A stretch of 30,231 nt of DNA from positions 1 through 30,231 of the IMG/VR virus record IMGVR_UViG_3300006738_000045, one strand, 5' to 3'. The translations under genes were made by a program, and so were the position numbers. Of the stretch, positions 1-30,231 are shown one piece after another (positions within the stretch are counted from its first letter, which is position 1; every line of letters starts with the position of its first letter). The notes under the pieces were generated by a model. That model was not told the origin of the DNA and ran no database searches. It saw only the letters and a list, made by a program, of their open reading frames with translations. This DNA is from a virus.

Positions 1-3000
1 AACTGCGAGCTTTTTGATCGACTCAAGGGAGAAGTCCTCGATCTGGTCGAGAAATAGGATGCCCCCCTGCGCTTGGTCAAGTTCACCGAGTAAACCTTGT
101 GTCGATGTTGTGTGGTGTGGGGCTCGTAACGGAGTCCCTGGCTCTTCGCTCGCAAGCCGTGAAGCATCGCTCACGGTCATGGCCATTACTTCTCGGGCTC
201 TACGGTGCCCGATGGACTCCTCATCAGGCATCGTCTCGAAGTTGTCTTCGGACTCCGTTGGTGCGGAGCCCACGATTGCGCGAGCAGCCAACTCTCCATC
301 GATCTTCGCAAGAAGTTGCTGAAGAATTTGCTTGCGTGACGGCCCCTTCTTTTCTGCTGTTACGGGTGCTCCCGAGCGTTTCTTTGAGGGCTTCTTTTTC
401 TTTGCCCCCGGAACAGGCTTCTTTTCCATCGCGGCCAGTTCGGCCTTTATCGCATCCCTAAGCATCTCAAGCTGTGGCGTTTCCAGATCGTAGATGAGCT
501 TCTTTTCTGCCGCTATGAGGTTATCCTCTTTGTCGTGGTGCTCAGAGAAAAAGCCGACAATCTTGTTCAAGAACGCGCCCATCCGCGATTTCGGTGCCTT
601 CTTCTCAGCATACGTGTAAACCCACCTTCCGTCCTTTCCGCGCTTGCGAGTCTTGTACTTGGTGGGCTTCGCTTTGAAAAGATCGGAGAAGTTGGTGAAG
701 GACTTGCTGGCTGGGCTTACCTCCCACTCTTCCGTCCTGTGTGGGTGGTCCTTCGGCATAGCATCACGCACAGGCATGATGACGTGTATCTCGCCATCGG
801 CTCTTTCAATGATCATCTGGCTACCTTTGTCCTTGTAATACACGGACACTGAGCCTTTTGCGCCCTCAAGGGCGTCTACCAAATACCTTGCGTTCACCGA
901 GATGCTCTTGCTGTCGCCTCCGGTGGGCTCGCCCGCAGTGGAAGGGCGCTTGGACTCCGCAAGAGCGATCCCCGCCATGCCCTTTTCCCTCTCGTCAACT
1001 TCAGGCGATATCACAGCCGAATGACTGGCTTGGGCTTTGTGGGCACCACCGTCTGCGTATAAATGAACGTAACCCGCCATGACACCCGGCGTCGATGCCC
1101 CCAGCTTCGCGTGCGCCAGCAGTGTTTCGGCGTCGAAGTCGTGGGTGTCATTTGCCTTCCGGTCATCCGGTATGACCTGCTTATAGTTTGGAAATTCACG
1201 TCCTCCACCCAGAGCATCTCGCGAACCCTCGCCGTAGCCCACCCCTTGTTTCACGTCATTCGATACTGGTATCAACGCCATCCTGTGGCCGTCCGTTGAA
1301 ATCATGTACTGCTCGCCCTCGAAACGGTCTACTATGGACTGCTGAAGATTTAGTCGGAATTCGTCTGTAGATTGAAAATTTCTTGCCCGCTTGTGAGCGG
1401 CCTCTCCGCTCTTGTGCTCTTTTCTTTTCACATCAGCCAGGGCTAGTGGGCGGCTGATGACGCCTTTCACGGACGCTGCTTCGGTGAGCTTCTCGACCTT
1501 CGCCCGCCTGTTAGCCTCTCGTTTCGCCTTGTTTCGTCGGCTCCAGATAGGCATACCAGAGTTACCTTCCTCGCGCACTTCGTCTGCGACTTTCTTGAGA
1601 GCATCAAACGCTGGTTTTGATGACGATGAGGACAAATTGTCTGGGTCGAACCCGTCCAGCTTTCCACTCGCTTCCAATTCCATGACTTGGTCCATCAAGT
1701 ACGAAGCCTGTGGCCCGGACATCTCGCCACCGATGGAGTGCCCGGTAGCTATGTTTGTCACTGTAACCCTTTTCGACTCAAGTTGCTTAGTGATGGCCCA
1801 GTCACCCTTGCCGTAGATGGTCCCATCGGTCAGTTTCTTTTCTCCACGGTGGACGATCTCAACCTTGCCCTTTTTCCCACGCTTTGCCTTGGGTGGACCT
1901 TTATCCGTGTACACACCTTGACCGAGGTATTCCCCGCCAGCGGCGATAATCTCATCGTGATTCGTGGCCTTGTCGGTGGTGCCAGAGCTTTTGTATCGGT
2001 TGTCGCCTCTCTCTTTGGCTACGCCAATGTCCTCGCCAGCGGGCTTCGGAGCTATTCCAAGTGGTGCCATGCCCTCCATCGCGGGAACTTGCGGAGTGAC
2101 TGGCTTCTTTTCTTTCTGCTTTTTTTCGCTTTCTTTGGCCAACCCGCTCTCGCCATACTTGGACACTAGCTTGAGCTTGTTTTCCAAGTGGGCTTGCAAT
2201 CGCTTTAATTTGCCTTTGATTCCTGTCGAATACCCGACACCAGTCCTAGTGACCACCGTGTCATCCTTTCTACTCGCTGCCTTCGCCTGTTCGATGGCGT
2301 GCTTTAGGTCTTTCTTTGACGTGGCTTTCAGTGCGTTTTTCGCGAATTCCGCGTATTGCCTGTTTAATTTTGCGCCGCCGTCAGACGAGGCCATTTGGCT
2401 CTTAAAATCAGCCCACTTTGAGCGTTCGTATTTGGCAGCGGGCTTCGGAGCCTCTTCTGTAGCGGCTGCGGGTGGCTTCTTGCCCTTGACCCGGTTCTCC
2501 CGAATCATCTCGTCCACAAATTCTTTCGGCAATTTCCCGTAGTTTTCAGCCGCCGTTGCGACCACGTTAAGAGCGTCTGAGATGCGAATGCCAGGAAGCA
2601 ATTCCTGCGCTCTCTTGTATAGCTCTTTAATCGCTTCAGTGTCGCCCTTGTGATAGCCCGCGACCAAGCTCCTCAGACTTAGCTTCGAGTTCGCCTCCTG
2701 CTTCTTGGCGATCATCTTGTCGATGGCCTTGAGCATCTGGCGAAGAATATCTTTCTCCGACGGGCCTTTCTTTGGGGCTGGCTTTTTCTTTTCGGCGGTT
2801 TCTTTCTTGGGAGCCTTCTTCTCGCCCGGAGCCTTCTTCTCAGGTTTCGCTTCGAGTGCGTCTTTGATCTCGGAGCGCATCTCAATTAGCTCATCCAAAT
2901 CGAAGTCGCGTACCATCGACTTAAACTCACCCATCAGCGCGTATGGATGCTTCTTAACGACACCCATCAACGTGCTTAGAAGGTTCCCAAAGCGGCCCTT

Positions 3001-3639
3001 CTTCTTCTTAGGTTTACCGTCTTCGGCGTAGGTGTACTCGTAGCGACCACCCTTGCCGCGTTTACGCTTGAGATACTTTGTGGGCTTTCCTTTCGCGAGG
3101 TCCGAGAAGGTGGTGGAGGCTTTTCTATAGCCACCCTTGTAGCCACCCTTTCCGTCCGGCTCCATGCCGGACAGGATGTTCTCCATGATGGCGTCGGTGT
3201 TTGCCTCGATGTAGACTTTCTCGGTGACACTAGACCCCTTCGGAATCCCACCCTTTTCACCTCGGTCTGCTCTTTCTCGCAGCATTTTATAGCGAGCTTT
3301 CGCGTGGTCTTTTGCCTTAATCTGCACCATTAAGCCCTGTTTCAGGCCAGCCATATAGCTCGTGTCTTTCTTATCTTTTTCGGACGTTTGCGGGATTGTC
3401 GTGCTAGACATCCCCTCCTTCAGGCCACGGTTGTAGTCTTTTTTGTTATGCCCCTCCGAGCTTAACTTATACTCAGGGTCCGGCTTGAACTTTTTACCAC
3501 CCGACTTCCCACCGTCCTCTTTCCACGCAATTGTATGCTTGGCATCGGCCCACTTGCCGCCACGGGGTCCGATAAACGGACCCTTCCCCTTGCGGAGATC
3601 GTTGAGCCCACCATGAATTAGCGACGTAAAATCTGCCAT
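1..3639 (-). CDS. Giant polyvalent-type phage protein with sliding-clamp (DnaN-like) and Mg-chelatase-like segments; 3' end beyond window
   Basis: One frame is open from ATG at 3639 to the left edge (1213 codons, no stop), so the C-terminus is missing. The start follows the upstream stop by 3 bases and has an AGAAGGA ribosome site. Residues 20-41 carry the tag shared with the MuF protein. Lys-rich modules at about 178-312 and 984-1120 are diverged copies of each other (FSDL, KPTKY, RKRGK, YTYAE). Residues about 770-957 carry DnaN signatures in the right order: STDGHRMA, EFPNYKQVIP, ARYLVDAL and IMPVR. The DGHR-to-FPNY stretch is about 30 residues against about 70 in E. coli DnaN, so the second half of clamp domain 2 appears reduced, and no clear domain 1 is seen. 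The last residues read PLRAPHHTTS then GGILFLDQIEDFS, as in ComM/YifB Mg-chelatase AAA+ proteins, with no Walker A upstream. Role inferred: virion-associated factor that enters with the DNA. Confidence 0.85.
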   Translation of the reverse strand, partial: MADFTSLIHGGLNDLRKGKGPFIGPRGGKWADAKHTIAWKEDGGKSGGKKFKPDPEYKLSSEGHNKKDYNRGLKEGMSSTTIPQTSEKDKKDTSYMAGLKQGLMVQIKAKDHAKARYKMLRERADRGEKGGIPKGSSVTEKVYIEANTDAIMENILSGMEPDGKGGYKGGYRKASTTFSDLAKGKPTKYLKRKRGKGGRYEYTYAEDGKPKKKKGRFGNLLSTLMGVVKKHPYALMGEFKSMVRDFDLDELIEMRSEIKDALEAKPEKKAPGEKKAPKKETAEKKKPAPKKGPSEKDILRQMLKAIDKMIAKKQEANSKLSLRSLVAGYHKGDTEAIKELYKRAQELLPGIRISDALNVVATAAENYGKLPKEFVDEMIRENRVKGKKPPAAATEEAPKPAAKYERSKWADFKSQMASSDGGAKLNRQYAEFAKNALKATSKKDLKHAIEQAKAASRKDDTVVTRTGVGYSTGIKGKLKRLQAHLENKLKLVSKYGESGLAKESEKKQKEKKPVTPQVPAMEGMAPLGIAPKPAGEDIGVAKERGDNRYKSSGTTDKATNHDEIIAAGGEYLGQGVYTDKGPPKAKRGKKGKVEIVHRGEKKLTDGTIYGKGDWAITKQLESKRVTVTNIATGHSIGGEMSGPQASYLMDQVMELEASGKLDGFDPDNLSSSSSKPAFDALKKVADEVREEGNSGMPIWSRRNKAKREANRRAKVEKLTEAASVKGVISRPLALADVKRKEHKSGEAAHKRARNFQSTDEFRLNLQQSIVDRFEGEQYMISTDGHRMALIPVSNDVKQGVGYGEGSRDALGGGREFPNYKQVIPDDRKANDTHDFDAETLLAHAKLGASTPGVMAGYVHLYADGGAHKAQASHSAVISPEVDEREKGMAGIALAESKRPSTAGEPTGGDSKSISVNARYLVDALEGAKGSVSVYYKDKGSQMIIERADGEIHVIMPVRDAMPKDHPHRTEEWEVSPASKSFTNFSDLFKAKPTKYKTRKRGKDGRWVYTYAEKKAPKSRMGAFLNKIVGFFSEHHDKEDNLIAAEKKLIYDLETPQLEMLRDAIKAELAAMEKKPVPGAKKKKPSKKRSGAPVTAEKKGPSRKQILQQLLAKIDGELAARAIVGSAPTESEDNFETMPDEESIGHRRAREVMAMTVSDASRLASEEPGTPLRAPHHTTSTQGLLGELDQAQGGILFLDQIEDFSLESIKKLAV
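3517..3582 (-). repeat. 22-residue shared tag, copy 3 (giant protein N-terminus)
   Basis: This encodes GPFIG followed by PRGGKWADAKHTIAWKE, residues 20-41 of the giant protein. It is identical to one copy in the MuF protein and differs from the other by one residue (F/Y). The DNA is conserved too, but with synonymous changes. Confidence 0.9.
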
Positions 3640-3642
3640 AAT

Positions 3643-4392
3643 TTATCCTTCTGTAAGCTCTTCAAGGTACCCGACCATGTCGCCAGCTACCTGCAATTCT
3701 GGGTATCCCGATGCGGTCATCATGCACGCATTAGCAAAGCTCTTGCGAGCTACGTTAGAGCATGTGTCGAGATCGTCTAACATCATCTCTGGGAACTCCG
3801 CAGGGATGTTGAAACCCTTCTTAATCGATGAAGCCAACGCTGTAGCCACGTCTGCTCGACTTGGACCACCTCGCATGATCGAAACGCTCTCTTCCAATGC
3901 GCCTTTTGTGAGGCTCACCACAAGCCGTGTGTTCTCATTGTCTGACTTAATCATCTTCTTTTCCTTCTTGGCACGATAGACGCCGTAGCCTTTCTTCATG
4001 TCCTTCACAAAGATCTCTACCTGCTCTTCGGTGTAATCCGGGTATGCGGCCTGAACAGCTTCTTTCGCGGACTTCCCGCTCTTCATTTCGGCCTGGACCT
4101 TGGCCATGTTTTTGACAATGTCCATTCCTTCGAGGCCCGAGAAAGACTTCTCAGCCTCTTCCTCTTTCATCCGCTTATACTCTTCCTCGCCACCAGCCGC
4201 CTCTTCGTCGAGCCGTTGTTGCAGCTTCTTGTCGCGCTTCTCGTCCTCGTCCTCTTCTTCGTCTGCGGCCTTTTTTAGGCCGTCAAACAAGGACATTTGC
4301 CCCTCGGACACCTCTTCTTCAGGTTCCTTCTCTTCCTTCTTTGGCTTCTTTGCAGCCTTGTAAATGTCGTTCAGGCTTTGAAAAGTCTTCAT
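3643..4392 (-). CDS. Acidic 249-residue protein with a clamp-binding-like QMSLF motif
   Basis: No family is recognised. The N-terminal half (about residues 15-85) is very rich in Glu, Asp and Lys and probably disordered or coiled. Within it residues 32-36 read QMSLF, close to the QLSLF peptide by which many proteins bind the bacterial sliding clamp. The C-terminal half (about 95-249) looks globular and helical (SGKSAKEAVQAAYPDYTEEQVEIF cut short here, then GGPSRADVATALASS). ATG at 4392 has GGAG 7 bases upstream. The gene lies between the MuF-zincin gene and the giant clamp-containing gene and stops 3 bases before the latter, so it is cotranscribed with them. A scaffold, chaperone or virion-internal partner of the clamp protein would fit, but this is inference. 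Confidence 0.85.
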   Translation of the reverse strand: MKTFQSLNDIYKAAKKPKKEEKEPEEEVSEGQMSLFDGLKKAADEEEDEDEKRDKKLQQRLDEEAAGGEEEYKRMKEEEAEKSFSGLEGMDIVKNMAKVQAEMKSGKSAKEAVQAAYPDYTEEQVEIFVKDMKKGYGVYRAKKEKKMIKSDNENTRLVVSLTKGALEESVSIMRGGPSRADVATALASSIKKGFNIPAEFPEMMLDDLDTCSNVARKSFANACMMTASGYPELQVAGDMVGYLEELTEG

Positions 4393-4416
4393 TGTGGGCT
4401 CCGAGTTGTTCAGTTC

Positions 4417-4445
4417 AAATTACTATGGAGTGGCTTTCAGTTCAA
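4417..4445 (-). promoter_or_regulatory. Candidate promoter ahead of the acidic-protein and giant-protein genes
   Basis: On the minus strand TTGAAC (4445-4440), a 17-base spacer and TAATTT (4422-4417) lie in the 64-base gap before ATG 4392. The -10 matches moderately. The repeated 12-mer AGTGTGTTTTTA lies just upstream (4448-4459, plus orientation). Confidence 0.35.
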
Positions 4446-4447
4446 CA

Positions 4448-4459
4448 AGTGTGTTTTTA
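4448..4459 (+). repeat. Intergenic 12-mer AGTGTGTTTTTA, copy 1
   Basis: The 12-mer overlaps the stop codon of the MuF gene. The same 12-mer occurs at 16974-16985 and 22631-22642 on the opposite strand, also at gene ends. Confidence 0.6.
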
Positions 4460-6937
4460 ACCGGGTTTTCGGTACAGCTTTCCGAGCTTGTCAAGAAGTG
4501 GCATAGCCTCTTCCATTCGCTTGCGCTCTGCATCGCCATCTGGGTCTTGGTCGAAATAATCGTCGTCGTCTGCGTTGTCGAGGTGCTCTTGAAAGCGTTC
4601 GCGCAAGATACCAATCGCGTGCCCTATCCCTTTCATGAAAGTCCAACCAAAATCAGGCGCTATGTTTGTGTCAGTTTGCAGCCGCCCGCCAACTCGCGCC
4701 ATGTTTCCGTGATCCGACATTCTCACAACAACGGCCCGGTCCAACCGTCCTGATCCTCCCACCGCGCCGATGCCTGGAACTTTCAATTGTATGTACGCGC
4801 TGCCATACGATGCTCCACCTGAAAAATCAGTTTCGCCAACCTCTAGCCCCACCTTTTTGGCCCAAACCTTCATGGCGTCTATTTTTGCCGGTGCGTACCC
4901 GCCGTACGCGACATCGACCATGTCCGAAGCGTTTGCGTCATACCCAGCGTCATCGTGTTCGTTGTGGTCTTTAACGGCCTTGTTATACGCCTCTACCGCA
5001 GGCCCTTCTGCGCTCGCTCGCGCCTTCTTTCTCTTCTCCGAAGCCTCCCTTTTAAGCTGCCTCTTAGACTTTTCCTTCCACGCAATTGTATGCTTGGCGT
5101 CAGCCCACTTACCACCGCGAGGGCCGATGTAGGGACCGGATTTTGCTAATGACTTGCTTAGATTTCGATAAGCGTGGAGCATGTCTGCCCAATACGCTTT
5201 AGACTTGTTTACAGCCCCTGCCGCCCACTTGGGGTTCGTTTCTGCTTTTCCAAATACCGCTGCTGAAAAGGCTTCTGCCTCGTACTCGCTCCTGTTATCC
5301 ATAGCGTATGCGCTTGGCATGTCAGAGTTAGACAGCGTGGTGAATACAGGCTCTCCCCACGGATCTAAGCCATCTTGCGGTACGCCTAAGTGCTTTTGCG
5401 CTATTTCGTTGTACTTTTTCGATCCAAGCGCGTTGAGTATTCGGCCAGCCAGTATATGGCCTAACTCGTGTACGATAATGCCCTTGATCGACCCATCTAC
5501 CACCAGCCCTGCCGCCTCATCCCGTTGCTGTTTTAGCTTATTTACGTCCAGCCAAGTTGTGGGGTTGAGCTTGATTTTTTTACTGTCCTTAGTGGCGTGA
5601 GAATGGCCAAGATCATGATCTGCAATCACCACGCGGACATCTTGCAATTCTGGAAAAAGGCGGGTCACAAAAGTGACCGCCCCTGCTATTTCTGATTGAA
5701 CCTCTGGCGGGAGTCTTGCTATTTCATGCCCCTTAGTCCTTGTTGTCTGTTTTTCCTTCCAGGCTATCGTATGCTTCGCGTCAGCCCACTTGCCACCGCG
5801 TGGACCGATAAAAGGCCCTGCCTTGTATAGATAGCCCTTGGCCTTTACAAGGTTCGCTAACTGCGAGAATGAATACGCCTTGTATACAAGCCCCCACTCA
5901 TCATCGAACTCCATTCCCTCGGGGATGTGTTGCGTGTCGCATCTACAATTCGGGTGAACGGGCCAGATAGTAGCCTGCCACTGTGCGCGTTTTCGGCCTA
6001 CATTTGTACCATTGTTTATGAGGTCGCTCGCCTTGAAAACCCGTGGCCTGCCATCTCGTGTCATGTGTACACGTCGGCAATCAGCGCACGCGCTTGGCTC
6101 AGGTATTCTGGCTATGAGCGCGTCTGGGCCGTCCCATTCGATGGCCTCCAACACACTGCCCTCATTGTACGCACCCTGAAGCTCCGTTCGCGCTATCCGC
6201 TCCCAATTGCGACTCCAGTCACCAGTCCTGTGTGCAAGGTTTGATGCGAGCTTTTGCGCTGTACTAGATCTCCACTTCGTGTTGTTGGCGGTGGCTGCCG
6301 CCGTCTCTTCCCGAATGATATCGACAACCTCTGCACGCTTATCTGCGTCTGTCTCGCGCTCTATTTGCTCTCCGTTCCACACTTCCGCAAGCGTTGTTTC
6401 TGCTTCTGCTGTGACAATGTTACCTAGCCCTCGAACAAACGATCCTGCACGCTCCCTTGCTTGCGTCCAAGAGTGCCTCTGTAGGTCGGTCAAAAAGTCC
6501 GGTGGGTCCGGTGGTTTAGGCCCACCACCTCCCGATCCGGTCGGAGGAGGAGGAGGTGGTGGTGGAAGGTCAGGCGTATCGCCACCGATAGGTGTCACCG
6601 AGGGGATAGTCGGGGGTGGTGAACTTACCGAAGGGGCATCTCTGATGATTTGCTTGGCCCACTTCTTTGCGGGCCATCGGTCTGCCTGTTTTCGCCTCCC
6701 AGGTTCCATCGACTGCTTTGCGGCACCAATCATCATGGCCATCATGAGCGGGCGAGCAGCCAATACGTCCAGCCCTGCACGGGCTAAAATTGGTACCGGG
6801 ATATCAGGAAGTATCCCCATACTTCGCAACTCAGCGACCCTTTCCAGTGGAAGACCGAGGCTTTCTCCAAAAAGATCGTAGAGGAACCCATCGTGGTGCG
6901 CGGATACTATGTCATCTATTTTTGGTGGTAAGGACAT
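4457..6937 (-). CDS. MuF-like head protein fused to a zincin metallopeptidase
   Basis: The 826-residue protein contains an N-terminal helical region, a Pro/Gly-rich linker (about 104-147, including an eight-proline run), a MuF / SPP1 gp7-like domain (about 150-335: ARTELQGAYNEG, SACADC, and the hallmark WPVHPNCRC at 325-333), tag copy 1 (374-395), a zincin domain (about 400-570) with IIVHELGHIL (H490, E491, H494) and a downstream EYEAEAF (551-557) that can supply the third zinc ligand, tag copy 2 (601-622), and a C-terminal domain (about 640-826) of unknown fold. MuF proteins are minor head proteins encoded beside the portal, some ejected with DNA. The zincin may process virion proteins or act in the host. 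The ATG at 6937 overlaps the upstream stop as TAATG. The upstream portal gene supports the head assignment. Confidence 0.9.
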   Translation of the reverse strand: MSLPPKIDDIVSAHHDGFLYDLFGESLGLPLERVAELRSMGILPDIPVPILARAGLDVLAARPLMMAMMIGAAKQSMEPGRRKQADRWPAKKWAKQIIRDAPSVSSPPPTIPSVTPIGGDTPDLPPPPPPPPTGSGGGGPKPPDPPDFLTDLQRHSWTQARERAGSFVRGLGNIVTAEAETTLAEVWNGEQIERETDADKRAEVVDIIREETAAATANNTKWRSSTAQKLASNLAHRTGDWSRNWERIARTELQGAYNEGSVLEAIEWDGPDALIARIPEPSACADCRRVHMTRDGRPRVFKASDLINNGTNVGRKRAQWQATIWPVHPNCRCDTQHIPEGMEFDDEWGLVYKAYSFSQLANLVKAKGYLYKAGPFIGPRGGKWADAKHTIAWKEKQTTRTKGHEIARLPPEVQSEIAGAVTFVTRLFPELQDVRVVIADHDLGHSHATKDSKKIKLNPTTWLDVNKLKQQRDEAAGLVVDGSIKGIIVHELGHILAGRILNALGSKKYNEIAQKHLGVPQDGLDPWGEPVFTTLSNSDMPSAYAMDNRSEYEAEAFSAAVFGKAETNPKWAAGAVNKSKAYWADMLHAYRNLSKSLAKSGPYIGPRGGKWADAKHTIAWKEKSKRQLKREASEKRKKARASAEGPAVEAYNKAVKDHNEHDDAGYDANASDMVDVAYGGYAPAKIDAMKVWAKKVGLEVGETDFSGGASYGSAYIQLKVPGIGAVGGSGRLDRAVVVRMSDHGNMARVGGRLQTDTNIAPDFGWTFMKGIGHAIGILRERFQEHLDNADDDDYFDQDPDGDAERKRMEEAMPLLDKLGKLYRKPG
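5072..5137 (-). repeat. 22-residue shared tag, copy 2 (after the zincin)
   Basis: This encodes GPYIG followed by PRGGKWADAKHTIAWKE, residues 601-622 of the MuF-zincin protein, between the zincin and the unknown C-terminal domain. Confidence 0.9.
5753..5818 (-). repeat. 22-residue shared tag, copy 1 (between MuF and zincin)
   Basis: This encodes GPFIG followed by PRGGKWADAKHTIAWKE, residues 374-395, exactly at the MuF/zincin junction. It matches copy 3 residue for residue. Confidence 0.9.
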
Positions 6938-7227
6938 TAGACGCCATCGCTGACACGCTTCGCGATGTCTTTGACCATCGCCTTCATGCGCTTCTCATAA
7001 GCCTTACGCATTAACTCAACCATCTCATCGACAGCGTCCACTCGGTGGTCGTGTGTCTTTACGGCCTTTTCCAAAACCTCGTGGCCATCACAAGTGTGCT
7101 TTTGGAACGAATTACCCACCCCCAACCCAGCAAGTTCTGAGAACTCGCTTATAGCCTGTTCCAATTTTTCTACCGCGTGGCGACTGTCAAGCTCTCCTGA
7201 AAAGGATTCTTTTACGATTACTTTCAC
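6937..7227 (-). CDS. Hypothetical 96-residue protein between portal and MuF genes
   Basis: No family is recognised. It is a charged, mostly helical protein with a His/Cys-containing middle (FQKHTCDGHEVLEKAVKTHDH, written here split: FQKHTCDGHE then VLEKAVKTHDH) and a basic helical C-terminus. It starts with GTG at 7227, sharing a base with the portal stop (TAGTG), with GAGGTG as ribosome site, and shares a base with the next ATG (TAATG). This coupling places it in the head operon; an assembly accessory role is inference only. Confidence 0.75.
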   Translation of the reverse strand: MKVIVKESFSGELDSRHAVEKLEQAISEFSELAGLGVGNSFQKHTCDGHEVLEKAVKTHDHRVDAVDEMVELMRKAYEKRMKAMVKDIAKRVSDGV

Positions 7228-8843
7228 TAGGTCACCTCGATAGTGACCGTTCGGAGCCCTTTTTCTGTTTTCTCTTCAAAGGAGTCACTATAGTCGCCTT
7301 TGCCGCCTTCTTTTTTTCGAGGCTCTGGCTTCTTCGGCTTGCCACTGGGCACTTCCTCTTCTCCCTTTTCCTCGTCATCTTCGCCTTCGTCGCCTTTAGA
7401 GTCATCAAAATATGACCCGTAGTCGCCTTCTTCCTCGCCGCCCTCTTCTTCTCCACCCGCCGTTGCAAACTGCACGTAAGTTGGATCTAAGACCATGTTA
7501 GCAACGCTGTCTTCGAGTGGCGGTAGGTCGTGTTCTGCGCGGATTTCGTTTACGGTTTTAAACGCTTTTACAGCCTTCGTGTCTAGCTCTACCTTTTCTG
7601 ATTCAGAGTGAGCGTCGAAACCTACGAATTGAATCTCAAAATCCTCGTCTACCGGGTAAACAACCCACTGATTCATCCATCCCTGTACGGCACGAACGAG
7701 CGGCCTCAACCCACGCTCCTTCGACGCGACAATTCGCTCCTCCGGCCCTTTTTGCGAGAGTGAAGCCGCCTGCCCTTCGTTGCCATACACGAAGCCTAGC
7801 TCTGCCGCGTCCAGGCCGTACACGCTACACAAGACTTTAAGGAGGAAAGACATCCAGTTCGAGTATTCCATTTCCTTGTTCGATTGGCTCATTGACACGT
7901 TTGAGATTTCTTCCTTCATCTCTGGGTCAAGCTGGATAATCGGTGTTCTCTTCGCATTGCGAACCCCGGAAACCATTGCGTAAAACTGTCGCCTGAAAGC
8001 CGCAAACACCTCTTTCGACATCCCAGACTTCACTGTCAGAATCGAATTCGCGTGAACTCCATGAGTGAAGTTGTTTGAGTTGTATTCAGCCGCATTCAAG
8101 AGGTTTGTTATGATCCTCATCGACTCTTCCAACTCTGGATAGCCGTAGCCGTTTACTCTCATCCAAGTCCTGGGTCTTCTAATCCCCCAAGCCATCTCCT
8201 GCCTTCCGAATTCAGCTACCTGCTTATTGCCTAGAACCTGAACGAAAGCATCCTTATCGTTGCTGTCAAGACCTGCTGCCCCGCCCTTGCGCTTGGCGTC
8301 CTTTGGGATAGCTCTTCTGATTGTCATCGCATCCACAGCGCAGAAAGCTCCGGGCTTACCGGCCTTGTTGTAAACAACCTCGAAGTTCGCTTGATCATAG
8401 GTGAGCGAATCTCGAACAATCTTCCGCATGAAACCCTCGAAACCTTGGGGTTCGTACTTGTAGCCACCACATGTCTGTATGAGCGTCTGTATTTCCTTAA
8501 TCTGATTTTCCGCTGCTGTCGTCGCCTTGGCTTTTTTGTCGCGCATCGCGATCTTAAATCCAAGGCCGTAGCGCGACATTTGTGGCATCGCGAATTCAGC
8601 TAACTGGTTTGTTCTAAGCTGTATAATGGCACCTATAATGGGCACCCGGCTCATAACCATAAGTGTGTTGTAATTGACCCCTAGCGTACCTTGGTGCTCC
8701 GCTACTTCAGGCCCGCCGTACAGACCTGTCCGTAGCTCGTTTGGGTCGAAGCTCCAAGCCTTTGACTTGTTCACAACCTCGGCTTTGCGTGCTTTTTCCA
8801 GATCAATAACGTCTGGCGCAACGATGTTTTTTAACCAACCCAT
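7227..8843 (-). CDS. Phage portal protein
   Basis: This 538-residue protein forms the dodecameric ring at the capsid vertex through which DNA is packaged and ejected. Portal-like features are the early segment SRVPIIGAIIQLRTNQLAEF, a central MRIITNLLNAAEYNSNNFTHG, and VYGLDAAELGF near the C-terminal third, as in the large HK97/Mu-type portal group. The C-terminal 80 residues are strongly acidic, then lysine-rich, and probably disordered. ATG 8843 (MGWLKN) is chosen because it comes 2 bases after the upstream stop; an in-frame start at 8921 would overlap the upstream gene by about 75 bases. The MuF gene follows after one small gene, the usual portal-MuF order. Confidence 0.88.
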   Translation of the reverse strand: MGWLKNIVAPDVIDLEKARKAEVVNKSKAWSFDPNELRTGLYGGPEVAEHQGTLGVNYNTLMVMSRVPIIGAIIQLRTNQLAEFAMPQMSRYGLGFKIAMRDKKAKATTAAENQIKEIQTLIQTCGGYKYEPQGFEGFMRKIVRDSLTYDQANFEVVYNKAGKPGAFCAVDAMTIRRAIPKDAKRKGGAAGLDSNDKDAFVQVLGNKQVAEFGRQEMAWGIRRPRTWMRVNGYGYPELEESMRIITNLLNAAEYNSNNFTHGVHANSILTVKSGMSKEVFAAFRRQFYAMVSGVRNAKRTPIIQLDPEMKEEISNVSMSQSNKEMEYSNWMSFLLKVLCSVYGLDAAELGFVYGNEGQAASLSQKGPEERIVASKERGLRPLVRAVQGWMNQWVVYPVDEDFEIQFVGFDAHSESEKVELDTKAVKAFKTVNEIRAEHDLPPLEDSVANMVLDPTYVQFATAGGEEEGGEEEGDYGSYFDDSKGDEGEDDEEKGEEEVPSGKPKKPEPRKKEGGKGDYSDSFEEKTEKGLRTVTIEVT

Positions 8844-8845
8844 GC

Positions 8846-9259
8846 TTAGTTCCCGTAGTTCGTACCAATATAGTAAACCGAAGCCCCGCCTATGACCACC
8901 CCTAATCCCAACATCAGCCACGGGTTCTTATACCACGGCTCCGGCTTCAGGCCCGCAGCATCTTCAGCAATGTCGATTAGTTGGCCGATCTTCCCGTCGC
9001 ACAATGTCTCCAGTTTCGAGATGTGCTGGCGACAAGTAGCAGACCGACCGCTATGGTAATCCACATCTGCAACACACTTCGGTAGATCTACAGACACGCA
9101 CTCCACAGCCTGTACTGAGTGCGTAGGGCTCCAAAGCACACCGTCGCACGGTGTTACGACGCCAGCCTCGATTCCGACCGCCTGAGTGCAAACCTGTGCT
9201 TTTAGAGAGGTTTGCCCAACTAGAACCATAACAAGCATCAGCGCAACCGACCGCATCAT
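8846..9259 (-). CDS. Exported, C-terminally anchored Cys-containing protein of the lysis block
   Basis: The 137-residue protein has a signal-peptide-like N-terminus (basic MMRS, hydrophobic ALMLVMVLVG, possible cleavage near SLKA-QV), a periplasmic part with six cysteines (about residues 23-87) and a C-terminal transmembrane segment (about 113-131, WLMLGLGVVIGGASVYYIG). No lipobox is clear. It overlaps the preceding TM/coiled-coil gene by 4 bases (ATGA). Position after endolysin, holin-like and coiled-coil genes suggests a spanin-like or other envelope role in lysis, but the topology matches no standard spanin I can name. Confidence 0.75.
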   Translation of the reverse strand: MMRSVALMLVMVLVGQTSLKAQVCTQAVGIEAGVVTPCDGVLWSPTHSVQAVECVSVDLPKCVADVDYHSGRSATCRQHISKLETLCDGKIGQLIDIAEDAAGLKPEPWYKNPWLMLGLGVVIGGASVYYIGTNYGN

Positions 9260-9600
9260 TTCCCCTTAAAAGCCTTGTTTACGATCCCAGCAACCGCATC
9301 AACACCCTCGTTTTGCGCCTTCCGAATGACCCGCCTCGAACGCTCTAGCTCGATATGCCGCCGCTCCCTCTTCAGTGCCAGCGCATTTAGCTTTGATAGC
9401 TGGTCTGATCGCAATTTTGCACGCTCTCGATTGTAGCTGTTCTCTACGTTGCGAATTTGCTGTGTCACAATAAGCCGTTGCTGGAGCAGCCACATACGCT
9501 TGAGTGCCACCCATACAATCACAAGTAAGAGCGCAACCGCCCCGATTAGCCACTTAACAATAGGGACACCCAAAGCTTTGTTTAACCAACTGGGTATCAT
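9256..9600 (-). CDS. Rz/i-spanin-like protein: N-terminal TM plus coiled coil
   Basis: The 114-residue protein has one N-terminal membrane helix (about 15-35, VKWLIGAVALLLVIVWVAL) followed by a long charged coiled-coil region (about 38-100). This is the layout of inner-membrane spanins, which link the inner and outer membranes in the last step of lysis of Gram-negative hosts. The start shares a base with the upstream stop (TAATG). Assignment rests on topology and on the neighbouring endolysin and holin-like genes, not on sequence identity. Confidence 0.7.
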   Translation of the reverse strand: MIPSWLNKALGVPIVKWLIGAVALLLVIVWVALKRMWLLQQRLIVTQQIRNVENSYNRERAKLRSDQLSKLNALALKRERRHIELERSRRVIRKAQNEGVDAVAGIVNKAFKGK

Positions 9601-10040
9601 TACTTGTCCGAAGGTGCAGCCGCTTTAATCTTCTTCTTCACAACCGCTACGATTGATGTAGAGAGGACGCCCGCACCGCAACCAGTAGCTACTGCAAAAT
9701 GCGCTTCGGCTGGACCGAACGAGTCCTGCAAGTAGAACCCCGCAACACCACCGAAAACAATACAAAGCAATCTTATCAGACTGAGGTACCACCAAGGTTT
9801 TTCCATCTTGCGGACCCGAAACAGATCTTGGCAGAACGACTTAATCACCTGAGTGCAGCCGTAGGCAATGACTGCACATGTCGCACCAATAATTGCGATA
9901 GAAGCAATGTCATTCGCATCTGGCTTTGCCGGAGCCGCAACAGGCACCGACGGCGCAGCGGTTACGTGAATAGTCTGCTCCAGCGTCGGGACATCGCCTT
10001 CAGCGGAGATGTTATTAGTCTTTGTGATAGTTACGCTCAT
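9600..10040 (-). CDS. Holin-like multi-pass membrane protein
   Basis: The protein has 146 residues from ATG 10040, which overlaps the upstream stop as ATGA; a longer start at 10118 would run deep into the upstream gene. There are three likely membrane segments: about 46-67 (IASIAIIGATCAVIAYGCTQ), 86-106 (LSLIRLLCIVFGGVAGFYLQ) and 112-135. The N-terminal 45 residues are polar and Pro/Ala-rich, and the C-terminus is basic (VKKKIKAAAPSDK). Three helices and a basic tail next to the endolysin fit a class I-type holin that permeabilises the inner membrane, but no holin family is recognised with certainty. Confidence 0.65.
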   Translation of the reverse strand: MSVTITKTNNISAEGDVPTLEQTIHVTAAPSVPVAAPAKPDANDIASIAIIGATCAVIAYGCTQVIKSFCQDLFRVRKMEKPWWYLSLIRLLCIVFGGVAGFYLQDSFGPAEAHFAVATGCGAGVLSTSIVAVVKKKIKAAAPSDK

Positions 10041-10321
10041 GCGCCTTCTCCTTTTTTCATTTCTACAACTGTTTCCACCCGCGTCACACGGGTTCGTGTC
10101 CTGTTCAATTGCTCCCAAAGATTCGCTCTTCCCTCGCGAGCAGCTTTGATTTCATCCCGAACGTGCCGAAGGTCAACCTCAATGTTGTCCAGCTTTGTTT
10201 CGACTGTGCGTGAGTGAGTCTCCTGTGACCCCTGTATCCTCTGGATACGGGTGGATAGGTGCCATACGGCTGGCAGTATCACTCCCGCGATAGCCGCGAA
10301 AAGCGTCACCATTTGCTGCAT
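10037..10321 (-). CDS. Small membrane protein with coiled coil, lysis block
   Basis: This is a 94-residue protein from ATG 10321 (MQQMVTLFAAIAG), taken as start because it lies after the endolysin stop at 10330 and has GAGTGAAGAC upstream. A membrane helix (about 3-22) is followed by a coiled-coil stretch with heptad-like spacing (VETKLDNIEVDLRHVRDEIK). A holin or antiholin/haemolysin-type accessory role is possible. Its layout recurs in the proteins at 22202-22477 and 22643-22969. Confidence 0.65.
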   Translation of the reverse strand: MQQMVTLFAAIAGVILPAVWHLSTRIQRIQGSQETHSRTVETKLDNIEVDLRHVRDEIKAAREGRANLWEQLNRTRTRVTRVETVVEMKKGEGA

Positions 10322-10329
10322 GTCTTCAC

Positions 10330-11295
10330 TCAATTCCAATGCTCTCCGAACACAAAGTCTTTTACGACATTCCAATAAACGAACTCTTTGCACTTCTCGA
10401 CTGGGTAAACCTTTAAAAGCTCTTGCCCGAATGTGGTCTTACCATGAATCAATCCGTCCTCCCACTGAAAATGCCACCACTCTGCGCCACCAAAACTGCC
10501 TCCCCTGAAGAATGATGAGCGAGCACTGATGTTGTAGAACCCGTGCTTGGCGCAGAGGTCTGTGAAGTTGAACGCACGGGCTGTCACCGGCTTTGTGTGT
10601 ATTTGTGTGTATTTTCTGCCCTTGGCGTTCTTTCCTCTCGTCACGTAGACCGCATCTAGTGAAACTGGGGGAACATCCATGCTCTCAGTCCTGCACCAGA
10701 CAACCCACTTTCTTCCGCGAGGGTCCGTCGTATCCTTCGTTATTATGAATGGGTCTTTCTCAGGCTTCACCATGCCTGAGTAAATTGACATATCGAAGGC
10801 TCTACCGAGGTAGTGCATACTGCACTTTGAACGCGACGGGCTTGCCTTGCTTGAAAGCGACCGCCTGCCACCAGCAGAGGTGATTACCCCGCCCAAACTC
10901 TTCACCTCTTTGTGTAGCTGCTTGTAAGCATCCGCAACGCCTCCCTCGCGAAGAGTGGTTCGTGAGTATCCCGCATAACCCTCAACCGTGTCGGCTGGGC
11001 ATCGAACCCATCTTAGTAGCTTGTCTGGAACCGCGTGGACCGACTTCTTTGGTTGCTCCATCGCAACTCTAAGCTCACCAATGCCAGCTTCCTTCAAAGA
11101 TGCGTTGAAAGCCTCGCGTGTTATTGGCCCAAAAACCCCGTCGGACAAAATGTGTGCTTTTGTCTGGAATTCTGCCACTGCCTGTTCTGTTAGCCCGCCG
11201 TATATTCCATCGGCCTGTCCTGGGTGGTATCCGAGCCTTGCAAGCCCTAGCTGCAACTCCGAAACCAAGCGACCCTTGCTTCCCCGCTTGATCAT
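10330..11295 (-). CDS. Endolysin: peptidoglycan-binding domain plus M15-type DD-peptidase
   Basis: The 321-residue enzyme begins with a PG_binding_1 domain (about 5-70: LVSELQLGLARLGYHPGQAD, GIYGGLTEQAVAEFQ, DGVFGPITREAF). Its C-terminal catalytic domain (about 115-290) has M15 zinc-peptidase signatures: SMHYLGRAFD (H161, D168) and AEWWHFQ (E272 as likely general base, H275 as third ligand). It should cleave peptide bonds in peptidoglycan stem peptides or cross-links. Start ATG 11295 has GGAGTGAAAG directly upstream. No signal peptide is seen, so a holin is expected for export; the genes just downstream could supply this. Confidence 0.88.
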   Translation of the reverse strand: MIKRGSKGRLVSELQLGLARLGYHPGQADGIYGGLTEQAVAEFQTKAHILSDGVFGPITREAFNASLKEAGIGELRVAMEQPKKSVHAVPDKLLRWVRCPADTVEGYAGYSRTTLREGGVADAYKQLHKEVKSLGGVITSAGGRRSLSSKASPSRSKCSMHYLGRAFDMSIYSGMVKPEKDPFIITKDTTDPRGRKWVVWCRTESMDVPPVSLDAVYVTRGKNAKGRKYTQIHTKPVTARAFNFTDLCAKHGFYNISARSSFFRGGSFGGAEWWHFQWEDGLIHGKTTFGQELLKVYPVEKCKEFVYWNVVKDFVFGEHWN

Positions 11296-11304
11296 CTTTC
11301 ACTC

Positions 11305-11577
11305 CTATTCGTAAGACCCTGCCTGAAGGTCGTTTATGGCCCCGCCTCCGGTAGGGTCTTGGCCGTCTACCGAAAGCACTCCACTCCATTCTATCACCAA
11401 TTCGCCTGTTTCGCTTACGGTGGCTGTTAGGTTGTCAAAGCCGCTTATGGCGTCCGCTAGTGCGTTATCCGAGTCAGCCGCTAAAACCTCTAATGCGCCT
11501 AGCTGCTCTCCGTTAATTTCGAGGTCGCCATCATTGAAAAATCCTGGGCTGACTAAGCCTAAATTAAGCGTTGGCAT
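11305..11577 (-). CDS. Hypothetical 90-residue protein upstream of the endolysin
   Basis: No family is recognised. The product is acidic, Gly/Asn-rich and probably beta-structured (LEINGEQLGALEV, LTATVSETGELVIEWSGVL). ATG 11577 is preferred to the GTG at 11589 because AAAGGTG lies at ribosome-site distance and the start then follows the upstream stop by 2 bases. It ends 9 bases before the endolysin. Its place at the end of a run of virion-like beta proteins suggests a small structural protein. Confidence 0.65.
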   Translation of the reverse strand: MPTLNLGLVSPGFFNDGDLEINGEQLGALEVLAADSDNALADAISGFDNLTATVSETGELVIEWSGVLSVDGQDPTGGGAINDLQAGSYE

Positions 11578-11579
11578 GA

Positions 11580-12035
11580 CTATCTGCACCTTTGAATATA
11601 TGCGTGTGAGTTCAGTGCTGTTAGCGCACCGCTATCTACCGTGATGGTAAACACAAATAGCTTTCCCGCCGCCGCGTGCGTGAGGTAGTCAGCGTTGTCG
11701 GGTGAGAAAACGAACCGGGCAATTTGCTTCATGTAAGACCCGCTTGAGCCCGTGACGGTAACATTAGCGTCGGACTCCCATGCTGTACTAAAGGCCGTCG
11801 CATTCCCTGTACCAGTGATATCAAAGTCTGCGTCGGAGTCGTTTGCTTTCTGGATGTGGCCGGTCGCCGTGATGTTTCCAGAGGTAGCGTTGTTTCTAAA
11901 CGGGATGTTTAGGTGAATCCGGTCGTTGGCTGTCAGATCTTCTGGAAGGTGAAACGGTATAACCACATTAGGCTTCGGACCCAAGTAGTTGCAGAACAAA
12001 AGTGGTATAACGTCGTCGTCGCGCTTGTACGTCAT
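11580..12035 (-). CDS. Small beta-rich virion-type protein, tandem paralog C
   Basis: The 151-residue protein starts MTYKRDDDVIPLLF at ATG 12035, sharing a base with the upstream stop (TAATG); starts further upstream would lie inside the preceding gene. It has a central LTANDRIHLNIPF, aligned with LTTRDVIHVRVGI and MTTRDYIVMMWAG in the next two upstream genes, then Thr/Ser/Asn-rich beta segments and a hydrophobic C-terminus. No known family is recognised. A structural or receptor-contact role is inferred from the fibre gene upstream. Confidence 0.7.
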   Translation of the reverse strand: MTYKRDDDVIPLLFCNYLGPKPNVVIPFHLPEDLTANDRIHLNIPFRNNATSGNITATGHIQKANDSDADFDITGTGNATAFSTAWESDANVTVTGSSGSYMKQIARFVFSPDNADYLTHAAAGKLFVFTITVDSGALTALNSHAYIQRCR

Positions 12036-12514
12036 TATGGACCCCCAACATTTTTTTCTACCCAGGCCAATAGCCCGTGCATGTACACCGTTCCCGAGCC
12101 TGACTCCGAAGGGCTCACCCACGAGCGCATTGCAGTGTGGTTTGCGCTGGCGGTAACAAGGTCTGCGTTCACACGAGTCGTTATCTGCATTACAGGGTAT
12201 TTAGCCTCGTTGGCTGTATCGCTTGGGTTTAGGATGTATGTTTCTTTCAGATCATCTGCGGAATAGCTAGTGTTCGCAGTGGCAAAGTAAAGTTTGAACC
12301 CTCTGTTGACATCATCCGGCTCTTTAATACCAACACGAACGTGAATCACGTCTCGCGTTGTTAATCCGAGCGGTAAACCAAAGTACCACAGGCTGCTTGG
12401 CGAGGACTCGTCGGAGCCACAAGATTTGGTCCAACCACCAGAGACAGGGTCTGTGGTCCCATTCGACCGTTTGTATTGCAGGAATGGGATGCAATATCGG
12501 TGCTTGTAGGTCAT
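12035..12514 (-). CDS. Small beta-rich virion-type protein, tandem paralog B
   Basis: The 159-residue protein begins MTYKHRYCIPFLQY, much like its downstream neighbour, and shares the LTTRDVIHVRVGI core segment. Its C-terminal part (TVYMHGLLAWVEKN) parallels STVYGFTMFLRR of paralog A. The start overlaps the upstream stop as TGATG, with GGAGAGG before it. Function unknown; it probably forms a set with its two neighbours. Confidence 0.72.
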   Translation of the reverse strand: MTYKHRYCIPFLQYKRSNGTTDPVSGGWTKSCGSDESSPSSLWYFGLPLGLTTRDVIHVRVGIKEPDDVNRGFKLYFATANTSYSADDLKETYILNPSDTANEAKYPVMQITTRVNADLVTASANHTAMRSWVSPSESGSGTVYMHGLLAWVEKNVGGP

Positions 12515-12990
12515 CAGCCTCTCCGAAGAAACATGGTGAACCCGTATACCGTCGAAAGCCCCTCGCTGGTGTTTGCGTTGTAGTGGTCCACCCGAGAAAG
12601 GTGTGCGTCGGCTGCGCTACCACCAGAGCCCGAGCCTGTGCAGTAATCGCGTAGGTCGGTGCTAACTGCTTTTTCGGCTGTGTATCGTGTGCAATCGGCT
12701 ACACGGAATGCCATAGACGAGCCCTTGTTGTACTCCCAGGCCGTGCTGTGTGAATTGCCAGCCTCGTCTGCTATCTCTACCTTGTACCCAGGGTCGTCAC
12801 CGTCTGTCTGGATTGTACCCGCCCACATCATCACAATGTAATCGCGAGTAGTCATATCCTTTGGCATGGCTACCGTCGCAATGTGCATCTGATTCGCGCC
12901 GTTGTTGAACGTGTCACGCCCCGCGCCCAGCCCAGGCGCGTAGTTGCGCTGGTGAAAAATAGGTTCAAGTATTCCTAGTCCTACGGTCAT
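12514..12990 (-). CDS. Small beta-rich virion-type protein, tandem paralog A
   Basis: This 158-residue protein contains MTTRDYIVMMWAGTIQTDGD, a Gly/Ser-rich loop (GSGSGGSAADAHLS) and the C-terminal STVYGFTMFLRRG. ATG 12990 has AGGTGG upstream and lies 8 bases after the fibre gene stop. It appears homologous to the next two genes, though identity is low. A tail-tip, fibre-associated or decoration role is inferred from context. Confidence 0.72.
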   Translation of the reverse strand: MTVGLGILEPIFHQRNYAPGLGAGRDTFNNGANQMHIATVAMPKDMTTRDYIVMMWAGTIQTDGDDPGYKVEIADEAGNSHSTAWEYNKGSSMAFRVADCTRYTAEKAVSTDLRDYCTGSGSGGSAADAHLSRVDHYNANTSEGLSTVYGFTMFLRRG

Positions 12991-12998
12991 AGTGCCAC

Positions 12999-15900
12999 CT
13001 ACAAGATGAAGTATTGGTAAACGCCCGACGAAACCTCGTATTGGGTGAGAGTGACGGAGCCATAGTCTTGGTTAATGACGACGTTGGCTGTCGACCCGTC
13101 AATCCGGTCGTTTGTTGTGTCTACAAGCGCGATGGATATATTGTTCGCAGAAGCATTTCCATCCTGATCTTTGATGTGCCAAACCTGCCCGTCAGCTAAG
13201 TCTGAGCTTGGTAGGTTTACCTGATATGCGCCTGCACTGGTGTCCACAAGGATAACGCCGTGGCTTGTTGTTAGTTCTAGTGGGCTGTTGCCGGATGCGA
13301 GGATTGTGATTGCTTTCTCTTGAGCACCGCCACCACCTGAGGCATCAGACCAAACAACCTTCGTGTTGCTGTTGTCCCATGTAAGGACCTGGGCATCACT
13401 TGGTGTGTCTTGACCAATCTTTGTTACATCACCCGAAGAGTTAATCGTAAGCCCAGTGTTGGTTCCATGCGCCGTTCCGTGCCCAATCTCTAAGGTGTCG
13501 GTCCCGTCGTCAATACCAATTCGGTAGTCTTGAGCGTGACCGTCGAAGATAATCATAGAGTCTGCTTCAGTGGCAGAACCAATCGTTAAACCTGCTCCTA
13601 CGATTTCAACAGGCGTCAATACTGCCCCTGCGGTACGCAGCTTAAACGCAATCTTACCATCTTCAGAGCCATTAGAAACATCCGGGGATGTTGCTACGAT
13701 CTTCGCCATCATAGTGGACGAGCCGCCGTCGTCGTTGCCGTTAAAGACAATCTCGCCAATCTCATCGTTGTCAGCAGGAGAGGCGCTAGCATGATTCAAG
13801 AGAAGCGTTGGTGGGTTCGCACCAGCGTTTGTTGACACAATCTCAACCAGCGGCTTGTCATCTGTAGAGCTAGAGATTACTACGCTCGGCGAATCAATGG
13901 TCAGTGTTGTAGATGCGTTGATGTCAACCGTTGGCGCTGTCATATCCAGCGTTGTCCCAGCGTTCACCTCAAGGTGTCCGTTAGCAGACGCAAAGATTTC
14001 TTCACCACCACCAACGTCGTGGAACTTGAGCTTCGTAGTAAGAAGCAGGGCAAGCTCGTCTTCGGATGCGTCGTAGAGCACACCTTCGCTTGCGGTGGCA
14101 CTAAAGAGCCTTACGTCTACTCCAGTATCATCAACGCCGAATGTTGCGTCGCCTGTAATCAAAGATGTTCCGGCTACAGTAAGAGTGTGTGTTGGGGCAT
14201 CTGTATTGATACCCAAAAGAGATCCGGCTTTACCATATATGAGATTGTCACCAGCATTTTCTTCAATTTGTATAACGTCGCCTGTAGTCGAAAGAGCATC
14301 TCTAAGGTAGAAGGCGTTATTGCTTCCTCGATGACCCATTTGCCAATAGAGGCTTCCTTCTCTAAATTCTATTGCAGAGTTTGCTCCTGATAATGCCTCT
14401 AACGAAATTAAACAGTTGCTACTTGCGTTATGGAATGTTCCATCTCCGTTAACTGTAAGGTCGGTGGTAACTGATAAGTCACCGGCAACTGTTGTTGTGG
14501 ATGCTGCACCGGCAGCGATTGTTACGTCAATCTGACCATCAGTTGCGTGCTCACCCTCTAGGGTTAAGCCGGTCGTCATAGCTGTATTTGTACCATCGCT
14601 CTCAGCAACCTGAAGCTCTAATTTGCCTGCTTCGTCAGTTTCGTCGGATTCACTAATCGACGCTACAATGCCGGCAAACTGTGTATTATTATTTCCTTCA
14701 TCTTCGCCATAGAATGTGATCTGACCCAGAACCTCGCCGTCTTCTGTATCAGCAGCGTCTTTCAAGAACTGTAATTCACTTGAAGATGTCTTGGTTGTGT
14801 GCGTTGTTTTTAAGGTAAGCACTGGCTTACCAGCAGCACTGTCGGCAACTGTCACTGCTGGTCCGTCAATAGTTACTGCTGTTGAGGCGTTCATATCCAC
14901 TGTCGGCGCAGTCATGTCCAGCGTCGTACCAGCGTTCACCTCAAGGTGTCCGTCTGCTGAAGCAAAAATTTCCTCGCCACCACCTACATCATGAAACTTC
15001 AGCTTGGTTGTGAGTAACAAAGCAAGCTCGTCCTCGGAGGCGTCATAGAGCACACCCTCGGAAGCTGTCGCGCTAAACATACGCACGTCTACGCCCGTAT
15101 CGTCCACACCGAAAGTCACGTCACCTGTCGTGGCTAACGTGCCAGTGATCTCAAGGGGCTTGTTCATTTCCCATTGAGTGCCAGTGTGGTCATAAAGTAT
15201 CGTGGCGCTCGCGCCGTCAACCGAGATACCTGCACCATCAGCAGCAGCGGAATCCGCAGCGCCGGACGCAATAACGACTACCTTGTCGTCTACGGTAAGC
15301 GTGGTTGAGTTGATCGTCGTGGTCGTTCCGTCAACGGTCAAATTACCGGTCACGGTCAGGTTGTCGTTGACGGTCGTTTCGGAGGTTGAATGTCCAATAC
15401 TGATCGCCGTTCCGCTCGTGGTTCCCAACGAAATGCTCGCGACCCCTGAACCGGAATTTACAGCGTCAATGGTCAACGCCTTGGCGCTACTGCTGTTAGC
15501 GGTCATCGTAAGGTTAGTCGTATCGGTCCCGTCGATAGAAACGGTTGTTCCGTCTATCGTGACCCCGGTCGTAGCGTTGATGTCTACGTTCGCAGCCGAG
15601 GTTATATCAACCTCTCCCGAATTCGACGAAGTCACGGTCACGCCAGTGTGGCCGTCTACTGTCACAGTGCTCGCGTTGGAGTCAATAACGACAGCACCGC
15701 TGCTTGTCGCAACACTTACCGCCGCATCACCGGCTGTAATGTCATCTGCCGCAGTGGACCCACCGCTCGCAGCGACTATCGACGAGCCAGTGGTGATCTG
15801 AATGTCATTTCCCGCGTCTGTGGTGAAATACAATTCATTCGGTGTAGCTGTCTTGACCCACAACTGCCCGTAGGCGGCTGTGTCTGAATCAGCCGCCGCC

Positions 15901-16532
15901 TGCTCCTTGATGGTAACCGCGCCCTCAACCGATAGCTGAGTCTTTGGTGCTACGCCAACACCAACGCTGCCTTCGACGTAGAGGCCGCTCGTTGGCGGTG
16001 TGTTGCTGTGAACATTGTTCCCGATGGAGACGCCGCCAGCGTCCATGTCAATGGCCATCTTGACGTTTCCGGTTCGCCCACCGTCCGCGAACAATATCTC
16101 GCCCGCAGCGTCTGAGAAGAAAACCAGATCGGTACCGTCCTTGTTGGCAATTCCGATATCAGCCGCGCCAAAGGTGATCTTGTTTTCGTTCGTGGTGGTT
16201 CTAAACGCCAGGGGTGTAGCCGCACCCCAGTCTGTGAGGTCGCTTGAAGCAAGCGTGATAACCCCAGTCCTGCCTGCTACGCTTTGAATGTTACCGAAAA
16301 TACGGAGCCAGCGTCCAGCGGATGCGTCCGAACCAACATCCGTTGGGCGCACGATGTCGAAATCTTCCGACGTAGCCGTGCTGTCAGCATCCCACCGATA
16401 CTGGATTCCAGAATCCTCCACGAGTCGAACTTCTTTATCTGTTCGTACCGTAAGCGCCTTCAGTGCTGCGAGAGTCTGAACACCCTCTTTAGAGCTAGTT
16501 GTTGATACAGAGGCCCGTATTACAGTTGCCAT
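12999..16532 (-). CDS. Tail-fibre-like repetitive protein, 1177 residues
   Basis: This is a long, Thr/Ser/Asp/Gly-rich beta-repeat protein of the kind used as a phage fibre for host recognition. The N-terminal part holds VAGRTGVITLASSDLTDW (about 101-118), a motif common in fibres. The middle has many short LTVTGNLTVDGTTTTINSTT-like strands suggesting a trimeric beta-helix. An 87-residue module occurs twice (about 470-556 and 794-880). The C-terminus (VWHIKDQDGNASANNIS, ending SGVYQYFIL) looks like a compact tip domain; no S74 chaperone signature is seen. ATG 16532 has AGGAGAG upstream. Three small beta proteins follow within 8 bases. It could instead be a tail-spike or appendage; no lyase or hydrolase motif is visible. 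Confidence 0.82.
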   Translation of the reverse strand: MATVIRASVSTTSSKEGVQTLAALKALTVRTDKEVRLVEDSGIQYRWDADSTATSEDFDIVRPTDVGSDASAGRWLRIFGNIQSVAGRTGVITLASSDLTDWGAATPLAFRTTTNENKITFGAADIGIANKDGTDLVFFSDAAGEILFADGGRTGNVKMAIDMDAGGVSIGNNVHSNTPPTSGLYVEGSVGVGVAPKTQLSVEGAVTIKEQAAADSDTAAYGQLWVKTATPNELYFTTDAGNDIQITTGSSIVAASGGSTAADDITAGDAAVSVATSSGAVVIDSNASTVTVDGHTGVTVTSSNSGEVDITSAANVDINATTGVTIDGTTVSIDGTDTTNLTMTANSSSAKALTIDAVNSGSGVASISLGTTSGTAISIGHSTSETTVNDNLTVTGNLTVDGTTTTINSTTLTVDDKVVVIASGAADSAAADGAGISVDGASATILYDHTGTQWEMNKPLEITGTLATTGDVTFGVDDTGVDVRMFSATASEGVLYDASEDELALLLTTKLKFHDVGGGEEIFASADGHLEVNAGTTLDMTAPTVDMNASTAVTIDGPAVTVADSAAGKPVLTLKTTHTTKTSSSELQFLKDAADTEDGEVLGQITFYGEDEGNNNTQFAGIVASISESDETDEAGKLELQVAESDGTNTAMTTGLTLEGEHATDGQIDVTIAAGAASTTTVAGDLSVTTDLTVNGDGTFHNASSNCLISLEALSGANSAIEFREGSLYWQMGHRGSNNAFYLRDALSTTGDVIQIEENAGDNLIYGKAGSLLGINTDAPTHTLTVAGTSLITGDATFGVDDTGVDVRLFSATASEGVLYDASEDELALLLTTKLKFHDVGGGEEIFASANGHLEVNAGTTLDMTAPTVDINASTTLTIDSPSVVISSSTDDKPLVEIVSTNAGANPPTLLLNHASASPADNDEIGEIVFNGNDDGGSSTMMAKIVATSPDVSNGSEDGKIAFKLRTAGAVLTPVEIVGAGLTIGSATEADSMIIFDGHAQDYRIGIDDGTDTLEIGHGTAHGTNTGLTINSSGDVTKIGQDTPSDAQVLTWDNSNTKVVWSDASGGGGAQEKAITILASGNSPLELTTSHGVILVDTSAGAYQVNLPSSDLADGQVWHIKDQDGNASANNISIALVDTTNDRIDGSTANVVINQDYGSVTLTQYEVSSGVYQYFIL
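13893..14153 (-). repeat. Fibre module, second copy
   Basis: This encodes residues about 794-880 (GDATFGVDDTGVDVRLF to STTLTID). It is nearly identical in protein to the first copy but differs at many synonymous sites. Confidence 0.85.
14865..15125 (-). repeat. Fibre module, first copy
   Basis: This encodes residues about 470-556 (GDVTFGVDDTGVDVRMF to STAVTID). The two modules start 972 bases (324 codons) apart. Confidence 0.85.
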
Positions 16533-16552
16533 CTTTCGACTCTCCTAATTTT

Positions 16553-16936
16553 TTATTGTCCCATGCCGCCGAAGGCCACGAAGGAATTGCACACGACTGT
16601 CACGTTATCAGCCGATGTGGCCAACCCGTGCGTTGCTGACAGGGTCACCTTTATCTCCTCCCACGGACCAACATCAACGAGAAAAACGTCACCGTTGTCC
16701 ATTGTTGTGGAGCCAGACAGACTAGCAAAGACATCTGAATTAACAGGTTTGAAGGTCAGCGAAATCTGGTCCGTCGCAATAGCGTGGGACGTGTTGCTCG
16801 CGTACACCTGTATCTGGTGATGGTCGAAGGTTTGGCTTGGGTTAAAGCCGAGGTTTCGTCTATTTAAATTAAAAACCTTCTCTTGGCCGTTAGTGGCCTG
16901 AAAGGTGAACTTCTTGTTTTTTTGCATCTGAGGCAT
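16553..16936 (-). CDS. Hypothetical 127-residue virion-type protein
   Basis: No family is recognised. The protein looks beta-rich (VFNLNRRNLGFN, HHQIQVYASNTSHAIA, EEIKVTLSATHGLA) and starts with a basic segment MPQMQKNKKF. ATG 16936 has GGAG 10 bases upstream; ATG 16927 is an alternative. It lies between the large terminase and the fibre gene, 20 bases before the latter, so it is probably the first gene of the structural run. It could be a connector or fibre-attachment protein. Confidence 0.7.
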   Translation of the reverse strand: MPQMQKNKKFTFQATNGQEKVFNLNRRNLGFNPSQTFDHHQIQVYASNTSHAIATDQISLTFKPVNSDVFASLSGSTTMDNGDVFLVDVGPWEEIKVTLSATHGLATSADNVTVVCNSFVAFGGMGQ

Positions 16937-16963
16937 GAGCTTCTACTCCGAGATTCTATTATG

Positions 16964-16993
16964 AAATTATGTCTAAAAACACACTCTGGTCAA
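16964..16993 (-). promoter_or_regulatory. Candidate promoter for the fibre/structural operon
   Basis: TTGACC (16993-16988) is followed after 17 bases by ATAATT (16970-16965), or after 18 by TAATTT. It lies in the 59-base gap between the terminase stop and ATG 16936. The 12-mer AGTGTGTTTTTA fills most of the spacer. Confidence 0.45.
16974..16985 (-). repeat. Intergenic 12-mer AGTGTGTTTTTA, copy 2
   Basis: An exact copy on the minus strand, between -35-like and -10-like boxes. Confidence 0.6.
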
Positions 16994-16995
16994 CG

Positions 16996-18657
16996 TCAAT
17001 CGTCAAGGAAGGGTAGGTCGTCGAACCCGCCACCGAAATGAGAGAAGTCGTCTGCGCCAACAATATCCGTCTCTATTAGGTCGTCTCCCTGCGCGGCACG
17101 ATACTGGAAGCCACCTTTGCGTAGCACGGTTTCAGCTATCCACATAGACATTACGATGTCGTCGTGTCGCTCCCTGCCAAGGCCGTGGAATTCCGCGATC
17201 ACGTCCTTCATGATCTCCTTGTCGCGCAGGGTCTTGCTTGGGAAGTGAACCTTGCCGTTTTCAAAAAGCGCCGCCATCGACGGTACGCCTTCCCATGAGT
17301 CGGTTTTGTTTCGCCCCGTAATGTGTGCCTTTAGAGGTAAATCTGTGGTTTTCTGAAGTCCGAGGAAGTGGAGTTCGCCAAAGCTGTTCTTCTCAATAGC
17401 AATAGCTCGAACCTTTCCAGCAAAGCGTTCATGCTCTTTGATGATGGAGTTCCGCAATGTTCCTGGGGTGATACCTCGCTCCCGCCTCATTCCTAGAAGA
17501 TACCGATTTCCCTTCGCATCTCGACCCCACGTCACGCCTACTGTGAAGTCCCTATCGCCCTCGTCTGCCTTTCTTTGATCTGTAACTAGCGCGAGATCCC
17601 AGCCTTGCACGATGTCTACGATGTCCACGTTTGGCGGGAACTCGTAAAGACTATAGTTCGACCCGTTCGCCATAGCGTCTTTCAGCCAAGCAAGCCTGAA
17701 TTGGGCCGTCTCATCATCCACTACCTCGTTCTGCATCTCGCGAGCGAAAATCGTCGAACCCATCTTAATTCTCTGACGAATCATGTACTCGAACGGTCGC
17801 TGTTCAGGCCACAAAACCTTCGCCTCACCCTCCACCGAAACGCCTGTGAATATATCCTTGCCGTCGATTTCCTCGTACGTCGGCTCATACTTATCAGGCC
17901 ATTGCATAATGGCTTTGTCGGTGATGATTTGCCACATGGGATTTTCATCCAAACGACCGTAAAGATCGTCGAAATGCTTTCGGGTACCAATGCAAAGCAT
18001 GAGCCCACCCTGATTTAACATCGGTGTAAGCGTTCCCTCGAACCACTCTCTCGTGTGCTCGCGCACGCTACCCGAGCGCACCGAATTCTCGTCCTCCACG
18101 TCATCCAGAATAATAACATCGAAGTGACCACCTGTGATTGCGCCACGCATACCGACTGCTTCAATCGTTGGGTCAATAAGTGCCGCGCTGCGCGTGATTC
18201 GGATACGGCTCTTGTCCCACTCAACATCGCCAGAATCCCCACGCCAAGGCCCGAACCCGGTTTCAGGCTCACCGCACCAGTCATTCTGGACTCTTGCGCT
18301 CTCTAGCAGGGCCTTACACCTCGCCAAACGCTTCTTCGCCAAGTCAGCTTTGGAACCAATCCAAAGCACACGAATGTTCCGGTTCATGCAGATAAGCCAG
18401 AGCGTGAATGTAACTGCAAGCTCAGTCTTTCCATGCTTTCGAGGGGCCAGAAGCAGTAAAGACTGGTCATCCCGTGATGACTGACCCTTGCGATATGCGG
18501 TCGCTAGAATGTCCAACCACCTCTGCCTGTGTTCCGCGTAGGCCATGCCGCAATAGTATGTGTCAAAGTATATTAAAGAGGCCGTAGACATTCGCCTGCG
18601 ACCTGCTGTCGTAGCTAGTATGTTGGCGGCCATATCACTGTGTTCGTTCGCAACCAC
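16996..18657 (-). CDS. terL: Terminase large subunit
   Basis: This 553-residue protein is the packaging motor and DNA-cutting enzyme that docks on the portal. The ATPase domain has a Walker A-type LLAPRKHGKTEL (about 69-80), Walker B VIILDDVEDE (181-190) and a coupling segment LCIGTRKHFDD. The RNase H-fold nuclease domain shows VQGWDLALVTDQ (first acidic site), AIEKNSFGEL and RERHDDIVMSMWIAE (last acidic pair). Start GTG 18657 has GGGGAAG upstream; ATG 18633 is an alternative without a clear ribosome site. It faces away from the plus-strand island, so it shares a divergent control region with it. Its likely small subunit is about 4.5 kb away, across that island. Confidence 0.92.
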   Translation of the reverse strand: MVANEHSDMAANILATTAGRRRMSTASLIYFDTYYCGMAYAEHRQRWLDILATAYRKGQSSRDDQSLLLLAPRKHGKTELAVTFTLWLICMNRNIRVLWIGSKADLAKKRLARCKALLESARVQNDWCGEPETGFGPWRGDSGDVEWDKSRIRITRSAALIDPTIEAVGMRGAITGGHFDVIILDDVEDENSVRSGSVREHTREWFEGTLTPMLNQGGLMLCIGTRKHFDDLYGRLDENPMWQIITDKAIMQWPDKYEPTYEEIDGKDIFTGVSVEGEAKVLWPEQRPFEYMIRQRIKMGSTIFAREMQNEVVDDETAQFRLAWLKDAMANGSNYSLYEFPPNVDIVDIVQGWDLALVTDQRKADEGDRDFTVGVTWGRDAKGNRYLLGMRRERGITPGTLRNSIIKEHERFAGKVRAIAIEKNSFGELHFLGLQKTTDLPLKAHITGRNKTDSWEGVPSMAALFENGKVHFPSKTLRDKEIMKDVIAEFHGLGRERHDDIVMSMWIAETVLRKGGFQYRAAQGDDLIETDIVGADDFSHFGGGFDDLPFLDD

Positions 18658-18686
18658 TTGACAATCTTCCCCACGGGCTGTAAATT
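18658..18686 (+). promoter_or_regulatory. Strong sigma70-type promoter of the plus-strand island
   Basis: TTGACA (18658-18663), an exact 17-base spacer and TAAATT (18681-18686). The first plus-strand gene starts at 18725 after GAGAGGA. The -35 box overlaps the terL start codon, so expression of the two units may interfere. Confidence 0.7.
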
Positions 18687-18724
18687 TGGCGTAACTACTA
18701 CTATTTTATCGAGAGGACACCTTT

Positions 18725-18976
18725 ATGACTAGCAATGAAATGAATCAGCCGGAGCTTGAGGGCCTGGAATGTACTGGTATAAACACACTTAACGGCATCG
18801 TGAGCGTCTGTGGTGGATATGATGAAGGCAACCTCTTCACCGTCCGTATCGAGCACCCAGGACCAAGCCTCAACCTGTCATCTGCCCAAGCACGTAACCT
18901 TGCCACGCACTTGATCAGAGCAGCAAGCGAGTTCGATGCTCGTGAGCGAACGGGGGGCTGTTATGGAAAGGCTTAA
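18725..18976 (+). CDS. Hypothetical 83-residue protein, first gene of the plus island
   Basis: No family is recognised. The N-terminal part looks beta-structured (INTLNGIVSVCGGYDEGNLFTVRIEHPG), followed by a helix (SSAQARNLATHLIRAASEFDARER). ATG 18725 has GAGAGGA upstream and a close match to a promoter 39 bases away. It overlaps the next gene by 14 bases. Strong promoter and early position suggest an early host-takeover type protein, by inference. Confidence 0.75.
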   Translation: MTSNEMNQPELEGLECTGINTLNGIVSVCGGYDEGNLFTVRIEHPGPSLNLSSAQARNLATHLIRAASEFDARERTGGCYGKA

Positions 18977-19139
18977 ATGTAACCACTGTGGTGAATGGAC
19001 GGTAAACCCTCACGCGAAGGAACCGTCGTTCTACACCCACAAGAGCCCATTCACTGGGCGCATAGTTTTTGACCCTATCGTCACCATTAGTTGCGCCGTT
19101 GTCGCAATAGGCACTGTCGCGCTGTTGCTCGGTTATTAA
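18963..19139 (+). CDS. Small zinc-ribbon/TM protein
   Basis: The 58-residue product from ATG 18963 (MERLKCNHCGEWTVNP) has one CxxC pair near the N-terminus and a C-terminal membrane helix (about 36-57, DPIVTISCAVVAIGTVALLLGY). A longer start at 18936 is possible. Only one Cys pair is seen, so a full zinc site would need dimerisation or the nearby His. Function unknown. Confidence 0.65.
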   Translation: MERLKCNHCGEWTVNPHAKEPSFYTHKSPFTGRIVFDPIVTISCAVVAIGTVALLLGY

Positions 19140-19168
19140 CTTTTTTTCACAAACTTGTAGTAAAGTGC

Positions 19169-19197
19169 TTGACTACAGGCTTGGTAGGGCTTATAAC
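19169..19197 (+). promoter_or_regulatory. Promoter A with conserved GTGACGTTA leader
   Basis: TTGACT (19169-19174), 17 bases, TATAAC (19192-19197). GTGACGTTA (19205-19213) begins 8 bases after the -10, at about the transcription start, and TTGGAGA (19220-19226) precedes ATG 19232. The upstream TAAAGTGCTTGAC is also shared with promoter B. Confidence 0.7.
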
Positions 19198-19231
19198 TTA
19201 TCGGGTGACGTTAATTTATTTGGAGAAAAAA

Positions 19232-19414
19232 ATGAAAGTTAGAATCACAGACCTTGCGCCCGTCAACAGTGGCGAAGAAAACGTAACGTACATCGCGAAT
19301 AGCGTTGATGATTGCCGCTACAAGTTCCACCGCTCACTATACGAGATGGTCGAGTCGATGGGCGGTGTATGGACGCTTGGCAAAGCCGTAGCCGAGCCAG
19401 TGGAGGTTAAGTAA
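19232..19414 (+). CDS. Hypothetical 60-residue protein
   Basis: No family is recognised. Sequence MKVRITDLAPVNSGEENVTY continues into a short acidic-basic helical part (YKFHRSLYEMVESMGG). ATG 19232 is set by the GGAGA ribosome site in the conserved leader; the upstream in-frame extension crosses the promoter and is rejected. It shares a base with the next start (TAATG). Confidence 0.7.
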   Translation: MKVRITDLAPVNSGEENVTYIANSVDDCRYKFHRSLYEMVESMGGVWTLGKAVAEPVEVK

Positions 19415-19635
19415 TGAATACGAACACAATAAGAACAGAGTCAGCGACCATTCCATGGCGAGCAAACCTTCCATACCCACGGCCCACGTGGATGCACAAC
19501 GAGTGCGTCTGTGGCGGGTGGGGTAGCGTTCCTCTCGTGGAGGGTCTTACGGAGATGAAATGCCCAAAGGGCTGCGAACTGAGAGAGCCTACAAAGCCCA
19601 AATGGAAGCGTGCTCGCAAAGCGGAGGTAAAGTAA
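19414..19635 (+). CDS. Small Cys-rich protein, possible zinc knuckle
   Basis: The 73-residue product has four cysteines in two close pairs (NECVCGGW and MKCPKGCEL, about residues 31-54), able to bind one zinc, and a basic C-terminal tail (KPKWKRARKAEVK). A nucleic-acid or protein contact role is possible. ATG overlaps the previous stop (TAATG). No family is recognised. Confidence 0.68.
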   Translation: MNTNTIRTESATIPWRANLPYPRPTWMHNECVCGGWGSVPLVEGLTEMKCPKGCELREPTKPKWKRARKAEVK

Positions 19636-19637
19636 TC

Positions 19638-19940
19638 ATGGCTGCATCTACTTCTAAATCATTAGTCCATCGACACCGAGGCCGCCGGGGCTCTTTCTGG
19701 GGTGACCCAGGTAAGGGCTCCCCCGGCTCCTCCTGCTCCCGCGCATCTATGGGCGCTGAAGAGCGTGCTATTGAGCGCGTTACCCGTCGCGAGGGTAAGG
19801 CAGAATGCCAATCTGGCGACTGCTCATGGGGTGCGATTGCGCGTGAATTGCAGGATGAAGACGAAAAAAATGAACTCGCTAATCGACTTGCTGCGGCTGA
19901 GTCGGCAGAGTTCGAGTTCTTTTTCTCAACTTTTATGTAA
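19638..19940 (+). CDS. Hypothetical 100-residue protein
   Basis: ATG 19638 (MAASTSKSLVHRHRGRRG) follows the upstream stop by 2 bases, with GGAGGT upstream. The N-terminal third is basic and Gly/Ser-rich; the rest is acidic and helical (DEDEKNELANRLAAAESAEF) with CQSGDC in the middle. No family is recognised. Support comes from position and ribosome site more than from composition. Confidence 0.55.
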   Translation: MAASTSKSLVHRHRGRRGSFWGDPGKGSPGSSCSRASMGAEERAIERVTRREGKAECQSGDCSWGAIARELQDEDEKNELANRLAAAESAEFEFFFSTFM

Positions 19941-19948
19941 TAAAGTAC

Positions 19949-19979
19949 TTGACCGTGCCCCCAGGGCTATGCCTATAAT
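19949..19979 (+). promoter_or_regulatory. Promoter B with conserved GTGACGTTA leader
   Basis: TTGACC (19949-19954), a long 19-base spacer and a perfect TATAAT (19974-19979). GTGACGTTA (19987-19995) is again 8 bases after the -10, and TTGGAGA (20007-20013) precedes ATG 20020. Confidence 0.65.
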
Positions 19980-20019
19980 CCTGAATGTGACGTTAGCAAA
20001 TCTTGATTGGAGACAGAAA

Positions 20020-20487
20020 ATGACTAAGATTCTCAAAAATACCATCGTTCGATTAAACGTAGCCAAGTGCTTCACCAACAAAGAGGGTGGCGAGCTTGAG
20101 TATCCCCTCGAAACCTATGGCAACGACATGGACGGAACAGTTCATTCCAGCCGACCTATTACGCAAGACGAGCGTAACGCTTGGTACGACAGCCCCCGCT
20201 CGCATGGACTGAACAGTGCTGGCGAGACACGGCTCGCGCCAAGGTCGGTGTCGGTTATGCTTCATCGCGACCGGACCTACACCGTGCTCCGCGCTCGCAC
20301 CGCTGCTCAACTTGGCTACGGAAACAAGACCGGCGGCCTGACAAAGATTTTCTGCGCCGAGACAGGCGAAGAAACCTACGTGAAGACTGCCCTTATTGAG
20401 GCCGTTCCTGATGAGCCAAACACCTCACCGTTCACGGTCATTCGTGACATTTACGGCAACACCAAGCTGCTGAATTGCCAGAAATAA
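20020..20487 (+). CDS. Hypothetical 155-residue protein
   Basis: ATG 20020 (MTKILKNTIVRLNVAKCF) sits behind the conserved leader; the frame is open further upstream but would cross the promoter. The product is a mixed alpha/beta protein with FCAETGEETYVKTALIEAVP and a C-terminal FTVIRDIYGNTKLLNCQK. No known family is recognised. It is the first gene of the second plus-strand unit, ahead of four more closely spaced genes. Confidence 0.72.
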   Translation: MTKILKNTIVRLNVAKCFTNKEGGELEYPLETYGNDMDGTVHSSRPITQDERNAWYDSPRSHGLNSAGETRLAPRSVSVMLHRDRTYTVLRARTAAQLGYGNKTGGLTKIFCAETGEETYVKTALIEAVPDEPNTSPFTVIRDIYGNTKLLNCQK

Positions 20488-20497
20488 GGAGGCTGTG

Positions 20498-20896
20498 ATG
20501 GTCACTAATAACCTTAAATCCTTCGACACCCAAGACCCCAGTTCCATACGTGAAGCCCAGAAGGTCTTAGCCAAGGTGGTTCTTCCGTGGGCACCCGATT
20601 CTTCTTATCCACCGAAATTCGTCCGAGTCAATGGGATGGGGAAGCAGGTCGCAATCGTGACCTCTTGGTTAGGCGGCTTCGGAGACGCGCACGGTGGAAC
20701 CAATGGTTGGGGCTACAAAAGCTGCCCCGACGGCGATGGTCGCTGCACCAGCGGTATCGAAGACACAAAAGAAGCGGCGATGGCTGTGATCGACACTTTC
20801 CTCGCTGAACACTTTCCGAGCCTCACGGTTCTGCCCGCGATGGTGGCCCCTCGATCAGAAGCATGGGTCGATGAAAAAGAACAATGTCTTGCGTAA
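20498..20896 (+). CDS. Hypothetical 132-residue protein
   Basis: ATG 20498 is chosen over the adjoining GTG 20495 because AAGGAGG lies at good distance. The product is Trp/Gly-rich in the middle (TSWLGGFGDAHGGTNGWGYK, then CPDGDGRC) with a helical C-terminal part (TKEAAMAVIDTFLAEHFPS). No family is recognised. Confidence 0.7.
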   Translation: MVTNNLKSFDTQDPSSIREAQKVLAKVVLPWAPDSSYPPKFVRVNGMGKQVAIVTSWLGGFGDAHGGTNGWGYKSCPDGDGRCTSGIEDTKEAAMAVIDTFLAEHFPSLTVLPAMVAPRSEAWVDEKEQCLA

Positions 20897-20910
20897 GGAG
20901 CACAACGATC

Positions 20911-21360
20911 ATGACTGAAGATAAAATATGGGCAGACCGACTCATGTCAGAACACGACTACGACAGAGATAAGGCGGTCGCCAACATCCCAAAAAGCCTT
21001 ACCTCGGATCTCCAATTTTATATAGCCGACAAGCTTAGGCTATCGATGAACCCGAGCACGGAGGCTAAGGGCGCAATGAGTAAAAGAGATGAGTTAATTA
21101 ATCGGCTTGAAGGCCGGTACGCGGAGCGAGAGGCTCTTTCAAGGCAGCTAAAATATCGGCTCAACGTCGAAGAGCTTTTTAAAACGCTGGCTATCGATGT
21201 GCCCGAGGGTGAGCCAATCCGGTTCGATCCGGTTGGAGTGGCCGGTGACATCATCGCCATCAGCTACAAGGGTCGCCGTTACGCGCTACCAGAGCGAGTG
21301 ACCACAGAAGAGTGGTCTTTGCGCTTCGGGGTGTTAAAATACAAGTCGGATGGAGGTTAA
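20911..21360 (+). CDS. Hypothetical 149-residue protein
   Basis: ATG 20911 (MTEDKIWADRLMSEHDYDRD) follows AAGGAGC. A helical, charged first part (about 1-90) is followed by a possibly beta-barrel segment (VGVAGDIIAISYKGRRYALP). No family is recognised. The N-terminal region, with repeated Arg/Glu heptads (KRDELINRLEGRYAEREALS), could be a coiled coil. Confidence 0.7.
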   Translation: MTEDKIWADRLMSEHDYDRDKAVANIPKSLTSDLQFYIADKLRLSMNPSTEAKGAMSKRDELINRLEGRYAEREALSRQLKYRLNVEELFKTLAIDVPEGEPIRFDPVGVAGDIIAISYKGRRYALPERVTTEEWSLRFGVLKYKSDGG

Positions 21361-21362
21361 TC

Positions 21363-21728
21363 ATGGCAGAAATAGTGTGCTTTAGTTGCGCGGCTCGCAT
21401 CCCCGCTGGTAACGAGGTCTGCAAAGATTGTTACAAGATTACGGAGGATATGATGGCGCGTTCTAAATCGACTGAGGCTTTCCTCTATCGAGCCACTGGC
21501 TCGATAGACATAGTTCGACCCGTGGATGGCAAACACTTCGCCTTAGACGAGCTTCAGAGGCACGTAGGAGGCTATGTGGAGGTCAAGAAGTACGCACCTC
21601 GATGGGTGGCGGTCTTCAACGAGGATGGCAGGCTCAAAGAGCTTCCCCCGAACCTATCAGCATCCGACCGGGTCGGATTCGAGTTGGTTGGCGACGTACT
21701 CTTCGTACCTGAGAGGTGTATGCAATGA
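21363..21728 (+). CDS. Hypothetical zinc-ribbon protein, 121 residues
   Basis: ATG 21363 (MAEIVCFSCAARIPAG) has GGAGGT upstream and follows the previous stop by 2 bases. Two CxxC pairs (CFSC, about 6-9, and CKDC, about 20-23) form a compact zinc ribbon. The rest looks beta-structured (GGYVEVKKYAPRWVAVFNED). No family is recognised. Confidence 0.7.
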   Translation: MAEIVCFSCAARIPAGNEVCKDCYKITEDMMARSKSTEAFLYRATGSIDIVRPVDGKHFALDELQRHVGGYVEVKKYAPRWVAVFNEDGRLKELPPNLSASDRVGFELVGDVLFVPERCMQ

Positions 21729-21949
21729 TAATATTTATGGACGAAGACGGTACCGCAAAGATACCCAGTGACCTAACCACTGAGCAGCTTTGTGCTGCGA
21801 TTGGACACACTTACGCAGAGCATCAAGAGGCAGTCTGGAAACTAACAGACGAAACAAAGGTGCTTGCAGAGAAGGTCCGTAAGCTCTATGACGAACTGGA
21901 TGGATTCTCGGAGCTTATTTCAGAGCTTCAAAAACGAAACGAGGAATGA
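21725..21949 (+). CDS. Hypothetical acidic coiled-coil protein, 74 residues
   Basis: ATG 21725 (MIIFMDEDGTAKIPSDL) overlaps the upstream stop as ATGA and has GAGAGG upstream. The second half (about 30-74) is a likely coiled coil (LAEKVRKLYDELDGFSELIS). It is the last plus-strand gene before a stem-loop. Function unknown. Confidence 0.7.
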   Translation: MIIFMDEDGTAKIPSDLTTEQLCAAIGHTYAEHQEAVWKLTDETKVLAEKVRKLYDELDGFSELISELQKRNEE

Positions 21950-21956
21950 AGGCACG

Positions 21957-21995
21957 CAGCCCCGCCTATTTACGTTGGACTGTTGGGTGGGGCTG
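21957..21995. terminator. Stem-loop between convergent units
   Basis: CAGCCCCGCC (21957-21966) pairs with GGTGGGGCTG (21986-21995), 10 bp with one G-U pair on the plus transcript and a 19-base loop. No long T-run follows on either strand. Position at the meeting point of the plus island and minus-strand genes favours a terminator. Confidence 0.45.
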
Positions 21996-22073
21996 TTGCC
22001 TTCTGTAGGGGGATAGAATGAATGGACCGGAAGAGACGAGCGCGATTGATGATCGCGACCTGGCCGACCACTT

Positions 22074-22205
22074 CTAGGCCCTCGGATAATCGGTGCCGTA
22101 GAGGGCATCAACCAGATACCCGATAGGTATAGCCTCTGGCTCGATGTTACCGATGATAACCTGCCAGTGAATCACCCACGTTGCCGAGTCCCAGATTTGG
22201 GTCAC
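22074..22205 (-). CDS. Small unannotated 43-residue protein, GTG start
   Basis: GTG 22205 overlaps the upstream stop as GTGA. It encodes a balanced protein-like sequence (MTQIWDSATWVIHWQVIIGN, then IEPEAIPIGYLVDALYGTDYPRA) ending at TAG 22074. The upstream gene's tail has a basic bias, while this product is hydrophobic and acidic. No family is recognised. It fills an otherwise empty stretch at the end of the minus-strand block; the translation-coupled start is the main support. Confidence 0.5.
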   Translation of the reverse strand: MTQIWDSATWVIHWQVIIGNIEPEAIPIGYLVDALYGTDYPRA

Positions 22206-22477
22206 GGGGTGTTACTCAAAGCTTTTAGCTGGCTTCGGCGCTTTGCACGCTTCGATTGCTTTCTACGCTTGCGCTCGACTACGTCGCGTTCTGCCTTCGG
22301 CCTTTGGCGAAGAGGTCTGTTGATCGTGTGCAAGACCTCTATTGTTTCTGTGAGGTCATCTTCGAGCAAGGCAACCCGCGTCGTCATATCTTGCATCCAG
22401 TTCCAGCCACCGATTATGGCGGCCACAATGAGTGCGACGATGATTCCTTGCACTCGGTTTCCAAGGTTTGCTTCCAT
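22202..22477 (-). CDS. Small membrane protein with coiled coil and basic tail
   Basis: The 91-residue protein from ATG 22477 (MEANLGNRVQG) has one membrane helix (about 11-27, IIVALIVAAIIGGWNW), a coiled-coil stretch (MTTRVALLEDDLTETIEVLH) and a very basic C-terminus (about 62-83, KRRKQSKRAKRR). It follows the 23-residue ORF by 2 bases. Layout is like the lysis-block protein at 10037-10321, so a lysis or envelope role is possible; equally it could tether DNA to the membrane. Confidence 0.65.
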   Translation of the reverse strand: MEANLGNRVQGIIVALIVAAIIGGWNWMQDMTTRVALLEDDLTETIEVLHTINRPLRQRPKAERDVVERKRRKQSKRAKRRSQLKALSNTP

Positions 22478-22479
22478 GT

Positions 22480-22551
22480 TTATTTCCAGACCGTTAAGCA
22501 ATGAAGGACTGCGACCCAAAGGCACATGCTGTAGAATTCGAGAACTTCCAT
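22480..22551 (-). CDS. Possible 23-residue membrane peptide
   Basis: ATG 22551, with GGAGC 6 bases upstream, encodes MEVLEFYSMCLWVAVLHCLT then VWK, nearly all one hydrophobic helix. The stop lies 2 bases before the next start. Size, hydrophobicity and tight spacing favour a real peptide, but at this length chance cannot be excluded. Confidence 0.35.
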   Translation of the reverse strand: MEVLEFYSMCLWVAVLHCLTVWK

Positions 22552-22630
22552 TGTTGCTCCATCGAGTGCCCACGGAGGGTACCCGCGTAGACCCAGACTG
22601 TCTATAAAATATAAGCCAGAAAATGTGCTT

Positions 22631-22642
22631 AAAAACACACTT
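22631..22642 (-). repeat. Intergenic 12-mer AGTGTGTTTTTA, copy 3
   Basis: An exact copy on the minus strand adjoining the stop of the gene at 22643-22969. TATATT follows further downstream on that strand (near 22613), so a promoter for the small membrane-protein genes is possible. Confidence 0.55.
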
Positions 22643-22969
22643 CTACGAATCTCTTTTTAACTTAAAGTGCATCAACGATTCTCGCTCTCTAGTTAGAAGA
22701 TCGCGCTGAAGCTCTGAAACCTTCTGCTCTAGCCTCTCGCGTTCCGCACGATGATCTTCACGCATTGCGCCGATTGCAGCGTCGTGTCGGTCACTAATCA
22801 TCTTTGTGCGCTCGTCGAAGAACTCGGTGTTACGCTTTAGTCCTGCGTGAAAGTCACCAACCGAACGGTCCAGCCGCTTCTGCATTCCGAGATGCTGCCA
22901 CACCAAAAACCCAGCGAAGATTCCCAGTGCGCCAAAGTCCAATAGCTCTTTTAGCAAGTCTTGGCTCAT
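22643..22969 (-). CDS. Small membrane protein with long coiled coil
   Basis: The 108-residue protein has an N-terminal hydrophobic helix (about 8-24, LLDFGALGIFAGFLVW) followed by a charged coiled coil to about residue 98 (HRAERERLEQKVSELQRDLL). No family is recognised. ATG 22969 lacks a strong ribosome site. It is the third protein with this layout in the window and lies downstream of the small terminase across a 240-base non-coding stretch. Confidence 0.65.
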   Translation of the reverse strand: MSQDLLKELLDFGALGIFAGFLVWQHLGMQKRLDRSVGDFHAGLKRNTEFFDERTKMISDRHDAAIGAMREDHRAERERLEQKVSELQRDLLTRERESLMHFKLKRDS

Positions 22970-23209
22970 ACTCGAATTCTACAAGAGGTGAGCCCGCAAG
23001 TCACCAAAATGTACGCATACCCTCGAAGGCCGGGGCCTCTTTGGGCAATGCGACTGACTCACTAGCGTTCCAACCAGAAATGGACCTTGAAGGAGTGAGT
23101 TAGATACCTCTGGCCAGCCCACACAAGGACGAGTGCAAGCTTAAACCGGGTGGACAATACGAATCACAGCTACCCAGTCCGGTCAACCAGTCGTAGCAAG
23201 CCTTTTCGC
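22970..23209. other. Non-coding stretch beside the small terminase gene
   Basis: There is no convincing ORF on either strand in these 240 bases and no tRNA-like arm pattern. A short GC-rich palindrome, AGGCCGGGGCCT, lies near 23027-23038. Because it adjoins the small terminase gene, it is a reasonable place for a cos or pac site, but nothing in the sequence proves this. Confidence 0.4.
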
Positions 23210-23779
23210 CTAATCTGTATCGAGGACAACGACGTTGTCACTCATGGCTCTCGCTACTGCGGTACCCAGGCTGTCTAGCACGTTGTCTGGTATCTTGTCG
23301 AGTAGCCTCATGTCGGCTTGGTTTATGTTGTTTTGCTGCATGTTGATTTCTGTGCTTATAGCCTGGATATTAACTTTATTCAGACCAAGCAATTCCGACT
23401 GCTGCTTGATGCTTGCCAGCACCAACCCCATCCAGCCCCTTCTTTCTCTGGCCTGAGTTTCATCAATCAATAAATTGGCGAAGGTCCAAGCGTCTCTTTG
23501 AACCTCCCTTGCCTCTGCTATCAGTCGCGCTCGCTCGGCCTCTAATCGTTCCGGCTCTACACTCTGGCTCCACTCAGCATGTATGTCTACGAGCCACCTG
23601 TTCATGGTGTTCCGGTCCACGCCCATATTTTTGCAGCATTCATGTGCGGTGGCACCTCGGAGAATTGCGGTCTTCGCCTGCGACTTCAGAATCTCAACCT
23701 CGGCGGCTGTTCTTCGGCCTGTGTTCCGCTTCTGAACTACCTTCTTCTTTCGCTTCGCTGGTGTCTTCTTAACAGCCAT
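23210..23779 (-). CDS. terS: Terminase small subunit (probable)
   Basis: The 189-residue protein from ATG 23779 has a very basic N-terminus (MAVKKTPAKRKKKVVQKR), a helix-turn-helix at about 36-64 (TAILRGATAHECCKNMGVDR, then NTMNRWL), a long helical middle, and a C-terminal part ending DNVVVLDTD. A small HTH protein with oligomerising helices is the usual terminase small-subunit layout; it would recognise the packaging site and recruit TerL. The start overlaps the upstream stop by 11 bases; a longer frame to 23893 is rejected as it lies wholly within the upstream gene. Another DNA-binding regulator is the main alternative. Confidence 0.65.
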   Translation of the reverse strand: MAVKKTPAKRKKKVVQKRNTGRRTAAEVEILKSQAKTAILRGATAHECCKNMGVDRNTMNRWLVDIHAEWSQSVEPERLEAERARLIAEAREVQRDAWTFANLLIDETQARERRGWMGLVLASIKQQSELLGLNKVNIQAISTEINMQQNNINQADMRLLDKIPDNVLDSLGTAVARAMSDNVVVLDTD

Positions 23780-24134
23780 CTTCAATGTACTCCCACCCGC
23801 TACATGGGTTCTGAATGCCCGTGCACCACATATACTCTTCGTCCCAAACACAACACACCCGCTGATCCGGCTCCATGAACCCAGGTCTGTCACACCAATC
23901 TGCGGTATCGATTGGATAAGGGGCTGTGAGGTCCATCAAAAAACTGCACGCGATATCCATTGGCTCTTCTTTGTGCGCGGATACGCAACAGTCTGGACAA
24001 GTTTCGCACTTATGCATAACGTAAGCATCGTGCCAAGAAGTGTGCGAATAGCTCGAATTTACAGCCGACACCCCAAGAATTGCGGCCAAAAGCGCAACTT
24101 TTTTTACGATTGCGAAAGAATCCTTTCCAACCAT
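23769..24134 (-). CDS. Exported Cys-rich protein, 121 residues
   Basis: A signal-peptide-like start (MVGKDSFAIVKKVALLAAIL, then GVSAVNS) is followed by a small domain with 11 cysteines (CETCPDCC, CSF, WCDR, RVCCVW, MWCTG, NPCSG, terminal C). Such density suggests disulfides after export or, less likely, metal binding. ATG 24134 overlaps the upstream stop as TGATG and the end overlaps terS, so it is translated with the replication/packaging genes. No family is recognised. It could act in the periplasm, for example in exclusion or envelope modification; this is inference. Confidence 0.7.
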   Translation of the reverse strand: MVGKDSFAIVKKVALLAAILGVSAVNSSYSHTSWHDAYVMHKCETCPDCCVSAHKEEPMDIACSFLMDLTAPYPIDTADWCDRPGFMEPDQRVCCVWDEEYMWCTGIQNPCSGWEYIEDGC

Positions 24135-24670
24135 CAGCCGACTCCCAACATCTTCGAGCCACCACTCTCCAAGGCTGTAGCTGTAGCAGCAGCAGCCGAT
24201 GTCTTATACGACTGGCGAAAAGCTGACATGAGCGCACGGTCACCTGACCTGCTTTCACATATCCTCTCCCAACCACCAACAGACTTAATGGCCCTCGACT
24301 TTGCGCGAGCGCGGATTGGATTCGTATCCAAGTCTTTAAGCGACGGGTGCTTGTAGTGGTGGAAGCGACCAACCAAAGACAGCACTTCACTAAAAGCATC
24401 TGCTGAGTCATCTATTATCGACAGACTCACGCGAGGTACCAACGACCTCAACTTTGCGGGCACCGGGAACCAAGGCTCCATCGATGTTTTAATAAAAGCT
24501 CGCACCGCCGAATTCAACTCGTGGTCTTCGATGTCTGAAAGCGCATCAGACCAAACAGCGATGAAGGCAGTCTGACCTTCTTGATCGTTCATATCTATGC
24601 CCGCAGGAGGTCTAAACCCGGCTGCAATTAGGCGTGTTATCGCGGAAGCTATGGTTCTAGGGTTAGCCAT
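24134..24670 (-). CDS. Replicative helicase loader candidate (G39P-like)
   Basis: The 178-residue protein from ATG 24670 (AGGAG upstream; GTG 24676 also possible) has a segment AFIAVWSDALSDIEDHELNS, then AVRAFIKTSMEPWFPVPAKL, resembling the N-terminal pattern of phage helicase loader/inhibitor proteins of the SPP1 G39P group (Trp, then Leu-x-Asp, a helix, Thr, and Pro-x-Pro). A later SVGGWERICE fits the same kind of protein. It lies directly after the initiator gene and near dnaB, where a loader is expected. It would deliver DnaB to the origin. Family match is from pattern only. Confidence 0.55.
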   Translation of the reverse strand: MANPRTIASAITRLIAAGFRPPAGIDMNDQEGQTAFIAVWSDALSDIEDHELNSAVRAFIKTSMEPWFPVPAKLRSLVPRVSLSIIDDSADAFSEVLSLVGRFHHYKHPSLKDLDTNPIRARAKSRAIKSVGGWERICESRSGDRALMSAFRQSYKTSAAAATATALESGGSKMLGVG

Positions 24671-25748
24671 TTTCACTCTCCTGCATCTCAGTTACTCGGT
24701 CGGCAGCGTTCATAAGCGATTGATAAGCTGCCCCCAGTCTACCAGAAGAAGAAGGAAATTGGGAGACACTATTCTTGCGGTCCAAAATAGCCTCCTCTGT
24801 ATCTAGCCTCGCCCAATACTCAAGATGTGGCCTCCAATCCCACGTAACATAGCCTCTACACGCCTGAAAGTACCTCTCGAACCATTCTGTACCCGAAACA
24901 TCCAAAACCTCGCATACAGAGGATTTGTGGCGTTTCCACTGGGCACGCAACTCTCGGATGACTTTATGCTCACGCTTACCCCTGGGTGGACGCTCGCGCT
25001 TACGCATCACGACCCACCCCTCGACCTTCGCTACAGAGTTGTACGCTTCGCGTATCTCTTCAAATGGAAAACCCGGCCAATCATCTTCAGCCGAAGGTTC
25101 CCCCTGCAAGGGGGTTAGGGGGTTTTGTTCTAATTCTCTTAATTGGATCTCTTTAATCCTATTAATTCGAGTACCACCCGTGTGGACATCCGCAGGTCCA
25201 CCCGTATGGTTTTCGAGGGCCTCGATTTCAGGCAACTCATTCTGCTCTGGAGTACCACCCGTATGGTACTCGATAGGAGTACCACCCGTGGGGCTCTCGA
25301 TTGGAGGTCCACCCGTGGGGTTTTCTTCTGGAGTGCCACCCTTGTGGACTTCGAGTGGAGTACCATCCCTATGGACCTCCACTTCAACCCGGCGCAATGC
25401 CGACAACGGCCTTAAAAGTCCGGGTTCAAACTCGTCTCTCCAGATGAACTGATAATTAAACGGCTTGTGTGCCCGTCGGTCACCCCTGTCTCTACTTTGA
25501 ACTATGTAGCCCTTGCTGGTTAGCTCTTCGAGCCTCTTGCGTAGGGTTTTGATGTTCACGGCCATGTCTTCGGCTAGTTTGCGCTGCTTGGGGTACGCTG
25601 CACCGTTCTCCCCGGCATATTTAGCTAGTAACGCCCATAGCAACTTTGCGCCTGGGCTTAGGTCGTTAGCAGTTAGGATGACCATCGGGATGTGTGCCCC
25701 CTGAAACGCTCTCCAGGGCCGAAAAACACATACCTTTTCGCTGGTCAT
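24663..25748 (-). CDS. Phage replication initiator, O-like, with nonapeptide repeats over an iteron array
   Basis: The 361-residue protein has an N-terminal winged-helix domain (about 22-105: LSPGAKLLWALLAKYAGENG, AYPKQRKLAEDMAVNIKTLR, KRLEELTSKGYIV) of the type found in lambda O-like initiators. A low-complexity stretch (about 125-195) repeats HTGGTPxE-like nonapeptides. The C-terminal half (about 225-361) has a basic segment (MRKRERPPRGKREHKV) and an aromatic one (YVTWDWRPHLEYWARLDT). ATG 25748 has GAGGTAAG upstream. The repeat stretch is encoded by DNA with 27-bp spaced inverted repeats followed by an AT-rich tract, so the gene probably contains its own origin. It overlaps the loader gene by 8 bases. 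Confidence 0.78.
   Translation of the reverse strand: MTSEKVCVFRPWRAFQGAHIPMVILTANDLSPGAKLLWALLAKYAGENGAAYPKQRKLAEDMAVNIKTLRKRLEELTSKGYIVQSRDRGDRRAHKPFNYQFIWRDEFEPGLLRPLSALRRVEVEVHRDGTPLEVHKGGTPEENPTGGPPIESPTGGTPIEYHTGGTPEQNELPEIEALENHTGGPADVHTGGTRINRIKEIQLRELEQNPLTPLQGEPSAEDDWPGFPFEEIREAYNSVAKVEGWVVMRKRERPPRGKREHKVIRELRAQWKRHKSSVCEVLDVSGTEWFERYFQACRGYVTWDWRPHLEYWARLDTEEAILDRKNSVSQFPSSSGRLGAAYQSLMNAADRVTEMQESENG
25122..25170. other. AT-rich tract beside the iterons, candidate unwinding region
   Basis: Thirty of the 40 bases at 25131-25170 are A or T, within a gene otherwise near 50-55% GC. It adjoins the last iteron on the 3' side of the initiator coding direction, as the AT-rich part of lambda ori does. 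Confidence 0.6.
25171..25376. repeat. Iteron array, candidate replication origin
   Basis: Seven copies of a 17-18 bp element start at 25171, 25195, 25252, 25279, 25306, 25333 and 25360; the last five are exactly 27 bp apart. The best copy, GTACCACCCGTATGGTAC (25252-25269), is an inverted repeat with arms extendable to 8 bp (GAGTACCA / TGGTACTC). Other copies keep the CCACCC core and degenerate arms (TGGAC or TGGTT on one side). Confidence 0.8.
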
Positions 25749-25769
25749 GGCTTACCTCATTTAGCTTGT

Positions 25770-25813
25770 AGTGATGGGCGGCGCGTCCCTTCCCACGCAT
25801 ACCGCCCATCACT
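25770..25813. promoter_or_regulatory. Perfect 12-bp stem-loop before the initiator gene
   Basis: AGTGATGGGCGG (25770-25781) and CCGCCCATCACT (25802-25813) are perfectly complementary, with a 20-base loop, in the 70-base gap between two minus-strand genes. No T-run follows on the minus strand, so an attenuator, mRNA-stability hairpin or protein site fits better than a simple terminator. Confidence 0.6.
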
Positions 25814-25818
25814 CGTTT

Positions 25819-26298
25819 CTACGCTTGCTCTGCCACGTTGTCAAGCGGTTGTGAAAGTGCCTCGGAGGGCGCTGGAAGCTCTGCAAGGTCAGTCGGTGGG
25901 CACAGGTCTTTGGCGGCCTCCTCAACGGCATCGCTGTCCATTTCCATAAGCTCATCGGCATCGGCTTCGGCAATGGCCTCTTCCTCTTCGGCCTGGTTGG
26001 CGGCCTCGGTATCGCGCCGTTCAAGGTCACCCATGTAGCCCTCTTTGCTTGCGCTTTCGGCGGCTGCGGCAACGCGAGGGTCTTCCATGTAACCCTGCGA
26101 AATAGCGTGGTTTATCATCGTGTCGATACCGATTCGGGTAGCTGTAAGCACGATGGCGTTCAGTGTTATTTCACCGTCAACGAGTCCCGCTTCGGCCATT
26201 TTTTGGTAGATAGGAACAAGCTGTTGGGCTGCGTTTACGACTGCGGCCTCTTCTGGTGAAAGCTGGGGTCTTGGTGAAAGGTCAATTGGCTGGGTCAT
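25819..26298 (-). CDS. Hypothetical acidic protein between dnaB and initiator genes
   Basis: This 159-residue protein has a helical N-terminal half (LSPEEAAVVNAAQQLVPIYQ, KMAEAGLVDGEITLNAIVLT) and a very acidic second half (about 95-140: AEEEEAIAEADADELMEMDS). ATG 26298 overlaps the dnaB stop as ATGA. No family is recognised. Its place between helicase and initiator suggests a replication accessory or DNA-mimic role; this is inference. Confidence 0.75.
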   Translation of the reverse strand: MTQPIDLSPRPQLSPEEAAVVNAAQQLVPIYQKMAEAGLVDGEITLNAIVLTATRIGIDTMINHAISQGYMEDPRVAAAAESASKEGYMGDLERRDTEAANQAEEEEAIAEADADELMEMDSDAVEEAAKDLCPPTDLAELPAPSEALSQPLDNVAEQA

Positions 26299-27683
26299 CT
26301 GTCATCTCCATAGCGATTGGCCCAAACTTGGGCCTGGGTAGTAGTAGTGTGTGAATAGGAATGATTTGGAATGTAAGGATTCTCGTTCTTAAAAATGTTA
26401 CGTTCAGCATCGAAGTCAAGTGTGACGATTCCGGTTGGGCCATTGCGCTGCTTTGCTACAATAACTTCAGCCTTCCCTTTGTCCTGAGTATTCGGGTCGT
26501 AGACCTCATCTCGATACAGGAACATAACGGCGTCAGCATCCTGCTCGATTGAGCCAGACTCTCGCAGGTCCGAGAGTATAGGCCGCTTACTAGCCCTCCC
26601 GTCAACCTGACGATTAAGTTGAGCCAGCGCGATGATGGGGATGTCTAGCTCAAGAGCGATAGCCTTGATGGTCCGGCTCATATCAGCTACCGCCTGTTCT
26701 CGATTGCCAAAGCCTTTCCTGGGCATTACTAGCTGGAGGTAGTCGATGATAAGCATGTCACATTGGTTACGCATTTTCATTCGACGAGCGAACATCCTAA
26801 GCCCATCGATATTGATTCTGGTCTGGACTGAGATGTACAGCGGGAGAGGCTGGATATTCCTAGCGCCCTTCTCAAGTCTACCAACATCGTATTCGCTGAT
26901 ATCCCCTCGCCTAATGTTCTGCATAGACACACCCGACTCCATCGCCATGAGCCGGTCTGCCATCTGCTCTTCGGACATCTCAAGGGACACGAATGCGACA
27001 GATCTATCTTTTCGTGTTGCGTTAAGCGATAGGCTTAGGGCGAACGCGCTTTTTCCCATTCCCGGTCGAGCCGCCACTACAATGTAGTTTCCACCGTGAA
27101 ATCCAAGAGTGAGTTCGTCTAACTTATCGTAACCGCTAGGAATTCCGATGCTGCTCTCTTCTCGTTCCAATGCTTCCTTCGTTTTAGCGAGGCGCTCGGT
27201 AACGATGTCGGCGGCTGGTCTGGCCTCGGGCTCATCCCGGTCCTCGACGGTCGTCAAGAGCGATTGGATCGCGGTTGCCGCAACGGAGTCCGGGGCCTCT
27301 TCGGTCCTAGCAGCCTTCGCAATTTTGTGTGCGTTTAGGATTAATTGTCTACGAAGCGAATGCGCTTTGATTATGTCTACATATTGTTCAGCGATGACTG
27401 GCACGCACGTATGGTCAAGTAGTTCCATCACGTATGTCGCACCACCGACAACATCGAGTTCATGTGCGAGGGTTAGCCGGTCGATAACCTCGGTAGCGTC
27501 TGGATTCCGACCGTCCTTCACTACCTTCTTGACGGCCTGCCAAATGACACCGTGTGCGGTCTTGAAAAAATCGTCTGGGGATATCTTCTCACCAATGAGA
27601 ATGTATGTTTGAGGGTCTAATAATACTGTGCCTAAAATCGCCTGCTCAGCCTGTAGCGAATTTGGAAACGCTTTTGGGTCCAT
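26295..27683 (-). CDS. dnaB: Replicative DNA helicase, DnaB family
   Basis: The 462-residue protein is close to the usual DnaB length. The N-terminal domain (about 5-105, LQAEQAILGTVLLDPQTY) precedes a linker and the RecA-like ATPase domain: IPSGYDKLDELTLGF (181-195), Walker A ARPGMGKSA (205-213), SLEMSEEQ (233-240), Walker B MLIIDYLQL (310-318), AQLNRQVD and SDLRESGSIEQDAD. It unwinds DNA 5' to 3' ahead of the replication fork as a hexamer. ATG 27683 has GGAAGG upstream. It follows a terminator-like hairpin, so it is probably the first gene of the replication operon, with loader and initiator genes downstream. Confidence 0.95.
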   Translation of the reverse strand: MDPKAFPNSLQAEQAILGTVLLDPQTYILIGEKISPDDFFKTAHGVIWQAVKKVVKDGRNPDATEVIDRLTLAHELDVVGGATYVMELLDHTCVPVIAEQYVDIIKAHSLRRQLILNAHKIAKAARTEEAPDSVAATAIQSLLTTVEDRDEPEARPAADIVTERLAKTKEALEREESSIGIPSGYDKLDELTLGFHGGNYIVVAARPGMGKSAFALSLSLNATRKDRSVAFVSLEMSEEQMADRLMAMESGVSMQNIRRGDISEYDVGRLEKGARNIQPLPLYISVQTRINIDGLRMFARRMKMRNQCDMLIIDYLQLVMPRKGFGNREQAVADMSRTIKAIALELDIPIIALAQLNRQVDGRASKRPILSDLRESGSIEQDADAVMFLYRDEVYDPNTQDKGKAEVIVAKQRNGPTGIVTLDFDAERNIFKNENPYIPNHSYSHTTTTQAQVWANRYGDDR

Positions 27684-27700
27684 GTGTGTGTCCTTCCCTG

Positions 27701-27758
27701 AAAAAAAGAGGGCCTGCGCGGTTGTGACGTTCTTAGATTGGAGAACCCGCGCAGACCC
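27701..27758 (-). terminator. Rho-independent terminator upstream of dnaB
   Basis: On the minus strand GGGTCTGCGCGG (27758-27747) pairs with CCGCGCAGGCCC (27721-27710), one G-U/mismatch position, followed by TCTTTTTTT (27709-27701). The 25-base loop can form an inner GTTCT/AGAAC hairpin. It would end transcripts from the right-hand operon, or act as an attenuator for dnaB. The plus strand of the loop carries GTGACGTT and TTGGAGA. Confidence 0.75.
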
Positions 27759-27798
27759 CTTCGGTACCCCGCAACGGTTGACCCAGCGAAGTACACGT

Positions 27799-27827
27799 TA
27801 GATAAGCCAGCCGGTCGCTGGCGTCAA
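27799..27827 (-). promoter_or_regulatory. Weak candidate promoter for dnaB
   Basis: TTGACG (27827-27822), 17 bases and TATCTA (27804-27799). The -10 matches only partly. A perfect 6-bp hairpin GCCAGC/GCTGGC (27806-27822) overlaps the spacer. A transcript from here would read through the terminator at 27701-27758. Confidence 0.3.
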
Positions 27828-27828
27828 A

Positions 27829-28263
27829 CTAAAACCTGTTTGCGAGTTCCTCAAGCGACATCGGCACGTCAAGGTTGTGCGAGAGGTCTTCTTGCGGCTG
27901 CATCTCTGGAAAAACACCCGGCGTGTGGACTTCCAATTCCTCAACCTCAAAGTGGTGATTCAGCAGGTCCATCCAGTACGTGAGGTTCTGGCCTTCGTCG
28001 GTTCGCATCCACTTCGGACCATTCAACTCTGTTGCCTCCCGAACCGTGTGAAAAACTCGACCCCAAAGATTCGCGAGGAGGTTGCGCGACTCAACTACAA
28101 GCTTCTCGTACTTTTCACGCTCAAGCTCAACTTCAACGTATCGATTCGCAATCACCCGATTGAACGCCTTTATCTCTTCGTTCAGGCTTCGTGCAGCAGC
28201 CGACATCTTCAGTGACAACTCTTCAACTGCGTTAATTTCTTCGTCTGTAAACTTCTTAATCAT
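27829..28263 (-). CDS. Hypothetical helical protein, 144 residues
   Basis: ATG 28263 (MIKKFTDEEINAVEELSLKM) has GGAG 7 bases upstream. The first 70 residues form a likely coiled coil (YVEVELEREKYEKLVVESRN); the rest is acidic and aromatic. No family is recognised. It is the last gene of the right-hand operon, about 70 bases before the terminator stem. Confidence 0.75.
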   Translation of the reverse strand: MIKKFTDEEINAVEELSLKMSAAARSLNEEIKAFNRVIANRYVEVELEREKYEKLVVESRNLLANLWGRVFHTVREATELNGPKWMRTDEGQNLTYWMDLLNHHFEVEELEVHTPGVFPEMQPQEDLSHNLDVPMSLEELANRF

Positions 28264-28265
28264 CA

Positions 28266-28550
28266 CTAATCTCCTTGCAATTTCTTAACAAAATCAACGG
28301 CGGCCTCAATGTTCTTCGGGTCGCCTGAACAATTCTCATGAAGCCAATCTTCACCCGAAGACTCGGCCTTCTCGCTGCAACCGATCCAGTGGTAAAAGCT
28401 CACCACCACACCGGCTACATTATCCCAGGTCACGCGCTTGTAGTGCTCCCCCGGCTCGAAGAGAGAGTGGCAAACTGAGCACTCCCTCTTCGTCGAAAGG
28501 TCAGCAATCAAATGCTCGACATTCGCAGGGTCGTAGGCACAGGGTTTCAT
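28266..28550 (-). CDS. Hypothetical small zinc-binding-like protein, 94 residues
   Basis: CSVCHSLFEPGEHY (about 24-37) and a later WIGCSEKAESSGEDWLHENC (about 56-75) provide four Cys and several His that could bind zinc, in an HNH- or LIM-like spacing without a clear catalytic motif. ATG 28550 overlaps the upstream stop as ATGA. No family is recognised. Confidence 0.72.
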   Translation of the reverse strand: MKPCAYDPANVEHLIADLSTKRECSVCHSLFEPGEHYKRVTWDNVAGVVVSFYHWIGCSEKAESSGEDWLHENCSGDPKNIEAAVDFVKKLQGD

Positions 28551-28819
28551 CGCTCGGCCTCAATCTCACAAATCCGCTCTTCGATAGAAGCACGGTCCTC
28601 TTCTTGAAGCTCCAATGCGATAACCTTGCTCGTGTTAGCATCTCGAATGACATACTCTTCGAGTTCAGCAGTCGCGCCTTCTCCCTGATAGCACTGCCCC
28701 GGAGGCCCGTAAGTGTAGCCAGCGTAGCCACCGTCGTAGCTGTACTTGGTCACCTCAACGACGACCTCCAACTCTTCACGGTCTGCATCCAAGATGTATG
28801 TTTCTATTTCGATAGTCAT
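28547..28819 (-). CDS. Hypothetical acidic protein, 90 residues
   Basis: ATG 28819 (MTIEIETYILDADREELEVV) has AAGGAGG upstream and lies 1 base after the previous stop; a start at 28891 is rejected because it lies inside the upstream gene. A beta-type N-terminal half is followed by a Tyr/Gly-rich loop (YSYDGGYAGYTYGPPGQCYQ) and an acidic helix. No family is recognised. Confidence 0.72.
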   Translation of the reverse strand: MTIEIETYILDADREELEVVVEVTKYSYDGGYAGYTYGPPGQCYQGEGATAELEEYVIRDANTSKVIALELQEEDRASIEERICEIEAER

Positions 28820-28820
28820 C

Positions 28821-29090
28821 TTAAACCTCCTTGCCCAAGCCCAGCACTGAACGCATCTGTGCATAACTCTGAATGCCAATGGCATCGACAAGGTCGCACA
28901 TCTTTGAGATCGCAGTGCCGGGATACTCGTAAAGAGTCATCCCGGCAAGAAGTCGCGGGCCACCGTTGCCGTAGCGAGACTTCTTGTGTTTGCTCCATCG
29001 CTCGAAATGCCACTCGCCTTGCGTGCCCTCGTTGACCTCAAAGCCAGCGGCCCGAGCGTCTTCAATCAATTTTGCTTTTCGCTTAGTCAT
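28821..29090 (-). CDS. Hypothetical 89-residue protein behind promoter C
   Basis: ATG 29090 (MTKRKAKLIEDARAAGFEVN) follows the conserved leader with TTGGAGA. The start motif MTK is also that of the protein behind promoter B (MTKILKN), though the rest differs. The product is basic at first, then mixed, with WHFERWSKHKKSRYGNGGPR. No family is recognised. Confidence 0.72.
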   Translation of the reverse strand: MTKRKAKLIEDARAAGFEVNEGTQGEWHFERWSKHKKSRYGNGGPRLLAGMTLYEYPGTAISKMCDLVDAIGIQSYAQMRSVLGLGKEV

Positions 29091-29124
29091 CTTTAATCTC
29101 CAATCAATTAACGTCACGTTCACA

Positions 29125-29153
29125 AAACTGCCATAAGAAGGTGGCGTTGTCAA
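29125..29153 (-). promoter_or_regulatory. Promoter C with conserved GTGACGTTA leader
   Basis: TTGACA (29153-29148), 17 bases and a weak CAGTTT (29130-29125). GTGACGTTA (29117-29109) begins 8 bases after the -10 position, the same geometry as promoters A and B, and GATTGGAGA precedes ATG 29090. An 8-bp palindrome CTTGCAAG lies just upstream of the -35. Confidence 0.6.
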
Positions 29154-29209
29154 CACCTTGCAAGCGTTTTCAGTAACTTTATTTTCGAGTGGGGAGCAGT
29201 GCATCGAAT

Positions 29210-29608
29210 TTAACCTCCCCCCTGCCCATGATAGTACGCAACGATCTCAATTTTCCAGGGGTCAATTCCGAACTCACGGCGAGCACCCTTGGCACGGTTG
29301 AAGGCGAACGCATATTCCATTCGCATAAAGTTAGCCTCCTTCGAGGTCTTGGCGGTGTCGAGTAGCTCTGGCTCCGCGTAAACCGGCTCGTCGAACGATG
29401 GCATAGCCTTGTACCCTTCCGTCACAGACTTTTCCCGACTCAACACCCTGTGGCCCCAGATTTCGTAGTGGCTCGGGTGTTCCTTGCCACCTTTATGGGC
29501 CTCGCAATACTTCGGGTGCCTGCCCTTGCCCTCCCAGTTGATGGGCGCATCGCAGGTAACTGAGGCTTCGCCAATAGTGTGTTTATACGTGCATTTAAAT
29601 ACTTTCAT
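29210..29608 (-). CDS. Hypothetical protein with N-terminal Cys/His cluster, 132 residues
   Basis: ATG 29608 (MKVFKCTYKHTIGEASVTCD) overlaps the upstream stop as ATGA, with AAGGAGA upstream; the longer frame to 29764 is rejected. CTYKH, VTCD and KYCEAHKGG (residues about 6-42) look like a small zinc finger; later parts are mixed. No family is recognised. Confidence 0.7.
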   Translation of the reverse strand: MKVFKCTYKHTIGEASVTCDAPINWEGKGRHPKYCEAHKGGKEHPSHYEIWGHRVLSREKSVTEGYKAMPSFDEPVYAEPELLDTAKTSKEANFMRMEYAFAFNRAKGARREFGIDPWKIEIVAYYHGQGGG

Positions 29609-30231
29609 CTCGAATTCTCCTTCGTTATATACTCGACGGACCCGGTCTGTCCTGAGCGTCGAGCGAGTTTGTTGTTGGCGTACAGTCGAGCGATAGCCGC
29701 ATCGACCTTTTTCTTGGGCAGGTCTGCGCCAAGCTGTTCTTTCGCTTGCTTTGCGCTGCGCCACCGCTGCAAGACCTCTAGCACCTCTAACTCCTCACGC
29801 GCTCTTGTGGAGCTTGAATCCACTGAACCCCACGCTAGGACCGCTCGGTATTGTGTGACGCGGCCCTTTCCTGCCAACCGCCCGCGTCGAGTCTCGACGC
29901 GACCAGTCTCTTCCAGGCCAGCTAGAATCGAGCGTAACTTTTGCGCGGGCGCACCGATGTTTGAGGCAGACCGGCTGTTTGCCTCAAACCAGTGACCGTT
30001 CATCGCCTCCAGAACAGCCCTCTCGCGGGCGGCGCGGTTTTTAACGCTGGTGTACCCTTCCCAAAAGTCGTTTGGGCGAACTGGGGGCGCTTTAGGGGCC
30101 TTTGGAGGTGTCTGTGTGATGAGCGGTAGCGGGTCTTCGCAAGCTGTAAGCTGCTCCAGCATCGTATCCCAAAAGTTTGCCAGGACATCGTCTAACAGCA
30201 TCTCAGTTAAATCGGCGTACTCCTTTTCCGC
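29605..30231 (-). CDS. Probable DNA-binding protein with two winged-helix-like segments; 5' end open
   Basis: The frame is open to the right edge (208 codons in the window). The first ATG is at 30201 but has no well-placed ribosome site, so the true start may lie outside. Two segments look like winged helices: about NIGAPAQKLRSILAGLEETG with RVETRRG, and AKEQLGADLPKKKVDAAIAR with LYANNKLARRSG. A regulator or replication accessory of the right-hand operon is likely, by inference. The end overlaps the next gene by 4 bases. Confidence 0.7.
   Translation of the reverse strand, partial: AEKEYADLTEMLLDDVLANFWDTMLEQLTACEDPLPLITQTPPKAPKAPPVRPNDFWEGYTSVKNRAARERAVLEAMNGHWFEANSRSASNIGAPAQKLRSILAGLEETGRVETRRGRLAGKGRVTQYRAVLAWGSVDSSSTRAREELEVLEVLQRWRSAKQAKEQLGADLPKKKVDAAIARLYANNKLARRSGQTGSVEYITKENSR

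Follow-up and report, generated by a model that had tools for sequence, protein, structure and literature searches.

Does a run of short repeats inside a phage initiator gene mark the place where replication starts, or does it belong to a repetitive protein linker? The locus in question lies in the IMG/VR record IMGVR_UViG_3300006738_000045, analyzed here as a window of 30,231 bp (the whole stretch of DNA considered), and an initial annotation had interpreted it as a lambda-like origin. Judging from its sequence, the stretch is very probably a phage replication origin that sits where the initiator gene encodes the protein's linker, which would give the predicted origin of an uncultivated phage single-base coordinates. 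Matches to both the large and the small terminase subunit in the PHROG search identify the source as a tailed phage; the small subunit match (23210–23893) lies approximately 0.8 kb past the initiator gene.

The features of the replication region are collected in Table 1. The DnaB gene is located upstream of the initiator gene on the same strand, and the 180-aa gene overlaps the 3′ end of the initiator gene. Where helicase genes had been announced in the plural, one DnaB gene (27683–26295) was found, giving the module a phage DnaB helicase as in the SPP1 type, and no second helicase was detected among the eight window proteins scanned. By its position alone, the 180-aa gene is a candidate for the helicase loader; its match, phrog_9804, is a family without assigned function, single matches in phages (marginal, E 0.3) and in the PDB (E 0.72) were both weak, and its predicted structure was of low confidence (pLDDT 40). 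A scan for promoters and terminators gave results near chance. Elsewhere in the window, a 1177-aa protein (12999–16532, minus strand) carries long internal Ser/Thr/Ala-rich repeats and resembles a fibre or tail spike by eye.

Table 1. Replication region of the phage, in window coordinates.
Feature	Position	Strand	Basis
DnaB-family replicative helicase	26295..27683	-	PF03796 1.9e-91, PF00772 1.2e-21
159-aa gene between helicase and initiator	25819..26298	-	no Pfam or PHROGs match at E ≤0.01
Initiator gene, 361 aa	24663..25748	-	PF13730 HTH_36 8e-14; PHROG replication-initiation families
Winged-helix domain, presumed iteron binder	25503..25664	-	PF13730 match; secondary-structure order of the model
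Iteron, first in gene order	25357..25379		consensus and weight matrix
Iteron	25330..25352		consensus and weight matrix
Iteron	25303..25325		consensus and weight matrix
Iteron	25276..25298		consensus and weight matrix
Iteron, perfect 8-bp arms, 6-bp spacer	25249..25271		consensus, weight matrix and arm pairing
Iteron	25192..25214		consensus and weight matrix
Iteron adjoining the A+T-rich tract	25168..25190		consensus and weight matrix
A+T-rich tract, presumed DNA unwinding element	25128..25167		77.5% A+T; recoding test
C-terminal part of initiator, presumed helicase/loader contact	24663..25160	-	analogy with lambda O, SPP1 G38P and pSK41 Rep
180-aa gene, candidate helicase loader	24134..24676	-	position alone; phrog_9804

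The initiator carries an HTH_36 winged-helix domain at aa 29–82 (PF13730, 51.6 bits with a curated cut-off of 25), so that the array indeed lies within the gene of a winged-helix protein, 3′ of the domain. Its PHROG matches comprise several replication-initiation families, including 270 and 1032 (best phrog_270, 1e-9), and a low-confidence structure model (pLDDT 36) gave the order helix-helix-helix-strand-strand for the winged-helix region. The Pfam domain of lambda O (Phage_rep_O) was absent among its Pfam matches at E ≤0.01, as was RepA_N (pfam06970), and the ‘O-like’ PHROG matches were weak (1e-4 and 4e-4). Judged by Pfam, the initiator belongs to neither the lambda O nor the RepA_N protein family. 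A tblastn search of the initiator in phages returned no match at E 1e-3 and only marginal ones up to E 10, a megablast of the replication module found no relatives, and a search of viral contigs found a 99% copy as the sole close relative of the initiator. This copy belongs to IMGVR_UViG_3300025118_000006 (78,499 bp), the only close relative of the phage that was found, with 99.95% identity and 15 differences over the whole window.

Seven 23-bp units were located between 25168 and 25379, within the linker-coding part of the initiator gene. All of them match the consensus GGAGTACCACCCGTRTGGWNYTC with 0–3 mismatches, while none of 100 shuffles did, although the pattern was itself derived from the same data. 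Their starts are spaced by 24, 57, 27, 27, 27 and 27 bp, which bears out the seven units and the exact 27-bp period of five of them as initially described; these five are the ones farthest from the A+T tract. All seven are read in one frame, and the five have a 9-aa period. On the 78.5-kb relative, a weight matrix scored the seven array sites at 28.5–31.8 bits and nothing beyond the array above 13.4 bits, so that no second, oriR-like array was seen in this record, which may be incomplete. GC skew over the 78.5 kb was mainly one-sided, without a switch at the array, and is uninformative as an origin indicator.

Since all units share one frame, they were compared with synonymous recodings. The mean unit-to-unit identity of 17.29 of 23 positions exceeded both the 14.05 obtained under codon-usage recoding and the 15.44 under shuffling of synonymous codons within the array (0/5000 as high in either case). 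Dyad pairs summed over the units behaved likewise, with 47 of 77 against 32.2 ± 2.3 under codon-usage recoding (0/5000) and 38.9 ± 2.6 under within-array shuffling (10/5000). Duplicated copies are not independent, and therefore the palindromy of each unit was also tested singly, giving p values under recoding of 0.023, 0.35, 0.0067, 0.33, 0.68, 0.13 and 0.021 in order of position. The description of the units as inverted repeats thus holds in part: the unit at 25249 pairs in 8 of 8 arm positions and the summed dyads lie above both nulls, but the other six pair in 4–6 of 8, palindromy is poor in the units at 25192, 25276 and 25303, and the consensus-level palindrome test for the window array was non-significant (p 0.15).

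The differences among the units point the same way. Among their codons, 71 differences are nonsynonymous and 33 synonymous, and third positions hold a share of 0.40 of the unit-to-unit differences, i.e., no bias (permutation p 0.30). Taken together with the excess over synonymous recoding, this places the signal in the DNA and not in the peptide, and what is found is a DNA-constrained iteron array within the gene, 3′ of the DNA-binding domain. Tandem duplication of coding sequence accounts for part of the similarity, as all seven units lie in one frame. Most likely, the Gly/Thr/Pro nonapeptides arise from translation of the iterons and are tolerated as part of a flexible linker. The proposal that DNA and protein roles are overlaid here does not fit the lack of third-position bias; the repeated peptide seems to be a side effect of the DNA array rather than a second function.

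Directly 3′ of the array in gene order follows the A+T-rich tract. The 75% A+T first reported for a 40-bp stretch beside the array was reproduced at 25127–25166, and a shift by one base raises the value to 77.5%, the highest of all 40-mers in the window. Only 11 of 20000 recodings of the codons of the tract reached the observed A+T content. In the 78.5-kb relative, the tract has 75% A+T and ranks in the top 0.055% of 40-mers, below that record's maximum of 0.80 (40-mers starting at 5154–5159). By composition and position, the tract is a putative unwinding element adjacent to the array.

The differences between the two phages are unevenly distributed. Five of the 15 fall inside 37 bp (25146–25182) that span the A+T tract and the adjacent iteron, a cluster that random placement did not produce in 200,000 trials. 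The initiator gene as a whole holds five differences, three of them protein-changing, and the two changes within the iteron fall at positions that vary among the units. One could read the origin core as a rapidly switching specificity region, in which alleles are replaced and the initiator is otherwise kept; the proposed reading of the array would permit this, since changes in the linker peptide would be tolerated, and such a replacement would mean an escape from a satellite or from incompatibility. We consider this unlikely, though worth stating. Three further differences are clustered in 17 bp (21263–21279), which makes short recombination tracts or mixed assemblies possible.

For a broader comparison, HTH_36 initiator genes were surveyed, chosen regardless of repeats at a genome match threshold of 1e-8. 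Matches came from the class of a Stenotrophomonas genome (17/274 genomes) and its family (13/149, two genomes being common to both lists), the phylum of a Desulfatitalea genome (16/297), the class of a Paenibacillus genome (44/200, with loci taken for 30 of 56 matches) and the class of a Microbacterium genome (10/197), together with two phage records. From 87 genes collected, 17 were dropped as short, near-duplicate or masked, leaving 70 for analysis; L161 was included at 24.1 bits against the family cut-off of 25, and the weak HTH_36 matches L162–L176, among them L163 and L165 in DnaB-bearing phage records, were left out. An array was called from four or more 18-mers, each allowed up to 4 mismatches, and, more strictly, when it held more copies than any of 20 synonymous shuffles. 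Applied to lambda O, the finder returned exactly the four annotated iterons, in frames 0, 2, 2 and 1.

At least four copies were present in 34 of the 70 genes, and the array exceeded the shuffles in 28 of the 70, which leaves 42 without an array by the same test. By group, arrays were found in 15/24 genes of the Stenotrophomonas class and family, 4/23 of the Paenibacillus class, 2/14 of the Desulfatitalea phylum, 5/7 of the Microbacterium class and 2/2 from phage records. Control ORFs of at least 200 aa from the same loci reached four copies in 12 of 101 cases and exceeded the shuffles in two, which overlap each other in locus L249; earlier, looser controls had given 0/79 with at least four copies, or 15/124 with masked stretches kept. 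The units use several frames or strands in 26 of the 28 arrays. Because the shuffle test favors multi-frame arrays, the count before this filter is also given: 29 of 34 change frame or strand, and five (L186, L213, L228, L237 and L262) are single-frame. Spacings in the relatives are chiefly 21–24 bp, with 27 bp also found beyond the window. One unit lies inside or before the winged helix in L195, L200 and L263 and the units are scattered in L258, so that chance may have contributed to a few arrays. Over all relatives there is an excess of dyad symmetry (Fisher 4e-5), but six perfect arm pairs occur in only nine of the 28. It had been suggested that relatives keeping the nonapeptides and losing the palindromes would speak against an origin; the opposite was seen with respect to the repeats, as arrays recur with differing peptides and frames, while the palindromes are perfect in just that minority.

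The gene's richest 40 bp in A+T lay between −10 and +45 bp of the 3′ end of the array in 22 of 28 genes with arrays, where 6.8% were expected (binomial 5e-21); this count breaks ties towards the array, and 17 of 28 remain if all tied peaks must fall there. In the matching linker stretch, with about 20% expected, the peak was found in 23/28 genes with arrays vs 17/36 with fewer than four copies, so that an A+T-rich linker is partly a family-wide trait, or else the test overlooked origins in part of these genes. The A+T peak is therefore a weaker clue to an origin than it first appeared. Some of these 36 genes may hold origins of a different form.

Other routes to relatives were less productive. 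Besides the same phage, 25 contigs carry TerL relatives at 45–53% identity, and among the 11 such records searched, only G012 contains both HTH_36 and DnaB, while the others may be fragments. In one TerL relative, the linker of an HTH_36-like gene (L161) holds two inverted units besides five 21-bp units that agree at all of the 18 matched bp. A scan of viral contigs for the paired-unit DNA pattern returned 12 stretches, one being the same phage and 11 whose covering frames contained no initiator (seven of these coding for Thr-Gly-Gly repeat proteins), and the same scan of genome contigs gave at least 100 stretches, a few of which were used as handles.

These data also bear on the readings that compete with an origin. 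If the units were repeats of the protein, a linker expanded in frame with a DNA similarity left over merely from recent duplication, the single frame of all seven, the 9-aa period of five and the single-frame minority among the relatives would follow naturally. DNA identity and palindromy above the synonymous nulls do not, nor do the preponderance of nonsynonymous changes without a third-position excess, an A+T tract that its peptide leaves unexplained, and relatives whose arrays, even before the shuffle filter, mostly change frame or strand; we regard this account as improbable.

Just as improbable, in our estimate, is a binding site with a purpose other than initiation, be it an autoregulatory operator, a partition site or a packaging (pac) site. 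Direct repeats do mark partition sites as well, as the parS repeats in the available portion of PMC7157519 illustrate, and the terminase small subunit match is close by; yet the array sits inside the initiator gene, away from its start, and the recurrence of arrays within initiator genes, often abutting the A+T peak, fits an origin. The palindromes might, at last, act as mRNA hairpins regulating the initiator or downstream genes. As RNA, the coding strand of the array gave a better fold than its shuffles (z −3.2, 0/200 as good), and so did the opposite strand as DNA (z −3.0, 0/200). However, such folding arises from any inverted repeats, and pairing of the six arm positions is incomplete in 19 of the 28 arrays of the relatives. 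We regard this reading as very improbable.

The observations behind the origin reading come from the sequences themselves, namely the repeats, the DNA-level constraint on them, the A+T tract, the gene neighborhood and the arrays that recur within related initiator genes. In the mechanism we propose, the N-terminal winged helix of the initiator would bind the seven iterons, the resulting nucleoprotein complex would melt the adjoining A+T-rich tract, and the C-terminal part would load the phage DnaB there, perhaps together with the 180-aa product. The survey suggests that for many HTH_36 prophage initiators the gene itself reveals the origin, through a linker array that is often followed directly 3′ by an A+T peak. 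Such a gene-based reading would open origin prediction and direct binding tests for many unstudied phages. Within titles and abstract openings, chiefly of open papers, no earlier work was found that had surveyed HTH_36 initiators for in-gene arrays.

With regards to known systems, the lambda-like interpretation is supported by the layout shared with lambda O and SPP1 gene 38 and by the arrays in related genes. In lambda and related phages, the central part of O contains the iterons and an A+T-rich region, and the single iterons are imperfect inverted repeats, as described in a part of PMC7466680; palindromic units, once put forward as a contrast to lambda, are hence no distinction from it. As in lambda ori, the iterons here are followed by an A+T-rich tract in the same order within the initiator gene, and the A+T peak of lambda O begins 3 bp past iteron 4. 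Lambda has four iterons spaced 20–24 bp apart in several frames, whereas here there are seven, five of them at 27 bp, in one frame. Lambda recruits the DnaB of its host via P, in contrast to this phage with its own DnaB gene, and in this respect the phage is closer to SPP1.

According to the available portion of PMC6316719, SPP1 oriL lies in gene 38 and consists of direct repeats and an A+T-rich unwinding element, with initiation by gp38, gp39 (the loader) and gp40 (DnaB family). An in-gene origin of repeats plus an A+T-rich element is common to both phages, as is a phage DnaB-family helicase in the module, but SPP1 has a second origin, oriR, while no second array appears in the 78.5-kb relative. 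A further parallel is provided by the RepA_N plasmid pSK41. As described in a part of PMC5703833, its initiator uses an N-terminal winged-helix domain to bind four Rep boxes situated midway along rep; the origin sequence encodes a linker that the protein can do without, and a separate domain forms the C-terminal part. For pPR9, the same text reports a hybrid initiator with a putative N-terminal HTH of pfam13730. This is the same family, PF13730, as in the window initiator. Both pSK41 and pPR9 are staphylococcal plasmids whose copy number is controlled by antisense RNA and whose initiators contact DnaG through the C-terminal domain, whereas here the initiator is part of a phage module with its own DnaB. 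The arrangement as such is already known from lambda O, SPP1 gene 38 and pSK41/pPR9, and by its sequence the window belongs to the same kind.
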